Assembly: GCF_000384155.1 (NCBI RefSeq)
Contig: NZ_KB913031.1
Coordinates: forward strand, 434,001-498,000
Reading direction: 5' to 3'
Length of the DNA: 64,000 nucleotides
From: Methylophilus sp. 42
Lineage (GTDB): Bacteria; Pseudomonadota; Gammaproteobacteria; Burkholderiales; Methylophilaceae
Under the pieces are notes generated by a model, which saw only the letters and a program-made list of their open reading frames with translations, had not been told where the DNA came from and made no database searches. Position numbers and translations under genes: made by a program. Positions 1 through 64,000 of the stretch are shown piece after piece; position 1 is the stretch's first letter; each line of letters begins with the position of its first letter.

Positions 1-1
1 T

Positions 2-1429
2 TACGAGCTGCACATTGGCACATTTAACGCCAAAGACGAGACGGTAGGCACATTTGATACGGCGATTGAGCGGCTACCGCACCTGCAGGCGCTGGGCATT
101 AATGCGGTGGAGGTGATGCCGATTGCCGAATTTGCCGGGGATTATTCGTGGGGGTATAACCCGGCGCACCCGTATGCGGTGGAGAGCGCTTATGGCGGAC
201 CTGAGGCGTTCAAGCGCTTTATTGCCGCCGCGCATGACTTGGGCATCGCCGTGATTGTGGATGTGGTGTACAACCACTTTGGGCCGTCTGACATCAGCCT
301 GTGGCAGTTTGATGGCTGGCAGGAGAACGGCAAGGGCGGCATTTATTTTTATAACGACTGGCGCTCGGCGACGCCGTGGGGCGATACGCGGCCGGACTAT
401 GGCCGTGGCGAAGTACGTCAGTATATTTTTGATAATGCCATGATGTGGCTGGACGATTATCACGCCGATGGTCTGCGCTATGACATGACCTTGTATATCC
501 GCAGTGTCGAGGCGAGTGCACAGCAAATGATTGTAGAAGGCTGGAGCTTGCTGCAATGGATCAACAGCGAGGTGGAGCGGCGCTACCCTGGCAAAATTAC
601 CATTGCCGAAGATTTGCAAAGTAGCGCAGAACTGACGCTGAAACATGAGGATGGCGGGGCGCACTTCAGCAGCCAGTGGGATGCCGCATTTGTGCACCCG
701 GTACGCACCGCGCTGATTGAGGTCGATGATGCCAACCGCTCTATGCCCGCGGTGCGTGACGCTTTGCTCAAGCGCTATAACGACGATGCGTTTGAGCGTG
801 TGGTATATACCGAGTCACACGATGAGGTGGCGAATGGTAAGCAGCGACTGGTGTCTGAGATCGATCCCAGCGAGCAACCTGGGCGTTACGCTATCAAGCG
901 TTCGTGCCTGGGCGCGGCGCTGGTGATGACGGCGCCGGGTATCCCCATGCTGTTTCAGGGCCAGGAATTTTTGCGTGACCAATGGTTTCGTGATGACCGC
1001 CCTATCGACTGGCATCGCGCAGAGGAATATGCCGATATCACCACCCTCTACCGCGATTTGATCAGCCTGCGCTTAAACCGTAATGGGTATTCTGCGGGCC
1101 TGAGCGGGCAACACACCGCCGTGTATCACGTCAATGATAATGACAAACTGATTGCCATGCACCGCTGGCAAGAAGGTGGTGCCGGTGACGATGTGGTTGT
1201 GGTATTTAATTTTGCTGAGGGGCGTAAAGATCACTATGTGATCGGCTTGCCGCAGCCTGGCGAGTGGACGTTGCGTTTTAATAGTGACGCGACTTTATAT
1301 AGCGAGCAACTGGACGAAACGCCTTCCGGCGATATCACGGCCCAAGACGAGGCGCACGATGGCCATGCGTTTTCAGCCGCCATCACCATCGGCGCTTACA
1401 GTTGCCTGATCTATACGCAGGAAAAGTAG
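2..1429 (+). CDS. GH13 alpha-amylase-family enzyme (branching-enzyme/trehalohydrolase-like), 5' truncated
   Basis: The reading frame is open from base 2, so the start lies outside the window. The first visible residues (YELHIGTFN) are the usual entry to the GH13 (beta/alpha)8 barrel. The four GH13 regions follow: DVVYNH, DGLRYD (nucleophile Asp), TIAEDL (acid/base Glu) and ESHDEVANGK, whose HDE stretch is closer to glycogen branching enzymes than to trehalohydrolase (NHDQ). A short beta domain closes the protein at YSCLIYTQEK. Expected role: hydrolysis or transfer on alpha-1,4/1,6-glucans, in glycogen or trehalose metabolism. The N-terminal carbohydrate-binding module that would separate GlgB from TreZ is missing, so the exact activity cannot be fixed. 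Neighbouring glg/tre genes would be upstream of the window. Confidence 0.8.
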   Translation, partial: YELHIGTFNAKDETVGTFDTAIERLPHLQALGINAVEVMPIAEFAGDYSWGYNPAHPYAVESAYGGPEAFKRFIAAAHDLGIAVIVDVVYNHFGPSDISLWQFDGWQENGKGGIYFYNDWRSATPWGDTRPDYGRGEVRQYIFDNAMMWLDDYHADGLRYDMTLYIRSVEASAQQMIVEGWSLLQWINSEVERRYPGKITIAEDLQSSAELTLKHEDGGAHFSSQWDAAFVHPVRTALIEVDDANRSMPAVRDALLKRYNDDAFERVVYTESHDEVANGKQRLVSEIDPSEQPGRYAIKRSCLGAALVMTAPGIPMLFQGQEFLRDQWFRDDRPIDWHRAEEYADITTLYRDLISLRLNRNGYSAGLSGQHTAVYHVNDNDKLIAMHRWQEGGAGDDVVVVFNFAEGRKDHYVIGLPQPGEWTLRFNSDATLYSEQLDETPSGDITAQDEAHDGHAFSAAITIGAYSCLIYTQEK

Positions 1430-1476
1430 CTTTGTGGTCTGCGCTATGACGACAGCGTGCAGGCAAAGCCCATGAT

Positions 1477-3213
1477 TTAAGGCATATTGAGGTGATGGCC
1501 TGCCGGGTCGTGTCCTTTTAAAAACGCGGCAAAGTCATCCGGCGACAGTGGTTTTGAGAACAGGAAACCTTGCAGCATATCCGCTCCTAGCTCACGGCAA
1601 AGGCTGGCTTGTTCTATGGTCTCTATGCCTTCCACAATCACATCGAGATCCAGGCTTTTCGCCATAACGATCAGGGCTTTTAAAATGCGGCTGTCGGCTT
1701 CGCTCTCAGGCACGTTTTGCACAAACGAGCGATCGACTTTCAAGACCGAGGCAGGCAGCCGTTTTAAATAAGACATGGATGAATAGCCGATGCCAAAGTC
1801 ATCCAGCGCGACTTGTACGCCCAGGGCCTTGAGGTGATTAAGCACGGCGGAGGTTTTGTCGAAGTCTGACACCAATACGCTTTCGGTGACTTCTATAGAC
1901 AGGCATTCACCCGGCAGGCCTGCGGCGGCCAAGTCATGTTGAATATCGCTGAACATACTCTCTTGTTGTAGCAGTTGCTCACTGGCATTGACCGCTAATA
2001 CAAATGCGTTATCGATCAGTCCGTCGTTACGCCATTGCGCGACCTGCATGCAGGCCAGGCGCCTGTTCTTGGTATCAATCGCAGCCAGGAAACCGAGCTC
2101 TTCAACGATATCAATAAACGCAATCGGCGCTAACAGGCCTTTGCTCGGGTGGTTCCAGCGCATGAGCATTTCTGCGCCGCAGATCTGGAAATTTTGTGCG
2201 TTAATCACTGGTTGATAATATTGCACCAGCTGATTTTGCAGGCGTTGCGAGCGCAGTTCGCCTTCGAGCATGATTCTGTGCAGAATCTGGTCTTGCAGGT
2301 CTTCGCTGTAAAAGTGAAAGCCGTTGCGGCCTTCGCGTTTTACCTGGTACATCGCCAGGTCGGCGCGCTTTTGCATGTCTTCCGCAGTGAGCGCACACTT
2401 GGGGTATGTGGCAATGCCGATGCTACAGGTGACGAAATGTTCGGTGTTGTGGAGGGTGATGGGTTCGCGCACGCTCTCGAGCACACGTTGCGCCAGCGCG
2501 CCGACCGAGGTTTCGGTATCCAGGTCGTGGACGACGATGGCGAATTCGTCTCCGCCCAGGCGGCAAACCACGTCGCCTTCGCGGACGACGGCCAGTAATC
2601 GCTGTGCAATCTGCTGCAATAACTGGTCACCGGAGTCGTGGCCTGAACTATCGTTGATTAATTTAAAATTATCAATGTCGAGGTAAATCAGGCCGAGCTG
2701 GAAGTTCAGGCGATGTGCGCGCTGAATCGCACCCCGCAGATGCTCTTCAAAATAATAGCGGTTGGATAACCCGGTCATGGGGTCGTTTTCAGCCAGGTAT
2801 TTGAGGCGTTTGTGGGTATCAATCAGTTTGCTGTTGAGTGCGTGGCGCGCTTGTGCGTGCACCAGCGCCTTGGTCAGGTGCCGCTCTGACAGTTCCTTCT
2901 TAAGCAGGAAGTCTTGCGCACCGGCGAAAATACAGTTGCGCTCTATGACTTCGTTGTCTTCCATGCCGGTGAGGATGACGACGGCAGCATGTTTTTCGGT
3001 GTGTTGTGTGAGCTGATTTAAGACATCCAGGCATTCCATGTCGGGCAGGCGGTAATCAAGCAGCACGACATCAAAGGTATCTTCATCATACAGTTTCAAC
3101 GCTCTCACGGCCGTATTTGCCTGCACGATGTCTTTGACCAGTTTGGGATTTTGCAATACGCGGATTACTGCCATGCGGTCCAGTTCATCGTCATCAACAA
3201 GTAGCAATCGCAT
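1477..3213 (-). CDS. Response regulator with REC-GGDEF-EAL domains
   Basis: 578 residues. REC domain at about 1-120 with an acidic pocket (VDDDE) and phospho-acceptor Asp53 (VLLDYRLPD). GGDEF domain at about 138-300 with intact RLGGDEF and an RxxD inhibitory site five residues before it. EAL domain at about 315-565 reads GAEML where EAL is usual, but the Glu is kept, as are the Asn of AVNAS, the Glu of EVTES, DDFG and the Lys of LKVD, so phosphodiesterase activity is possible. It probably turns over cyclic di-GMP under control of phosphorylation. It is the last gene of a minus-strand operon, starting only 2 bp after the stop of the single REC gene, which follows the histidine kinase. No membrane segments, so cytoplasmic. 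Confidence 0.93.
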   Translation of the reverse strand: MRLLLVDDDELDRMAVIRVLQNPKLVKDIVQANTAVRALKLYDEDTFDVVLLDYRLPDMECLDVLNQLTQHTEKHAAVVILTGMEDNEVIERNCIFAGAQDFLLKKELSERHLTKALVHAQARHALNSKLIDTHKRLKYLAENDPMTGLSNRYYFEEHLRGAIQRAHRLNFQLGLIYLDIDNFKLINDSSGHDSGDQLLQQIAQRLLAVVREGDVVCRLGGDEFAIVVHDLDTETSVGALAQRVLESVREPITLHNTEHFVTCSIGIATYPKCALTAEDMQKRADLAMYQVKREGRNGFHFYSEDLQDQILHRIMLEGELRSQRLQNQLVQYYQPVINAQNFQICGAEMLMRWNHPSKGLLAPIAFIDIVEELGFLAAIDTKNRRLACMQVAQWRNDGLIDNAFVLAVNASEQLLQQESMFSDIQHDLAAAGLPGECLSIEVTESVLVSDFDKTSAVLNHLKALGVQVALDDFGIGYSSMSYLKRLPASVLKVDRSFVQNVPESEADSRILKALIVMAKSLDLDVIVEGIETIEQASLCRELGADMLQGFLFSKPLSPDDFAAFLKGHDPAGHHLNMP

Positions 3214-3215
3214 GT

Positions 3216-3659
3216 TTATTCCTTTGTGACGGGGAGTTCGACCAAGCGCCAGTAATGCTCAATAAAGCCGATGACTTCAAGAAAGTCGCGATCCATGTGT
3301 TGCTTGAAGACATACCCTGCGACATGGTTGCGATAAGCGGCCACCAGGTCTTCATCTGATTTTGAGGTGGTGAGTACAAATACCACGGCATGTGTCAGCA
3401 ATGGGTCGGTGCGCAGGGTTTGCAGAAACTCCAGGCCGTTCATGCGTGGCATATTGAGGTCGAGCAAAATAATATAGGGCGCTGGCACGGCGCCGGTACG
3501 CAATAACTCCAGTGCCTCGCGGCCATCGCGCGCACGTAGCACGGTGTTTAACAGCCGCAGCTTGCGCAATGCCCGTTCCAGGGCGATGGCGTCAATATCG
3601 TCATCGTCAACAATGAGTAAGGTGACTTCTTTATAGTTTTGCTTCTGCAGGATTTGCAC
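3216..3659 (-). CDS. Single-domain response regulator (Rcp1-like REC)
   Basis: 147 residues forming one receiver domain: acidic pocket IVDDDD near residue 18-21, phospho-acceptor Asp67 (ILLDLNMP), the Thr of FVLTTSK and a Lys near the end. There is no output domain. The start overlaps the 3' end of the upstream histidine kinase by 29 bp, so translation is probably coupled. Receivers of this type pair with phytochrome-like or PAS histidine kinases in bacteria. It probably takes the phosphate from the adjacent kinase, competing with or relaying to the REC-GGDEF-EAL protein encoded next. Confidence 0.92.
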   Translation of the reverse strand: MQILQKQNYKEVTLLIVDDDDIDAIALERALRKLRLLNTVLRARDGREALELLRTGAVPAPYIILLDLNMPRMNGLEFLQTLRTDPLLTHAVVFVLTTSKSDEDLVAAYRNHVAGYVFKQHMDRDFLEVIGFIEHYWRLVELPVTKE

Positions 3660-5148
3660 GGGTCAGCCTCTCCTCTATATTGATTGGCCAGGTAAACCGG
3701 ATAGCACAGCCACGGATGCCGTCAGAAGCAATGCTGGTGTTGCCACCGTAGGCTTCTACAATCTTTTTCACCAGCGCCAGCCCCATGCCGCTACCTTCTA
3801 CTTCATCGCGTGGCCGCAGGGTTTGGAACATAATGTAGACACGCTCCTGGTATTCTGGCGAAATGCCCGGCCCGTCGTCAGTGACGCTGAATTCATAAAA
3901 ACCTTTGCCGGCGGTGCGACCACTCAGCTGAATGCGGCCTTGCGCTTTATCATGGTGCTTGATGGCATTTGCAAACAGGTTGCGCAGCACTTGCTCCAGC
4001 GGCGTGGCAAGCGTGGTAAAGGTGGGCAAGTCTGGGTCTACTGCCAGGGTGAACCCGTCGGGCGGCGCTTGTAGCTCGAAAACAGTTTGCGCCCATTTGC
4101 CGAGGTCGACCTGGCTGACGCTGCCTTCCATGCGCCCGGCGCGCGAGTAGGCCAGTAAGTCATCCAGCAGGCGCTCCATTCTGCGCAGGCGGCCACGTAG
4201 CATGTCCATGTGTTGCGGGATGGCATCGATTTGACCATTGTTGAGGTCTTCTTCAATCCAGTGCGAAATCTGGAAAATACCGCGCAACGGTGACTTGAGG
4301 TCATGCGAGGCGACATAGGCAAAGGTCGCCAATTCTTTATTGCTGCGCTCGAGTTCATCGCGGTGTTCCGCCAGTTTTTCACCCGCTTTTACCCGCGCAG
4401 AAATATCGGTAATGGCTGACAGTACTTTGACGCCGTCGTCGGTTTCGATCGGGTTCAGCCCCACCTCTACCGGGAATTCGCTACCGTCTTTGCGACGGCC
4501 AAATAAGTCGCGTCCGCTCCCCATGGCACGTGGGCTCAAGTCAGAAAAAAACGAAGCACGGTGATGCGGATGTTGATGGCGGAATCGCTCGGGCAGCAGG
4601 ATATCTATCGACTGACCCAGTAACTCAACCCGGCTATAGCCAAAGATGCTTTCTGTCTGGTTATTCACCATTTCGATGATGCCGCCTTTATTCACCATCA
4701 CCATGGCGTTGGGGGCAGCTTCAACCACTTGGCGAAAACGCTCCTCCATTCTTTTACGCGCCGAAATGTCGGTAATGGCTGATAGCACCTTAATGCCATC
4801 ATCCGTTTCAATCGGGTTAAGGCCCACCTCTACCGGAAACTCGCTACCGTCTTTGCGGCGGCCAAATAAGTCGCGACCAGTCCCCATGGCACGTGGGCTT
4901 AAGTCAGAAAAAAAGGATGCGCGGTGATGTGGATGTTGACGGCGGAATCGCTCGGGTAGCAGGATATCTATCGACTGGCCCAGTAACTCGGCCCGGCTGT
5001 AGCCAAAGATGTTCTCTGTCTGGGTGTTCACCATTTCGATGATGCCAGTGTGATTGACCATCACCATCGCCGTAGGTGCGGCTTCCACCACCTGGCGCAA
5101 GCGCAGATTGGCCCGTTCGATATCCCCAATGTCATCATGCATGACCAA
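3631..5148 (-). CDS. PAS-PAS sensor histidine kinase
   Basis: 505 residues, no membrane segments. Two PAS domains (about 20-131 and 141-252) are near copies of each other. The HisKA H-box is FAYVASHDLKSPLR with phospho-acceptor His282. The HATPase domain has an N-box (NLFANAIKHHDK), G1 box (DDGPGIS) and G2 box (GSGMGLALVKK). The layout is that of the soluble bacteriophytochrome-type kinases but without GAF/PHY domains, so the signal is probably sensed by the PAS pair (ligand unknown). First gene of the kinase/REC/REC-GGDEF-EAL operon. The ATG at 5148 is taken as start; the N-terminal sequence before PAS1 is short. Confidence 0.93.
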   Translation of the reverse strand: MVMHDDIGDIERANLRLRQVVEAAPTAMVMVNHTGIIEMVNTQTENIFGYSRAELLGQSIDILLPERFRRQHPHHRASFFSDLSPRAMGTGRDLFGRRKDGSEFPVEVGLNPIETDDGIKVLSAITDISARKRMEERFRQVVEAAPNAMVMVNKGGIIEMVNNQTESIFGYSRVELLGQSIDILLPERFRHQHPHHRASFFSDLSPRAMGSGRDLFGRRKDGSEFPVEVGLNPIETDDGVKVLSAITDISARVKAGEKLAEHRDELERSNKELATFAYVASHDLKSPLRGIFQISHWIEEDLNNGQIDAIPQHMDMLRGRLRRMERLLDDLLAYSRAGRMEGSVSQVDLGKWAQTVFELQAPPDGFTLAVDPDLPTFTTLATPLEQVLRNLFANAIKHHDKAQGRIQLSGRTAGKGFYEFSVTDDGPGISPEYQERVYIMFQTLRPRDEVEGSGMGLALVKKIVEAYGGNTSIASDGIRGCAIRFTWPINIEERLTRANPAEAKL

Positions 5149-5402
5149 CCCCTTTGCACCAACAAAACTTGTCTGGCGAGTGTGAATCTAACTTCGAGTG
5201 TCTCTGGAATGCGTGCTACGGATACTTTGTTCTATTTACGCTCAAGTATATCCATGACGTTGTTGGGAATGCAATGTGTAAGGCCAATGTTTGTGACGAT
5301 ATTTTTTGTCCACATGACTGGATTGAGCCACGAGAAGAGATGGCTGTATGACGTTGAGGCACAAAGTATGAATGTTGCCTCAACAGTGAAACTGTTGGGA
5401 TG

Positions 5403-5582
5403 TTATGGGATGCCAATAATCTTGAGGTATTCCTCAAGGGTCAATGTGAGTGTTTGCAGTGAGTTATTCACTTCGTCCAAGTGCTGGTTGCCATTCAGGT
5501 GCAGTTGCTCTAACAACGCTTTGTGTTTTTCAACCGCGTCTAAATGTGCCTCCAGTGTTGCTTCTTTGAGTGCTTTGGTCAT
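5403..5582 (-). CDS. Small conserved-looking protein, 59 residues, function unknown
   Basis: Short reading frame read on the minus strand, start ATG at 5582 preceded by a purine-rich ribosome site (GAAGGGG). The protein begins MTKALKEATLEAHLDAVEKH and ends YLKIIGIP. It is predicted almost wholly helical and amphipathic, with Leu spaced for a helical hairpin or coiled coil; no Cys, no signal peptide. It lies alone between the histidine kinase operon (upstream start at 5148) and the YgjP-like gene and is transcribed away from the latter. I do not recognise the family. A good ribosome site, an open frame and helix-like amphipathicity argue for a real gene. Confidence 0.55.
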   Translation of the reverse strand: MTKALKEATLEAHLDAVEKHKALLEQLHLNGNQHLDEVNNSLQTLTLTLEEYLKIIGIP

Positions 5583-5789
5583 GGTCGGTCCCCTTCACAA
5601 GATGTGTTTACTCTAACAGGCTTTGAGCGTGCGTGTTTAGCTTATATCAAGGCCTTTCATGTTTGAGTAATGTGAGGGCTGCAAAGTTTGCGGCCTATAT
5701 ACAGGCGATATTCGTCAGAACACGACATTCGACCAAGGCAAAAACATGTGTGGGTTGTTGCAAGGCTGTCTGCTGATTAAAATGACAGC

Positions 5790-6299
5790 ATGTCTGCTGC
5801 ATTGATTCAACAATACCTCCCTGGTTACCCCGCCCATTTACGTGCGAAAATTACGCAATTGCATGCGCAGGGACAATTGGGGACTTATATTCAACAACGC
5901 TATCCGCAGGTGCATGCCGTTCAAAGTGATAAAGCTTTGTATGACTTTTGTATTGAGCTCAAACAGCGCTATTTAAAAAATGCGCCGTTACTTGATAAAG
6001 TGCATTTTGATAACAAGCTGACGGTTGAAAAGCAGACCTTGGGCTTGAACACAGCAATCTCGCGCGTGCAGGGTGGCAAGCTCAAAGCCAAAAAAGAAAT
6101 CCGTATTTCGGCATTTTTTAAAACGGCACCGCTGGAGTTTTTGCAGATGATTGTGGTGCATGAGCTGGCGCACCTTAAGGAGCGTGACCACGATAAGGCG
6201 TTTTACCAGCTGTGTTTGCATATGGAACCCAACTATATGCAATATGAGTTTGATTGCCGTGTGTATTTGTTGTCGCTGCTGTTAAGTGAAAGTGAGTAA
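5790..6299 (+). CDS. YgjP-like zinc metallopeptidase (DUF45/M48-type)
   Basis: 169 residues. The zinc-site motif HELAHLKERDHDKAFY (HExxH plus a third His) near residues 118-133 is typical of the YgjP/DUF45 (WLM-like) family of cytosolic minigluzincins. The preceding stretch KKEIRISAFFKTAPLEFLQ also fits the family. Family members resemble the SprT/WLM fold; substrates are generally unknown. Somewhat short compared with YgjP (about 170-240). No signal peptide. Monocistronic, and convergent with the methyltransferase that ends 4 bp downstream on the other strand. Confidence 0.75.
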   Translation: MSAALIQQYLPGYPAHLRAKITQLHAQGQLGTYIQQRYPQVHAVQSDKALYDFCIELKQRYLKNAPLLDKVHFDNKLTVEKQTLGLNTAISRVQGGKLKAKKEIRISAFFKTAPLEFLQMIVVHELAHLKERDHDKAFYQLCLHMEPNYMQYEFDCRVYLLSLLLSESE

Positions 6300-6303
6300 A
6301 CGC

Positions 6304-7290
6304 TTATGTATCGGCGGCGGCACTGATTAACTGTAGCAAGGCGTCACTTTCAATGGTCGGTTTGTTTACCAGTAACCAGACCGCGGCAATTCTGTCTGCC
6401 TGTGCATAGGCGGTTGTAGCTAGTTCCTCGCCAAAAATATCCGGGTCTATTTCTGTGTATTGATAGGTGCATCCTGCCATTTTGATACTGTGTTTAACGG
6501 CCTCGATGAACGGATCATGCCCGTGAATGATGGCGACCCCGGTATAAAGCATAAGGATGCCGCCCGGTGCCAGTCGGGCTAACGCCGCCTCAACAATATC
6601 CAGCGACAGTTGTGCCCCCAGCGGGCCGTGACCATGCCGGTAAGCGCGGGCGGATGGGTCGACCAGGTAAGGCGGGTTGGAAACTATCAGGTCAAACTCG
6701 CCAGGCAGGTCGTGCAGCAGGTCGCTGTGGTGGAACGCTACGTTGCTAATGCGATTGGCTTTGGCATTGATGGCGGCAAACGCCAGTGCCTTGGCATTGA
6801 TATCTACGCCTATGCTCTCGGCATAAGGCAATGCTTCAGCCAGCAAAATGGCGCCGACACCCGCGCCAGTACCAATATCGACACAGCGCCGTACTTTGCC
6901 TTGCAATGTCGACAGTGCACCATACATGGCATTGATAAAGCGATAGGTGTCCGGGCCGAAAAACACGGCATCGGCGGCGTCAGTCGGAAAGCTGGAATGT
7001 AAAAACAGCTTGTCTTGAATGCTTGAAACGCGCACTTGCGACTGCCAGCCTTGCGCCACTGGCCGCAAAATATTGGCTTCTTTCATGCGTGCAAATAGCG
7101 CTGCGTCTAGCGTTTCTTGCTTGAATGGCCGGTTCCAGCCGAAGATATCCTGAATGCTTTTTGCCCAGGCATTGCCCGACCGCTGGTTCACCAGATGATG
7201 GGTTGCCGGGGTTACCGTCACAAAGCTGTAGTGACGCTCATAGAGCGCCAGCAGTAACTGTTCTAATGGGGGATGGAGGTGTTTTTCCAC
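6304..7290 (-). CDS. Class I SAM-dependent methyltransferase (HemK/RlmG-like small-domain type)
   Basis: 328 residues. SAM-binding motif I is VDIGTGAGVGAILLAE, followed by the acidic motif GVDINAKAL and the catalytic motif SNPPYLVDP, which marks N-methyltransferases acting on amino groups of bases or glutamine (HemK/PrmC, RlmG, TrmN6). An N-terminal domain of about 130 residues precedes the catalytic domain. The start is a GTG at 7290 with a good AAAGGACG ribosome site. The substrate cannot be told from sequence; PrmC itself is usually shorter and next to prfA, which is not the case here. Confidence 0.82.
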   Translation of the reverse strand: MEKHLHPPLEQLLLALYERHYSFVTVTPATHHLVNQRSGNAWAKSIQDIFGWNRPFKQETLDAALFARMKEANILRPVAQGWQSQVRVSSIQDKLFLHSSFPTDAADAVFFGPDTYRFINAMYGALSTLQGKVRRCVDIGTGAGVGAILLAEALPYAESIGVDINAKALAFAAINAKANRISNVAFHHSDLLHDLPGEFDLIVSNPPYLVDPSARAYRHGHGPLGAQLSLDIVEAALARLAPGGILMLYTGVAIIHGHDPFIEAVKHSIKMAGCTYQYTEIDPDIFGEELATTAYAQADRIAAVWLLVNKPTIESDALLQLISAAADT

Positions 7291-7484
7291 GATGCCGTCC
7301 TTTAGAGGTGAGTGTTGGTAGCTTAACAGAATGTTACTTTCTGTTTAATCAGCGAATTCCTACATGACGCTCATACATCGTCTGATAGAGCGTTTGATCA
7401 TATCTGCGTAACTTATGTGTTTTCTACTTGCTATTCCATTTGGGCTATTCCATCTGGCAGGTTAATGCATTGGAGACCGCAGCG

Positions 7485-8960
7485 ATGTCAGTCATCAGCA
7501 AACAAATCGGGAAGCATCAGCAAACAGTCCAAGACTGGTCCGCCAAGTCTATGTACTTTTCACTGTTGGCGCCTTCCGGTTTTAGCAAGGGCCGGGCAGA
7601 TAGCCTGGGTTTTCTGGCCGCCAATTTGCAGGAAACCAGCCATCATTTCACCAATGTGCCCACACATCCTGCGCAACTGGAGGCGTGGTTGCTTGAGCAA
7701 CATGCGGCAATCGGCCAACAGTACCAGGAGTATCTTGCCGCCAGAAAAGCAGGCGAGCCCCGCTGGTATTTCAGTAGCAAATCGCATGCCTTGTATTTTC
7801 TGCGTGCAGTCGCGCCGACCAAGATGGTTGATGGGGCCTGGCTATATGGCTTTACGCGCCACTGGCAGGACACGCGCTTTACCTCCTTGTTAAAAATTTA
7901 TCTGGAAGAGTTGGGCAATGGCGTTGAAGCCATGAATCATGTGGCGCTATACCGCAAACTGCTGAAAGTGAATGAGTGTGATGACTGGCGCACGCTGGAC
8001 GACAAGTTTTTCACACAAGGCGCTGTGCAACTGGCGTTGGCCGCAAATGTTGAAACACATCTGCCAGAAGTGATTGGTTTTAATCTGGGCTATGAGCAGT
8101 TGCCGCTACATTTGCTGATCACGGCATATGAACTCAAAGAGCTGAATATCGACCCCTATTACTTTACCTTGCATACCACCATTGATAACGCCCATAGCGG
8201 GCATGCCAGGGCGGCGATTGATGCCGTCAGCGAGGCGATGCCTACGTTTGGTTCTGTACAGAACTATATGGCGCGCATTGTGGCAGGGGTTAAGTTAAAT
8301 GACGCCGGCCTCGGTACGCTGGACCTGATCAAACACTTTGACCTGCTGGCTGAAGTGGTCCGCGTGCTGCAAAGCAAAGCCAGTATTGGCCAGTATATGC
8401 ATGCCAACCATTGTGTGATTGGGGATAAATCCATCAATGCGTGGCTGGCTGATGCCGACCAGGTGGCCAGGTTGTTATCTGTGATGGAAAAAACTGGCTG
8501 GATAACACGCCATCAAGACCCTGAACAGAGCCGTTTCTGGCAAATGATTGCGGCGGATAAAGCGCCGATGTTCGGCGTATTCACTGCTTATGAGAGACAA
8601 GTGCTGTATGACTGGATTGCGGGTGAGGCGCTTGAGCGCTTGCCCCGACTGGCGCGATTGGGCGCGCCTTGGCGAATGGCGGAGAAACAATCCCTGCCTA
8701 AGACGCCTGAAGGGCACCCGCCTGGCAATATTTACGACTTGCGTTCAGGTCGCCGTGTTGCTCAGGCATTGCAGGTGGACAATGACTTTCATCAGGACCA
8801 ATTATCGCTGGAGCGCTATCTGCAAGGTTTGGGGCAAAAGCGTATGGATTTCCTGATTGACTGGTTATCGCCTGCCAAGCACCATACACCGCTGGGCTTG
8901 TGTGCGACACGTTATTTCAAGGCGTATGTCGATGCGCCATACGGGCAAACTGATGATTGA
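7485..8960 (+). CDS. Haem-oxygenase-like diiron (HDO) superfamily protein, iron-containing redox enzyme family
   Basis: 491 residues from the ATG at 7485, chosen because of the GGAGACC ribosome site (the frame is open further upstream). Residues about 95-260 look like the iron-containing redox enzyme family: EELGNG around Glu141/142, His152, then GYEQ with Glu204, and HTTIDNAHSGHA with His230, Asp234, His237 and His240 as possible metal ligands. HDO enzymes use O2 to oxidise or cleave small substrates (for example p-aminobenzoate synthesis by CADD, N-oxygenation, olefin formation). The extra N-terminal (about 90) and C-terminal (about 230) regions are longer than in characterised members. No linked biosynthetic genes; monocistronic. 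Substrate unknown. Confidence 0.7.
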   Translation: MSVISKQIGKHQQTVQDWSAKSMYFSLLAPSGFSKGRADSLGFLAANLQETSHHFTNVPTHPAQLEAWLLEQHAAIGQQYQEYLAARKAGEPRWYFSSKSHALYFLRAVAPTKMVDGAWLYGFTRHWQDTRFTSLLKIYLEELGNGVEAMNHVALYRKLLKVNECDDWRTLDDKFFTQGAVQLALAANVETHLPEVIGFNLGYEQLPLHLLITAYELKELNIDPYYFTLHTTIDNAHSGHARAAIDAVSEAMPTFGSVQNYMARIVAGVKLNDAGLGTLDLIKHFDLLAEVVRVLQSKASIGQYMHANHCVIGDKSINAWLADADQVARLLSVMEKTGWITRHQDPEQSRFWQMIAADKAPMFGVFTAYERQVLYDWIAGEALERLPRLARLGAPWRMAEKQSLPKTPEGHPPGNIYDLRSGRRVAQALQVDNDFHQDQLSLERYLQGLGQKRMDFLIDWLSPAKHHTPLGLCATRYFKAYVDAPYGQTDD

Positions 8961-9017
8961 TTAAAACGTGCCCGCCCAATACTGTTGAGAGGTTCTTCAC
9001 CACTGGTGCTTCAAGGC

Positions 9018-9278
9018 TTAGCCAAATAAATCATCCAGCGGATTTTTGCCGCTGGCGCTTGCCTTGCTTGCGACGCGGCTGGCGGTGAATTCCTCTTCAA
9101 TATTGTCGCGGTAATAGCTCCACTGTGCGCTGGCATTTTTCAGGTTACGCCAAATGCTGTCGCCGACATTGGCTTATTCCAGCGCGCTGCCATTTTCGAG
9201 TTCTACTCTTAAGAGGCGCTTGCCTGCGTCGTAACCAATGGCGCGCAATTTGCCTGAGTGAGTACTGATCATTTCCAT
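9018..9278 (-). pseudogene. KTSC-domain gene interrupted by one in-frame TAA
   Basis: Reading on the minus strand from ATG 9278, the frame gives MEMISTHSGKLRAIGYDAGK then RLLRVELENGSALE, a TAA at 9174-9176, and continues in the same frame as ANVGDSIWRNLKNASAQWSY to a natural stop TAA at 9018-9020. The whole 86-residue product matches the KTSC domain pattern (Gly-Tyr-Asp, LxVEFxNG, then Tyr/Val-Pro/Gly and a helix ending before YY), where codon 35 is normally an aromatic Tyr. A single base change from TAT or TAC explains it. KTSC domains are small cytosolic domains often tied to nucleic-acid related proteins. It begins 10 bp after the stop of the 79-residue gene, so the two form an operon. Confidence 0.72.
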
Positions 9279-9287
9279 GCCAGCCCC

Positions 9288-9527
9288 TTAGCAGCAACCA
9301 CCTGTTTTACAGCCGCAAGATTTGCCCGCGGGTTTCAAGCCTTTGTGTTGCCAGGCGTTTAAAAAAGCCTCTTTACTCATGGGTTGAATATTGAGCGATT
9401 GCTGTAGTTCGTCATCAACGACTTGTGCCTGGTAATGTTGAAAATGTGCCAGGTATTTAGCGTAAGCGCGGTCTGCGCCACGCAGTTTCTGCCATTGTGT
9501 CCAGAGCCATTTTTTCAGTGTAAACAT
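9288..9527 (-). CDS. Small protein with Cys-rich tail, YbdD/YjiX-like pattern
   Basis: 79 residues. The N-terminal half is basic and aromatic (KKWLWTQWQKLRGADRAYAK) and the middle carries MSKEAFLNAWQHKG, loosely resembling the YbdD/YjiX (DUF466) signature Tyr-x2-Tyr-x2-His...MT-x-EEF. It ends CGCKTGGCC, a possible metal- or thiol-binding tail like the CC end of YbdD. YbdD-type proteins accompany CstA pyruvate/peptide carriers, but no cstA is nearby. Upstream partner of the broken KTSC gene. Family assignment is tentative; that it is a gene is supported by its operon spacing and composition. Confidence 0.55.
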   Translation of the reverse strand: MFTLKKWLWTQWQKLRGADRAYAKYLAHFQHYQAQVVDDELQQSLNIQPMSKEAFLNAWQHKGLKPAGKSCGCKTGGCC

Positions 9528-9652
9528 ACAAACTCCTGCGTTTTTGCCATCACTGGCAGCATATTAAACTAATTCTGTCGCCAGTTTAATCTTCATGTCT
9601 GTTAGAGGCAGTTTGGCGCGCGGAGTTCAGGTCTTGCGTTCATGGCTTAGGC

Positions 9653-11965
9653 TCATGACTCAATGTCATAGCAGGCAGACTCAATGCGACGGATGGTGGC
9701 CGGAATGTCGCTGGCAGGTACCGGTTCCGAGAATAGAAAGCCTTGGGCGCCGTAACAGCCCAAGGCTTTGAGTTGTTGCACGCTCACGGCGGCATGGATG
9801 CCTTCGGCAATCACTTCTATGTGCAGGTTTTTTGCCAACTCCAGTGTCGAGCATACGATGGCCAGGCTGGAGGCGTCGTGGTGCATTTCGCGGATAAATT
9901 GCTGGTCGATTTTGAGATAGTGCAAAGACAGTTGTTGCAGATAAAGTAAGGAGCTGTAGCCGGTGCCATAGTCATCAATACTGATTTTGATGCCGAGCGC
10001 GATCAGGTCTGACAGGAGTTTTTTGACGCGCCTGGGGTCAGCGAGCGCGCTCGACTCGGTAATTTCAACCTCTATGTGATTGGCAGGCATGGCATGCTTT
10101 TCCAGCGCTTGCGCTACCTCTTTCACCAGGTCAAAGTTCATCAGGTCGCGGGCGGTGACATTGACTGCAATAGTGAGGTCAAGCTGCTGTTGATGCCACA
10201 ATTGCCACTGGCGGGTCGATTCATGTAACACCAGTTTAAACAGGGTATGAATGAGGTCAGTGTTTTCGATATGCGGCACAAACTCACCTGGCATAATCAG
10301 TCCGCGTAGCGGATGCTGCCAGCGCACCAGGGCTTCTACTCCGATCACCGTTTGCGTTTGCAAATGCACCTTGGGTTGGTAGTAGACCACGATTTGCCGC
10401 GCGTGTATGGCTTCCCGGAATTCACTGATAATCCAGCTTTTGTCTGCCGGTTTGTCGCGGATAGCCTGGTAGCATTCGACTTGAGACTGATTTTCTTTTG
10501 CCCTCAAAAGTGCGCGCTCACTTTCGCGTTGCATATTGGAAAAAGCGTGTTTGGTGAAAGAGTCTGCCATTGAGATGCCTATGCTGCAGCTGACTTTGGC
10601 AGTTAACCCATTGACAATAAAGGGTTGCTCCAGCAACTGGTGAATATGCCAGGCTTGCTGTTCTACGATGGCTTTTTCAGGCACGTTGAGCATGAGCACA
10701 ATGAACTCGTCACCGTCGACACGGGCGAAGTGGTAGCCTTGCGCCTGGCTGTTGTGATGTAGTCGCTTGGCGACGGCTTTTAAAATCAGGTCACCCAGGC
10801 CAAAGCCGAAAATATTGTTAAAGGCTTTGAAACCATCGATATCCATGAGCAACATCGCGTTCATACTATGCGGCAGTACACGCGTGGAATACATGCTACT
10901 CTCAACCACTTGCTCAAGATAATTGCGGTTGGGGATGCCGGTCAGATAATCGGTGCGGTTTTGCTGTTCCAGTTGCTGCTTAACCTCAATGATATTTTGT
11001 AAGGTGGTGCTGAGCTGATACCAGCCGATGATAAAGATAATGAAAAAGCCCAACAAAATGCCGATGGTGGCAGGATGTAATGCCTGGAAATAGCGTAATA
11101 GCAGCGCGACCGGAAACAGCAAGGCCAGCGGTAATAGCATCGTCAAGATATGGTGGGCATGGCGATCGTCTTCACTGGCTCTGGGATGGCCGAGCTGCGC
11201 TATATCCGGGTGCAAGGCAACACTGCCAAAGCTGACATAGCCTATGAGCCAGCACATCAGGTTAATGTCATGCGGTACAGCCAGGCTGTTGCTCGTGCCA
11301 TGAAACACACATTCACCGATGGCAAAAAACAGAATGGCCAGGCAAAGCTGCAAAAATACCCGCGAGGCGTATACGTTGCTACTGGTCCATAGCCATAGCA
11401 GCATGCCGAGTTCAATAAACGACAGTGAGGGATACAGCATGCGGAAAATCTGCGGCCGATCCAGCGAAAAACCATGATGCAGGATGGTAGGTAAAAACAG
11501 GAATTGCCAGCCGATGAGCATGAGGCTGGTGGCCAGGATCCAGCCCTGAAAAAAACCATGACGTGGAAATTGCGGATGTTGCTGGCAGGCGAGTTGCCAC
11601 AAGCTGCGCACCAACGCCAGGTGCCCTGTGAGCAGGCACACATCAGCCAGTGAAAGTTGCAGGCCAAAGTGTCCACTGGCATCGGTATTCGCTTCTATGA
11701 GCCCACCCAGGCATTGTGCGCTGATAGCGACCGCGAATTGCAACCATGGTTGGCATGGTTGCGGGCGCTGTCGCCAAATGCCCAACCAGATGGCACTCAC
11801 GCTGAGGATGGCAATCAGAAAAAACCAGCTATCCCTGAGTCCGAACCGACTAACAAGCGGCAGGCAAGCTGTGGCAACCAGCCCAGCCAGCCAAAAGACT
11901 TTCCAGGGCGGCGTCATGCGTGCTGCCAATGAAATAACGGCTGAAATATGATGACTCCATTGCAT
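9653..11965 (-). CDS. Membrane-bound GGDEF-EAL protein with degenerate GGDEF
   Basis: 770 residues. The first about 325 residues hold roughly eight to nine hydrophobic helices, an integral-membrane sensor of MASE type, ending in a cytoplasmic linker coil. The GGDEF domain (about 335-500) starts with DYLTGIPNRNYLEQ but its signature reads RVDGDEF, one Gly replaced by Asp, and there is no RxxD inhibitory site, so cyclase activity is doubtful. The EAL domain (about 515-760) is intact: GVEALVRWQHP, AVNVT, EITES, DDYGTGYSS, LKID. Probably a membrane-sensor c-di-GMP phosphodiesterase whose GGDEF may act as a GTP-sensing regulator. Monocistronic, divergent from the antiporter gene. Confidence 0.92.
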   Translation of the reverse strand: MQWSHHISAVISLAARMTPPWKVFWLAGLVATACLPLVSRFGLRDSWFFLIAILSVSAIWLGIWRQRPQPCQPWLQFAVAISAQCLGGLIEANTDASGHFGLQLSLADVCLLTGHLALVRSLWQLACQQHPQFPRHGFFQGWILATSLMLIGWQFLFLPTILHHGFSLDRPQIFRMLYPSLSFIELGMLLWLWTSSNVYASRVFLQLCLAILFFAIGECVFHGTSNSLAVPHDINLMCWLIGYVSFGSVALHPDIAQLGHPRASEDDRHAHHILTMLLPLALLFPVALLLRYFQALHPATIGILLGFFIIFIIGWYQLSTTLQNIIEVKQQLEQQNRTDYLTGIPNRNYLEQVVESSMYSTRVLPHSMNAMLLMDIDGFKAFNNIFGFGLGDLILKAVAKRLHHNSQAQGYHFARVDGDEFIVLMLNVPEKAIVEQQAWHIHQLLEQPFIVNGLTAKVSCSIGISMADSFTKHAFSNMQRESERALLRAKENQSQVECYQAIRDKPADKSWIISEFREAIHARQIVVYYQPKVHLQTQTVIGVEALVRWQHPLRGLIMPGEFVPHIENTDLIHTLFKLVLHESTRQWQLWHQQQLDLTIAVNVTARDLMNFDLVKEVAQALEKHAMPANHIEVEITESSALADPRRVKKLLSDLIALGIKISIDDYGTGYSSLLYLQQLSLHYLKIDQQFIREMHHDASSLAIVCSTLELAKNLHIEVIAEGIHAAVSVQQLKALGCYGAQGFLFSEPVPASDIPATIRRIESACYDIES

Positions 11966-12244
11966 GGCTGTACTTCACATAAGCAGATCGAAGCGCCATT
12001 AAACACTGCTTTAATAACACATGTAAATATATGTTTTATTGGCGGGTGCTTAAAAGTGATTGCAGATGGGGTGAGCCAGTCGTTAAATTGCTTTTACGTG
12101 ATTTAATGAAACGTCTGCGGATGTTTTCTATTACACTCATCCAGCGCCTCTAAGTCACGCAGTGACAGCGTCATCTCATTTGATTTTTTGTATTCGAAAG
12201 TGTTTTCTTGTTGGCTTTGCGCGCATACAAGAGCATCCATATTT

Positions 12245-13822
12245 ATGTCCAACGCGTTTTATTTCAATCTGATTCTATTTTTTCTGGTGGCGATTATTGC
12301 GCTAGAAGTGTTGGCGAAAAAGCTACGTTGGCCACCTGCCGTGGCGCAGTTAATCGGTGGCGCACTGATCGCCTTTATCCCCGGTTTGCCTGCGTTTGAG
12401 ATTGATCCTGCGCTGGTGTTAGTGGTTTTCTTGCCACCACTACTGATGGCGGGCGCTTATTTCACGGTGTGGCATGAATTCAGGCGCCACCTGGTGGGGA
12501 TTTTGCTGCTGGCGATAGGCGCGGTGCTATTTACCACCCTGGTGGTTGGGCTGGCACTGCATAGTTTGACGCCGGCCCTGCCGTGGGCAGCCTGTTTTGC
12601 CTTAGGCGCCATTGTGTCACCGCCGGATGCCATCGCCGCCAAGGCGGTGTTGCAACGGGTGGCGTTACCGCGCAAATTGCTGGTGTTGCTGGAGGGTGAA
12701 AGCCTGCTCAATGATGCAACCGGCCTGGTGTTATACAAGTTTTCGATTGTGGCCATGCTGACCGGTGTGTTCTCCATGGCGGGGGCGGTTGAGGAGTTCG
12801 CCTGGCTTAGCGTCGGCGGCATCCTGCTGGGCGCCGCGTTTGGCTACCTGGTCTATAAAACCTTGCGCTATTTGCATGACACCGAGCTCATGATTCTCGC
12901 CTCTGCCTTACCGGGCTGGATTTGTTATGTGGTGGGTGAACATATTGGTGTTTCGGGCGTCATCGCGACGGTTACCTACGGCATGATGCTGGGCTGGCAC
13001 CAGCATGAAATCATGACGGCCACCGCCAGACGTCGCGGTGCCGCGTTTTGGGAAATCATGATTTTTGTCTTTGAGTCGCTGGTGTTTATCCTCATAGGCC
13101 TCTCCTTGCGTGGGGTGTGGGACCGTATTGCCGACGGTAGCAAATCAATTGCTGATTACAGCCTGGAGGTGTTGCTGGTCCTGGTGGTGGTGATTGTGTC
13201 GCGCTTTGTCTGGGTGTTTGCCGTCGATGGGCTGGCTGGATTATTCAGCAAACACGCAAGGTCTGCCTCAGGCGGCTGGCGTGAATCATTTGTGACCAGT
13301 TGGGCCGGCATGCGCGGCGTGGTGACACTGGCGGCCGCGCTGGCGGTGCCTGCCGAGGTGCCGGGGCGTGATTTGATGCTGCTGTGTGCGTTTGCCGTGA
13401 TTTTAGTCACCGTATTGTTTCAGGGTACCAGCATCGGTTGGGTGATACGCGTACTCAAATTAAAAGCCACGGCCCATGAACGTACTTACCTTAATGAGCC
13501 GCAAACCTGGGCGCGTATAGAGCAGGCGCAATATGCAGTGGTCAACAAGCTGGCTTATGACGAACAAGGCAAGCTACAGCATCCACGATTACTCGAACAA
13601 TATGGTTATCGCCAAAGCTTGTCAGACAAACATAAAAATGACGCCATGTTGCCAGACGATATCCGTAAAGCGCATTTTAATGTGGTGCTGGCCGCAGTGG
13701 CCGCCGGGCGTGAGGAGTTGCTGAAGCTGCATCGTTCCGGACAGATTCATGATGAACTATTGCATATGATGGAGCGTGATCTGGATATCCAGGAAATAGC
13801 AGCATTGCATAGCCGGGGATAA
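12245..13822 (+). CDS. Na+/H+ antiporter, CPA1 family
   Basis: 525 residues from ATG 12245; a longer frame starts at a TTG but lacks a ribosome site and adds a non-membrane tail. About 12 transmembrane helices. The CPA1/NhaP-type ion site is visible as GAIVSPPDAIAAKAVLQR (the Asp of the PPDA motif) and EGESLLNDATGLVLYKF. A cytoplasmic C-terminal tail of about 110 residues ends the protein. It would exchange external protons for cytosolic Na+ (or K+) at the inner membrane for pH and salt homeostasis. Monocistronic. Confidence 0.92.
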   Translation: MSNAFYFNLILFFLVAIIALEVLAKKLRWPPAVAQLIGGALIAFIPGLPAFEIDPALVLVVFLPPLLMAGAYFTVWHEFRRHLVGILLLAIGAVLFTTLVVGLALHSLTPALPWAACFALGAIVSPPDAIAAKAVLQRVALPRKLLVLLEGESLLNDATGLVLYKFSIVAMLTGVFSMAGAVEEFAWLSVGGILLGAAFGYLVYKTLRYLHDTELMILASALPGWICYVVGEHIGVSGVIATVTYGMMLGWHQHEIMTATARRRGAAFWEIMIFVFESLVFILIGLSLRGVWDRIADGSKSIADYSLEVLLVLVVVIVSRFVWVFAVDGLAGLFSKHARSASGGWRESFVTSWAGMRGVVTLAAALAVPAEVPGRDLMLLCAFAVILVTVLFQGTSIGWVIRVLKLKATAHERTYLNEPQTWARIEQAQYAVVNKLAYDEQGKLQHPRLLEQYGYRQSLSDKHKNDAMLPDDIRKAHFNVVLAAVAAGREELLKLHRSGQIHDELLHMMERDLDIQEIAALHSRG

Positions 13823-14036
13823 GGCAACGCTGTCCACATTTTTTGTGGATAACTTTTCAGATGTGTTGTGGGTGAGTGTTTTAACTGATTGATTTAATGA
13901 CTAAAAACAGGGGTGATTAAAATCTGTATGCTGAAAATAATTAGCAAAAATCCTTGCTGCAGGCTATTTTTTGTGTATTGCCAGCCAGAGGTCGTCGGCG
14001 TAGCATAGGCTGATCACTGTTGCAAATAAGGAGTCC

Positions 14037-14261
14037 ATGATGAAACGACTGTTTTATATTGATTATCCGCAAGAGCATTATGAAGGACAGGCGCATCGTT
14101 ATCGTTGCGCGTTTTGCAAGCAGGAAACCACCAAAATCAATGGCCGTCTGGAAGGGCATTTACCAAGTTGCGATTATCGCGTGGTGCTTGAAAAAGCAGG
14201 GTTTGAATGCAACCGCCAGGTAGCTGTGGCACATGAAGATACGGCAGACGAAGAAGATTAA
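14037..14261 (+). CDS. Small putative zinc-binding protein, 74 residues
   Basis: Strong ribosome site (AAGGAG) 6 bp before ATG 14037. The sequence has CAFCKQE, then HLPSCDYR and a later FECNRQ, that is CxxC...HxxxxC, a treble-clef or zinc-ribbon-like set of ligands. The C-terminal end is strongly acidic (EDTADEED). No signal peptide. I do not recognise a named family. It stands between the antiporter and the sulfur-transport genes, 51 bp before the latter, and could be co-transcribed with them. Confidence 0.65.
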   Translation: MMKRLFYIDYPQEHYEGQAHRYRCAFCKQETTKINGRLEGHLPSCDYRVVLEKAGFECNRQVAVAHEDTADEED

Positions 14262-14312
14262 TTCGCCACGATAGCCAGATCATCGCCTCACTTTTAACGA
14301 CCGGGTCACCGT

Positions 14313-14738
14313 ATGAGCACATTTACCCCCTTGCAATCACTGATTGGCGGCTTGCTGATTGGCTTTTCTACCTTGCTGTTAATCCGCTGGCTGGGGCAGA
14401 TTGCCGGTATCAGCGGCATCGTTGGCCAGCTGTGGTCGGCGGCTGCCAGTGATCGTGCCTGGCGTTTTGCCTTTGTTGCCGGTCTGCTGGTGGCACCACT
14501 GTTGTATGCCCTATTTACGCCATTGCCCGCCATGCAGATTGCTACCAGTACGCCCTGGTTAATTGCATCCGGCCTGCTGGTGGGTTTTGGCACTCGGCTG
14601 GGATCTGGCTGCACCAGTGGTCATGGCGTGTGTGGCTTATCGCGCTTATCGTTACGCTCGCTGGTGGCGACGTTGACGTTTATGCTGACAGCGATGCTGG
14701 TGGTATGGCTGGTACGCCATGTGCTGGTGGCAGGATAG
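14313..14738 (+). CDS. YeeE/YedE-family sulfur transporter, N-terminal half (PmpA-like)
   Basis: 141 residues, four hydrophobic helices. The signature [18 protein letters not shown] (residues about 91-108) is the conserved Cys-containing motif of the YeeE/YedE family, which moves thiosulfate or other reduced sulfur species across the inner membrane. In many Proteobacteria the transporter is split in two half-length proteins, as here with the next gene 6 bp downstream. Its link with the persulfide-dioxygenase-like gene that follows is the usual bigR-regulon arrangement (pmpA, pmpB, blh), although no bigR repressor is visible here. Confidence 0.85.
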
Positions 14739-14744
14739 GAGCGC

Positions 14745-15167
14745 ATGATGGTGATGTTGATTGCATTGTTCGCTGGCGTGATTTTTGGCCTGGGCTTGAT
14801 TGTCGGCGGGATGACTAACCCGGCCAAGGTGCTAGCGTTTCTGGATATTAGTGGTGATTGGGATCCCTCACTGGCGTTTGTGATGTTGGGGGCGATTGCC
14901 ATTGGCTTTTTCGCGTTTAAAACTGCGGCCAAACAGTCGCGCAGTCTGTTGGGCTTGCCTATGCAATTGCCTGCCAGCCATCTGATTGATCGCAAATTGG
15001 TTATAGGTGCATTACTGTTTGGGGTCGGCTGGGGCCTGGCTGGTTTTTGCCCCGGCCCGGCAGTTGCCTCGATATTGGTTGGTGGTGCTGCGGTGTGGAT
15101 ATTTGTCGCCAGTATGCTGGCGGGCATGGCGCTACATACGCTGGCCGTGCGACGCGGCTGGCTTTAA
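14745..15167 (+). CDS. YeeE/YedE-family sulfur transporter, C-terminal half (PmpB-like, DUF6691)
   Basis: 140 residues, about four membrane helices. Contains FGLGLIVGGMTNPAKVLAFLD near the N-terminus and GWGLAGFCPGPAVAS (residues about 88-102) whose Cys-Pro-Gly-Pro is the second conserved Cys motif of YeeE proteins. Begins 6 bp after the preceding gene, with a GGAGCGC ribosome site overlapping that gene's stop, so the two half-transporters are made together. The expected product is a heteromer carrying a reduced sulfur compound. Confidence 0.85.
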   Translation: MMVMLIALFAGVIFGLGLIVGGMTNPAKVLAFLDISGDWDPSLAFVMLGAIAIGFFAFKTAAKQSRSLLGLPMQLPASHLIDRKLVIGALLFGVGWGLAGFCPGPAVASILVGGAAVWIFVASMLAGMALHTLAVRRGWL

Positions 15168-15333
15168 TCTCTTCTTTTCTTGCGCCATCGTGCGTGCGAC
15201 CCATACTTGGTCATTTGGCAGGCAGTCATGCCTCTTTTTACGGATGCTAGTCGTGTCATTTTCCCTGAGCACCAGTCAGCGCGTTGGTGCCGCCTTGATT
15301 TCTCATAAAGATATTTCTTAGGAGAGCCGGCAC

Positions 15334-16038
15334 ATGATTTTTCAACAGCTTTTTGAAGCAGAGAGTTGCACATATACCTATCTGCTAGCGTGTGAACAAA
15401 GCAGGCAGGCGGTGTTAATTGACCCGGTTGAAAGTGAGATCGCGCGCTATATTGAGGTTTTGCATACCCAGGAATTAACGCTGGCCTATACGCTAGAAAC
15501 CCATGTACATGCCGATCATGTGACCGGGGCGGATGCGCTACGCCAGCGCTTGGGTAGTCAAAGCGTCGTTCACCGTGACGCGGGGGTGCTGTGTGGTGAT
15601 CTGCTGGTCACCGATGGCATGCACTTGCATGTCGGCTCACTGGATATTGAAGTACGCTCCACGCCTGGCCACACCAGCGGTTGCGTGAGTTACTACCTGG
15701 GTGACCGCATTTTTACCGGCGATGCTTTGCTTATTAATGGCTGTGGCCGCACCGACTTTCAGCAGGGCGATGCAGGACAGTTATACGACAGTGTGCATCG
15801 TGCAATTTTCAGCCTGCCAGAGGCAACCCTGGTTTATCCGGGCCATGATTACCACGGCCAAACGGTATCCACGGTGGGTAAAGAAAAAAAGGACAATCCG
15901 CGCCTGGGTGGCCAAATTTCACGTGCGGCGTTCGTGGCGCTGATGGCTAACCTGAAACTGGGGTATCCAGCACAAATGGCGGTGGCACTGCCAGCCAACC
16001 AGGCGTGCGGCAGGCTGGCGGTTAATCAGTCGTCATAA
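15334..16038 (+). CDS. Persulfide dioxygenase-like metallo-beta-lactamase-fold hydrolase (ETHE1/Blh type)
   Basis: 234 residues. Iron/zinc ligands THVHADHVTGA (HxHxDH), then STPGHTSGCVSYY (His), FTGDALLINGCGRTDFQQGD (Asp; family signature of ETHE1-like proteins) and YPGHDYHGQTVST (His). This is the ETHE1/SdoA/Blh pattern rather than glyoxalase II. Such enzymes oxidise glutathione persulfide to sulfite and GSH in the cytosol. Good ribosome site TAGGAGAG. Follows the sulfur transporter halves by 166 bp; together they suggest sulfide/persulfide detoxification or thiosulfate metabolism. No rhodanese domain is fused. Confidence 0.88.
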   Translation: MIFQQLFEAESCTYTYLLACEQSRQAVLIDPVESEIARYIEVLHTQELTLAYTLETHVHADHVTGADALRQRLGSQSVVHRDAGVLCGDLLVTDGMHLHVGSLDIEVRSTPGHTSGCVSYYLGDRIFTGDALLINGCGRTDFQQGDAGQLYDSVHRAIFSLPEATLVYPGHDYHGQTVSTVGKEKKDNPRLGGQISRAAFVALMANLKLGYPAQMAVALPANQACGRLAVNQSS

Positions 16039-16048
16039 GTTTGAAATA

Positions 16049-17056
16049 TTAAATCTGCAGGCAGATTTTGCCAAAGTGCTGGTTGGTTTCCTGGTATTGA
16101 AACGCCTGCACGATTTCTTCTACTGCAAATACTTTATCTACCACTGGTTGCATAACGTTGGCATCAATCGCTTTCACCATGGCTTGTTGCTGCGCACGAT
16201 TCCCTACCAGCACGCCTTGCAGGCGTAATTGCTTAATCAGTGCAGTCACCAGCGGAAAGTCTCCTGCCAGGCCGGTCAGAATGCCGATGACAGACACATG
16301 ACCGCCGACGCGGGCCGCCAGCATGGATTGTTCCAGTGTTGCCGGACCACCCACTTCGACGATATGGTCGACGCCGCGACCGCCCGATATTTCACGCGCC
16401 AGTGTGCCCCATTGCGGCGTGCTTTTGTAATTAATCAGGTGGTCTGCGCCCAGGGCGTTGAGTTTCTCCAGTTTGGCGTCGCTGGACGAAGTGGCAATCA
16501 CGGTGGCACCAGCCAGTTTGGCAAATTGCAGCGCAAAAATAGACACGCCGCCTGTGCCTTGCACTAGTACGGTATCGCCCGGTTTCAGGTGGTCATCTGC
16601 CATCAGGGCCCGCCATGCGGTAAGGGCCGCAGTCGTCAGGGTGGAGGATGCCAGATGGCTCCAGCCTTTGGGGGCTAGGGTAAAGGATGCTACCGATGCG
16701 GTGACCAGCTCGCGGGCGTAACCATCAATGCCATCACCCGGCACGGTGGCAAAGCCTTCAACCAGTGGCTCACCTGATTGCCAGGTGGGAAAGAAGGTGC
16801 TGACTACAGCATCTCCTATTTTAAATTCAGTGACGTCTGTGCCTACGGCAATCACTTCCCCGGCGCCGTCGGCCATCGGAATGCGTGGCTCAGTCGGCCC
16901 CCACATGCCGCTAACCACGGCAAAATCATGATAGTTCAGCGAGTTGGCATGTAGCCTGACCGTGATCTCGCCTGCTTTGGGGGCGGCCGCTTCACGGTTG
17001 CCTATAGTCACGTTTTGGTAGCCGCCGCCGGGTTGCACAATGATGGCTTTGCTCAT
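16049..17056 (-). CDS. Zinc-type alcohol dehydrogenase-like protein (MDR superfamily, NAD(P)-dependent)
   Basis: 335 residues from ATG 17056, chosen for the GGAGACC ribosome site; a longer frame begins at a TTG inside that site. GroES-like N-terminal domain, then a Rossmann domain with VLVQGTGGVSIFALQFAKLAG. Lacks the cluster of four structural-zinc Cys and the usual catalytic Cys-His-Glu zinc set, so it belongs with the zinc-free quinone-reductase/enoyl-reductase-like MDR members. Substrate unknown. Divergent from the molybdenum hydroxylase operon with a 281-bp shared control region, so both may respond to the same aldehyde/alcohol signal. Confidence 0.85.
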   Translation of the reverse strand: MSKAIIVQPGGGYQNVTIGNREAAAPKAGEITVRLHANSLNYHDFAVVSGMWGPTEPRIPMADGAGEVIAVGTDVTEFKIGDAVVSTFFPTWQSGEPLVEGFATVPGDGIDGYARELVTASVASFTLAPKGWSHLASSTLTTAALTAWRALMADDHLKPGDTVLVQGTGGVSIFALQFAKLAGATVIATSSSDAKLEKLNALGADHLINYKSTPQWGTLAREISGGRGVDHIVEVGGPATLEQSMLAARVGGHVSVIGILTGLAGDFPLVTALIKQLRLQGVLVGNRAQQQAMVKAIDANVMQPVVDKVFAVEEIVQAFQYQETNQHFGKICLQI

Positions 17057-17077
17057 TGTTGGTCTCCTCAATGAATG

Positions 17078-17092
17078 TGATGATTATCATCA
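17078..17092. promoter_or_regulatory. Perfect inverted repeat, probable operator
   Basis: TGATGAT-T-ATCATCA, seven-base arms around one base, lying just upstream of the alcohol dehydrogenase start (17056, minus strand) in the divergent control region. The symmetry and position suggest a repressor or activator site; the regulator is not encoded in the window. Confidence 0.45.
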
Positions 17093-17191
17093 TCGGATGC
17101 GTGTGATAGTTGGATTGTGCCGTGTTGTGATGACGATGTAAATTCTCAGCCCCTTCGTTATATACGGCCTTATATAGCGTGCCTGTAGATA

Positions 17192-17212
17192 AAATTTAAC
17201 ATCGTTAAATTT
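17192..17212. promoter_or_regulatory. Perfect inverted repeat, probable operator
   Basis: Nine-base arms AAATTTAAC and GTTAAATTT separated by ATC, in the middle of the alcohol dehydrogenase/iorA divergent region. AT-rich arms of this length are unlikely by chance in a genome of about 50% GC and fit a dimeric regulator site. Confidence 0.45.
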
Positions 17213-17240
17213 CCTGTTTTATCGTGCATGAAACACACAT

Positions 17241-17258
17241 ACATACAGATGTGTATGT
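17241..17258. promoter_or_regulatory. Inverted repeat resembling a TetR-family operator
   Basis: ACATACA-GATG-TGTATGT, seven-base perfect arms with a four-base spacer, 80 bp before the iorA start. The half-site resembles AcrR/TetR-type boxes (TACATACA...TGTATGTA). It would be placed to block transcription of the molybdenum hydroxylase operon. No TetR gene is in the window. Confidence 0.45.
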
Positions 17259-17337
17259 TAGTATATTTTTCATCATAGCCAACGTTCAGATTGGTTTAGC
17301 CATCAGGCACAACAGATATTCACAAGGAACCTACCCG

Positions 17338-17793
17338 ATGAAACTAAATATCAATGGCAAAGAGACCGATCTCAATGTGAGTGACGATATGCCCATATTA
17401 TGGGCGATTCGCGATGTGGCTGGCATGACTGGCACCAAGTTTGGCTGTGGCATGGCGCAATGTGGCGCCTGTACCGTGCATCTGGATGGCCAGGCTATCC
17501 GCTCGTGCGTGACGCCGGTGAGTGCCGCGGTAGGCAAAAAAATCACCACCATAGAAGCCATGCAGGAAGACAAAGTCGGCCAGGCTGTACAGGCCGCCTG
17601 GCAGCAGATTGATGTGGTGCAGTGTGGGTATTGCCAGTCTGGCCAGATCATGTCGGCGACCTCGTTACTCAAGCAGAATCCCACACCCAGCGATGCCGAT
17701 ATCGATGCGGCCATGAGTGGCAATATTTGCCGTTGCGGGACTTATCAACGTATCCGCACAGCGATTCATGAAGCTGCTGCCAAACTGGCCTAA
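17338..17793 (+). CDS. iorA: Molybdenum hydroxylase small [2Fe-2S] subunit (IorA-like)
   Basis: 151 residues from ATG 17338 with an AAGGAAC ribosome site; the frame extends upstream to an ATG at 17224 but through operator-like DNA. N-terminal plant-type ferredoxin cluster site [17 protein letters not shown], then C-terminal helical [2Fe-2S] domain with [11 protein letters not shown] and [12 protein letters not shown]. It passes electrons from the molybdenum cofactor subunit encoded next to an external acceptor. Length is right for isoquinoline-1-oxidoreductase/nicotinate-dehydrogenase/aldehyde-dehydrogenase small subunits. Operon: iorA, iorB (11 bp apart), xdhC. Confidence 0.88.
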
Positions 17794-17804
17794 GGAGAGA
17801 CACC

Positions 17805-19967
17805 ATGAACGATATGATTAATCTCTCGCGCCGCAGTTTTATTAAAAGCACCGCGCTGGTGGCTGGCGGTTTGGTGGTGGCCTTTAGTATCCCGCAAGCC
17901 AAACGGTTTATGGGGGTGGCTAATGCCGCTGAAGCGATGCCTTTGCCTGCGCCAAATGCGTTTTTGCGCATAGGTGCCGATGACAGTATTACGGTGATGC
18001 TGGCACACAGTGAAATGGGGCAGGGCGTGTGGACGACGCTACCGATGCTGATCGCCGATGAGCTGGATGCAGACTGGAGCAAGGTGAAGGTCGAGCACGC
18101 ACCGGCCGCACCGGCCTATATTCATACCGCTTACGGCATACAGATTACCGGTGGTTCTTCGACCACCTGGTCAGAGTTTGACCGTTACCGCCAGGCAGGT
18201 GCCTTAACGCGTGCCTTGTTGTTGCAGGCGGCAGCCAAGCAGTGGAATGTGCCTGTCGCAGGCTTGCGTACCGAAAACGGTGCGGTGATTAACGGCAAGA
18301 AAAAATTGACCTATGGCCAGTTGGTTGAGACGGCCAGCCAGTTGGAAACGCCGACCAGCGTGACCTTGAAAAAACCGGAACAATGGAAGTTTATTGGCAA
18401 GGCCACCAAACGCCTGGACAGCGCGGAAAAAATTAATGGCACTGCCAAGTTTGGCCAGGACGTGCAGTTTGATGGCTTGAAAGTGGCCATGGTAGCGCGC
18501 TCACCGGTATTTGGCACCAAACTGAAAAGCGTAGATGATAGCGCGGCACGCCAGGTACCCGGTGTGATTAAAGTGGTGAAAGTGCCAACAGGCGTGGCAG
18601 TGATTGCCGAATATTACTGGGCGGCCAAACAAGGCCGAGAAGCACTCAAGTTGGCGTGGGACCTGGACGGGCATGACAAACCGGATTCTGCGGCACTATT
18701 GAAACAATATCAGGCCCTGGCACAGCAGCCAGGTGTGCAAGCGGCGAAGGCGGGCGATATTGCCAGTGCCAGCAAACAGGCCAAGCACACTATCACTGCC
18801 GAGTATGTGTTGCCGTATTTGTCACATGCGCCGATGGAGCCACTCAATTGCGCGGTCAAAATTTCAGATCAAGGCTGCGACATCTGGACGGGCACGCAAA
18901 TGCAAACCACCGACCAGGCTGCCGCTGCCAAAATTCTGGGGTTGAAACCTGATCAGGTAAAAATTCATACCCAGTTCCTCGGAGGTGGTTTCGGCCGCCG
19001 CGCCAATCCGCGCGCCGATTTTGTATCTGAGGCAGTGGAAGTGGCCAAAGCGGCTGGCTTGCCAGTGAAAACTGTCTGGAGCCGTGAGGATGATGTCAAA
19101 GGTGGTTTTTACCGGCCTATGTTTGTGCACCGCGCCACCGTGGCGCTGGATCAACAAGGCAAACCACTGGCCTGGCAACAGACGCTGGTCGGGCAGTCCA
19201 TCATTAAAGGCACGCCGTTTGAAGGCGTGATGATTAAGGATGGCATTGATGCGACTTCTGTAGAAGGCGTGGCCGATTCACCTTATGTCAAAGGCACCGC
19301 CAACCATCAGGTACATCTGCATTCGGTGCAAAGTGATGTGCCGGTGTTGTGGTGGCGCTCGGTCGGTCATAGCCATTCCGGTTTTGTCATGGAAAGCCTG
19401 ATCGACGAACTGGCACATGCCAGTAAGCAGGATCCGTTGGCATATAGACGGCAATTGCTGAAAGATCATCCGCGCCATTTGGCCGCCCTGAACCTGGCGG
19501 CCGATAAAGCGGGTTGGGGCAAACCATTACCGTCTGGCGTGTTCCGTGGCATTGCCGTACACGAATCTTTTGGCAGCTATGTGGCGCAAGTAGCCGAGGT
19601 TTCTGTGAAAGAGGGCGAAGTCAAAGTGCACCGCGTAGTGGTCGCCATTGATTGCGGCCTGGCGGTGAACCCGGATGGCGTGAAGGCGCAAATGGAGTCT
19701 TCTGTGGCTTATGCGCTGGGTGCAGCATTGAGTAGCGAAATCAGTTTTAAAGACGGGCAAGTGGTGCAGTCTAACTTCCATGACTACCAGGTATTGCGCA
19801 TGAAAGACATGCCCAAGGTGGACGTGCATATCGTCGCGAGCAAAGAAAAAATGGGCGGCGTCGGTGAGCCTGGCGTGCCGCCATTAGCGCCTGCTGTCGC
19901 CAATGCAGTATTTGCGGCAACCGGTAAGCGCATCCGCCGTTTACCCATAGGCGACCAACTGGCTTAA
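17805..19967 (+). CDS. iorB: Molybdopterin-binding molybdenum hydroxylase large subunit (IorB-like, Tat-exported)
   Basis: 720 residues. Twin-arginine signal [16 protein letters not shown] at the N-terminus predicts Tat export of the folded complex to the periplasm. Two xanthine-dehydrogenase-like molybdopterin-binding domains follow: [30 protein letters not shown] and the catalytic-Glu segment [19 protein letters not shown] near the end. The pattern is that of IorB-type enzymes that hydroxylate N-heteroaromatics or oxidise aldehydes and pass electrons to cytochromes. There is no cytochrome subunit gene directly adjacent, so the acceptor is unknown. The substrate is not given by sequence. Confidence 0.88.
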
Positions 19968-19971
19968 GTCT

Positions 19972-20955
19972 ATGCAATCGTCAGATTGGGAAGTACTGCA
20001 ACGCGCCAGTGACTGGCTGCAACAAGGCTATCGTGCGCATCTGTTTACCGTGATCCAGACCTGGGGCTCGGCACCACGTTTGCCGGGCGCCATCCTGGTG
20101 GTGCGTGAAGATGGTCATCTGGTCGGTTCAGTATCGGGCGGTTGTATTGAGGATGACCTGGCAGATAAAGCGCGGCAGCAGCAGTTGCCCACACGGCCAG
20201 CCATTCTCGAATACGGCATCCACCAGGACGAAGCGCAGCGCTTTGGGATTCCCTGTGGCGGGCAACTGAAGATTTTTGCCGAGCCGCTCACACAGGCCGA
20301 GCAACTGGCACCCATGCTGGAAAGTTTGTCGCAACGGCGTTTGTTAAAGCGTTCAGTCAACCTGCATAGCGGCGAGGTGCGCCATCAGCGTGTGCTGCCA
20401 GAAGGCCTGCCGTATCTGGACAACGACTGGTTCCACAGCTACTTTGGCCCGCAATGGCGCCTGCTGGTGATAGGCGCCAACCAGTTAGGCTCGGTATTGG
20501 CAGCCATGGCACAAGCGCTGGATTTTAATGTCATGATCTGCGACCCACGTGAAGACATGCGTGCAGAATGGCATGTGGAAGGCGCAGAGTGGCTAGCGGG
20601 CATGCCGGACGATGTGGTGCTCGACATCGCACCTGATCCACACACAGCCATTGTGGCAGTGACGCATGACCCCAAACTGGATGATATGGCCTTGCTGGAG
20701 GCGCTTAAATCAGATGCGTTTTATATCGGTGCGCTGGGCTCAGTGAAAAACCAGGAAAAACGCAAGCAGCGTTTGCGCAGTTTTGATTTAAGCGAGCAGG
20801 AAGTGAATCGCCTGCATGGCCCGGTCGGTTTGCGCATAGGCAGCCGCACGCCAGCCGAAATTGCCGTCTCTATTCTGGCTGAGCTGATTCAGGCGCGGGC
20901 ACAATTGCAACAAGTCGGACTCGCTCAAGCCAGTGCCAATCTGGCTGCGGCTTGA
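19972..20955 (+). CDS. xdhC: XdhC/CoxI-family molybdenum cofactor maturation protein
   Basis: 327 residues. XdhC N-terminal segment with VSGGCIEDDL and a C-terminal Rossmann-like domain (VIGANQLGSVLAAMAQAL; VAVTHDPKLDDMAL; YIGALGS). XdhC binds the molybdenum cofactor, assists its sulfuration and inserts it into xanthine-dehydrogenase-family enzymes. It starts 4 bp after iorB, so it serves that enzyme. Followed on the opposite strand by the cofactor cytidylyltransferase. Confidence 0.88.
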   Translation: MQSSDWEVLQRASDWLQQGYRAHLFTVIQTWGSAPRLPGAILVVREDGHLVGSVSGGCIEDDLADKARQQQLPTRPAILEYGIHQDEAQRFGIPCGGQLKIFAEPLTQAEQLAPMLESLSQRRLLKRSVNLHSGEVRHQRVLPEGLPYLDNDWFHSYFGPQWRLLVIGANQLGSVLAAMAQALDFNVMICDPREDMRAEWHVEGAEWLAGMPDDVVLDIAPDPHTAIVAVTHDPKLDDMALLEALKSDAFYIGALGSVKNQEKRKQRLRSFDLSEQEVNRLHGPVGLRIGSRTPAEIAVSILAELIQARAQLQQVGLAQASANLAAA

Positions 20956-20966
20956 GTGAAATTGGC

Positions 20967-21578
20967 TCACGCCAGGTCTGCAGGGGTATCAATATCCTTT
21001 AAGATGCCTGCATCCTGGCATTCAAATCTTAAAATCTCGGCCTGATGCGCGCGCAACACTTCACGCGCGCCCTGGTCTCCCTCGACCAGCAGTAACTCCG
21101 GTATCAGGTCACTGGTAAAGCCAACCGGGTGCCCGGGTTGGCCCTGAAACATGGGCTGCACCAGTCGTGTTTGCGTCAGTTGTTGCGCGACGCGCGTAAT
21201 GGTTGCTGCCTGAATGTATGGCATATCTGCCAGCGCAATGACCAGTCCGGATAGGTGTGGAAAGTGCGTTTGTGCCGTGACAACCCCTAATTTCAGGCTG
21301 TCTGCCATCTGTTGATGCTGTTCTTCACAAGTCACTACCTTAAATCCCAGTGACATGAGCTGGCCAGTGAGCGGCGACTCATAGGCACGTATCACCGCAA
21401 TGCTGTTCGGCAACGCTTGAATTAAAGCTTGCGCTGCACTCAGCGCCATTAATTGTCCATCGGCGAGTGGTTGTAGCAGTTTGTTCTGCGCGCCAAAGCG
21501 GCGTGAAAAGCCACCTGCCAGCAATAAGCCGACGACCGGTTGTTGTATGGGGGCAAGTGGTGTCATATTTCTGTTCAT
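20967..21578 (-). CDS. mocA: Molybdenum cofactor nucleotidyltransferase (MocA/MobA-like)
   Basis: 203 residues. NTP-transferase signature LLLAGGFSRRFGAQNKLLQPL near the N-terminus and LADMPYI (metal-binding Asp) in the middle, GHPVGF later. MocA attaches CMP to molybdopterin to give the MCD form used by xanthine-oxidase-family enzymes, which fits the adjacent iorAB-xdhC genes. Convergent with xdhC (12 bp between stops). Start could be ATG 21578 or the Met four codons later. Confidence 0.82.
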   Translation of the reverse strand: MNRNMTPLAPIQQPVVGLLLAGGFSRRFGAQNKLLQPLADGQLMALSAAQALIQALPNSIAVIRAYESPLTGQLMSLGFKVVTCEEQHQQMADSLKLGVVTAQTHFPHLSGLVIALADMPYIQAATITRVAQQLTQTRLVQPMFQGQPGHPVGFTSDLIPELLLVEGDQGAREVLRAHQAEILRFECQDAGILKDIDTPADLA

Positions 21579-21660
21579 GCATCGATTGAGCTAAAGCGGT
21601 CAACAACTCACTTCACTGGCGCGTTCATGTATGCTTTCCATACGCTTGTCTGGAGTATCT

Positions 21661-22581
21661 ATGATGTTGCCTAAACGATTATATTACCCTGTGTTGCTGG
21701 GCTTGCTGACTTTTCCTGCGCTGGTGTGGGCCGGTCTTGCGGCGGGTGATGATGAATTTGCCGTGACTGTGAACGGAGAGCAGCGTCCTTATCTGGTCCA
21801 TGTGCCCAAGCAGGCACTGTCTGGGCCGGCCTTGCCTATGGTGCTGGTGCTACATGGTGGCCTGGGTAATATGCAAGTGCAGGCCAATGAGCGTTTTTAC
21901 CACCAAGTGTCGGCCGCTGAAAAATACGGTTATATTGTGGTGTTCCCTAATGGCTACAGCCGCCTGCCGGGTGGCAAGTTTGCGACCTGGAATGCGGGCA
22001 ATTGCTGTGGCCCGGCGGTTAAAAAGCAGAGTGATGATGTAGCTGTTATCCGTGCCATCATCCAGGACATGCAGCAACGTGCCAATGTCGATGCCAAACG
22101 CATTTTTGTCGATGGCATGTCGAATGGCGGCATGATGAGCTACCGATTGGCTTGTGAGCTATCTGACACCGTGAGTGCCATCGCCTCGGTCGCTGGCACC
22201 GACAATACCCAACGCTGCCAGCCTGCCAAGCCGGTAGCGGTGCTGCATATCCATGCCAAAGACGATGACCATGTGCCGTTTAATGGCGGCAAAGGTCAGC
22301 AGTCCATGGTTGATGTGAGTTTTAACTCAGTGCCAGCGACGATACAGAAGTGGGTGCAGCTCAACCAGGCCAATAGCCAGGCCGAGCGCATCCTGGATGT
22401 GCCCGGCGCTTATTGCGAAATCCACCGTGGCGGACTGGCCCCAGTGCAGCTGTGCGTTACGGATACTGGCGGCCATTCCTGGCCCGGAGGCAGTAAACCG
22501 CGTGGTGGGCAGGCTGGTTCGGATGCGATCTCTGCCAATGATGTGATCTGGCAGTTTTTTAACGCTAACGGCCGCCGTTAG
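21661..22581 (+). CDS. Secreted poly(3-hydroxybutyrate) depolymerase-like / feruloyl-esterase-like alpha/beta hydrolase
   Basis: 306 residues from ATG 21661 (GGAG ribosome site 7 bp upstream). Signal peptide of about 25 residues (LLGLLTFPALVWAGLA). Esterase-PHB depolymerase (LpqC) fold: oxyanion segment LHGGLGN, nucleophile elbow DGMSNGGMMSY, Asp region HIHAKDDDHVPF, His in GGHSWPGG. Acts outside the cytoplasm on ester bonds of polyesters or plant-derived esters; the exact substrate is not defined by sequence. Cys pairs (NCC, CQP, YCE, LCV) suggest disulfides. Confidence 0.82.
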   Translation: MMLPKRLYYPVLLGLLTFPALVWAGLAAGDDEFAVTVNGEQRPYLVHVPKQALSGPALPMVLVLHGGLGNMQVQANERFYHQVSAAEKYGYIVVFPNGYSRLPGGKFATWNAGNCCGPAVKKQSDDVAVIRAIIQDMQQRANVDAKRIFVDGMSNGGMMSYRLACELSDTVSAIASVAGTDNTQRCQPAKPVAVLHIHAKDDDHVPFNGGKGQQSMVDVSFNSVPATIQKWVQLNQANSQAERILDVPGAYCEIHRGGLAPVQLCVTDTGGHSWPGGSKPRGGQAGSDAISANDVIWQFFNANGRR

Positions 22582-22611
22582 CCGCCGCTAGCTGAGTTAA
22601 AAACGGGTGAG

Positions 22612-23415
22612 TTAAAAAGGAATACTGTAGCCGACATAGGCCATCGGCTGGATTCTGGTTTCGGTAATCGGGCTGTTATGTTGTGCGTTGCTCAGTCGCG
22701 TCACAAAGGCGCCAAATAAAAGGGAGTGGTCTTTGAACGCTGGCATCATGCCATTGACCCCAGCTTGCCATTCAACCCCAGACCCTGCGCGGTAAACCGG
22801 GCGACTGACCGTGGCTTCGCTGCTGTCGATGCCAAAATAATAGTCATTAAACTTCTGGTTGTTCCAGGTGGCACCAATCACGCCGTTCAACCGTAATTGC
22901 GGCGCGCGAACCAGGCTTTTAATGTATTGCAACTGAACTTGCTGGCCATTGCTGTTGCCACTGGCATCGGCCGTCCATTGTGCATTAAAGGTGCCATAGT
23001 CAGTTTGCCAGCGCAGTAATGGGCCGACAAATATGGAGAAATCGCGGTCATGCATGCCACGAGTCCGGTCACCTTTGCTGGCATCCCAGCCAAATTTGGC
23101 TTCAGCAGACAGCCCAAAGCGCACACGCTGGTCATCACTGTCCAGCAGCCAGACACCTGCTTGTAATGCATTGATGAAAAAGCGATCACCATAGTTGGCA
23201 TTGATAATTGGCAATGCAAGTACGCGGTACTCATCAGAGCCTGAGGTCTTGGGCAAGACGCCTACGCCTATGCCGTATAAGTTTTGTGCTCTGGGCACGG
23301 CCGTTTCAGTTTGTCGATCTATGCGAGACTCAGCTTCTGCCATGGCACTAAATAAGGCGATGGTCAGCCCGGTGGTGGTGCGTGTTACTGCGTGTTTCAT
23401 CATGTGTGTATCCAT
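22612..23415 (-). CDS. MipA/OmpV family outer-membrane protein
   Basis: 267 residues counted from ATG 23415 (an alternative ATG lies 4 codons later; neither has a strong ribosome site). N-terminal signal peptide (GLTIALFSAMAEA), then a beta-barrel-like sequence with alternating hydrophobics, GIGVGVLPKTSGSDEYRVLA and the usual C-terminal aromatic residue (YVGYSIPF). MipA/OmpV proteins are 12-stranded outer-membrane barrels or scaffolds. Downstream of, and in the same direction as, the protease-TPR gene. Confidence 0.82.
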   Translation of the reverse strand: MDTHMMKHAVTRTTTGLTIALFSAMAEAESRIDRQTETAVPRAQNLYGIGVGVLPKTSGSDEYRVLALPIINANYGDRFFINALQAGVWLLDSDDQRVRFGLSAEAKFGWDASKGDRTRGMHDRDFSIFVGPLLRWQTDYGTFNAQWTADASGNSNGQQVQLQYIKSLVRAPQLRLNGVIGATWNNQKFNDYYFGIDSSEATVSRPVYRAGSGVEWQAGVNGMMPAFKDHSLLFGAFVTRLSNAQHNSPITETRIQPMAYVGYSIPF

Positions 23416-23511
23416 TATTGTTATGCGCTGCATGCTTGAACAGCATTTGCCTGAGAGAGTTCCCGCAAGCAAGATATTTTCTGGCCTGTTTCACAAACTT
23501 AACACGGCGTG

Positions 23512-24534
23512 TTAACTGCCTTGTTTCAGTTGAATAATTTGCTGCGTGACTTTTTCGCCCTGGTCTTTATCCACTGCGCTGATCGCCGGTTGCAGTGACT
23601 GCAAGGTAGTCAGGTCTTTTTGCGTAAATGCCACGCGCGATAACGCCAGCATGGCGTCATAGTCGCGCTGGTTCAAGTCATAAGCATGTTTGAGATCTTG
23701 CTCAGCCTCGGCGTATTGTTGCAGGCCTTCTTCTGCTAGCCCTAGAAAATACCAGGCATCGGCCGAAGTTGGCTCTTGCTTCGCCCATTGGCTGGCAATC
23801 GACTTCAGATTAGCCCAGTCGCCGTTCTGGTAAGGAATCACCACCTGCATAAAGTAGGGCCGTTGTTCTAGTGGCAATGCCCAGAACGGCACTTCATTGG
23901 TTTTCAATGAAATAACTTCAGGTGCGTCCATCAGCTCTTTAATCCATTCAGCGGGTAGGCTGTAGTAAAACGCCTGGTGTCCTGGGCTCTTGAAGGTAGT
24001 GAGCCCGATCAGGTTGAAATTTTGGTCAAACAGGGCGCCGCCACTGGAGCCCATCAAGAAAGAGGCATTCGTGCGCACAATCATGCTGCCATCGTAAGGA
24101 TAAATGCCTTTGATATTGCCATAAGACAGTTGCGGTACAGGCGCCGCGGCCGGAAAGCTCAGGCTAAACACTTCCTCTTCGTATTGCAGCGTTTTGCTGT
24201 CGCGCATGGGGAGTGGTTTAAACGGCAAGGGATCAAATTTGAGTAAACATACATCGCGCTTCCAGTTGGCTTTGAGCGCAATAGGCCGATAGCCATCACG
24301 GAACTTGGCAATATTGGCGCCATTGCTGTTGGCGATGACATGACAGTTGGTGGCCACGTATTCCGGGCTGACCACCACGCCCGAGCCCCGGCCATTGGAG
24401 CCGCCCGGCATGTCGGTGGTGACCATCACAATCGAGTGGCCTAATTCAAGTGTATCGACGATGCTAGGTTGTGCCTGCACGTGCACCTGCCCAAGCCCTG
24501 TCCACATTATCAGCAATAACAATAACCGTTTCAT
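23512..24534 (-). CDS. Secreted trypsin-like serine protease with C-terminal TPR region (paralogue 1)
   Basis: 340 residues from ATG 24534, chosen because MKRLLLLLIMWTGLG starts a clear signal peptide and a GGGAGCC ribosome site precedes it. S1C-type catalytic triad: His in YVATNCHVIA, Asp in KRDVCLLKFD, Ser in GSSGGALFD. No PDZ domain; instead residues about 240-340 form two TPR-like helix pairs (WYFLGLAEEGLQQYAEAEQD). Likely periplasmic. Its closest visible relative is the gene at 56150-57157 with the same architecture. Substrate unknown. Confidence 0.85.
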   Translation of the reverse strand: MKRLLLLLIMWTGLGQVHVQAQPSIVDTLELGHSIVMVTTDMPGGSNGRGSGVVVSPEYVATNCHVIANSNGANIAKFRDGYRPIALKANWKRDVCLLKFDPLPFKPLPMRDSKTLQYEEEVFSLSFPAAAPVPQLSYGNIKGIYPYDGSMIVRTNASFLMGSSGGALFDQNFNLIGLTTFKSPGHQAFYYSLPAEWIKELMDAPEVISLKTNEVPFWALPLEQRPYFMQVVIPYQNGDWANLKSIASQWAKQEPTSADAWYFLGLAEEGLQQYAEAEQDLKHAYDLNQRDYDAMLALSRVAFTQKDLTTLQSLQPAISAVDKDQGEKVTQQIIQLKQGS

Positions 24535-24745
24535 ACAGGCTCCCATCGACAAAGGCCAATCGTTCTGATCATGCATCATGCACGAGTCTGAGCACTCTGA
24601 CCAGAATATCGCGTAAATGTTTTCCGTGATAGTTATTTTGTAGGCGTTTTCTGACAGGTAAATCGGCACCTGCCCACTTATTCAGCCAGCCCAGGCCCTC
24701 TAACATAGCGCATGAGATAGCCTGAGACGAAATTGAGTATTAAAA

Positions 24746-25126
24746 ATGCAACGAACCAAGTCCTATATGTTACCCAAGCTGATTTTTTTAAACATGCTTG
24801 CCTTGATGATGATTACTTTCGAGCACGAAGCTCCGGCTGACAATAACCCTTTGCTGAGTAGCGTTCAGTCGACGCAGGTGGTGGCAAAGCCAGAGGCTGC
24901 TGAAGTCGTGGTTGCGTCGAACACCTTAGCGCCTGCGGTAAAAGTGGCGGCGGTAGATGAAAGTAAAGTCGATGAAGATAAGCAGACTGCCATGAAAAAA
25001 CCGGCTGTTTACAAAAAGCATGTGCAACAAAAGCATTCAGCAATCAAACCGCATGCGATAGTGTTAAAGGCCAGTTACACTGCCAATACCCCGCTGGGGT
25101 GCTGCTTCCGCGGTAATCGCATCTAG
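24746..25126 (+). CDS. Short exported hypothetical protein
   Basis: 126 residues. Hydrophobic N-terminal segment (LPKLIFLNMLALMMITF) may be a signal or anchor, followed by an Ala/Val-rich and then Lys/His-rich low-complexity stretch, ending TPLGCCFRGNRI with a Cys pair. The start could be ATG 24746 or the ATG seven codons later. I do not recognise a family. Followed immediately by a good terminator, which supports a transcribed unit. Confidence 0.5.
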   Translation: MQRTKSYMLPKLIFLNMLALMMITFEHEAPADNNPLLSSVQSTQVVAKPEAAEVVVASNTLAPAVKVAAVDESKVDEDKQTAMKKPAVYKKHVQQKHSAIKPHAIVLKASYTANTPLGCCFRGNRI

Positions 25127-25150
25127 CATCCACATGTCTTTGAACAGATA

Positions 25151-25174
25151 AAGCCTCCACACGGAGGCTTTTTT
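25151..25174 (+). terminator. Rho-independent terminator
   Basis: Perfect eight-base stem AAGCCTCC/GGAGGCTT with ACAC loop, followed by a run of six T, ending the short exported gene and insulating sbmA. Confidence 0.85.
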
Positions 25175-25257
25175 GTTGCAGGTCTTTTCAAGAGCCAATA
25201 CACTGGCAGCAAATGACTTCTCAACACATCTAAACAAACACCGTCAAAGAAAGCGCT

Positions 25258-26490
25258 ATGTTTAAATCCTTTTTCCCTGATTCTCGCTGGTTCTGGCCTT
25301 CTGTCATTGTGTGGGCGACTATTTGCTGTGGTGTCTGGTTTGAGTTTTCTGCCGCCATTGGCGCTGTGTTTGGATTGTCATTGGCCGAAGAGCAGCCTGT
25401 GATTGGTCTGGGTCATTTTGTGACCGATTCCTTCAAATTGTTTTATGGCTATTATGCTGTGAGTGTGGCCCTGTTTGCGCTGGCCTGGTTTAAGCTTAAA
25501 CCCAGCCGTTGGCAATGGTGGTCTATCGTCGGCTCGGCATTCATCCTGTTTTCGACTTACTACTCGGTGCAAGTATCAGTGGCGATTAATAACTGGCGCA
25601 GGCCGTTCTTTGATGGCGTGCAGGCCGCCTTGTCGCCCAACTCCAAGGTGACCACAGCCGAGCTTTATACCTTGATGCTACAGTTTGCCGAAATTGCGTT
25701 CGTGGCGATTTTTATCTATGTCATCACGCGTTTCTTTGTCAGCCATTATATTTTCCGCTGGCGTACGGCGATGAACGATTTTTATACCAGTCAGTGGTCA
25801 CAGGTGCGTCGCATTGAAGGCGCCTCGCAACGGGTGCAGGAAGACACCATGCGTTTTGCCACTATTATGGAAGGCCTGGGTGTGTCCATGGTGGAGGCGA
25901 TCATGACGCTATTCGCGTTTTTGCCTGTGCTGTGGAGCCTGTCTTCTTATGTCAGCGAATTGCCGGTGTTTGGTGCCGTGCCCGCGCCGTTGTTTACGTC
26001 GGCGATTGCCTGGTCGGTGTTCGGTACTTTATTACTGGCCGCCGTGGGGATTAAGTTGCCGGGGCTGGAATTCAGGAATCAACGTGTCGAAGCCGCCTAC
26101 CGTAAAGAGCTGGTGTATGGTGAGGACAATATTGAGCGCGCACAACCGGCGACACTTACGTCATTGTTTATGGATGTGCGTAAAAACTACTTCCGCCTCT
26201 ATTTTCACTATATGTATTTCAACGTGGCACGCAGCTTGTATTTGCAGGCAGATAATATTTTCGCCTACCTGATTCTGGTGCCGACAATTGCGGCTGGCCG
26301 CATCACCTTTGGTATTCTGCAACAGATACTGACTGCGTTCTCACAAGTCAGCAACTCGTTCCAATATCTGGTGAATTCCTGGACCACGATTGTTGAACTT
26401 TTGTCGGTATACAAACGTTTGACCGCATTTGAAGCGGCCATCAAACACGAGGCGTTACCTGAGATTGAGGTAGAGCACACTGCGGTCTAG
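25258..26490 (+). CDS. sbmA: SbmA/BacA-family peptide (and cobalamin-type) importer
   Basis: 410 residues, about seven to eight membrane helices, no ATPase domain. Strong SbmA identity signs: MFKSFFPDSRWFW start, FVSHYIFRWRTAMNDFYTSQW, RIEGASQRVQEDTMRFA, GIKLPGLEFRNQRVEAAYRK and FRLYFHYMYFNVARSLYLQ. SbmA is a proton-driven inner-membrane importer of Pro-rich peptides, microcins and bleomycin; BacA-related proteins of some bacteria also bring in cobalamin. Monocistronic, with a terminator upstream. Confidence 0.94.
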   Translation: MFKSFFPDSRWFWPSVIVWATICCGVWFEFSAAIGAVFGLSLAEEQPVIGLGHFVTDSFKLFYGYYAVSVALFALAWFKLKPSRWQWWSIVGSAFILFSTYYSVQVSVAINNWRRPFFDGVQAALSPNSKVTTAELYTLMLQFAEIAFVAIFIYVITRFFVSHYIFRWRTAMNDFYTSQWSQVRRIEGASQRVQEDTMRFATIMEGLGVSMVEAIMTLFAFLPVLWSLSSYVSELPVFGAVPAPLFTSAIAWSVFGTLLLAAVGIKLPGLEFRNQRVEAAYRKELVYGEDNIERAQPATLTSLFMDVRKNYFRLYFHYMYFNVARSLYLQADNIFAYLILVPTIAAGRITFGILQQILTAFSQVSNSFQYLVNSWTTIVELLSVYKRLTAFEAAIKHEALPEIEVEHTAV

Positions 26491-26511
26491 TCAAAAGCAC
26501 TGTGGCCAGTA

Positions 26512-28677
26512 TTATCTGGCCACCTGCTGAAAATGATCGAATTTTGGCTGCTGCTCGCGCATAAACTGCGCCAGCGCTTCATCCGATAACGGTCGGCTGT
26601 AATAGTAGCCTTGCCCGACATCACATCCACTATGCAGTAAAAACCGGTGCTGGTATTCGGTTTCTATACCTTCCGCCGTGACCGATTTATGCAAACTTTT
26701 GCCCAGGTTAATCAGCGCCAGCAAAATGTTGCCGTTAGTCACGCTTTGTTCCAGGTCTTGCACAAAGGCCTTGTCGATTTTTAACTCGTCAATCGGGTAG
26801 TTTTTGAGATAGGCCATATTCGAGTAGCCGATGCCAAAATCGTCAATGGCAATACACACGCCTAAGCGTTTCAGCTGCTCCAGTGTGCGTGTGAACATGG
26901 CTTCATCCTTGAAGCGGGCATTCTCGGTGACTTCCAGTGTAATCAGGTGTGGCGGAACGCGCTCCTGTCGTAATACGCGTTGTACGGTTTCGACCAGGTT
27001 GCCGCGCAGGAACTGGATAGGCGATACATTGACCGCAATTGGCACCATATAACCCCACTCGGTTTGCATGGACTTGATCTTCTGGCAGGCGGTCTGCAAT
27101 ACCCATTCACCAATGGCAAAAATATGGCCGGTTTCTTCGGCGACAGGAATAAACTGGTCGGGTGGAATCAGTCCGCGCTCCGGGTGCTGCCAGCGGATCA
27201 GCGCTTCCAGGGCGCTGATATTGCCGTGTTGCATATTGATTTGCGGCTGGTAATACAGCATGAGTTCCTGTCGCTGCATGGCGTGGCCCAGGCCATATTC
27301 AATTTCGTTGCGTTCTCCCAGTTGTTGCGCCAGGATGCCGCTGAACATTTGTACCTTGTTCTTGCCTGCATTTTTGGCGCTGTAAAGGGCCGAGTCGGCG
27401 CAACTGAGCAGGGCGTCTATCTCTTTGGCATGGTCGGGATAAATGCTGACGCCGACGCTGCAAGTCATGTTGAATACATAGTCGCCAATGGCAATCGGTT
27501 GCGAAATAGCCTCCATCACCCGTGCCAGCAATGGCTCGGCATCCTCAGCTACGCGCAAACCAGGGTAGAGCATGACAAATTCGTCACCGCCAAAGCGCAC
27601 AATGGCATCTGTGGGCCGTGTGCTCTGGATCAGCCTTTGCGCGACATTTTCCAGCAGTTTGTCGCCGGCGCGGTGACCCAGGGTATCGTTAATCAGTTTG
27701 AAGTGATCGAGGTCGATAAACGCAATGGCAATCTTGTTTTGTATCTTATCGGCCTCGGCAATCAGGCTGGCCAGTTTGCCACTGAAGGCATGGCGATTGA
27801 GCAAGCCAGTCAGGTTATCGGTAACGGCCAACTGGCGGATTTGCAGCTCATGGTTTTTACGGTCGGTAATGTCTTCTACCGTGCCTTCGTAATAAAGGAT
27901 CTGGCCTTGTGGGTCACACACAGCATGGGCATTCTCTGAGATCCAGATCGCTTCACCATTCAGCCGGTAAACCTCGGATTCAAAGTTATGGACCCGGCCT
28001 TGTGCGCGGATGGCTTCGGTAAATTCGCCACGTCTGTGTTCGGCCACATAAAGCTGGGTGCTGATATTGTTGAGGTCGCTGATCAGTGCTTGTGGAGAAG
28101 CATAGCCGTAGAGTTTGGCCAGCGCAGGGTTGGCATTAAGGTAGGTGCCGGACTCTGTCGTCTGGAACATGCCCAGCGTTGAGTTTTCAAACATGGAGCG
28201 GTATTTTTGCTCAGTGCTGAATAGTTCGTGCTCAATGCGTTTGCGGCAACTGATGTCCTGGATGATGCCTTCCAGCGCCACCGGCTTACCATCGTTATCA
28301 AATACGGCACTGCCGCGTTCGGTCACCCAGGTGATGTCGCCATTGGCGCGTATGATGCGGTACTCCAGCTCAAAACGCTCGCCTTTTTGAATGGCTGCAT
28401 CAATCGTGGTGCGTGCTTTTTCCCTGTCATCTGGATGGGTGATGATTTCGTAAGAAGTGGTTTTGTTGAGCAGCAAGTCTGGTGCCGGATAGCCGGTCAG
28501 GGTTTCGCACCCCTTGCTCACGTAAATCATGGTCCAGTTGCTGTCGTACAGGCAGCGGTAAATCATGCCATCCAGATTGTCCAGCAGCGTATCCAGCAAT
28601 CGCTGTTGCTGCGCGGTGAGTAAGGATTCCATGATGTCGTTTTGCATGATTCCAAAAAGGGTCGTCTGACTATTCAT
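26512..28677 (-). CDS. PAS-PAS-GGDEF-EAL c-di-GMP turnover protein
   Basis: 721 residues, no membrane helices. Two PAS/PAC units (about 25-145 and 150-270, each ending in the PAC-type IIQDISCRKR and TVEDITDRKN). GGDEF (about 280-445) intact as RFGGDEF with an RxxD site before it; EAL (about 455-705) intact with ALEALIRWQHP, AVNVS, EVTEN, DDFGIGYSN, LKID, AEGIET. Both synthesis and breakdown of c-di-GMP are possible, gated by the PAS sensors. Its start codon overlaps the stop of the upstream Cache-CheW gene (TGATG), so the two are translationally coupled and probably work as one pathway. Confidence 0.93.
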   Translation of the reverse strand: MNSQTTLFGIMQNDIMESLLTAQQQRLLDTLLDNLDGMIYRCLYDSNWTMIYVSKGCETLTGYPAPDLLLNKTTSYEIITHPDDREKARTTIDAAIQKGERFELEYRIIRANGDITWVTERGSAVFDNDGKPVALEGIIQDISCRKRIEHELFSTEQKYRSMFENSTLGMFQTTESGTYLNANPALAKLYGYASPQALISDLNNISTQLYVAEHRRGEFTEAIRAQGRVHNFESEVYRLNGEAIWISENAHAVCDPQGQILYYEGTVEDITDRKNHELQIRQLAVTDNLTGLLNRHAFSGKLASLIAEADKIQNKIAIAFIDLDHFKLINDTLGHRAGDKLLENVAQRLIQSTRPTDAIVRFGGDEFVMLYPGLRVAEDAEPLLARVMEAISQPIAIGDYVFNMTCSVGVSIYPDHAKEIDALLSCADSALYSAKNAGKNKVQMFSGILAQQLGERNEIEYGLGHAMQRQELMLYYQPQINMQHGNISALEALIRWQHPERGLIPPDQFIPVAEETGHIFAIGEWVLQTACQKIKSMQTEWGYMVPIAVNVSPIQFLRGNLVETVQRVLRQERVPPHLITLEVTENARFKDEAMFTRTLEQLKRLGVCIAIDDFGIGYSNMAYLKNYPIDELKIDKAFVQDLEQSVTNGNILLALINLGKSLHKSVTAEGIETEYQHRFLLHSGCDVGQGYYYSRPLSDEALAQFMREQQPKFDHFQQVAR

Positions 28678-31259
28678 CAGGCATACACCTGTTCAGCGGA
28701 TTGTGAACGCACGGAAAGCACTTTGTCCCACAGGCTTTGTGCGGTGATCAGGGTCAGCATGCTGTTTTGGGCGATATTGGCAATGGCAATGCCCGGGTTG
28801 TGGCTGGCACCCCGGAAAAAGGTATTCATCGGCTGAATCTGCGTTGGTGCCAGATAAGGGATTTCGCCCAGGGCAGAGACAAACAGGCCAAATCTGAGCG
28901 AGGCGGTTTTGTCTTCAATGACGATGATTTGCCGGTAATCCGTGAAATAGTGCGGATGTCCCAGCATGCGTGCCAGGTCAATCACCGGAATCACCTCTCC
29001 ACGGTAGGCGTGCATGCCTGCAATAAACGGTGCAGATTCAGGCAAGGTGCGCAGCTGGTCTTCATCAATCGCCTCGCGCACAAAGCGTGCTTCTATGCCC
29101 ATCCATGAGTCACCAACGTAGAAGGTGGCATATTCCTGGCAGTCCTGCCCGGACTGCGCAAACAGGTTGGGGTTAAATTTGTTGTGGATGACTTGCGCCT
29201 CGGCGTAGATACGCTGATTGATTTCATCCTCCTTGCCCAGAGGCGTGAAAATCAGCGCAACCACCTTGTTGCGGTAGCTATCTTGCTCGCTCTTGAATTC
29301 ACGGTAGCCATAGGCTGCGCGCGCGCCAACGGCATAATAGGTATTCTGGTAAATCGCAATATCAAATAGCTGCTCGCCCTCTTTAAGCTTACTAATGGCG
29401 GGCATCAGTTCAAAAACTTCGCCCATGGCAAAGTCTTTATGCGTGCTTGAAATGACATTGAGTTGTTCGTTCACAAACAAGGTGAAGCTGCCATTGACCG
29501 GCGTATCTGCCTTGTCTCGTGGAATTACGTCGCGCAGCATGGCCTGGAATTGCGGTGCGCTGTCGAATACGATGGCAATGCCACCGACGATACTGCTACC
29601 ATCCAGATGCCGTATAGGCGCGGCATAAATGTAAGTGTGTTTGTTATTGTAGAGAGGGGTGGGTTCAAACGGGGAGACCACGTAGTCTTGTGTAGAGGCG
29701 CAACTGCGCGTTCGACCTACCCATTCATCTGCCAGCTGGGTGCCAATTAGTTGCTGGTATTGTGAATTCGACACGGCCATGACCTCACCCTTGCGATCAA
29801 ACACAATCAGGTTGTCATATACGGTGTATAGGCTATTGATATAGCGCAGCACGTCGGTGACTTTGCGCTTGTCTTCATCCGCCAGGCTAGTTTGTGCTAA
29901 CAGCTCCCTAAAAACGTGTGTGAGCGCCCACCAACGTACATCATTGGCACGTTCATACAGGTTGCGGTCCATGATTTCTACCGCCAGCTGCGCATAAAAA
30001 CTGGAGTTTTCCAGCATCACCGACACCACGGTCTGATAGAGCTCAGACACCATGTTTTCAATGATCTGCTGCGTTTTATGGCCGGTATGGCTGATCTCGG
30101 AAAGCAGGCTTCTGGAAAAGTTTTTCTGCTGGGTATTCACATCATTGCTTTGCCGGATATTACCGTTCCAGACAGATTGATTCAGTTTGCTCTGGATATT
30201 GGCGGCCTGCTTGGGGATATTCAGCAGGCTTTCAGAAAAAATCAGCGGGCTACGCATGACTTTACGCAAGATATCCGCATCAATATTATTGACCATGTCG
30301 CGAATGCTCTGGTTGAACGCATGCTCTATCGGGATCATGGCCTGGCCCAGCCAGCCTGGCCCCAGATAACCCTGGTAGCCTTCTGACTGTTTGGTCACGC
30401 ACAGGTATTCGCGCCCGCTAAAGCGCGTCATAAACCAGTCCGTGTCGGTATCCACACATAGCGAAATGCCCAGCGGAATCTGGTACGGATCGCTGGAGGC
30501 AATCACGTTGCGCTCTTCATCCAGCAATACGCCTATGGTCCAGTCATTATGCGAAATCAGGTTGTGAAAGATGGTGTCCAGCTCGTTGACGAATTTAAAG
30601 CACAGGCACAGCACCCCCAGCGTGCGGTGGCCGTCTTGGCTGCGTACGGCGTGCGCATAGACCAGTGATTTATGCAGCTTGCCGCCGATATCTGTTTCAT
30701 AAAAACGCTCTACATACGGCGCTGTTGATTGCCGCGCCAGGGCCACAATCGGGTGGTAGTGGAACAGGGTGGTCTGCGTGTCATCCAGTTGATGCAGTAA
30801 CTGGCCTTCTTCATCAAACAGCACAATATTGTCGTAGACGGTGTATTTCTTCTGGTATTCCTGAAAGCGAAACTCGATACTTGCCTGGTCGGCGTCTTCC
30901 AGGATATCCGCAGCCTGTTTCTCCAGATAGTCACGCACCTCATTATCGGTAGCGAAAAATCCGATGTCTGCCGTACGCTCAAACAGGTTACGTACCAGTA
31001 AATTGATAATCTCAAATGCTTTTGAAGACAGTTGCGCAGCTGTTTTGTGCAGGGTTTCCTGCGATAAATGCCGTAACACATCGTTAGAAATGGTATTAAA
31101 CGCACTGCGGGTTTCTTCCATTTCGGAGCCGGTGCCGGACAGTTGTGCCATCAGTGCCAGGCTATCCCAGGCGTGCTGCAGTTGGTAGATGTTTGAACGA
31201 AAGTCATTGACCTTCTTGAAGTGGTTAGCCAAATCCTCGGTTAACGGTTGCGGGTGCAT
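28677..31259 (-). CDS. Large soluble double-Cache-like protein with C-terminal CheW domain
   Basis: 860 residues from ATG 31259 (AGAGG ribosome site; a Met 8 codons earlier is possible). No signal peptide or membrane helix is visible. Two Cache-like sensor halves recur: RNLFERTADIGFFATD...YTVYDNIVLFDEEG near residues 85-160 and RNLYERANDVRWWALT...YTVYDNLIVFDRKG near 440-510. A helical linker lies between. The last about 150 residues are a CheW domain (FYVGDSWMGIEARFVREAI; HAYRGEVIPVIDLARMLG). CheW domains couple receptors to CheA-type kinases. The combination suggests a cytosolic sensor-adaptor feeding a chemosensory array or the coupled c-di-GMP enzyme. Confidence 0.85.
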   Translation of the reverse strand: MHPQPLTEDLANHFKKVNDFRSNIYQLQHAWDSLALMAQLSGTGSEMEETRSAFNTISNDVLRHLSQETLHKTAAQLSSKAFEIINLLVRNLFERTADIGFFATDNEVRDYLEKQAADILEDADQASIEFRFQEYQKKYTVYDNIVLFDEEGQLLHQLDDTQTTLFHYHPIVALARQSTAPYVERFYETDIGGKLHKSLVYAHAVRSQDGHRTLGVLCLCFKFVNELDTIFHNLISHNDWTIGVLLDEERNVIASSDPYQIPLGISLCVDTDTDWFMTRFSGREYLCVTKQSEGYQGYLGPGWLGQAMIPIEHAFNQSIRDMVNNIDADILRKVMRSPLIFSESLLNIPKQAANIQSKLNQSVWNGNIRQSNDVNTQQKNFSRSLLSEISHTGHKTQQIIENMVSELYQTVVSVMLENSSFYAQLAVEIMDRNLYERANDVRWWALTHVFRELLAQTSLADEDKRKVTDVLRYINSLYTVYDNLIVFDRKGEVMAVSNSQYQQLIGTQLADEWVGRTRSCASTQDYVVSPFEPTPLYNNKHTYIYAAPIRHLDGSSIVGGIAIVFDSAPQFQAMLRDVIPRDKADTPVNGSFTLFVNEQLNVISSTHKDFAMGEVFELMPAISKLKEGEQLFDIAIYQNTYYAVGARAAYGYREFKSEQDSYRNKVVALIFTPLGKEDEINQRIYAEAQVIHNKFNPNLFAQSGQDCQEYATFYVGDSWMGIEARFVREAIDEDQLRTLPESAPFIAGMHAYRGEVIPVIDLARMLGHPHYFTDYRQIIVIEDKTASLRFGLFVSALGEIPYLAPTQIQPMNTFFRGASHNPGIAIANIAQNSMLTLITAQSLWDKVLSVRSQSAEQVYA

Positions 31260-31555
31260 CTTGTTGCCTCTTTCCCTATACATATTTTATTGTTGCCAGG
31301 GCAGATACAGCAAAAATGGTTCCCGTTTGGGTGGTTCAAATTGAAAAACAATGGCAAGAAAAATGCTTTTATTACAATATTAAGGCCATAAATGTCGTGA
31401 AGATGGCGTAAAAATCGCTTATCAAGTATTGAACTGGCCTTTAAATCACCTCTTTTTCAAGAAATTAACTTCTCCATGCCTTTTTCTAGTGCGTCAATAA
31501 CCAAAACAGTGCGGGTATTGGTGCCTAATTTTCTGATTTTAGTGGCATCTCTTCT

Positions 31556-32026
31556 ATGATTAATACCATGATTGAAATTCACAGCGTCTCTGAGGCCATC
31601 CGTGATGCGGTGGCGCCAGTATTTTTATTGACCGGTATCGGCTCGATTTTGGGCGTGCTGATTGGGCGCTTGGGTCGCTCGATAGACCGTGCCCGTTATT
31701 TGACCGATACGCCGGAAGAAAAACGTGAGCGCTTTAAAGATGAATTGCGGATTATTGTGCGCCGTACCAAATGGTTGCGGCGGGCGATTGGTCTGGCCAC
31801 TTTTGCTGCTTTGTGTATTTGTGTGTCGATTGCCAGTATGTTTATTTCAGTCGAGACGGGTTTGCGACTACCGCACCTGGTGATGGTGTCGTTTATTATT
31901 TCGATGGCTTCGCTGATTTTGGGCCTGCTGTGCTTTTTGCGCGAAATTGTGCTGGCATCCCGCGAAGTGATTGTGCCGTTTCAGCAGCGCGAAAAACCTG
32001 CGCAGCCGCAGTCATCAAAGGCCTAG
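31556..32026 (+). CDS. DUF2721 family membrane protein
   Basis: 156 residues with three hydrophobic helices (VAPVFLLTGIGSILGVLIG; AIGLATFAALCICVSIASMF; VMVSFIISMASLILGLLCFL) and a basic cytosolic loop RSIDRARYLTD typical of DUF2721. Function unknown. Start ATG 31556 or the Met five codons later. Its stop codon interlocks with the stop of the HPP-CBS gene on the other strand (shared CTAG). Confidence 0.78.
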   Translation: MINTMIEIHSVSEAIRDAVAPVFLLTGIGSILGVLIGRLGRSIDRARYLTDTPEEKRERFKDELRIIVRRTKWLRRAIGLATFAALCICVSIASMFISVETGLRLPHLVMVSFIISMASLILGLLCFLREIVLASREVIVPFQQREKPAQPQSSKA

Positions 32027-33165
32027 CGATAAAGGGCGCGAATCACATCGGTTTGCGTTAGGATGCCGACCAGCTTGTTAGACGCATCGACCACTGGCAG
32101 TAATTGCAAATGATGGCTGGTCATCAGCGGGATGGTATGCATGAGGTGCATATGTTCGGTGATGGTAATGGCCGGGGTGGTCATGATCTGGCCGACCACT
32201 TCTGGTTTGTCGCTGTGTGTGGTGGGCGACCAGCGGATCAGGCGTTTGAGCGCAGGCGCCACTTCGCGATAGCTTTCTGCCTTGGCGTGGCGCATAAAGT
32301 CGGATACGCTCAACAGGCCTATCACCAGTTGTGCTTTGTTGACCACCGGAATCGCGGGCTCAGGTTGTTTGAGTATCAATTGCCAGGCTGTTTCCAGCGC
32401 ATCGCCAAACTCAAGGGTCGTCGAGACCGGGCGCATGATTTCCCGACATTCAATGGCTTCCAGTTTGCGCTTGTAGGCGATCAGCTCGGTTTGTTCCAGC
32501 AGGCTTTGCAGTTGCTCCGGGTGAATGTCCAGCACTTCATGGAATTGTCCCAGCGCGGTCTGCAAGTCTTCCTGCCTGAAGCCAAACTGGTAGTGCATAT
32601 GCGTGGGTGAATTTGGCGCGTGCTCGTGATGCGCGGCGGGATAACGATAGCCAGTCAATGTATGGTAAAGCCAGGCGGTGAGTACCAGCAAGATACTGTT
32701 CGCCAGTACCGGCCACCAGATAAAACTGTAGCCCAGGTTGTGAATGGCCTCACCACCTAACACGGCAGTCAGGGCGACCGCGCCACTGGGCGGGTGCAGG
32801 CAGCGCAGCGCAAACATGAGCGCGATCGCACTGAGCATTGCCAGTGCCGCGGCGAACACCAGTTGTTGCGGTAATAATTGCGTGAAAAATACCCCTGCCA
32901 ACGCCGACACGGTATTGCCTGCCAGGATGGCCCATGGTTGTGCCAGCGGGCTGGATGGCAAGCAAAACAGGATGACGGCGGAGGCGCCCATGGGTGCAAT
33001 TAAAAACACTGCGCTATGCCAGTCTCCTGGCACTACATTCAGGGCAATCAGCCCGGTACACAAAATCCCTAATCCGGCACCCATGGCCGCCCGCGCATAA
33101 TCGCGTAGCGTGCCAGTCATGCGGCGTGGCCAGTAAGGCCTTAAGAAAGACGGTAAATCTGCCAT
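32023..33165 (-). CDS. HPP-family membrane protein with two CBS domains
   Basis: 380 residues from ATG 33165. N-terminal about 190 residues hold four helices of the HPP family (PMGASAVILFCLPSSPLAQP, the HPPSGA motif in CLHPPSGAVALTAVLGG). HPP proteins have been linked to nitrite transport in plastids. A linker of about 60 residues rich in His follows, then a CBS pair (EIMRPVSTTLEFGDALETAW and QIMTTPAITITEHMHLMHTI), which would bind adenine nucleotides and regulate transport. Monocistronic. Confidence 0.85.
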   Translation of the reverse strand: MADLPSFLRPYWPRRMTGTLRDYARAAMGAGLGILCTGLIALNVVPGDWHSAVFLIAPMGASAVILFCLPSSPLAQPWAILAGNTVSALAGVFFTQLLPQQLVFAAALAMLSAIALMFALRCLHPPSGAVALTAVLGGEAIHNLGYSFIWWPVLANSILLVLTAWLYHTLTGYRYPAAHHEHAPNSPTHMHYQFGFRQEDLQTALGQFHEVLDIHPEQLQSLLEQTELIAYKRKLEAIECREIMRPVSTTLEFGDALETAWQLILKQPEPAIPVVNKAQLVIGLLSVSDFMRHAKAESYREVAPALKRLIRWSPTTHSDKPEVVGQIMTTPAITITEHMHLMHTIPLMTSHHLQLLPVVDASNKLVGILTQTDVIRALYR

Positions 33166-33374
33166 TGCACGGTCAAAAAAGCAAAAAGTGCAGTGTATCA
33201 CGATCAATACATTTTCCTGTTTCTACCCCATGGTCGTCAGTGCCAGGGACTTTTGTCAGCCCGATACATGAGGATACAAAAACAGTGAAACTTCAAAGCG
33301 CTTTTACCGCTCATACTGCGCAGAGGCACTTTCAGTGAAGCGCCAATATTAAAAAAGCAAGAAAGGACGTTGTG

Positions 33375-34835
33375 ATGCAATCGTTTTTACAATCAAGACT
33401 CACGCATTGGGTGACCGTACCATTGGCGGTGGCCGCTTTGTTCGGCGCAGGCTACTTTATCAAAGGAAATACGCTGGTGAATCATGCGCAGGCCACGGCA
33501 CCGGTATCGGCAAAAACCATGACGGCGCCAAGCGCCTATATTACGTTGCCTAACTTTGCCAGCATTGCTTCTAGCCAGGGAGCGGCTGTAGTCAATATCA
33601 GCGTCACCGGTACGGTGAAAACCGCTGGTATTCCGGGTGTGGATCCTAACGACCCGATGTTTGAATTGTTCCGTCGTTTTCAACCCAACCTGCCACAAAC
33701 CGAAACGCCTATGAACGGCCTGGGTTCAGGCTTTATCGTCAAGTCTGATGGCGTGATCCTGACTAATGCGCATGTGGTCGACAAAGCGGATGTGGTGACG
33801 GTAAAACTGTCTGACAAGCGTGAATTTCAGGCCAAGGTGATTGGCGTGGATAAATTAACCGATGTTGCCGTACTGAAAATTGAGGCCAAGGACTTGCCAA
33901 CCGTGCATATCGGCAGCACCAAAAACAGCAATGTCGGTGACTGGGTAGTGGCGATCGGTTCGCCATTCGGTTTTGATAACACGGTGACGGCGGGCATTAT
34001 TTCGGCCAAGTCGCGCGCACTGCCAGACGAGGGCTATGTACCTTTCCTGCAAACCGATGTGGCGATTAACCCGGGCAACTCAGGTGGGCCACTGTTTAAC
34101 CTCAATGGCGAAGTGATTGGTATCAACTCGCAAATTTACAGTCGCAGTGGCGGCTATCAGGGCTTGTCATTCGCTATACCGATTGATGTTGCCATGGGGA
34201 TTGAGCAGCAATTGCTGGAAAAAGGCAAAGTCAGCCGTGGTCGCTTAGGCATTGGTGTGCAATCGATTAACCAGGATCTGGCCAGTTCGTTTGGTTTGCC
34301 GTCACCGAGTGGTGCGCTGGTGAGCAATATTGAGAAAAATGGTCCGGCTGATAAAGCAGGCCTGGAACCTGGCGATGTGATCGTCAAATTCAATGGTCAA
34401 AGCATAGACCGCTCCAGCGATTTGCCACCCATGGTAGCGAATGTGAAGCCGGGCAGCACGGTCGGTATGGAGGTCTGGCGCAACAAGCAATTGAAGAAAT
34501 TGTCTGTGCGTATCGATGAAATGCAAGCGGCGCAAGCCGGCCCGGCGACAGTGCCAGATAGTCAGCAATCTAAACTGGGCGTCAGCGTGCGCCCGCTGAC
34601 CTCGCAAGAGTTGGCACAAACGCAGCTCAAGCAAGGGTTGCTGGTTGAAGAGGTTGCTAAAGGCCCTGCGGCGTTGGCAGGCATACAGCCAGGCGATGTG
34701 ATCCTGGCGGTGAATGGTGACCAGGTTAAAAACGTGAGCCAGTTGCATGACAAGTTGTCGCAAAACGTGAAGAACGTGGCGTTGCTGGTGATGCGAGGTG
34801 ACAGCAAAATTTATGTGCCGGTGAAGATTAGTTGA
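33375..34835 (+). CDS. degP: Periplasmic serine endoprotease Do (DegP/DegQ/MucD-like)
   Basis: 486 residues. N-terminal signal/anchor (WVTVPLAVAALFGAGYFI). Trypsin-like domain with catalytic His in LTNAHVVDKAD, Asp in LTDVAVLKIE, Ser in NPGNSGGPLFN. Two PDZ domains follow (about 275-370 with GPADKAGLEPGDVIVKFNG, and about 390-485 with GPAALAGIQPGDVILAVNG). Degrades or refolds misfolded envelope proteins. ATG 33375 preferred over the GTG just before it. Ends at a strong terminator. Confidence 0.95.
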   Translation: MQSFLQSRLTHWVTVPLAVAALFGAGYFIKGNTLVNHAQATAPVSAKTMTAPSAYITLPNFASIASSQGAAVVNISVTGTVKTAGIPGVDPNDPMFELFRRFQPNLPQTETPMNGLGSGFIVKSDGVILTNAHVVDKADVVTVKLSDKREFQAKVIGVDKLTDVAVLKIEAKDLPTVHIGSTKNSNVGDWVVAIGSPFGFDNTVTAGIISAKSRALPDEGYVPFLQTDVAINPGNSGGPLFNLNGEVIGINSQIYSRSGGYQGLSFAIPIDVAMGIEQQLLEKGKVSRGRLGIGVQSINQDLASSFGLPSPSGALVSNIEKNGPADKAGLEPGDVIVKFNGQSIDRSSDLPPMVANVKPGSTVGMEVWRNKQLKKLSVRIDEMQAAQAGPATVPDSQQSKLGVSVRPLTSQELAQTQLKQGLLVEEVAKGPAALAGIQPGDVILAVNGDQVKNVSQLHDKLSQNVKNVALLVMRGDSKIYVPVKIS

Positions 34836-34861
34836 TTTTTGCGTGTGATCCTTCGAGCCTT

Positions 34862-34886
34862 GCCCCGCAATTGCGGGGCTTTTTTT
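34862..34886 (+). terminator. Rho-independent terminator after degP
   Basis: Palindromic stem GCCCCGCAATTGCGGGGC followed by seven T. Confidence 0.9.
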
Positions 34887-34960
34887 GCGCTGGGCAAATT
34901 CGGGCCAGGCATTGCATAATTCTGCTACGCTTTCGTTTTTGCTCGGTAAAATAATAAACT

Positions 34961-36007
34961 ATGCAGACATTTCATATTGAGCCTACTCAGAACGCACCCT
35001 TGCAAGCTGCACTGGTGAATCACATTAATCAAAAAACCAAACCACTGGGCGCATTGGGGCGTCTGGAAACCCTGGCCATGCAGTTGGGCTTAATACAGCA
35101 GACCGAACAACCGGTGTTGCAGCAGCCGACCATGTTGGTGTTTGCGGGTGATCACGGTATTGTGGAAGAAGGGGTAAGCCCTTATCCGCAGGCGGTCACT
35201 GCGCAAATGGTGCTCAATTTTCTCAATGGCGGCGCGGCGATTAATGTGTTCGCACGTCAGCACAGCTTTGATTTGCACGTGGTAGATAGTGGCGTTAATG
35301 CCGTGTTCCAGCCGCACCCGCTGCTGATCGATGCAAAATTGGGCATGGGCACAGAAAATTTCCGGCATCAGCCTGCCATGACGGCAGACCAATGTGCACA
35401 AGCGATTACGCGTGGTGCGCAAATTGCGCGTGATGCGATTGCGCAGGGCTGTAAGGTGCTGGCGTTGGGTGAGATGGGCATAGGGAATACATCTAGTGCC
35501 AGTTGCCTGATGAGCGTACTGTGCGGCTTGCCTATGCATCAGTGTGTCGGCCGCGGCACTGGCTTGAGCGACAAAGGTTTGCAGCACAAGCTCTCTGTCC
35601 TCACCTCTGCCTTGCAGATGCACCATGTTTCGGCCGATGAACCGTTGCAGGCATTGGCGGCGTTTGGTGGTTTTGAAATTGCCATGATGGTGGGCGCGCT
35701 GCTGGCTGCCGCCGAGGCCAGAACGACGTTGCTGATTGATGGTTTTATTGCCACCTCTGCCTTGTTGGTGGCTGCCAAGCTTTATCCGCAAGTGGTGGAT
35801 TATTGTGTGTTTGCGCACTGCTCTGATGAAAGCGGGCATAGCATGATGTTGTCACATCTCAATGCACAGCCCTTGTTGCATCTTTCGCTACGTTTGGGTG
35901 AGGGGACTGGTGCCGTACTGGCTTATCCCTTGCTGCAGTCTGCCGTGGCTTTCCTCAATGAAATGGCCAGCTTTGAAAGTGCTGGTGTCAGTGGACAGAT
36001 ACAGTGA
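34961..36007 (+). CDS. cobT: Nicotinate-nucleotide-dimethylbenzimidazole phosphoribosyltransferase
   Basis: 348 residues. Makes alpha-ribazole 5'-phosphate from NaMN and 5,6-dimethylbenzimidazole for the lower axial ligand of B12. Family marks: [47 protein letters not shown], and the catalytic-Glu segment [18 protein letters not shown] near the end. First gene of cobT-cobS-cobC; the stop overlaps the GTG start of cobS. No cobalamin riboswitch seen upstream of it. Confidence 0.96.
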
Positions 36008-36795
36008 AGCTGCAATGGCGCTATTTTGTGCTGGCCGTCGGTTTTTTTACACGGCTGCCCGTGCCTGCAGTGGCAGATTTTCAGGAGTCTGATCTTAATC
36101 ACGCCGCCAGGTATTTCCCGCTGGTTGGTGTATTGATTGGCCTGCTGGCCGCTATCACTTGGTGGCTGGCGAGCTGGGTGTTGCCGCCAGCCTTGGCGGT
36201 GTTATCTAGCATGGCGATGACTATTTATCTGACTGGCGCTTTTCATGAGGATGGCCTGGCAGATAGTGCCGATGGCCTCGGTGGCGGTATGGATCGCGCG
36301 CGCAAGCTGGAGATCATGCAGGACTCGCGCCTCGGCAGTTATGGTGCCATTGCGCTGGTCGGCATGTTGCTGTTCAAGTTCCAGGCCTTATCTGCGCTTA
36401 CCCCGGCGATCTTACCGTTTGCCCTGATTGCTGCGCATGCGCTCAGCCGCCTGGCCGCAGTTGCCATCATGGCCACCGCCAGTTATGTGCGCTTTGCCGG
36501 TAAATCCAAACCGCTGGCGACGACGCTGACGCGACAGGATATCTGGTGTGCCAGTGCATTTGGCCTGTTGTGCTGGCTGGGCTTTTGCCTGATGCTGGGC
36601 ATGAATCATTCTGCGTTGAGTGCGATGCGGTTTTTGCTGATCACCGGATTACCTGTACTGACCGTCTGGTGGTGGTGGCGTCGCCTGATCCTGCGGCATT
36701 TGCAGGGCTATACTGGCGATACATTGGGTGCCACCCAACAATTGACTGAAGTGGCCTTTTATTTGGGCTTGCTGGCCTGGGAGCATCTGGCATGA
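36004..36795 (+). CDS. cobS: Adenosylcobinamide-GDP ribazoletransferase (cobalamin synthase)
   Basis: 263 residues, about six membrane helices. Motif [20 protein letters not shown] with the Mg-binding acidic cluster and [10 protein letters not shown] are diagnostic. Joins AdoCbi-GDP to alpha-ribazole(-P) at the inner membrane. The start is a GTG inside the cobT stop (GTGA overlap); the stop overlaps the cobC start (ATGA), so the three are translationally coupled. Confidence 0.96.
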
Positions 36796-37358
36796 AACTG
36801 ACTTTAGTGCGCCATACCAGTTTGCAAATCGCCGAGGGCATTTGCTATGGGCAGAGCGATATTGATGTCTCGGTTAACTTTGCCAGTGAGCTGTCGCAAC
36901 TGAAACAAAAACTCATTCATGAGCAGATTGATGCCGTCTATGCCAGTCCGCTACAGCGTTGTAGCAAACTGGCGCATGCACTGGGTTTCGATGGCATCAT
37001 GCACGATGAGCGCCTGAAAGAGCTGCATTTTGGCGATTGGGAGATGCAGTCGTGGAACGATATTCCGCGCGAATTGTTTGACGTGTGGGCGCAGAACTAT
37101 GCCGAGTTGGCGCCACCCAATGGCGAAACCTTTGCCGGTTTGCAGCAGCGCGGCGTAGACTTTTTGCAGGAGGTGCATGCGCGCCATGCAGGCCAGCACG
37201 TGTTAGTGGTCACGCACGGCGGCATGATACGCGCCCTGATCGCGCATGTGCTCAATATGCAACTCAAAGGCCTGTTTCGCTTTCATGTGGATTATGCCAG
37301 CCTGACACGCTTGGATCTGTCGGGTGCGATTCCCAAAATTGAGTTTGTAAATCGCTAA
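36792..37358 (+). CDS. cobC: Alpha-ribazole phosphatase (histidine phosphatase superfamily)
   Basis: 188 residues. Phosphatase motif LVRHTSLQIAEGICYGQSDI (RHT in place of RHG, usual for CobC), SPLQRCSKLA, and THGGMIRAL with the second catalytic His. Removes the 5' phosphate from alpha-ribazole-5'-P or adenosylcobalamin-5'-P, completing nucleotide-loop assembly. Last gene of the cobTSC operon. Confidence 0.92.
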   Translation: MKLTLVRHTSLQIAEGICYGQSDIDVSVNFASELSQLKQKLIHEQIDAVYASPLQRCSKLAHALGFDGIMHDERLKELHFGDWEMQSWNDIPRELFDVWAQNYAELAPPNGETFAGLQQRGVDFLQEVHARHAGQHVLVVTHGGMIRALIAHVLNMQLKGLFRFHVDYASLTRLDLSGAIPKIEFVNR

Positions 37359-37387
37359 GGCACTAGTATTTTTTCACCGGCGTTTTC

Positions 37388-38800
37388 TCAATAGCGCTTT
37401 CTTAATAGTTCAAACACCTTGTCATCCTCACAATGCGCCACGTTAAAGCGTAACCACGACGAAGGCTCTTGGTAGGGCCTGAACAGGTTGCCGGGTGCCA
37501 GCATGATGTTCTGCTTCGATGCCTCGCTGGCAACTTCAGCGGCGTTGTTGTCGTTAGCCAGTTTGGCCCAGACAAACATGCCTCCGGCCGGTTCGGCATG
37601 GATGCTTAAGCCACATTCTTCCAGTGCGCGTATCACCTGTGCTCTTTTTACCTCTAGCTGGCTGCGTACCTTTTCCATATGTTTGCGGTACCTGCCTTCG
37701 ACCAGAATCTGGTACATCACACGCTGGTTGATCTCTGAGCTGGTGAGGCCGGTCAGCAATTTGAGGTCGAGTAGCCGGTTGGCCAGGTCGGCCTGGCAGG
37801 CAATAAAGCCCACGCGCAAGCTGGCCGAAATGGTTTTGGAGTAACTACTGACATAGATGACGCGGTTGAGCTGGTCCAGCGCGGCCAGGCGCGTGGCATT
37901 TTGCGGATGGAAGTCGCCATAAATATCATCTTCCACAATATATAAACCGTATTTTTCAGCCAGTTGCAGTATCTGGTGCGCAACGGCCAGGCTGGTACTA
38001 GTGCCGGTCGGGTTATGCAATACCGTATTGGTGAAAAATAACTTGGGGCGGTGTTCTTGCAATAGTTGTTGCAAGGCGCTGACATCCGGCCCATTCAATA
38101 GCCGCGGCACGCCCATAATGCGCGCGCCCATGGATTTCAAAAAACCAAACAAGGTGTAATAGCCAGGATCGTCCACCAGTACCACATCGCCTGGTTTGAT
38201 AAACAGCCGCGCAACTAAATCCAGGCCATGCGAAGCGCCGTTGGTCATGAGGATTTGCTGGGCGTCTGCATGGATACCAATATCTGCCAGGTTCTTTTTT
38301 GCCAGCTGTTGCCGCAGCGGTAAGTAGCCACTCACATCACCATACCCGGTTAAAAAATACCCCGATTTCCGTGATAATTCATTCAGGCTTTTTTGAATGA
38401 CCTTTTCATCCAGCCAATCCTTAGGCAGCCAGCCACAGCCAGGCCTGACCGCATCCGGTACGTCTCTAAATGTGTTGTGCAGCAGCCATAGCACATCGTC
38501 GGCCCTGTCCAGGTAAGAGGTGCTTGAAACGGTTTCTTCGGGTTTGTTGAGGGGGGCGACATAGAAGCCTGAACCACGTCGTGACAGCAGATAACCCAGC
38601 GCCACCAGGCGATCATAAGCATCGACGACAGTAAAGCGACTGATGTGGTGTTGCACGGCAAAGTCGCGGATAGAGGGTAAGCGTGTACCTGTACGCAGTA
38701 CGCGTTGCTCAATCAGTTGTTTCACACCACTGACAACTTGCTCGACCAGTGGCACCGGGTCTTGTGGATTAATCGTGATCAGTGACTGGGTGACTGGCAT
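37388..38800 (-). CDS. MocR-family (GntR HTH + aminotransferase-like) PLP-dependent transcriptional regulator
   Basis: 470 residues from ATG 38800 (MPVTQSLITINPQDPVPLVE). Winged-helix GntR domain at about 15-85 (LPSIRDFAVQHHISRFTVVDAYDRL), then a fold-type I aminotransferase domain with VDDPGYYTLFGF, NPTGTS, IVEDDIYGDF and the PLP-Lys segment YSSYSKTISASLRVGF. MocR proteins sense PLP or amino-acid-like effectors. Divergent from a small exported gene, DJ-1/PfpI and PaiB-like genes, with three TGTACA boxes between, which are probably its operator. Confidence 0.9.
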   Translation of the reverse strand: MPVTQSLITINPQDPVPLVEQVVSGVKQLIEQRVLRTGTRLPSIRDFAVQHHISRFTVVDAYDRLVALGYLLSRRGSGFYVAPLNKPEETVSSTSYLDRADDVLWLLHNTFRDVPDAVRPGCGWLPKDWLDEKVIQKSLNELSRKSGYFLTGYGDVSGYLPLRQQLAKKNLADIGIHADAQQILMTNGASHGLDLVARLFIKPGDVVLVDDPGYYTLFGFLKSMGARIMGVPRLLNGPDVSALQQLLQEHRPKLFFTNTVLHNPTGTSTSLAVAHQILQLAEKYGLYIVEDDIYGDFHPQNATRLAALDQLNRVIYVSSYSKTISASLRVGFIACQADLANRLLDLKLLTGLTSSEINQRVMYQILVEGRYRKHMEKVRSQLEVKRAQVIRALEECGLSIHAEPAGGMFVWAKLANDNNAAEVASEASKQNIMLAPGNLFRPYQEPSSWLRFNVAHCEDDKVFELLRKRY

Positions 38801-38812
38801 GGTATTTGGACC

Positions 38813-38858
38813 TGTACAGTGTCTAATATTGATCGTTAAATTGTACATGTAGTGTACA
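38813..38858. promoter_or_regulatory. Triple TGTACA boxes, probable MocR operator
   Basis: Three copies of the palindrome TGTACA at 38813-38818, 38842-38847 and 38853-38858, spaced 29 and 11 bp start to start, inside the MocR/small-gene divergent region. MocR regulators usually bind a pair or triplet of short repeats in just this place. The first copy lies only about 15 bp before the MocR start, fitting autoregulation. Confidence 0.55.
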
Positions 38859-38908
38859 TGCATGCAGCGATAAGATGTGATTAAACTTTCATCGAATAAG
38901 GTCTGAAG

Positions 38909-39142
38909 ATGCGTTTCATTGTGATGGTGTTGCTGGCAGTGCCCGTGATAATGGTAGTGCTGCCTTATGTCTCTTATGGTCAAGCTTCTCGCCAGGTGGA
39001 TCATGACAACGCAGCGCCCAAATCTGTCTGCGTGACCAACCTGCGTGTCGGGGCTGCGTGTGAATCAAGTACTGAGTCGCATCAGTCTATGGTCATGGAA
39101 CCTATGGTGATGATCCGGGGGCAGTTACTGCCTGTGCGCTAG
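38909..39142 (+). CDS. Small exported protein, 77 residues, unknown function
   Basis: Starts MRFIVMVLLAVPVIMVVLPY, a signal peptide or anchor, after an AAGGTCTGAAG ribosome site. The rest is polar with two Cys (SVCVTN and GAACESS) that could form a disulfide, and a Met-rich stretch MVMEPMVMIRG. No family recognised. Divergent from the MocR gene and 10 bp before the DJ-1/PfpI gene, so probably the first gene of a three-gene MocR-controlled unit. Confidence 0.5.
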   Translation: MRFIVMVLLAVPVIMVVLPYVSYGQASRQVDHDNAAPKSVCVTNLRVGAACESSTESHQSMVMEPMVMIRGQLLPVR

Positions 39143-39152
39143 AAAGAATATT

Positions 39153-39764
39153 ATGCATATCGCTATCCTGACGTTTGACGGTTTTAATGAGCTGGACTCT
39201 ATGATTGCCCTGGGTATATTAAACCGCGTGCAACAGCCAGGCTGGCGTGTTTCAATCGCCAGCCCCACGGCCAGGGTGACATCCATGAATGGAGTCGCCT
39301 TGGAGTCGCATATTTCCTTGGCCGAGGCCTCTGCTGCCGATGCCGTGATTATTGGTAGTGGTATCCATACGCGGGCCATTGCTGAGAGCGCTATGCTGGC
39401 ATCTTTGCATTTGGACCCTGATCGGCAATTGATAGGTGCGCAGTGTTCAGGTGCGTTGATATTGGCCAAGCTCGGTTTGCTCAATGGCCTGCCCGCGTGT
39501 ACAGATCTGGTGACTAAACCCTGGGTGCAGGCATTAGGCGTCGATACTCTGGATCAACCCTTTTTTGCGCGGGGCAATATTGCCACCGCAGGTGGTTGCC
39601 TGGCCTCACAATATCTGGCATTTTGGCTGATTGCCCGTCAGGCCGGGCTGGAAGCAGCACAAAAAGCTTTGCATGATGTCGCGCCCGTGGGCGAAAAGGA
39701 ACACTATTTAGCAAGCGCGGCCAGTCATGTCAGGCCATATTTGCCCGAAGCGCTTTTAATTTAA
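39153..39764 (+). CDS. DJ-1/PfpI family protein
   Basis: 203 residues. Class-I glutamine-amidotransferase-like fold with nucleophile elbow GAQCSGALILAKLGLLNG (Cys about residue 97). Starts IAILTFDGFNELDSMIALGI, typical of DJ-1/PfpI members near ThiJ. Members act as deglycases, isocyanide hydratases or chaperone-like proteins; which applies is unknown. Followed 6 bp later by the PaiB-like gene. Confidence 0.85.
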   Translation: MHIAILTFDGFNELDSMIALGILNRVQQPGWRVSIASPTARVTSMNGVALESHISLAEASAADAVIIGSGIHTRAIAESAMLASLHLDPDRQLIGAQCSGALILAKLGLLNGLPACTDLVTKPWVQALGVDTLDQPFFARGNIATAGGCLASQYLAFWLIARQAGLEAAQKALHDVAPVGEKEHYLASAASHVRPYLPEALLI

Positions 39765-39770
39765 TTAAGT

Positions 39771-40406
39771 ATGTATACCCCAAAACACTTTTCTGCCCCT
39801 GGTGAAGAGGCGCTGCTAGATTTGATCCGGACGTATCCGTTTGCCACGCTGGTGACGACTGCGGCCAGTGGTTTAGAGGTGAATCATCTACCGCTGTATT
39901 TAGATGATAACGGCACCTTGAGTGGTCATGTGGCCCGCGCGAACCCGCTCTGGCAAGAAACGCATGGCCTCAACGAGGTCATGGCGATTTTTCATGGCCC
40001 GCATGCTTATGTCACCCCTGCGTGGTACCCCACCAAAGCCCAAACCGGCATGGTGGTGCCGACCTGGAATTATGTGGTGGTGCATGCGCGTGGCAAGCTG
40101 CGGGTGATAGAAGATGCCAACTGGTTACGCGCCCATTTGACTGCGCTGACGGCACAACAGGAAGCGGCGTTTGAACAACCGTGGCATCTTGAGGATGCGC
40201 CGGCCGGATTTATCGACAAGCTCATGCAGGCGGTAGTTGGTATTGAGATTGAGGTTACCGAACTCACTGGTAAATGGAAGTTGAGCCAGAACCAGTCGCC
40301 GGAGAATCAAGTCGGGGTGTTGCAGGGGTTAAGTGCGGGTGATGATGTGCATGGCCGCGAGATCGCTGAATTGGTCAAGGTTGTGAATCGCTTAACTGTT
40401 GAGTGA
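39771..40406 (+). CDS. FMN-binding negative transcriptional regulator-like protein (PaiB family)
   Basis: 211 residues. MYTPKHFSAPGEEALLDLIR start, NHLPLYLDD, GHVARANPLW and FHGPHAYVTPAWYPTK are diagnostic of the PaiB/FMN-binding split-barrel family, despite its name more likely a flavin/haem-binding enzyme. Commonly found next to MocR regulators, as here. Its 3' end overlaps the convergent cobD gene by 32 bp. Confidence 0.88.
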   Translation: MYTPKHFSAPGEEALLDLIRTYPFATLVTTAASGLEVNHLPLYLDDNGTLSGHVARANPLWQETHGLNEVMAIFHGPHAYVTPAWYPTKAQTGMVVPTWNYVVVHARGKLRVIEDANWLRAHLTALTAQQEAAFEQPWHLEDAPAGFIDKLMQAVVGIEIEVTELTGKWKLSQNQSPENQVGVLQGLSAGDDVHGREIAELVKVVNRLTVE

Positions 40407-41376
40407 CATGGCGTAGGGCTTGTGCCAGCCGAGACCACTCGTTAGCTGGCGGCAAGCCAAAACGCAAGGCTGACGGCGATTCAAAATAACGCGTCCAGAT
40501 GCCTTCTTTCGCTAATGCTTGCTGTAACTCGCGGCTGGCAGGATGCAGTACATACTGAAATAAATCGGTACCGCCTGCAGGCTTGAGCTCATGCTGGTTT
40601 AGTACTTGTGCTAATTGCCTGGACTGTGCCGGCAGATGCCCGCGCATCAGCTGTTGCCAGTCATGGTCAGCCAGCGCCTGGCTGGCAATCATTTGGCTGG
40701 GGCCGGTGATGGTCCAAGGGCCGAGTAATGATTCCACTTGTGCCAGAGCTGTGGGTTCTCCCAGTAAGAAGCCCACCCTCAGGCCTGCCAGTCCAAAAAA
40801 CTTGCCCAGTGAACGCAATACCCATAAACCTGTCTGCCCGGTATGGCTGGCGAGGCTGTGCTGCGGTGTGCTATCCATAAATGCCTCGTCTACCACCAAC
40901 CAGCCGCCACGGGCTGCCAGTTGCGCATGCCAGCCTAATAATGTGTCAGGGGGATATACATGTCCGGTCGGGTTGTTAGGGTTGCACACCAGCAATACGT
41001 CGGACTGGTTTAGCGTGTCGCTATCAGGTGTTTGCTCAAAAAACTGTACCTGGTGCCCCGCGCGTTGCCAGGCATGTGCATGCTCCTGATACATGGTGTG
41101 CGGCATGGCGACGCGGCAAGGCGCGCGCAAGGTCGGCAATAGTTGCAACGCGGCCTGTGAGCCTGCGCAGGCTAACACATGCTGGCAACCATAATACTTG
41201 CGCGCGGCCGCATGCAGTGTGTCGGTGGCTGGTGGCAAGCGTTGAAACAGCGCGGGGGCCAATGCCGGAATCGGGTAGTGTTGCGGATTGATGCCGGTCG
41301 ATACATCCAGCCAGTCCGTGAGTGGCCGGCCGTATTGCTGCGCGGCTTGCTGCAAATTACCGCCGTGCTCAAGCAT
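40375..41376 (-). CDS. cobD: Threonine-phosphate decarboxylase
   Basis: 333 residues from ATG 41376 (GGAGCG ribosome site). PLP aminotransferase fold: [16 protein letters not shown] start, DVSTGINP, CNPNNPTGHVYPP, VDEAFMD, and PLP-Lys in LRSLGKFFGLAGLRVG. Makes (R)-1-amino-2-propanol O-2-phosphate, the linker between corrin and nucleotide loop. The start overlaps the 3' end of cbiB by 8 bp, so these two partner enzymes are coupled. Confidence 0.92.
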   Translation of the reverse strand: MLEHGGNLQQAAQQYGRPLTDWLDVSTGINPQHYPIPALAPALFQRLPPATDTLHAAARKYYGCQHVLACAGSQAALQLLPTLRAPCRVAMPHTMYQEHAHAWQRAGHQVQFFEQTPDSDTLNQSDVLLVCNPNNPTGHVYPPDTLLGWHAQLAARGGWLVVDEAFMDSTPQHSLASHTGQTGLWVLRSLGKFFGLAGLRVGFLLGEPTALAQVESLLGPWTITGPSQMIASQALADHDWQQLMRGHLPAQSRQLAQVLNQHELKPAGGTDLFQYVLHPASRELQQALAKEGIWTRYFESPSALRFGLPPANEWSRLAQALRHVTQQLSDSQP

Positions 41377-42322
41377 AGGCGAACGCTCCAATCAATACAG
41401 CCACCATCAGCCAGCTCAGCATGCCATGACATACCAATTGCAACGCCCTGGGAATATCTTCAGCAATCGGTGTTGTGAGCGTGCCCAGTCGTGGGCGGTC
41501 ATGCCATTCACCATGATAGCGAGCGCGTCCGCCCAATTGCACATTCAGCGCGCCCGCGCCTGCGGACATGACTGGGCCCGCGTTCGGACTATCCCATAAC
41601 GGCGCCTGCGCGCTCCAGGACTGCCATGCGAGTGTTGTATGGCCAAGCAAAGCGTAAGTCATTGCCGTCAGACGGGCCGGAATATAGTTGAGTACATCAT
41701 CCAGACGTGCGGCGGCCCAGCCAAAATAGAAATAACGGGGTGTGCGGTAGCCCCACATGGCATCCAGTGTGTTCACCAGACGGTAAGCCAGTGCGCCGGG
41801 GCCACCTGCGACAAAAAACCAGAACAGCGCGCCAAACACACTGTCGTTGCCGTTTTCCAGCACGGATTCAATGGTGGCGCTGACGGGTTCTATTGCTTCT
41901 ACATCGCGGCTGACCATATATGAGGTGGCGCGCTGTGCCTGTTGAAACTGGCCCGCCTGTAAAGCGTGATAAACGGCCAGGCCATGCTGGCGTAGGCTGC
42001 GGTGGCCGATGGCGAAATACAGTAGGTAAAGGTGTAGTGATAATGCCAGCCAGAATGAAAGTTGCATGAGCAGAACGCTGCTCAGGACAATTGACAATAC
42101 GGCCAGGCAGAGGCCCAACACGCCGCTGAGATATTGGCTGCGTTGTGCTTGTCTTGCTAAAGGGTTCAATCGTTTTTCAACTTGGGTGGCGAGCCAGCCG
42201 AATCCGACTAACGGGTGCCAGCGCCGGGGTTCGCCGAGCCAGAAATCAAGCAGCACAGCGCCACAGGCAAGCAGGGCGAGTGTGAGATAATCGGGGCATG
42301 GATAAACAGGCAGTGAAAACAT
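41369..42322 (-). CDS. cbiB: Adenosylcobinamide-phosphate synthase
   Basis: 317 residues from ATG 42322. Membrane protein with [19 protein letters not shown] near the start, [20 protein letters not shown], and [28 protein letters not shown], the CbiB family signs. Attaches aminopropanol phosphate (from CobD) to adenosylcobyric acid. The start lies 25 bp inside the divergent cobQ gene, an unusual head-to-head overlap; no better in-frame start was found. Confidence 0.92.
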
Positions 42323-43776
42323 TGATGGTTCAGGGCACCACATCGGATGCCGGTAAAAGTACGCTGGTGGCTGGATTGTGCCGTGTATTGTACCGCAGCG
42401 GGGTGGCGGTGGTGCCATTCAAACCGCAAAACATGGCGCTCAACGCCGCGGTGACTGAAGATGGCGGCGAGATCGGCCGCGCGCAGGCGGTGCAGGCGAT
42501 GGCCTGCGGACTGCCGCCACATACCGATATGAATCCAGTGTTGCTCAAGCCCAATTCGGATACCGGTTGCCAGGTGATTATTCACGGCCAGGTGGTGGGC
42601 AACCAGGAGGCGAGTACTTACCACGACTACAAGAAAACCGCGATGCAGGCGGTATTGCAATCTTACCAGCGCTTGCAGCAGCAGTATGGCTGCATCGTGG
42701 TGGAGGGGGCGGGTAGCCCGGCCGAGATTAACCTGCGCGCCAACGATATTGCCAATATGGGCTTTGCCGAAGCGGTCGATTGCCCGGTGATCCTGGTGGC
42801 AGATATTGATAAAGGCGGCGTATTTGCACACCTGGTCGGCACATTGGCGCTATTGTCTGAGAGTGAGCAGGCCAGGGTGATTGGGTTTGTCATTAATAAA
42901 TTCCGCGGCGATATCGCCTTGCTGCAACCGGGGCTGGATTGGCTGGAAGAACGCACCGGGAAGCCGGTGATAGGCGTGTTGCCTTATATGCATGACTTGC
43001 ATCTGGAAGCTGAAGATGCGGTTGCAAAAAGCAATACTAAAAAAGCAGATGTTCAGTTGACGATTGTTGTGCCCATATTGCCGCATATCGCTAACCATAC
43101 CGACTTTGATGCCTTGCGCCTGCACCCGCAAGTAGACCTCAAGTTTGTGCGTTTGAATGAGCCTGTGCCCGCGGCTGATTTAATTATCCTGCCTGGTAGC
43201 AAGAATGTACGCGGCGATCTGGCTGCGTTGCGTGAGCATGGCTGGGAAGCCGTCATTGCGCGGCATTTACGTTATGGCGGCAAAGTGCTGGGCATTTGCG
43301 GTGGCTTCCAGATGCTGGGCCAGGCTTTACATGATCCATTGGCGATTGAAGGCGAGGCGGGCAGTAGCGCTGGCCTGGGCTGGCTGGCCATGGAAACAAC
43401 GTTGGAAACCCACAAGCAACTCAAGCAAGTTTCTGGCAAATTAGCTTTTGCCGAGGCGATGGTACAAGGCTATGAGATTCATATGGGGGTGAGCCGCGGC
43501 CCGGCCTTGCAGCATCCTGCACACCTGATCGACGGTATGGCAGAAGGCGCACGGTCAACAGATGGCCAGGTCGCAGGCAGTTATATTCACGGTTTGTTTG
43601 ACCATCCACAAGCCTGCGCCGCCTGGTTGCAATGGGCGGGGGTGGCTGAACAAGTGGCTTACGATTACACGCAATTGCGCGAGCAGAGCCTGGAAAAACT
43701 GGCAGATAGTGTACAGCAGCACTTCAACTGGCTAGCGCTTGCGCCTTACTTGCCCCAAGGCTTTACGCCAGGTTAA
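42298..43776 (+). CDS. cobQ: Cobyric acid synthase
   Basis: 492 residues. ATP-binding P-loop region [45 protein letters not shown], then class-I glutaminase domain with nucleophile Cys in [11 protein letters not shown] and His in YIHGLFDHP. Amidates four peripheral carboxylates of adenosylcobyrinate a,c-diamide. Start ATG 42298; a second ATG at 42325 would remove the overlap with cbiB but also part of the conserved start. The stop overlaps the convergent S4-domain gene by 4 bp. Confidence 0.95.
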
Positions 43777-43991
43777 CCCGCAACCACCTTGATGGTTTGC
43801 TCAAACGCCTGAACCACTTGCCCGGCGCGGATTTTGGCGGTTTTTCTGCGCTCAATGGCACCATCTACCTTGATCAACCCTTCGGCGACCATAGACTTGC
43901 CCTGGCCGCCACTGTCGGCCACGCCTTCCAGTTTAAGCAAATCACATAGCGCGATATATTCGCCTTTGAGTTCAAATGTCGAGCTTGCCAT
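43773..43991 (-). CDS. S4-domain RNA-binding protein (YbcJ-like)
   Basis: 72 residues. A single S4-like domain: [50 protein letters not shown]. Family members of this size bind structured RNA or ribosome parts. It may simply be a passenger downstream of the DUF4198 gene in the cobalamin operon (29 bp gap). Confidence 0.85.
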
Positions 43992-44020
43992 ACAGAATTC
44001 CTTTCTAAGTCAGCGAGTGC

Positions 44021-44836
44021 CTAAGGCTTGCCTTGAATGTCCAGCGGTAAATTCACTTCCAGCGTCAAAGAGGCATTCTGGCTTTCCCATAATTGTTCAT
44101 TGAGCTGGTGATGCACAGTGACAAACAGGAAATTCAGCCCCGCTTTTTGTGGGTGGAAGCTAAACTCACCTTGTTCGTTGGCGTGAATGTTAGAGGCTCT
44201 CACATTGTCGAGATCGTATAGATCTTCAATCCTGTGCTTGATAAAGTGCTCGTTATCCGTCACCACAATAATACGCGCATTAGGCACTGGCTTACCATTT
44301 TCCAGCACACGGAAATTCAACTCTCCACCGAGTAACAAACCATTGGGTGACGCCAGCGGGATGATTTCCAGGCCTTTATTAAACGGCTTGGCTACATATT
44401 TTTGCTGACCTTTGAAAATATAGGTGTCGGCATAACTGTAATAATTCATGGTGGTAGGTTTGCCCGTCACACGCTTCATATCGGCAGCAAAATAAAGCTT
44501 TTTATCGGCAGTTTCCACCGCCTTGTATATTGGGCCGACCCTTTGCCCCGTGCTGATACGATAGGTGCCTTCTTCTTTTAATTCCGGTTCCAGATACACG
44601 GCCGCCTTGGTTTTGGCGATGGGTTTGATCGCTGCCGTCACGCCTTGTGGTGAGGTGATGGTAAAGTTCGGCGAGTCCATGGCAAAGTCAGCCTGGAACG
44701 GAAACTCGGTAAACGCAGATTCAATCGTCAGGCGATGATGTGTGACGTTGAACTGGTTGGGTTTTAAAAACGGCACATGTGCCTCGGCCGCCAAAGTGGT
44801 CACTAAAACGATCAGGGCTAGGAGAAACTTTTTCAT
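44021..44836 (-). CDS. DUF4198 periplasmic protein, possible cobalt/nickel-related
   Basis: 271 residues. Signal peptide (MKKFLLALIVLVTTLAAEAH) followed by HVPFLKPNQ, the DUF4198 start with an N-terminal mature His that could bind metal. A later Ig-like part (ELNFRVLENGKPVPNARIIV) completes the family. DUF4198 is annotated as a periplasmic part of Co/Ni uptake systems and is usually found near metal transporters. Position 15 bp downstream of cobU in the riboswitch-controlled strand supports a cobalt role. No CbiM/CbtA permease is nearby. Confidence 0.8.
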   Translation of the reverse strand: MKKFLLALIVLVTTLAAEAHVPFLKPNQFNVTHHRLTIESAFTEFPFQADFAMDSPNFTITSPQGVTAAIKPIAKTKAAVYLEPELKEEGTYRISTGQRVGPIYKAVETADKKLYFAADMKRVTGKPTTMNYYSYADTYIFKGQQKYVAKPFNKGLEIIPLASPNGLLLGGELNFRVLENGKPVPNARIIVVTDNEHFIKHRIEDLYDLDNVRASNIHANEQGEFSFHPQKAGLNFLFVTVHHQLNEQLWESQNASLTLEVNLPLDIQGKP

Positions 44837-44851
44837 ACGGGTGCTTTCTTG

Positions 44852-45376
44852 TTATTTAAGCTTTAACGGCAAGCCTGCGGCAATGAAGCTGACTTGATTT
44901 GCGATGGCCGCTACATGCTGGTTCAAGCGGCCCTGCTCATCCTGGAACTGGCGGTTGATTTCTCCCAGCGGCACAATACCCATGCCGACCTCGTTGCTCA
45001 CTAAAAATACGTGGGCTTGCAGTTGCGGCAAGGCGTTCAGCAAGGCTTGCTTTTCTGCCTGCCAGTCCAGCCGCTCTGGTTTATCGCAATCCGGGCAAAT
45101 GCACTGTGCCAGCCATAAAGTCAGGCAATCCACAATCAGGCAAGTCTCTGGCGCATCGTTATCCAGCAGTGTCTGCCCGAGGTTGAATGGCGCTTCGACT
45201 AATCCCCAATACGGTGGACGGCGGGTTTTATGATGTTCCACGCGTTTTGCAAATTCGTCGTCATAGACTTGCGCGGTGGCAATATAGGTCACCGGACACT
45301 CAAGTGCCGAGGCCAGGCGCTCGGCATACGCGCTTTTACCGCTGCGTGCTCCGCCTAAAATCAGGTGTGTAGTCAT
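44852..45376 (-). CDS. cobU: Adenosylcobinamide kinase / GTP:adenosylcobinamide-phosphate guanylyltransferase
   Basis: 174 residues from ATG 45376; a longer frame upstream overlaps the btuF-like gene and is not used. P-loop LILGGARSGKSAYAERLA, catalytic His in ...VEHHKTRRPPYW, VDCLTLWLAQ and FVSNEVGMGIVPLGEINRQF. Phosphorylates AdoCbi and forms AdoCbi-GDP for CobS. The start overlaps the stop of the preceding gene (ATGA). Contains CxxxxC (CICPDC) in the insert after TLWLAQ. Confidence 0.95.
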   Translation of the reverse strand: MTTHLILGGARSGKSAYAERLASALECPVTYIATAQVYDDEFAKRVEHHKTRRPPYWGLVEAPFNLGQTLLDNDAPETCLIVDCLTLWLAQCICPDCDKPERLDWQAEKQALLNALPQLQAHVFLVSNEVGMGIVPLGEINRQFQDEQGRLNQHVAAIANQVSFIAAGLPLKLK

Positions 45377-46176
45377 GCGTGACTCCCTTGCTGTTGCCAG
45401 CGTTGAATGATGGTTTGCAGTTGCGCCAGGCCCTCGGTAAACAGCGCAGGCCCGGGCTGCAAGATATCGACCGACTTGATTTCGTACAGATGACCATGCT
45501 GGATGGCCGGGATGGCTTGCCAGCCTGGTCGTGCTTTTACTTTTTCCGGCTGGAATTTTTTGCCACACCAGGAGCCGATGATAATGTCCGGCTGTCTGGC
45601 CAGTACTTGTTCTGCGTTTACCTGCCGGTCTTTGGCACTATGGAACTGGCTGAGTTCGGGAAAGCAATCCTCGCCGCCCGCCGCCTCAATCAGCTCAGCC
45701 GCCCAGCGGATGCTGCACATCATGGGCTCGTCCCATTCTTCAAAGTATACTTTGGGTTTGCGTGGCCAACTGGACGCTTGTCGGCGTGCCGCGTCCAGTT
45801 GCGCCTGATAACTTTCTACCAGTTGCTTCGCTTTGTCACTTGCGCCGACTAAATCGCCGACGGTCAATATCATTTGCAGAGTCTCATCCAGGCTGCGCTG
45901 GTTAAACACATGCACCTGGCAACCGGCTTTAATCAGCGCAGCAGCAATGTCAGCCTGCAGGTTGGAGAAGCACAGTACCAGGTCAGGTTGCAGTGCCAGA
46001 ATTTTCTCGATATTAGCGCTGGTGAAAGCGCTGATTTTTGGCTTCTCTTTGCGGGCAATGGCCGGGCGCGTGGTAAAGCCGGAAATACCGACAATGCGGT
46101 CTTGTTCACCCAGCAAATAAAGGACTTCCACTGTTTCCGTGGTCAGGCAGACAATACGTTGCGGCCAGCGCTTCAT
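45373..46176 (-). CDS. BtuF-like cobalamin-binding protein without signal peptide
   Basis: 267 residues from ATG 46176, which overlaps the bluB stop (ATGA). Periplasmic-binding-protein fold of the BtuF/FhuD helical-backbone class: RIVCLTTETVEVLYLLGEQD, GISGFTTRP, LALQPDLVLCFSNLQADI, WDEPMMCSIRWAAELIEAAG, PDIIIGSWCGKKF. No signal peptide precedes the domain; upstream residues belong to bluB. So it would remain cytosolic, unlike E. coli BtuF. No BtuC/BtuD genes here. Likely binds a corrinoid near BtuM or the biosynthetic enzymes. Confidence 0.82.
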   Translation of the reverse strand: MKRWPQRIVCLTTETVEVLYLLGEQDRIVGISGFTTRPAIARKEKPKISAFTSANIEKILALQPDLVLCFSNLQADIAAALIKAGCQVHVFNQRSLDETLQMILTVGDLVGASDKAKQLVESYQAQLDAARRQASSWPRKPKVYFEEWDEPMMCSIRWAAELIEAAGGEDCFPELSQFHSAKDRQVNAEQVLARQPDIIIGSWCGKKFQPEKVKARPGWQAIPAIQHGHLYEIKSVDILQPGPALFTEGLAQLQTIIQRWQQQGSHA

Positions 46177-46847
46177 GGCTGAGTGTTGCCTTGTGGTTGC
46201 CAGCCATTTTCCATCAGCATATCGCTGAGTGGTTTTTCTGTGGCCCAGCCTTCTTCCACCAGCATGGGGGATTTGTAAAAGGCGTTCACATAACCCAGGC
46301 ACAAAATCGCCACCGGTTTGGCGTCCGCAGGCATGCCCAGCAATCGTGCCAGTTTTTGCGGGTCAAACAGGCTGACCCAGCCCATGCCTATGCCTTCGGC
46401 ACGCGCGGCCAGCCACAGGTTTTGAATGGCGCAACTGACTGAGGCCAGGTCCATCTCCGGCAGCGTACGGCGGCCAAAAATATATTTTTCCCGCTGGTCA
46501 CACAAAGTGGCTACCAGTAGTTCGCCACAGTCCAGAATGCCTTCGACTTTAAGCCGCATAAACTCGGCCATGCGCGCCGTGTTTTCAACCTCGCCGATGG
46601 CTTGCGCTGTCTGCTTGCGTTCCTCGTCGACCAGTGCGTGAATGGCCTTGCGTAATGTGGTATCACTGATGCGGATAAAGCGCCACGGCTGCATCAGGCC
46701 CACACTGGGCGCGTGATGGGCGGCTTGCAACAGTTTTTGCAATAACTCGGGCGTGATCGGCGTTGGCAAAAAATGCCGCATATCGCGCCGCTCGGCAATC
46801 ACTTTATAAATGGCCGCTTTGTCGGCATCCGGATAGGCGAAACTCAT
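46173..46847 (-). CDS. bluB: 5,6-dimethylbenzimidazole synthase
   Basis: 224 residues. Nitroreductase-fold BluB: IAERRDMRHFLPTPITPELL, LLQAAHHAPSVGLMQPWRFI and GIGMGWVSLFDPQKLARLLG are diagnostic. Cuts reduced FMN with O2 to give DMB, the lower ligand used by cobT. Requires oxygen, so this organism makes its lower ligand aerobically. Starts in the cbiA stop (ATGA). Confidence 0.95.
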   Translation of the reverse strand: MSFAYPDADKAAIYKVIAERRDMRHFLPTPITPELLQKLLQAAHHAPSVGLMQPWRFIRISDTTLRKAIHALVDEERKQTAQAIGEVENTARMAEFMRLKVEGILDCGELLVATLCDQREKYIFGRRTLPEMDLASVSCAIQNLWLAARAEGIGMGWVSLFDPQKLARLLGMPADAKPVAILCLGYVNAFYKSPMLVEEGWATEKPLSDMLMENGWQPQGNTQP

Positions 46848-48130
46848 GACAGGAAAAACTGTGCCGCCAGGGACGGATTGGATGGGAAGTAAAAATGCAA
46901 AAAGCTGGCTGTGATGCTTTGGTGGCGGTAGACCGCTTCACCCGCACCGTATTTGCCTTCGCCTTGCGCAATCACCGGCAAGTCCGTTTCAAACTTGCCG
47001 TAGTGAAAAGTGTGTGCGCCTATGGTTGCTTCGCCATCGCTCGCCACCGGAAACGTTGCGTGTTGTGTGCCGAGGCCTTGCAGTTTGGGTTGAATTTCGC
47101 TGTGACCCGGCAGTAAACCAAACACGGGTTGATCATTCAAGCGTTCGCCCAGTGCGAGCATGCCACCACATTCTGCCAGGATGGGTTTTCCTGCCGCGGC
47201 GGTTGCATGCAAGCTTTCGCGCATGCTGTGGTTGTGTTGCAGTTGTTCCAGATGCAATTCCGGGTAACCGCCAGGTAGCCAGTAGGCATCTGCCACAGGC
47301 AATTGAGCATCGTGCAATGGCGAAAAAAACCTGATATTGGCCCCCAGCGCTTGCAGTAAATCAAGGTTGGCCTGGTAGGTGAAACAGAAAGCCGCATCTT
47401 TGGCCACGGCAATCGTTTTTCCTTTTAGCAATGGCGTGATAGCTTGCTGTTCTGGTGCCGCAAAATGCACTGCCGGAGGCAATGGCATATCTTGTCCCAG
47501 TAGTTGCGCAGCGGCTTCTATGCGCTGGTCAATATCCGTGATTTCCTGTGCCAGGTGCAAGCCCAGATGACGCTCTGGCAAACTCAGTTGCGCGTCGTAT
47601 TTCATGGCGCCCAGCCAGGGGATATCCGCTGGCAATGCTTCTTTAATCATCTTGGCATGGCCGTCGCTGCCGACCTGGTTGGCAATGACGCCCGCGCGCT
47701 GCAGCGCAGGCCGGAAGCTGTATAGTCCATAGGCGATCGCGGCAGCGGTTTGTGCCATAGCTTTGGCATTGAGCACCAGTGCGACCGGGATACCAAAGCG
47801 CTCGGCAATATCGGCGCATGAGGGTTTACCATCATACAAGCCCATCACGCCTTCGAGCAAAATCACGTCATTGTCTTGTGCCGCCTGATACAGCAAACGC
47901 TGCGCATCCGCTTCACCACACATGCCGAGATCGAGGTTGTACACCGGTTTGCCGGTGGCGGCTTCGAGTATCATGCCATCGATAAAATCCGGGCCACATT
48001 TGAATGCTTGCACGCACAGGCCACGATTGCGGTAAATGCGCGCCAATGCGGCCGTGGTCAGTGTCTTGCCTTGCCCCGACGCCGGGGCCGCCATCAGCAT
48101 GGCATGGCAGCTTGCTGCTGGGGATTGCAT
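46844..48130 (-). CDS. cbiA: Cobyrinate a,c-diamide synthase
   Basis: 428 residues. P-loop-like APASGQGKTLTTAALARIY, LLEGVMGLYDG, then glutaminase domain with LPGGYPELHLEQL and catalytic Cys in ILAECGGMLALGE. Amidates a and c carboxylates of (hydrogeno)cobyrinate. Starts within the cobO stop (TAATG). Its presence shows the strain can process corrinoids earlier than cobinamide, although ring-synthesis genes are not seen. Confidence 0.94.
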   Translation of the reverse strand: MQSPAASCHAMLMAAPASGQGKTLTTAALARIYRNRGLCVQAFKCGPDFIDGMILEAATGKPVYNLDLGMCGEADAQRLLYQAAQDNDVILLEGVMGLYDGKPSCADIAERFGIPVALVLNAKAMAQTAAAIAYGLYSFRPALQRAGVIANQVGSDGHAKMIKEALPADIPWLGAMKYDAQLSLPERHLGLHLAQEITDIDQRIEAAAQLLGQDMPLPPAVHFAAPEQQAITPLLKGKTIAVAKDAAFCFTYQANLDLLQALGANIRFFSPLHDAQLPVADAYWLPGGYPELHLEQLQHNHSMRESLHATAAAGKPILAECGGMLALGERLNDQPVFGLLPGHSEIQPKLQGLGTQHATFPVASDGEATIGAHTFHYGKFETDLPVIAQGEGKYGAGEAVYRHQSITASFLHFYFPSNPSLAAQFFLS

Positions 48131-48735
48131 TACAGGTCTATCCCGGCCTGGGCTTTGATGCCTGCGCGCCAGGCATGCTTGACGTCCATGAGTTCCGATA
48201 CCGTATCGGCAGCATTTCTCAGGGCTTCAGACGCACCGCGACCAGTGATCACCACATGCTGCATGGGTGGGCGTTTGGCGATGGCATCCAGCACCATTTG
48301 TTCATCCAGGTAACTGTATTTGAAGGTGTAAGTGAGTTCATCCAGCACAACGAGATTGATCGCTGGGTCTTGCAGCATCTGCGCCACAATCTGCCAGCCG
48401 CGCATCGCGGTTTCAGTGTCGCGCTGGCGGTCTTGGGTGTTCCAGGTGAATCCTTCGCCCAGTACATGCCAGGTGACAGCAGGATGCTGGCTGAAAAAGG
48501 CTTCTTCACCGGTATCTGAGCGACCTTTGATAAATTGGGCGACGCCGACACGCATGCCGTGGCCCAGTGACCTGGCAACCATGCCAAAGGCGGAAGAGCT
48601 TTTGCCTTTGCCGTTGCCGGTGAGGATGAGAAGCAGGCCTTTTTCCTGATCGGCCTGCTCGATTTTTTCATCAATGACCGCTTTTTTGCGGATCATGCGC
48701 GCCTTGTGGCGGCTGTCGCGGTCGTTGGTTTCCAT
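48130..48735 (-). CDS. cobO: Cob(I)yrinic acid a,c-diamide adenosyltransferase (CobA/BtuR/CobO type)
   Basis: 201 residues. P-loop LLLILTGNGKGKSSSAFGMV, then RVGVAQFIKG, VVLDELTYTFKYSYLD and VVITGRGASEAL, the CobA/CobO signature set. Transfers the 5'-deoxyadenosyl group to Co(I) corrinoids. Ribosome site is weak. Located between btuM and cbiA in the riboswitch-controlled operon. Confidence 0.95.
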   Translation of the reverse strand: METNDRDSRHKARMIRKKAVIDEKIEQADQEKGLLLILTGNGKGKSSSAFGMVARSLGHGMRVGVAQFIKGRSDTGEEAFFSQHPAVTWHVLGEGFTWNTQDRQRDTETAMRGWQIVAQMLQDPAINLVVLDELTYTFKYSYLDEQMVLDAIAKRPPMQHVVITGRGASEALRNAADTVSELMDVKHAWRAGIKAQAGIDL

Positions 48736-48749
48736 GATGGTGCGTAAAC

Positions 48750-49319
48750 TTAAGCGTTTTCGCGGACAGAGCGCTTGGCCAGGCCAAACACCACGTGTGC
48801 AATCAGTGCCACCACCACCCAGAACGCAATCGCTTCCAGCTGTTTGGGGAAGTATTTGACCAGGCGTGGCACAAATTCAACCAGGGTTGGATCTGGGTAA
48901 CGACCACCAAAGAAGTAGAAGCCACCGCTGGAGAACAATTCAGCAACAGCTGAAGCCACTACCACCACGCCTGTCAGCTTGAATAAGCTGCTCAGTGCCC
49001 AGGTGGTATTGCTGGCTGTCCAGCGGCCTGCCAGCCACATGGTACCGTAAGCCGGTAATAAGAACCCGTAAGCAGGTGTGACGCAAAAATTGCTGACGCC
49101 GCCCCAGGTAACTGCCGCCATATCCAGGCCAGCACACAGCGCCAGCAGCGCCACAAATACGATGGTTGAACGCAGGTAATAACCAGCAATAAAAAACGCA
49201 GCGTAAGAAGCGCTAGGCAAAAAGTCGATCGAAGCAAAGTGATGACCGCGTGTCACGATGACCATCAGTGCAATGACAAATGCAATTGCCAGCGATTGAG
49301 TTGAAATTTTACTTGGCAT
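48750..49319 (-). CDS. btuM: Solitary cobalamin ECF-type S-component (BtuM-like)
   Basis: 189 residues, about six membrane helices. Sits directly after btuB in a cobalamin-riboswitch operon. Sequence features ASYAAFFIAGYYLRS, GGVSNFCVTPAYGF and AYGTMWLAGRW match what I recall of BtuM, described from Thiobacillus denitrificans as a group III ECF S-component that takes up B12 and strips the cyano ligand with a cobalt-binding Cys at about residue 80. Here the equivalent is Cys79. No dedicated ECF A/A'/T module is nearby. Family assignment from memory, context strong. Confidence 0.8.
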   Translation of the reverse strand: MPSKISTQSLAIAFVIALMVIVTRGHHFASIDFLPSASYAAFFIAGYYLRSTIVFVALLALCAGLDMAAVTWGGVSNFCVTPAYGFLLPAYGTMWLAGRWTASNTTWALSSLFKLTGVVVVASAVAELFSSGGFYFFGGRYPDPTLVEFVPRLVKYFPKQLEAIAFWVVVALIAHVVFGLAKRSVRENA

Positions 49320-49408
49320 GCCAACGACTCCAAAAAATAAGATTAATCACAAGGGGTGAATTTTAGCCCAATTCCATAAGGCTTGGGCAAAATCCACCCT
49401 TCACAGAG

Positions 49409-51301
49409 TTACTTCATATCGTAATTCAGGCTAATAAACACGTTGGCGCCCATGGTGTTGTAGTCAGGTGCGTTGGGTGAGAATGCGCTTTTGGTTGTTG
49501 CCAATGCGTAATCTTTATCCAAAATGTTGTTGGCACGTGCCAATAGTTTCCAGTGATTACTCAATTGATAACCTAGTGATGCATTGATCAACGCGTAACC
49601 GCCCAGCTTGAAGTTGTTATCTGGATCGTTGTATCGTTGCGAGGCAGCTGAAACTTCAGTGCCAACATCCCAGTCACCAGACTTGTATTGCAGTTGCAGA
49701 TTGCCATAGCGCTGACTTCTTCTTACAAGTAAATTGTCTGTATCGTCGTTACGTGGGGACTGGATGGTCACGTTTCCTGTCAGGTGCCACTGAGGGTTGA
49801 GCATGATGCTGCTTTCAGCCGTGACCCCCTGGATTTCTACCTTGCCTGCATTGGTTGGGCAGAACCCTGCAAAGCTACAGCCAGATGTCGCAGGGCCTGC
49901 ATTCTGGATAAGATCCCTAATATGGTTTTCAAACACTGTCAGCTTGGCTTGAATCGTTGCGGTTTGATAACGCAGACTAGCTTCAACGTTATCCGACTTT
50001 TCTGGTTTCAGTGCAGGGTCGCCAAAGCTAGGGAAATATAGTTGGTTAAACGTTGGCGCCCTGAACGCTGAACCATATTGTGCGGTCACCTGCCATTCGG
50101 GAGTGATTGCGTAGCCATAACCAACACCGCCTGTCACGTAGTTACCATATTGCGTGTTGTGGTCTTCCCGGGCGGAAAGCTGAATACTATGGGCTTCGTG
50201 ATTGCCAACAAACCCCAGCATGAAGCTGTCATCGTTACGCGTTTTGTCTATGCTTGGGTTGCCATTGGAAAATGTAAGGACATCTTGTTCCAGTCTGTCG
50301 TAGGCAAAGGTCAGTGTGCCAAACGACAGTGTGTAATCATGCTGCCAGGTGATTTGCGTCTGCTCTGAGTCGAATTTGCTACGGCTGCTTGCACTGTTTA
50401 CGCTGTATGAGCGTTCACGGCCAATTCCATATTTTAAAGTGCTATGCCAGTGCTCAGTCAGTTGGTTTTTTAGTGTTGCGCCATAGGCTTGCTGATTGGT
50501 CGTGGAGTAGTTGCTGTAGGCATTATCAAAATGGTTGAGTCCGTCAGACTCCATAAAACGTAAGCCGAGGCTATGGCCTTGGGCGAACTCAAGGTCTGCA
50601 TAAGCTGAACCACTCAAGTTGCGGTAACCGTCACGATCGCGGTCAATAGTGGCTGTTGGATGTTTTTTAGCAGAAATTCCCCGGGTGTCATAACTACTCA
50701 TTTGGGCGCCGAATTGCAGTGCCTGATAGCGACTGTCAAATCCTGCACTTCCTGTATAAGTGTCGTAACTGCCTGCGCCTACACTACCGTAAAAGAGGGT
50801 TTTGTCTGTTTTGGCGCGACGTGTGAAAATTTGAATGACACCACCAATGGCATCTGCGCCATATAGGCTTGAAGCTGGGCCACGCAGAATCTCGATTCTG
50901 TCTATTAAAGCCAATGGTAAGTTCTCAAAAGCGGTGGTGCCTAAGGTGGCTGAGTTGATACGCAAACCATCTACAAGTACAACGACTTGTTCTGCATTTG
51001 TACCGCGTACAAAAAGACTGCTGGCCGTCCCCATGCCGCCATTAGTTGCAATTTGCAGGCCTGGTTGTAATCTCAGCAGGTCGGGCAGTGAGCTGCCTTT
51101 CATTCTGTCGATTTCTTCGCGGGTCACGACAGTGATATCACCAGTCGCTGTTTTGGTTGAAACCGGGATCCTGGCTGCGGTCACGCTAACCTCGTCCAGC
51201 GCGAGTGCGGCGTGATTAGATGTATTTTCTGAAAAAACTTCTTGAGCCAGGGTTATGGCAGGAGAAAGGGCGATGAGACCTAAAATGATTTTTTTATTCA
51301 T
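49409..51301 (-). CDS. btuB: TonB-dependent vitamin B12 receptor BtuB
   Basis: 630 residues from ATG 51301. The open frame continues upstream through the riboswitch, but that part is not coding; MNKKIILGLIALSPAITLA is a good signal peptide with a GGAAA ribosome site. TonB box region LALDEVSVTAARIP, plug domain (EEIDRMKGSSLPDLLRLQPG; LVDGLRINSATLG; EILRGPASSLYGADAIGG), then a 22-strand barrel ending in NVFISLNYDMK. Imports corrinoids over the outer membrane. Controlled by the cobalamin riboswitch upstream and followed by btuM, 89 bp downstream. Confidence 0.93.
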   Translation of the reverse strand: MNKKIILGLIALSPAITLAQEVFSENTSNHAALALDEVSVTAARIPVSTKTATGDITVVTREEIDRMKGSSLPDLLRLQPGLQIATNGGMGTASSLFVRGTNAEQVVVLVDGLRINSATLGTTAFENLPLALIDRIEILRGPASSLYGADAIGGVIQIFTRRAKTDKTLFYGSVGAGSYDTYTGSAGFDSRYQALQFGAQMSSYDTRGISAKKHPTATIDRDRDGYRNLSGSAYADLEFAQGHSLGLRFMESDGLNHFDNAYSNYSTTNQQAYGATLKNQLTEHWHSTLKYGIGRERSYSVNSASSRSKFDSEQTQITWQHDYTLSFGTLTFAYDRLEQDVLTFSNGNPSIDKTRNDDSFMLGFVGNHEAHSIQLSAREDHNTQYGNYVTGGVGYGYAITPEWQVTAQYGSAFRAPTFNQLYFPSFGDPALKPEKSDNVEASLRYQTATIQAKLTVFENHIRDLIQNAGPATSGCSFAGFCPTNAGKVEIQGVTAESSIMLNPQWHLTGNVTIQSPRNDDTDNLLVRRSQRYGNLQLQYKSGDWDVGTEVSAASQRYNDPDNNFKLGGYALINASLGYQLSNHWKLLARANNILDKDYALATTKSAFSPNAPDYNTMGANVFISLNYDMK

Positions 51302-51317
51302 ATCTGTTTCCGATAAT

Positions 51318-51335
51318 GCATACGACCCCGTATGC
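51318..51335 (-). promoter_or_regulatory. Hairpin just before btuB start, possible expression platform
   Basis: Perfect seven-base stem GCATACG/CGTATGC with a four-base loop, 17 bp upstream of the btuB ATG and next to its ribosome site. It could be part of the riboswitch switch that occludes translation. Role is inferred from position only. Confidence 0.4.
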
Positions 51336-51451
51336 AGAATATTTAAGAGTGGAAACCTGAGATGTGCGTTGACTAAAAGCAGATAGAGGCATTCATTCCG
51401 AATGCCAATTTTGAGAGTCACCGTCACCCCGCGGTATTTCCATACGTTTGG

Positions 51452-51643
51452 TTGCGAGGCCGGTCTCCGGGCTTGCAAGTTTTGATCTATCGCCTTCCCG
51501 AGTTTGAACTCAGTGGCATATGGATAGACCCGCACTTGCTTACCGTTGCGGGGGCAGCACAGGAGTTGTGAATGTAGGTTCACGCACCTGTTTCCCAGTT
51601 TCACCTTAGCCTGTAGAAATACAGCAAAGGCACCTGACAACTG
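51452..51643 (-). promoter_or_regulatory. Cobalamin riboswitch upstream of btuB
   Basis: On the minus strand the RNA carries the conserved blocks in order: GGTGCCTTTGC, AAGGTGAAACTGGGAA, GGTGCG, CTGCCCCCGCAACGGTAA, GCCACTG, GGGAAGGCG and the B12 box AGCCCGGAGACCGGCC (51458-51473). This is the adenosylcobalamin aptamer. When B12 is bound it should shut off btuB-btuM-cobO and perhaps the rest of the operon. Confidence 0.95.
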
Positions 51644-51778
51644 GGCGTCATTCTAGTCTAAAGCGTGCTTTTTTGCCAGTCGACCTGTATTCGGCAGGTG
51701 TGCTCAAATTGTTAATTTACTTTGAAAAAATGCGCTTAGCTATTGACCACACTCATTTTTTTAAAAGATAATGGGCTG

Positions 51779-51979
51779 ATGGATGCCGATTTAAAAAGTC
51801 TTGAAGAGCGTGTGACGAAGCTGATTGCTTTGTGCGGACAGCTGCGTGACGAAAATGTGGAGTTGCGTCAGGAGGTCACACGGCTGCATCAGGAGTCTCA
51901 ATCGTTGAAGCTGAATATGACGCAAGCCAGCGTTCAGTTAGAGCGATTATTGTCGGCATTGCCTGAGGAAGGTCGTTAA
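51779..51979 (+). CDS. Coiled-coil protein of the TIGR02449/ZapB-like type upstream of zapA
   Basis: 66 residues from ATG 51779. Continuous coiled coil: LKSLEERVTKLIALCGQLRD, ENVELRQEVTRLHQESQSLK. This short heptad protein is regularly encoded right before zapA in beta/gammaproteobacteria (TIGR02449). Probably a division-ring accessory protein. zapA starts 2 bp after its stop. Confidence 0.8.
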   Translation: MDADLKSLEERVTKLIALCGQLRDENVELRQEVTRLHQESQSLKLNMTQASVQLERLLSALPEEGR

Positions 51980-51981
51980 TC

Positions 51982-52284
51982 ATGGCAAGTAATCCGATTG
52001 ATATCGAAATCATGGGCCGCGCGATGAGCGTGACCTGTACTGATGAAGAGCGCGACAGTTTGCTGCAGGCCGTGGGTTACCTGGATGGTAAAATGCGCGA
52101 AATTCGTGATGTTGGCAAAATGGTCAGCGTTGAGCGGATTGCTATTATGGCGGCACTCAATATTACGCATGAGTTGTTGAATACGCGTAGCGGCGGTGTG
52201 GATGTGGGAGACGTAAAAAAACGTATTTCTACCATGCAGCAGCAAATAGATGATGTATTATCCGGCCAGCACAAATTGTTGTAA
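51982..52284 (+). CDS. zapA: Cell division protein ZapA
   Basis: 100 residues. IDIEIMGRAMSVTCTDEERD, LLQAVGYLDGKMREIRD and VERIAIMAALNITHELLN are typical. ZapA forms tetramers that crosslink FtsZ filaments at midcell. Operon with the coiled-coil gene; 6S RNA follows as in many Proteobacteria. Confidence 0.94.
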   Translation: MASNPIDIEIMGRAMSVTCTDEERDSLLQAVGYLDGKMREIRDVGKMVSVERIAIMAALNITHELLNTRSGGVDVGDVKKRISTMQQQIDDVLSGQHKLL

Positions 52285-52356
52285 TCCGCTTCATTTCACA
52301 AAATTTTCATCGTCATTTTTTTGAAATGGCGTATCATAAAAACGGTGTGCTAAGGC

Positions 52357-52536
52357 GTTGCCTGAGTCTAAAATTCCTTGAACTAGTCTTTGTTATAGGT
52401 TTCGGCTCATCAGGTGCTGTGAGATCGCACTAAGTTGGGTGGTTTTTTAAAACCCCCTTGGCGTGCGAACCTAATGTACCTTAGGCTGTTACCACCTGAA
52501 CTTTCTTGGTTCAGGATGCACGGCTCAGGTAACCCC
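52357..52536 (+). ncRNA. ssrS: 6S RNA (RNA polymerase regulator)
   Basis: Located after zapA, its conserved position. The terminal stem pairs GTTGCCTGAGTC (52357-52368) with GGCTCAGGTAAC (52522-52533) over 12 bp. Inside, a long imperfect hairpin holds a large bulge, and the 3' side contains ACCTGAACTTTCTTGGTTCAGGATGCACGGC-like sequence similar to the CCTTGAACCAAGGGTTCAAGG stem in E. coli 6S RNA. 6S RNA mimics an open promoter and sequesters sigma70 polymerase in stationary phase. Ends are estimated from the closing stem. Confidence 0.85.
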
Positions 52537-52702
52537 TTAGCACATCATTCCCCACCCCTTTCACATTGCTTATACAACGCTCTCCCCATGGTGATGCTTG
52601 CAGATAGTTGCTGCATGAAATATTTCTATTGCAATCTTTATTTGATTGGTCAAGAATCTAGTTGTTTCATATAAATTAACAATTAGATTCAGGGAGGAAG
52701 TC

Positions 52703-53599
52703 ATGCGCAAGCTATTTTTCTGGTTTTTTGCATTGGTATTGTTTTCCCCGCAGGTGTTTGCTTATACCGGCATCACTGCGATTGGCGATAGTCTTTTTGA
52801 TGGTGGCAATGAAGATACGGCAGTGGTCAGCTATTACAAGCTGTTTGGAGCGGGCCTGACGGATGCGCCGTATAGCAATTACCGTTTTACCAACGGCCCA
52901 ACAGCGGTTGAGTATCTGGCCACCGGGCTCGGATTGAATGCACCAGCCAGTTTCCAGAATTTTGCGGTTGGCGGTGCAACCACAGAGGATATGCTCACGT
53001 TTATGACGAGCTACCTGGGTAGCTTGCCATCGGTTGATGCAGGACATTTGTACGTGCTGGATGGTGGCGGTAACGGCATTGAAACCTTCTCGGCGCACGA
53101 TTCTGCGCAAAACATGGTTGATATGGTGGCATTGTTGCATAGCAAAGGCGCGACCGATTTTCTCGTGCTGGGCTTGCCTGCTGTGGTGGACGCACCGCGT
53201 TTTAATGGAGCCTCTGCTGGGGTGGTTCAGTTTTTGGAGGATTACACCAGGGACTATAACGATTATCTGGTCGCGGGACTTTCAGCATTAGGTCTGCCGA
53301 GCTCTGCCCGTGTGACTTATTTTGATACCAAAACTGAGTTGGAAAACGGCATGGCTTTGGCTGTGAGTAACGGGTTCACGAATTTAACGGATGCTTGTTA
53401 TGACGGCGCCGCTGTTTGTGCTGATCCTGATAAGTATCTTTTTTGGGATGATTTGCATATGACAACCGTCGTCCACGAGTATCTGGGGCAGCGTATGTTA
53501 TCTGCGATTACGCCTGTACCAGAGCCTGCGCAAGCTGGATTGCTTTTCGCTGGCTTGATGTTGGTGTTTGCGCGTCGCAGCCAGCGCCCAGCTATTTAA
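52703..53599 (+). CDS. SGNH/GDSL-type esterase with PEP-CTERM sorting signal
   Basis: 298 residues from ATG 52703 (GGGAGGAAG ribosome site). Signal peptide (FFWFFALVLFSPQVFA). GDSL family block I AIGDSLFDGGN, block II-like NFAVGGATTED, block V DDLHMTTVVHEYLG giving the Asp-x-x-His. Ends ITPVPEPAQAGLLFAGLMLVFARRSQ, a PEP-CTERM signal (VPEP, hydrophobic helix, basic tail) for exosortase-dependent surface attachment. Likely an extracellular lipase/esterase acting at the cell surface or biofilm matrix. Confidence 0.88.
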   Translation: MRKLFFWFFALVLFSPQVFAYTGITAIGDSLFDGGNEDTAVVSYYKLFGAGLTDAPYSNYRFTNGPTAVEYLATGLGLNAPASFQNFAVGGATTEDMLTFMTSYLGSLPSVDAGHLYVLDGGGNGIETFSAHDSAQNMVDMVALLHSKGATDFLVLGLPAVVDAPRFNGASAGVVQFLEDYTRDYNDYLVAGLSALGLPSSARVTYFDTKTELENGMALAVSNGFTNLTDACYDGAAVCADPDKYLFWDDLHMTTVVHEYLGQRMLSAITPVPEPAQAGLLFAGLMLVFARRSQRPAI

Positions 53600-53634
53600 C
53601 CGCCTGGCGGCAAACACATGTTTGGCTGACCTGC

Positions 53635-53994
53635 TTATCGCAACGCGTGATACATCAGGTCGGCCAAACTGACCACTTCCAGGCAACTTTCATCGCAGGA
53701 CTCCAGAATCACCGGCGGCGCATAGCCAGCTTCACTGGCGTCTAACCAGCGCCTTGCACACAAACACCAGCGATCGCCTGCTTTCAGGCCGGGAAACCCA
53801 TACTCTGGCATGGGCGTCGATAAATCATTACCTTGTGCCTGTGAGAATGCCAGAAATTCATCGGTCATTTCTGCACATACGGTATGCCTGCCGAGGTCTT
53901 CGGGATGGAATCCGCAACAACCATCACGCACAAAGCCGGTGATTGGGCGCATGCTGCAGGGAATGAGTAGGGTGCCAAGAACGTTTTTTGCCAT
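53635..53994 (-). CDS. DUF2237 family protein
   Basis: 119 residues. NVLGTLLIPCSMRPITGFVRDGCC, HTVCAEMTDEFLAFSQAQGN, GDRWCLCARRWLDA and SCDESCLEVVSLADL match DUF2237 with its conserved Cys residues. Function unknown; widespread in bacteria. Cytosolic. Confidence 0.88.
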   Translation of the reverse strand: MAKNVLGTLLIPCSMRPITGFVRDGCCGFHPEDLGRHTVCAEMTDEFLAFSQAQGNDLSTPMPEYGFPGLKAGDRWCLCARRWLDASEAGYAPPVILESCDESCLEVVSLADLMYHALR

Positions 53995-54062
53995 GATTGT
54001 CAGCTGTACTGTAACTTGGTTTATGATACTGACATTTGTTGGACATAAGAAGGTTTTCAGGC

Positions 54063-54527
54063 ATGGCGCGTTACTGGTTGATGAAATCCGAGCCCTCGGA
54101 CGTTTCTATTGATGATTTGGCAGGGTTCCCGAACCAGACGGTGGATTGGTATGGGGTACGCAATTATCAGGCGCGTAATTTTATGCGTGACCAGATGAAG
54201 TTGGGGGATGGCGTGCTGTTTTACCATTCCAATTGCGAGACGCCCGGCATTGTCGGCCTCTGTGAAGTCAGCCAGTTGGCTTACCCGGATAAGTTCCAGT
54301 TTGTTGAAGGCCATAAATACTTTGATCCAAAATCCACGCCGGAAAATCCGCGCTGGGTGAATGTGGATGTCAAACTGGTACGTAAAACGCGGTTGCTGAG
54401 TTTGAAGGAAATGCGCGAAGCGCCAGAACTGGCCAATATGCGTACTTTGCAAAAAGGGAACCGCTTGTCGATTACACCTGTCGATCCCAAGGAGTGGGCG
54501 TATATTTCGGCATTGCTGGCAAAGTAA
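54063..54527 (+). CDS. EVE domain protein
   Basis: 154 residues from ATG 54063. ARYWLMKSEPSDVSIDDL, VDWYGVRNYQARNFMRDQMK and GDGVLFYHSNCETPGIVGL are the EVE/thymocyte-nuclear-protein signature; the PUA-like fold binds modified bases (for example in DNA or RNA). Standalone EVE proteins are of unknown cellular role. In the bacterial genomes they often stand near housekeeping genes, as here. Confidence 0.9.
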   Translation: MARYWLMKSEPSDVSIDDLAGFPNQTVDWYGVRNYQARNFMRDQMKLGDGVLFYHSNCETPGIVGLCEVSQLAYPDKFQFVEGHKYFDPKSTPENPRWVNVDVKLVRKTRLLSLKEMREAPELANMRTLQKGNRLSITPVDPKEWAYISALLAK

Positions 54528-54587
54528 TGGCTGGCTTGATCAGGGCGACCACCTAATTCCAGGCGCATTATTCACATAGAATAGTTT

Positions 54588-55760
54588 ATGAACAGACAGC
54601 GAAAAAATGCCGTGTTGTATATTCTGGTCGCCGGGTTCCTGATTGCTTTTGTCGGCGTATTGCTGTTTGTGTGGATTTATTTTTCCAGCATGCGTGAGAT
54701 GCACCAAACCACACGCAAGCTCTATGAACAGCCGTTTGCTGTGGCCAACGCGGCACTCGCATTAGAGGCCGATCTCTACCAGATTCGCAGCAGTTTGCTG
54801 TATGCCACTTTGATTGAGGCTGATCGTAAGCAACTGGCAACCACAGTGGATTTTATTGCGGCGCGCGAGCAGCTGGCGCAGCAAAAAATTGCAATCATTG
54901 CCCGCAGTTATTCTGGCGACCAGCAGCAAGTGACACAACTCAAACAGAAACTGGCATTGCTGAATCAGGTGCGTGACCAGATTTTGCACGCACTGGAGGC
55001 TACACGCTATGCGGATGCCAATCGCCTGATAGAAACGCAGTGGACCGAACGCTTTAACGAGGTGGCAAGCCTGAATGAGGCGGTGCTTAAAAATGCCAAT
55101 CAACGTGCTACCCAATATGTGAATGAAAGCCAGCAGCGGCTGGAAAAGCACACGACACACGGCTTAACTTATGCCGCACTACTGCTCAGCTTGTTTCTGG
55201 TCGTTGGTGTTTTCGTTGCCTGGCGTATCTACCAGCTGCATATTGAAGCAGACAAGTTTGCTTTTACCGACTTTTTAACTGGTATTGCCAATCGCCGGCA
55301 TTTTATTCACGAGCTCGAGTCCGAAGTGCGGCGCAGTCAGCGTTATGGCTCGGCGTTTGCGTTTGCCATGGTTGATATTGATCACTTTAAGAAAATCAAC
55401 GATCAATATGGGCATCACGCCGGTGACCTGATCTTGCAGAATTTTTGTCTGCGTTGCGTCAGTGCCTTGCGCACCAGTGATATGGTCGGTCGATTGGGTG
55501 GTGAGGAGTTCGGCATCTTAATGCCGATGACGGATCTGCACGAGGCCGCGCGCGTGATTGAGCGTTTGCGCTCCGAAATAGACCACAGCGTCATGAGTGA
55601 TCATGGCGAGCAAATTCACTACACGGCGTCATTCGGGTTGGTGTCTACCTCGCAACTCAGCGAACAGCAGGGCTTGGCACATTTGATGAAAATGGCGGAT
55701 GCTGCCCTGTATGCAGCCAAGCAGCAAGGCCGCAACCGCGTCTTTATCGCCAACCACTAA
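54588..55760 (+). CDS. Membrane diguanylate cyclase (GGDEF)
   Basis: 390 residues. TM helix at about 8-30 (VLYILVAGFLIAFVGVLLFV), a periplasmic four-helix-like sensor to about 190, TM helix about 198-218 (YAALLLSLFLVVGVFVAW), then GGDEF domain with DFLTGIANRRHFI, MVDIDHFKKINDQYGHHAGD and RLGGEEFGILM. An RxxD feedback site (RTSD) lies five residues before GGEEF. All catalytic residues are present, so active c-di-GMP synthesis is expected, controlled by a periplasmic signal. Monocistronic. Confidence 0.93.
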   Translation: MNRQRKNAVLYILVAGFLIAFVGVLLFVWIYFSSMREMHQTTRKLYEQPFAVANAALALEADLYQIRSSLLYATLIEADRKQLATTVDFIAAREQLAQQKIAIIARSYSGDQQQVTQLKQKLALLNQVRDQILHALEATRYADANRLIETQWTERFNEVASLNEAVLKNANQRATQYVNESQQRLEKHTTHGLTYAALLLSLFLVVGVFVAWRIYQLHIEADKFAFTDFLTGIANRRHFIHELESEVRRSQRYGSAFAFAMVDIDHFKKINDQYGHHAGDLILQNFCLRCVSALRTSDMVGRLGGEEFGILMPMTDLHEAARVIERLRSEIDHSVMSDHGEQIHYTASFGLVSTSQLSEQQGLAHLMKMADAALYAAKQQGRNRVFIANH

Positions 55761-56149
55761 TTTTTGGCTCTATCCGTAGCGCGTAGTCAGTGCCAAGTAC
55801 GACTTCTCTTTAGCTGTTTTCTTCCGATTTTTATTCAAAATGCCAGTTTATTGTGCGTGCATTCTTATGGCGCACTTCTTTGGTGCAATGGCATATTGCC
55901 GTCTGCTCATAGCCGTGCTTATTGAATCTTGTTTTTGGGGTGCGAGTAAAAGTAATTTTTATTATAAATATTTGATTATTAATGTAATTTTTTAGTTATG
56001 TGCTTTGCCTGAGTGCAGTCTCTGTGTGCTAAAACCAGCGTGTATGTGGGTTGGAATACGTCTTGCTAAAACAAGCTTAACAGGCTTTCCAACGTATCAC
56101 CGGCAACCGGGTAACACCACCCACCTGCTGTCACAGATTGGAGCACGAC
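55761..56149. other. Intergenic region, AT-rich promoter-like
   Basis: 389 bp between the diguanylate cyclase and the protease-TPR gene. I see no gene. The stretch 55945-56010 is strongly AT-rich (many TTTATTATAAA-like words) and could hold the promoter of the protease gene; short inverted repeats (for example GCAAT...ATTGC) occur but no convincing structure. Confidence 0.4.
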
Positions 56150-57157
56150 ATGACGAAGTTACTGATCGGATTATTGTTAGGATGCATGAGCGCATCACTC
56201 ATGGCAGAGCCAGCAGAAGCGCTGGTGCACGATTTAAATAGTCGCGTGTTGCGTGTGCAAGTCGGCTTGAAAAACGGTCAATATGGCTTGGGTTCTGGTG
56301 TGGTCGTGGCTGAAAACCAGGTTGTGACTAACTGCCATGTGGTCGCCAATGCCAGCAGTATCAGCGTGGTCAGCGGCGGAGCAGCCTATCACGCGGTCGG
56401 CGTGAAACCTGATTGGGAACATGATGTGTGCATGTTGCAAATGGAAGATTTGCCATTGTCACCAGTGACCATGAAATCCAGCCGTGAACTCAAATATGAA
56501 CAACCGGTATTCACCATCGGTTATCCCAGTTTTGTCGCTGCGCCAGTCAGCACCAGCGGTGTGGTCAAAGGCTTGTTTACCATGGATGACTCGGTCATTG
56601 TGCGTGCCACCAGCAGCTTTAGGCAAGGTGCCAGCGGTGGCGGCCTGTTTGATGACAGCGGTGCATTGGTCGGCTTGATTACCCTGAAGAGCCCTGGTAA
56701 AGACGCTTATTACTACTACATGTCGGTGGACTGGGTGAAAGCCCTGATCAGCAAACCGGCAGGCCCGATTGTGGTGAAAAGTGAATTGCCTTTCTGGGGT
56801 AAGCCCTCTGCTGAATGGCCATATTTTATGAAGGTGGTGTTTCCATACCTGCATAAAGACTGGGCAGGTTTGAAAGTGATTGCCGAACAATGGACGACAA
56901 AGGAGCCAAGCAATACGGAAGCCTGGTTTTACCTGGCTGCGGCAGAGTATGAAACCAAAGACTTGACGCTGGCGGAACAGCATCTGCATCGTGTGGTGAG
57001 CATGAATGATCAACATAGCCAGGCTTTTTATTACCTGGGCATGATTGCTGAAGCGAGTGGCAAACATGGTGAAGCGATGGCCAGTGTCGATACGTTAAAA
57101 CAACTGGATGCAGAAGCGGCTGAAGCGTTGACGGTGGCAATGAAAAGTTTGCCTTAA
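56150..57157 (+). CDS. Secreted trypsin-like serine protease with C-terminal TPR region (paralogue 2)
   Basis: 335 residues from ATG 56150 (GGAG ribosome site). Signal peptide (LLIGLLLGCMSASLMA). Catalytic His in VVTNCHVVAN, Asp in EHDVCMLQME, Ser in GASGGGLFDD. The residues about 230-335 hold TPR-like pairs (AWFYLAAAEYETKDLTLAEQ; FYYLGMIAEASGKHGEAMAS). Same architecture as the gene at 23512-24534 and shares the ELPFWGKPSAEWPYFMKV-like linker found there as PFWALPLEQRPYFMQV. Likely periplasmic; substrate unknown. Confidence 0.87.
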   Translation: MTKLLIGLLLGCMSASLMAEPAEALVHDLNSRVLRVQVGLKNGQYGLGSGVVVAENQVVTNCHVVANASSISVVSGGAAYHAVGVKPDWEHDVCMLQMEDLPLSPVTMKSSRELKYEQPVFTIGYPSFVAAPVSTSGVVKGLFTMDDSVIVRATSSFRQGASGGGLFDDSGALVGLITLKSPGKDAYYYYMSVDWVKALISKPAGPIVVKSELPFWGKPSAEWPYFMKVVFPYLHKDWAGLKVIAEQWTTKEPSNTEAWFYLAAAEYETKDLTLAEQHLHRVVSMNDQHSQAFYYLGMIAEASGKHGEAMASVDTLKQLDAEAAEALTVAMKSLP

Positions 57158-57181
57158 GATCAGGCAACATCAGACACAAAC

Positions 57182-57209
57182 AAGAAAGCGCCCAATCGGG
57201 CGCTTTCTT
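57182..57209. terminator. Bidirectional Rho-independent terminator
   Basis: Stem AAGAAAGCGCCC/GGGCGCTTTCTT with a four-base loop (AATC) and flanking A and T runs, between convergent genes. It can end transcription from both the protease gene and the small minus-strand gene. Confidence 0.88.
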
Positions 57210-57233
57210 TATTTAAATCGGGTTTGCAATCGC

Positions 57234-57383
57234 TTATGCTACTGCCATGTCCAGTTCTTCCACATGGTAGTAATGTTCATCATCCCACAGGGTGAAATCT
57301 TGTGCGGTATAAATCGCTTCCTGAAAATGATGAAAGGTTGCGATGCAATGGTTCTCTTCGTCCATCACTTGATACATTGTCAT
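57234..57383 (-). CDS. Small acidic protein, 49 residues, unknown function
   Basis: Minus-strand frame from ATG 57383, ribosome site AAAGGTGG 6 bp upstream. Sequence starts MTMYQVMDEENHCIATFHHF and ends YHVEELDMAVA; acidic, rich in His and aromatic residues, one Cys. No membrane segment. The good ribosome site and the shared terminator 25 bp after the stop argue for a true gene. Family not recognised. Confidence 0.55.
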   Translation of the reverse strand: MTMYQVMDEENHCIATFHHFQEAIYTAQDFTLWDDEHYYHVEELDMAVA

Positions 57384-57574
57384 ACGAGCCACCTTTCCTA
57401 GTCTGGTTGTCTGCTTATTGCCGTGATGACATCATGGCACAGGTGTATGACACTGATTTTGCAGAGCAGAAAGGTGTAATCGGGTCAGTTTGAGAGATGA
57501 CGTTTTGATGCCTGCAGACGGTTTATTTGCGTGTGATTTAGCCCGCTGTTTCGCGCTTGGCCGCCGCCGCTTTT

Positions 57575-57602
57575 TTGTAAAATGCCTGGGTTGGCGTATA
57601 AT
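57575..57602 (+). promoter_or_regulatory. Sigma70-type promoter of the ahcY operon
   Basis: -35 TTGTAA (57575-57580), 16-bp spacer, -10 TATAAT (57597-57602). Transcription would begin near 57609, exactly where the SAH riboswitch starts. Confidence 0.75.
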
Positions 57603-57608
57603 TCGCAA

Positions 57609-57686
57609 CTTCTGAGGAACGCTGCGAGAGTCATCTGACTCCCAGGCTCAGAGCATTTGCTGCAAAGCATCTCAACGGCGTTCACT
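57609..57686 (+). promoter_or_regulatory. S-adenosylhomocysteine (SAH) riboswitch upstream of ahcY
   Basis: Core blocks of the SAH aptamer are present in order: CTTCTGAGGAACGCTGCGAG (57609-57628), CCAGGCTCAGAG (57642-57653) and CAACGGCGTTCAC (57673-57685). CTGAG pairs with CTCAG and GAACGC-type bases pair with GCGTTC in the pseudoknot, as in the family consensus. SAH binding turns on downstream genes, so a rise in SAH induces its own hydrolase and the re-methylation genes. Confidence 0.93.
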
Positions 57687-57782
57687 TTTCACTGTGCGAG
57701 CACGGAAAAAAGGTGAACAAACGTTTCCACCGGTTCTTAGAACTTTCCCTGCTCAGTTTTCATCTTTTTAAGGATTTGAAAC

Positions 57783-59192
57783 ATGAATACTGTAGCTGAC
57801 ATCAAAGATTACATCGTTGCTGATATGTCGCTGGCTGCCTGGGGTCGCAAGGAAATTGCGATTGCCGAAACTGAAATGCCGGGCTTGATGGCGATTCGCG
57901 AAGAATACGCGGCTCAACAACCACTGAAGGGCGCACGTATTACCGGCTCTTTGCATATGACCATCCAGACCGCAGTGTTGATTGAAACGCTGAAAGACCT
58001 GGGCGCCGATGTGCGCTGGGCGTCCTGTAATATTTTCTCTACACAAGACCACGCCGCTGCGGCGATTGCTGCGACTGGCACTGCCGTATTTGCCGTCAAG
58101 GGCGAAACACTGGAAGAGTATTGGGATTACACCCACCGCATTTTTGAATGGGCGGATGGTGGCTACTCCAACATGATTCTGGATGATGGCGGCGATGCAA
58201 CCTTGTTGCTGCATTTGGGTAGCCGTGCCGAGAAAGACTTGTCTGTGGTGGCGAATCCAACGTCTGAAGAAGAAATTTGCCTGTTTAATGCGATTAAAGC
58301 CAAGTTGAAAACAGACCCAAACTGGTATTCAGTGCGTTTGGCCGCTATCAAAGGCGTGACCGAAGAAACCACCACCGGCGTGCATAGACTGTATCAAATG
58401 CATAAAGAGGGCAAACTGGCGTTTCCGGCGATTAACGTTAACGATTCTGTGACCAAGTCCAAGTTTGACAACCTGTATGGTTGCCGTGAATCATTGGTTG
58501 ACGGTATCAAGCGCGCGACTGATGTCATGATCGCCGGCAAAATTGCCGTAGTAGCTGGATACGGTGATGTGGGTAAAGGTTCGGCACAAGCCATGCGTGC
58601 CTTGTCTGCACAAGTATGGGTGACTGAAATTGACCCGATTTGCGCGCTGCAAGCGGCGATGGAAGGCTACCGCGTAGTGACCATGGATTACGCCGCAGAA
58701 CATGCGGATATTTTCGTCACCGCGACCGGTAACTACCATGTGATTACCCACGACCATATGGCCAAAATGAAAGATCAGGCCATCGTCTGTAACATTGGCC
58801 ACTTCGACAACGAAATCGACGTTGCCGGTATTGAAAAATACCAGTGGGAAGAGATCAAACCACAAGTGGATCACGTGATTTTCCCGGATGGTAAACGCAT
58901 CATCCTGTTGGCCAAAGGTCGCCTGGTGAACCTGGGTTGTGGTACTGGCCATCCGAGCTATGTAATGAGTTCCAGCTTTGCTAACCAGACCATTGCGCAA
59001 ATTGAGTTGTTTACGCAAACAGGGAAGTATCCGGTTGGCGTGTACACCTTGCCCAAGCACCTGGATGAAAAAGTGGCTATCTTGCAGTTGAAAAAACTCA
59101 ACGCGCAATTGACCACACTGACAGACGCGCAAGCGGCCTATATCGGTGTGAGCAAAAGTGGCCCATACAAGCCAGACCATTATCGTTACTAA
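57783..59192 (+). CDS. ahcY: S-adenosylhomocysteine hydrolase
   Basis: 469 residues, NAD-dependent. Family marks: [65 protein letters not shown] (NAD site), [14 protein letters not shown] and C-terminal KPDHYRY with Lys and Tyr that reach the neighbouring subunit's NAD. It has the about 40-residue insert typical of the bacterial/eukaryotic long form. Splits SAH into adenosine and homocysteine after methylations, needed in a methylotroph. Under the SAH riboswitch; starts the ahcY-holin-like-metF cluster. Confidence 0.97.
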
Positions 59193-59291
59193 GTTGCACT
59201 AGAGTATCGGCCGATTCACCCGAGTCTGCGTCAGATGTACTGGCGCGGGTTTGGGTGTACACTCTCCCCATGTTAATCAGGGGGAGTCAGC

Positions 59292-59642
59292 ATGTTGAAA
59301 CTGTTGGTCGTGTGGGTGTTAAATGCGTTGGCACTGATGGCAGTCGCGTATCTGGTACCGGGCATTCATGTCGCGAACTTTACGGCTGCTTTGCTGGCGG
59401 CGGTGGTGATTGGTTTTGCCAATGTGCTGGTGAAACCGATATTGGTCATTCTAACGTTGCCGATCACCTTGCTGACGCTGGGGCTGTTTTTATTGGTGAT
59501 TAATGGCTTGCTGTTCTGGTTTGTCGGCCATTTATTGCAAGGCTTCTCGGTCAATAGTGTGCTGACAGGCGTGATTGGTGCGCTGGTGTATAGCGTGATT
59601 GCATGGATATTGAGCGCGATTGTGCTAAATGAAAAAGACTAA
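59292..59642 (+). CDS. Phage-holin-family IV-like (YvlD-type) membrane protein
   Basis: 116 residues, four hydrophobic helices: VVWVLNALALMAVAYLVPGI, LLAAVVIGFANVLVKPILVI, LTLGLFLLVINGLLFWFVGH, GVIGALVYSVIAWILSAIVL. Despite the family name this is an ordinary chromosomal gene found between ahcY and metF in Betaproteobacteria. Function unknown. Strong GGGGGAG ribosome site. Confidence 0.85.
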   Translation: MLKLLVVWVLNALALMAVAYLVPGIHVANFTAALLAAVVIGFANVLVKPILVILTLPITLLTLGLFLLVINGLLFWFVGHLLQGFSVNSVLTGVIGALVYSVIAWILSAIVLNEKD

Positions 59643-59676
59643 GCCAATCGTGCATCATAAATAAAAGATTAAACAA

Positions 59677-60504
59677 GTGAATCATAAAACCTCTTACAGT
59701 TTTGAGTTCTTTCCGCCTAAAACAGCGGAAGGTATGGCGAATCTGCGCAATGTGCGCGATGAGTTGGCCGCATTTTCACCTGAGTTTTTCTCAGTGACCT
59801 TTGGTGCCGGTGGCTCGACGCGTGACCGTACCATGGATAGCGTGCTCGAAATCCAGGCCGCAGGCCATGGTGCAGCACCGCATATTTCCTGTATTTCTTC
59901 GAGTAAAGAAGAAATCCGCGAGTTGCTGCAAGCTTATCAAGCCAAAGGCATCAAGCGTTTGGTCACCTTGCGCGGTGATATTCCTTCAGGTGAGGTGAGC
60001 GCAGGGGATTTTAAGTACGCCAATGAGTTGGTGAGCTTTATCCGCGCCGAAACCGGTGACTGGTTTCACCTCGAAGTGGCGGCGTATCCTGAATTTCACC
60101 CCGAAGCAGGGTCTGCGCAAAAAGACCTGGAAAACTTCAAGCGTAAAATTGATGCAGGTGCGGACTCAGCCATCACACAGTATTTTTATAATGTGGATGC
60201 GTATTTCCGCTTTGTCGAGGCCGCGCAAAAAATGGGTGTGACGGCGCCGATTATTCCCGGCATCATGCCTATCTATAATTACACGCAGCTGGCACGTTTT
60301 TCTAATGTGTGCGGTGCCGAGATCCCGCGCTGGTTGCGCCTGCGTTTAGAGGCTTATGGCGACGACCTGGCGTCGTTGCGGGCGTTTGGCGCGGATGTGG
60401 TGACGGATATTTGTGCCAGGCTGATTGCGTCTGGCGTGGATAAAATGCATTTTTATACGCTGAACCAGGCCGCTATTATTGGTCAGATTATTCGCCAACT
60501 GTAG
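59677..60504 (+). CDS. metF: 5,10-methylenetetrahydrofolate reductase
   Basis: 275 residues starting at GTG 59677. FFPPKTAEGMANL, SVTFGAGGSTRDRT (FAD site), TLRGDIPSGE, QYFYNVDAYFRFVEA, IIPGIMPI and FYTLNQA are diagnostic of MetF. Reduces methylene-THF to methyl-THF with NADH through FAD, supplying methyl groups for methionine and, via B12, MetH. Same operon direction as ahcY; ends at a strong terminator. Confidence 0.96.
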   Translation: MNHKTSYSFEFFPPKTAEGMANLRNVRDELAAFSPEFFSVTFGAGGSTRDRTMDSVLEIQAAGHGAAPHISCISSSKEEIRELLQAYQAKGIKRLVTLRGDIPSGEVSAGDFKYANELVSFIRAETGDWFHLEVAAYPEFHPEAGSAQKDLENFKRKIDAGADSAITQYFYNVDAYFRFVEAAQKMGVTAPIIPGIMPIYNYTQLARFSNVCGAEIPRWLRLRLEAYGDDLASLRAFGADVVTDICARLIASGVDKMHFYTLNQAAIIGQIIRQL

Positions 60505-60516
60505 CTGGCAGAAAAC

Positions 60517-60549
60517 AAAAAAGCGCGGCCTGTTCGGTCGCGCTTTTTT
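60517..60549 (+). terminator. Rho-independent terminator after metF
   Basis: A-run, GCGCGGCC, TGTTC loop, GGTCGCGC and a T-run. Because of A and T runs on both sides it may also end smg transcripts. Confidence 0.9.
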
Positions 60550-60561
60550 ACGTGCTCAGGG

Positions 60562-61029
60562 TTACTGTAGTGAAAGACCTTGTGGGTTAAACAAGGCGTC
60601 TTCTACAAACAGGTAGTCCTGTTTACGTGTTTCATCCCACAACACCATCATGGTGATCCAGCGGATATCTTCCATGCTCAGTGTTTCCTGCGGTAACACC
60701 ATGGCACGGTCCACAATCAAGTCGCGTTCGTAGGCCGTGATGATGTCACTGCGTTGTAGCAGCGTCAGAAAGTTTAAGCTTTCGTCATTGATTTTGCTGC
60801 GCTCCATCTCGCAAAAAATACGAATGGCCGCCGGGTCGTGCAGATACAGTGGTTGCTGTACCGAGCGGCGCAGGTCTTTGACCCAGTCTACCGCGTGTAA
60901 AATGTCCTGATGGTTAAATCCTGCCTGGGATAACTCGTAAGCCATGATGGTTTCGTCGGTTTCTTTCAACTCAAGCGCATCATGTTTATCCCAGTAATTT
61001 TGATAAATAAATATCAATACTTCCAACAT
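60562..61029 (-). CDS. smg: Smg family protein (DUF494)
   Basis: 155 residues from ATG 61029 with GAGGAG nine bases upstream; this start aligns the MLEVLIFIYQNYW beginning with the usual MFDVLMYLFE start. Further family marks: YELSQAGFNHQDILHAVDWV, RSDIITAYERDLIVDRAMVL, DIRWITMMVLW. Function unresolved; encoded next to dprA in Beta- and Gammaproteobacteria as here. Confidence 0.88.
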   Translation of the reverse strand: MLEVLIFIYQNYWDKHDALELKETDETIMAYELSQAGFNHQDILHAVDWVKDLRRSVQQPLYLHDPAAIRIFCEMERSKINDESLNFLTLLQRSDIITAYERDLIVDRAMVLPQETLSMEDIRWITMMVLWDETRKQDYLFVEDALFNPQGLSLQ

Positions 61030-61094
61030 GTATATAGTCTCCTCAAACACGCTGTTGCATAGACAGCGCTGTTGGGGTGAGCCTGAGTCCGTCT

Positions 61095-62207
61095 TTAGGC
61101 GAGTCGCTGGAACTGACCGCTGGCGAGATGGCTGACCACACCTTCTAATTCAAGTAGTGTTAGCATGGTGGAAACTTGTTCTGGCGTCAAGCCTGAGCGG
61201 GCTGAGATCTGCTCTGCAAACAGGGGGTCGAATCCCATGCAAACCAATACTGGGCTTGCTTCGGCAGGTAAATTAGTCCACTCGGGCGATGGCCCATTCG
61301 GGCTAATCGCCAAAGCCGTGTTTGGCAGGCGGATATGGCGTAATTCACTCAATATGTCGTCGGTCGATTCGACCAGTTTGGCGCCTTGCTTGATCAGGGC
61401 GTGGCACCCTTTGGCCACCGGCGAGTGAATTGAGCCTGGAATGGCGAATACTTCACGCCCTTGCTCGATGGCTTGTTTGGCCGTAATCAACGAACCACTG
61501 TCAATATTGGCCTCTACCACCAGGCAACCTTCAGATAAGCCGCTGATAATGCGGTTACGCCGTGGGAAGTTATGCGTGAGCGATGGCGTGCCCAGCGGGT
61601 ATTCAGAGAGGATCAGCCCATATTGCACGATCTGATGCGCCAGCGCCTTGTGTCTGGCCGGGTAAACAATGTCTAGCCCGGTGCCGACCACGGCAATGGT
61701 CGCACCATCTGCTTTCAGTGCGCCGCGATGGGCGGCACCATCAATCCCCAGTGCCAGTCCGCTGACTACGGCGAATCCGGCGCGGCATAAGCTTTCGGCA
61801 AAATTCTCGGCAGTCGCTTCACCTTGCGGTGTGGCATGGCGGCTACCAACAATGGCGAGGCCCGGTCTTTTAAGGGTTTGCAGGTTGCCTTTGGCATATA
61901 AAACCGGCGGTGGCTGGTCTGTGTCCAGCAGCCGTTGCGGATAATAAGGATCGCCCAGGGTGATCAGGTGGTTATCGGTTTGATCCAGCCAGGCCAGCGT
62001 GTGCGCAATGTGCGGATCATCCATCGCTCGCTGGATACCATCGGCGACCTCTTTGCTGACCAGGTCGCGCAGTGCTGAATAAGGCGCTGCCAGAATGGCT
62101 TCAGGCGTTTTGAAACTAAGCAGTAACTGGCAGTAAGTGACGCTGCCCAGCCCGTTTACCAGGCTGAGCGCAATCCAGGGGGCGGTGTGTTCAGTTGTGA
62201 TCGTCAC
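61095..62207 (-). CDS. dprA: DNA processing protein DprA
   Basis: 370 residues. N-terminal helical SAM-like part (WIALSLVNGLGSVTYCQLLL), Rossmann fold (AIVGSRHATPQGEATAENFA; SGLALGIDGAAHRGAL; GTGLDIVYPARHKAL; SEYPLGTPSLTHNFPRRNRI) and C-terminal winged helix (LTPEQVSTMLTLLELEG). Binds incoming single-stranded DNA and loads RecA in natural transformation. Between smg and the LysM gene. Confidence 0.95.
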   Translation of the reverse strand: MTITTEHTAPWIALSLVNGLGSVTYCQLLLSFKTPEAILAAPYSALRDLVSKEVADGIQRAMDDPHIAHTLAWLDQTDNHLITLGDPYYPQRLLDTDQPPPVLYAKGNLQTLKRPGLAIVGSRHATPQGEATAENFAESLCRAGFAVVSGLALGIDGAAHRGALKADGATIAVVGTGLDIVYPARHKALAHQIVQYGLILSEYPLGTPSLTHNFPRRNRIISGLSEGCLVVEANIDSGSLITAKQAIEQGREVFAIPGSIHSPVAKGCHALIKQGAKLVESTDDILSELRHIRLPNTALAISPNGPSPEWTNLPAEASPVLVCMGFDPLFAEQISARSGLTPEQVSTMLTLLELEGVVSHLASGQFQRLA

Positions 62208-62222
62208 TGTAGCGCTTGTGTA

Positions 62223-63257
62223 TCATGGGGTGCTGACCACATCTTCGGCATGAATCGGTTGAGAGGCTTGCATCACCAAGGCATAAGACAGTTTTGGGAA
62301 GGTTTTGAACACCATGACCAGGCCGACCGGCTCATCAGGCAGCTGGATAGTCACAGGTTTTTTCGGATCTGATTCCGGGTCCACCATGCTGGCGCCTTTA
62401 CGTAGCACGGATAGCACATGACCGCGCTCTACGCCTTGCTCTTCACCGCGGTTAAGCACGACGACGCGGCCATAACCGGTTTCGTTAATACCTTCACTCA
62501 CGCGCGCAATCTGGCCTTGAATCGGCATGTCTGGTGCATGGGGAATATAGGCCGGATTGAGTTCATCTTCCATCGCAATCAGTTTGTCTTTGACGGCAAT
62601 TTCCTCTTTGGCCTGAGTCACCGTTAACGTAGCTGGCTGGCCTGAACGCAGTAATTTTGCTTCGCCCAGATAGTGTGCCTCATTGCCGAGGATTTCACCA
62701 TTTTCAGGATTCTTGACCGGCTCCCCCTCGCGGTAAATCGCCCACACCGATCTGGCCGATTCCGGTAAGCCCTGCACATAAATATGGGTGCCAGGACTCA
62801 GGATTTCACGCTCTTCCTGCGCAGCAATAATTCGCGGCGCGGCTTTCAGCTCCTCTGGCGAGATCAGCATGGGTTTGGTCAGGAATGGCAGGATGGTGTT
62901 CGGCTGGATCGCTGGAATCGCATCGCCTTTAATGGGGGTGACGATGACACCGGGTTCCAGTGTCACTGATTCACGTACCAGTTTTAACACCGGTTTGCCG
63001 CTGCTGGTGTCGAGTACAATCACGTCGCCGGGGTAAATCCAGTGCGGGTTTTTGATGTGTTCACGGTTAAGTTGCCAGATTTGTGGCCATTGCCAGGGGT
63101 TCTTGAGGAACTTGGCTGAAATGTCCCACAGGGTGTCGCCTTTGGCCACGACATGGCGATCGGGATGTTGCGGGCGCAAAGGAATTTCTTCAGCACGCAC
63201 CAACAAGCTGCTACAAGCCAGCGCAAGCAAGGTTATAATTTGAACAATTTTGGTCAT
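62223..63257 (-). CDS. LysM-domain cell envelope protein
   Basis: 344 residues from ATG 63257. Signal peptide (IVQIITLLALACSSLLVRAE), then one LysM domain at about 35-85 (HVVAKGDTLWDISAKFLKNP; HWIYPGDVIVLD) for binding peptidoglycan. The remaining about 250 residues are beta-rich with no motif I recognise beyond the conserved-looking RIVVLN-like and RKGASMVDPES segments. Typically upstream of dprA in Betaproteobacteria. 15 bp separate it from dprA. Confidence 0.88.
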   Translation of the reverse strand: MTKIVQIITLLALACSSLLVRAEEIPLRPQHPDRHVVAKGDTLWDISAKFLKNPWQWPQIWQLNREHIKNPHWIYPGDVIVLDTSSGKPVLKLVRESVTLEPGVIVTPIKGDAIPAIQPNTILPFLTKPMLISPEELKAAPRIIAAQEEREILSPGTHIYVQGLPESARSVWAIYREGEPVKNPENGEILGNEAHYLGEAKLLRSGQPATLTVTQAKEEIAVKDKLIAMEDELNPAYIPHAPDMPIQGQIARVSEGINETGYGRVVVLNRGEEQGVERGHVLSVLRKGASMVDPESDPKKPVTIQLPDEPVGLVMVFKTFPKLSYALVMQASQPIHAEDVVSTP

Positions 63258-63425
63258 GTGGCGTCTCTGTAATATGCAGCACAAAAGGATGGGCAGCACC
63301 AACGGTGCGCAGCATCTGCGCAATGTCGACCAATCTAGCATGGGTTTAAAGTTCTTATCAAGGTGAAAAAGCGGGCGTTTTACCCCGTTTTTCCACAAAC
63401 TATTGAATGGAAAGATTTGTAGAGC

Positions 63426-63941
63426 ATGGCACTACTTCCGATTTTGCAATATCCTGACCCGCGCTTGCACACCGTGGCCAAGCCGGTGCAAGTGTTTGAT
63501 GCCGCGTTGCAGCAACTGGTAAGCGATATGGCCGAGACGATGTATGATGCGCCCGGCATAGGTTTGGCTGCGACACAGGTTGATCAACACATTCAATTGA
63601 TTGTGATTGATTTAAGCAAAGACAAAGATGATTTGCTGGTGCTGATTAATCCGAAAATCATTGCCCAGTCTGGCAGCCAGGATTATGAAGAAGGCTGCTT
63701 GTCTGTGCCCGGCGTGTATGAGAATGTCACACGCGCCGAGTTCATCACGGTAGAAGCACAGGATGTGCAAGGCAAGACATACCGCTTGGATGCCGATGGC
63801 CTGCTCAGTGTCTGTATCCAGCATGAGATGGATCACCTCAAGGGCAAGGTGTTTGTGGAGTATCTGTCAACACTCAAACGTAACCGCATCCGCAGCAAAA
63901 TGGTCAAGCACGCGCGCGAAATCGAACGTAATAGTTATTAA
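63426..63941 (+). CDS. def: Peptide deformylase
   Basis: 171 residues. All three family motifs present: [10 protein letters not shown] (motif 1), [13 protein letters not shown] (motif 2, metal Cys) and [12 protein letters not shown] (HExxH, motif 3). Removes the formyl group of nascent peptides using Fe2+. Forms an operon with fmt, 12 bp downstream. Confidence 0.97.
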
Positions 63942-63953
63942 TTAGGGATTTGC

Positions 63954-64000
63954 ATGCGAATTATTTACGCCGGAACCCCGGAGTTTGCCGTGCCTGCTTT
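63954..64000 (+). CDS. fmt: Methionyl-tRNA formyltransferase, 3' truncated
   Basis: Only the first 15 codons (MRIIYAGTPEFAVPA) are inside the window, but they match the usual Fmt start (xIIFAGTPEFA) and the gene stands right after def, its normal partner. The frame is open to the window end. Confidence 0.88.
   Translation, partial: MRIIYAGTPEFAVPA

Follow-up and report, generated by a model that had tools for sequence, protein, structure and literature searches.

We have identified a conserved family of soluble proteins, in which two tandem dCache sensor domains are fused to a C-terminal CheW domain, and its representative here is an 860-residue protein encoded in the genome of Methylophilus sp. 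42. The gene lies in the window analyzed in this study, a stretch of 64,000 nucleotides (contig NZ_KB913031.1, positions 434,001 to 498,000). Both the family and its domain composition are firmly established. As to function, the protein probably senses a ligand inside the cell and docks into the chemosensory array by means of CheW, and in Methylophilus its gene is paired with that of a GGDEF-EAL enzyme. A sequence-only reading of this DNA had proposed two Cache halves and a CheW domain in one soluble protein, and this architecture was borne out by profiles, by the predicted fold and by the alignment of 37 members, the window protein included. The features of the window are as follows.

28677..31259, minus strand: open reading frame of the dCache-dCache-CheW protein, 860 amino acids
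31047..31259, minus strand: N-terminal helical region, residues 1-71, conserved and preceding the first dCache domain (conservation and predicted helices)
30312..31046, minus strand: first dCache domain, residues 72-316
30021..30311, minus strand: helical linker with a conserved VWNGN motif, residues 317-413 (conservation; model confidence low)
29241..30020, minus strand: second dCache domain, residues 414-673
28731..29132, minus strand: CheW domain, residues 710-843 (Pfam CheW)
28675..28679, minus strand: TGATG, the one-base overlap between the stop of the CheW fusion and the start of the downstream GGDEF-EAL gene
26512..28677, minus strand: PAS-PAS-GGDEF-EAL protein, designated P0002, 721 amino acids (Pfam, motif check and hydropathy)

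Translation could also begin at an upstream in-frame ATG at position 31283, which would give a frame of 868 amino acids (28677-31283). The inner start is likelier, because the sequence AGAGG is found seven bases 5' of the inner ATG and the open frames of two other Methylophilus loci (L007 and L008) start there. As for the helices predicted in residues 1-71, the model confidence is low up to around residue 66.

The CheW domain was detected by its Pfam profile with an E value of 8.4e-18 and 64.8 bits (cut-off 23.5), covering positions 2-133 of the 138 in the profile, and a sequence search of the PDB with this part returned CheW chains (best E 3.4e-7). In the structure model the confidence of the CheW part is mostly below 50, and the assignment of the CheW fold rests on the profiles. 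The first sensor half matches Pfam dCache_1 with E 2.5e-10, but its 40.7 bits fall short of the cut-off (45), and the second half gave a Cache_WalK match alone in the Pfam scan, again below the cut-off. The predicted fold of both halves, nonetheless, matches solved dCache sensors, with two PAS-like sub-domains arranged behind a long N-terminal helix; an internal duplication had been noticed from repeated motifs, and the analysis shows the dCache domain to be duplicated. Sequence searches of solved structures were weak with the profiles of both halves, the best being 8w7p (E 0.0069) for the first and an adaptor-complex subunit (E 0.61) for the second. Of the 37 aligned members, 36 match dCache_1 and 35 match CheW at E ≤0.01. 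No known class of ligand was indicated by motif; R.WY, a motif of the amino-acid type, occurs in none of the 40 collected rows. Neither a receiver domain nor a CheR-type (SAM-binding) domain appeared among the Pfam matches of the window protein at E ≤0.1, and the MCPsignal profile had no match in the window protein or in the table of family members.

By eye, the helical linkers gave the impression of being derived from the tips of methyl-accepting chemotaxis proteins (MCPs), and this idea was not supported: when the linker was compared with the tip profile by hhalign, the probability was 5.85 in a different register, with a score reached by 2 of 99 column shuffles, and for the N-terminal region it was 0.1, with a score reached by 81 of 99 shuffles. 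A tip-like MCP pattern was present in one of the 40 family rows versus all 28 short receptors described below.

No membrane helix was evident by hydropathy in the window protein, in agreement with what had been claimed from its sequence; the highest mean over 19 residues, a simple measure, is 1.33. The corresponding maxima are 1.27-1.78 across the 37 members longer than 640 amino acids, versus 2.84 in one transmembrane MCP. We infer that the family protein stays in the cytosol. Cache domains are described as chiefly extracellular sensors, 78% of them being confidently extracellular, and two small Cache families as mainly intracellular (the accessible text of PMC4822843); judged by hydropathy, the extracytoplasmic placing that is usual for dCache does not hold for the window protein.

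Homologs closest to the window protein are those of seven other Methylophilus loci, with 76-96% identity, and outside Methylophilaceae the identity falls to 27-50% with invariant motifs kept in both halves. Full-length open frames were found in 35 of the 40 collected rows; the 37-row alignment omits three partial ones (L071, L073 and L074). In a draw of genomes from the order, 31 of 200 were matched at E 1e-10, namely 26 with the sensors and five solely in the C-terminal part, the latter being omitted where 26 genomes are counted below. The draw from the class gave 4 matched genomes out of 274, the window's own counted. Two members, L069 (8007-10028) and L070 (8001-9998), end after the second dCache domain and have no CheW. 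In the tree of the second half, these cluster within the family with the CheW-bearing L013 (support 85/50 for the trio and 99/96 for L013 with L069), which suggests that CheW was lost in L069 and L070. L013 itself (5941-8538) is a 41% identical relative in a Denitrovibrio metagenome-assembled genome (MAG), possibly due to inter-phylum transfer or to a binning error, and its adjoining genes resemble glycine-cleavage genes by eye. A further relative of the tandem form, from outside the class, is present on the reverse strand of L124; its open frame (4086-8093 in reversed-strand coordinates) has 1336 codons, with the first ATG at codon 484 and an end that is CheW-like by eye.

The dCache module of this family is not confined to CheW fusions. 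When genomes drawn from the phylum were searched with the profile of the second half, 33 of 398 were matched. Six of these have the tandem form, with both matches in a single protein, and the other 27 have one match each, in open frames that span 319-460 codons. All ten of the short proteins that were scanned, three from plasmid records included, had MCPsignal over the cut-off followed by a dCache_1 match below it.

L075 2815-3900, L077 2656-3831, L078 2827-3861 and L100-L123: short soluble receptors whose C-terminal dCache module follows an MCP tip

Like the window protein, these receptors have a related dCache module, an array-docking part and no evident membrane helix, but they carry an MCP tip in place of CheW, a single module and a shorter frame. 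Related soluble dCache modules therefore occur behind two array-docking parts, the MCP tip and CheW, and this is, in our view, the strongest reason to think that the module acts at the array, within the cell. A GGDEF gene lies 94 bases downstream of the short receptor in Methylobacterium currus (L075).

A link between the family and the array, as the sequence-only reading had proposed, is likely, and the CheW domain supports it. The dimer domain of CheA was found in 25 of the 26 genomes with a sensor-containing match, compared with 119 of the 174 others in the order draw (Fisher p 0.0013), and MCP or CheW genes adjoin the family gene in a few lineages. CheA is general in motile bacteria, and its co-occurrence may reflect this; it supports the link but does not prove it. 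One genome in which the family is present, G347 (94% complete), had no CheA match. The window's genome encodes one CheA, one stand-alone CheW and nine MCPs.

By alignment, both residues of the Glu38-Arg62 salt bridge of CheW are present in the window protein (E729 and R753), and across full-length members the equivalent of Glu38 is retained in 31 of 35 but that of Arg62 in 11 of 35. The R62A variant of CheW is reported to have essentially unchanged affinity for receptors and CheA and to impair chemotaxis (in the available text of PMC3828127), so a fused sensor whose bridge is loosened could dock to the array and yet show altered coupling. The same residues also fit an array-placing or array-shaping factor, whose CheW would merely be an anchor and whose dCache parts would bind proteins or be structural, partners being recruited with no sensing of a ligand. 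The CheW-like AIF domain of ParP, which promotes array formation (as given in the accessible part of PMC5706961), offers a parallel, and the neighbors of the family gene differ between lineages. Against such a factor, both halves retain the dCache fold, and those columns that are invariant or nearly so in the alignment of 37 rows fall almost wholly in the helices and the sensor halves; within CheW, where invariance is impossible with two rows lacking the domain, only A711 and G748 are nearly invariant. Furthermore, in the sister proteins an MCP tip precedes the related module, an arrangement like that of a receptor. We hence consider a purely array-shaping role unlikely, and an intracellular ligand sensor acting at the array remains the reading that we prefer.

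The gene next to that of the CheW fusion bears on what such a sensor would control. The overlap TGATG joining the CheW-fusion stop to the PAS-PAS-GGDEF-EAL start, noted earlier, was confirmed in the sequence. P0002 has the GGDEF motif, an RxxD site, EAL and DDFG among others, a set presumably typical of active enzymes, and no membrane helix is evident in it by hydropathy. The genome of 2.97 Mb has 46 GGDEF and 32 EAL matches, a dense c-di-GMP network. Elsewhere around the pair in the window are genes for an SbmA/BacA-like transporter (25258-26490, plus strand), a trypsin-like protease with weak TPR matches (23512-24669, minus strand) and a DegP-like protease (33372-34835, plus strand).

The same GGDEF-EAL gene follows the family gene in all eight Methylophilus loci, namely the window and L006-L012, of which L008 is from Methylophilus methylotrophus, the partner in L007 being seen in part as two frames close to the contig end. 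Other relatives have different arrangements. A different GGDEF-EAL gene precedes the family gene in L014 (a Methylophilaceae MAG), an EAL gene lies downstream of it in L062, and in L053 the order is GGDEF-EAL, MCP, GGDEF-EAL and family gene, all co-directional. In L055 the order is MCP, CheW and family gene, and in L052 the stop of the family gene overlaps the start of an MCP gene by one base. A nitrogenase-component-1-type gene (12244-13776, plus strand) begins four bases within the end of that MCP gene. L060 has an MCP gene upstream of the family gene with a gap of 488 bases, in which an opposite-strand open frame of 121 codons was treated as spurious.

We examined the neighbors in a survey of 28 genomes, which includes the window's genome and omits G468 (contig end) and the tandem-form G674, G827 and G820. 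To find neighboring genes, we ran tblastn (E 1e-6) with the P0002 domains, the CheW part and two MCP ends as queries, and expected counts were derived from the genomes' own gene counts on the assumption of 0.95 genes per kb and three CheW-type genes per genome. A GGDEF/EAL, MCP or CheW gene adjoined the family gene in six of the 28 genomes versus 1.03-1.47 expected (p 0.0007-0.004), in tests that were devised after the data had been seen and are uncorrected for relatedness; without L060, the count is 5/28 (p 0.004-0.017). MCP or CheW neighbors alone were found in three genomes versus 0.36 expected (p 0.006), or in two without L060 (p 0.05). Neighbors of the GGDEF/EAL type alone, three of 28 versus 0.66-1.11 expected (p 0.03-0.10), were weakly enriched, and a general pairing with the EAL gene was not supported outside Methylophilus. 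In 22 of the 28 genomes, no adjoining gene of any of these types was found by this search.

The pairing with a c-di-GMP gene, as had been proposed, thus holds for all Methylophilus loci and recurs with different GGDEF/EAL genes in L014, L053 and L062, but no such neighbor was found in 25 of the 28 genomes. The expectation that the exact GGDEF-EAL partner would remain linked in relatives failed beyond Methylophilus. As gene order, the c-di-GMP link is accordingly real in Methylophilus; elsewhere it is no more than suggestive.

One could suppose from these neighbors that the protein is a sensor for a c-di-GMP enzyme with no part in chemotaxis, the CheW domain having been re-used to contact GGDEF-EAL proteins outside the array. 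The one-base overlap in the window, the different GGDEF/EAL neighbors in three other loci and the two members without CheW would all suit this idea. GGDEF matches, however, are abundant, with 13-71 in each of 32 genomes, and the GGDEF/EAL neighbors taken alone are only weakly enriched, whereas the MCP/CheW neighbors and the co-occurrence with CheA favor the array. A role wholly outside the array is therefore quite improbable. That the protein is a decayed or orphan coupling protein with no clear role, its CheW drifting and its neighbors gathered by chance, is still harder to believe and can be largely set aside: the scarcity of Arg62, the two CheW-less members and the 22 genomes with no signaling neighbor found would agree with decay, but most rows are full-length, distant members keep invariant motifs in both halves, and signaling neighbors are enriched.

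In the preferred reading, that of an intracellular sensor acting through CheW, the tandem dCache domains would bind internal ligands, one or two in number, which could be small molecules or proteins. The resulting change in the dCache part would shift the CheW domain within the CheA/CheW ring, and the activity of CheA or the make-up of the array would be altered; the family protein may in this way let the cell sense an internal signal and relay it to the control of motility. In some lineages, such a sensor would also be coupled to the turnover of c-di-GMP. In Methylophilus, the protein would be produced together with the bifunctional GGDEF-EAL enzyme and would probably recruit or regulate it at the array, so that a single internal signal could set swimming control and local c-di-GMP together. 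A broader claim, which we put forward as a possibility and with considerable doubt, is that cytosolic tandem-dCache proteins constitute a separate class of chemosensory input, which bypasses MCPs, reaches CheA via a fused and loosened CheW and provides, in some lineages, the adaptor that is missing between a c-di-GMP phosphodiesterase and the array. If the preferred reading is true, arrays receive internal signals via the coupling layer and not through receptors only.

A connection with methanol taxis was also considered, and we found no tie between the family protein and MtpB or MtpA. In the accessible part of PMC10613068, MtpB is described as combining dCache with a signal peptide and a membrane helix, and MtpA as having the MCP signaling domain only. 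A literature search combining Methylophilus, chemotaxis and c-di-GMP found no paper.

Among known systems, the closest worked case that we found is CheWS of Treponema denticola, in which CheW is joined to a SAM sensor that resembles CheR; according to its authors, it is the first CheW-fused sensor to be characterized (PMC10653840, as far as its available text goes). By analogy, the family protein may work like CheWS with another sensor. CheWS likewise unites CheW with a sensor of a ligand inside the cell, is thought to signal within the array and is linked to motility and biofilm; in the window protein, too, a sensor is joined to CheW, and a membrane helix is not evident. In the published description, nonetheless, CheWS has one C-terminal CheR-like sensor, in contrast to the two N-terminal dCache domains here. 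That study reports 30 undescribed CheW architectures, 12 of them with input domains (Fig. S10), and the word "cache" is absent from its main text. Our literature search found no description of a dCache-CheW fusion, although Fig. S10 may list one, and the search does not show that such a description is absent.

Other CheW-containing proteins resemble the family in part. CheV combines CheW with a receiver domain (according to the available text of PMC12691637) and is thus similar in having an added regulatory part, but a receiver was not found in the window protein. ParP, a polar-placing protein, enters the array through the CheW-like AIF domain of a larger protein, and in its description in the accessible text of PMC5706961 no dCache is mentioned. 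For the placing of dCache inside the cell, the parallel is the intracellular dCache_1AM proteins of Actinobacteria, whose dCache is called unusual and a rare example in the available text of a preprint (PMC10104139); these differ in standing alone, beside a transcription factor gene, with neither CheW nor a tandem.

Finally, the phosphodiesterase Pch of Pseudomonas aeruginosa, with GAF, PAS, GGDEF and EAL domains, is located at the array with CheA, and its authors think an adaptor likely, CheW-like and receiver domains being the sole CheA-binding domains then known (PMC3861689, in its accessible part). P0002 is likened to Pch by its domains, and the difference is that in Methylophilus a candidate adaptor is encoded beside the GGDEF-EAL enzyme. 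The Methylophilus gene pair would hence be a concrete example of the type of adaptor thought likely in that study, and, because it offers such a candidate, the link between the array and c-di-GMP becomes directly testable.
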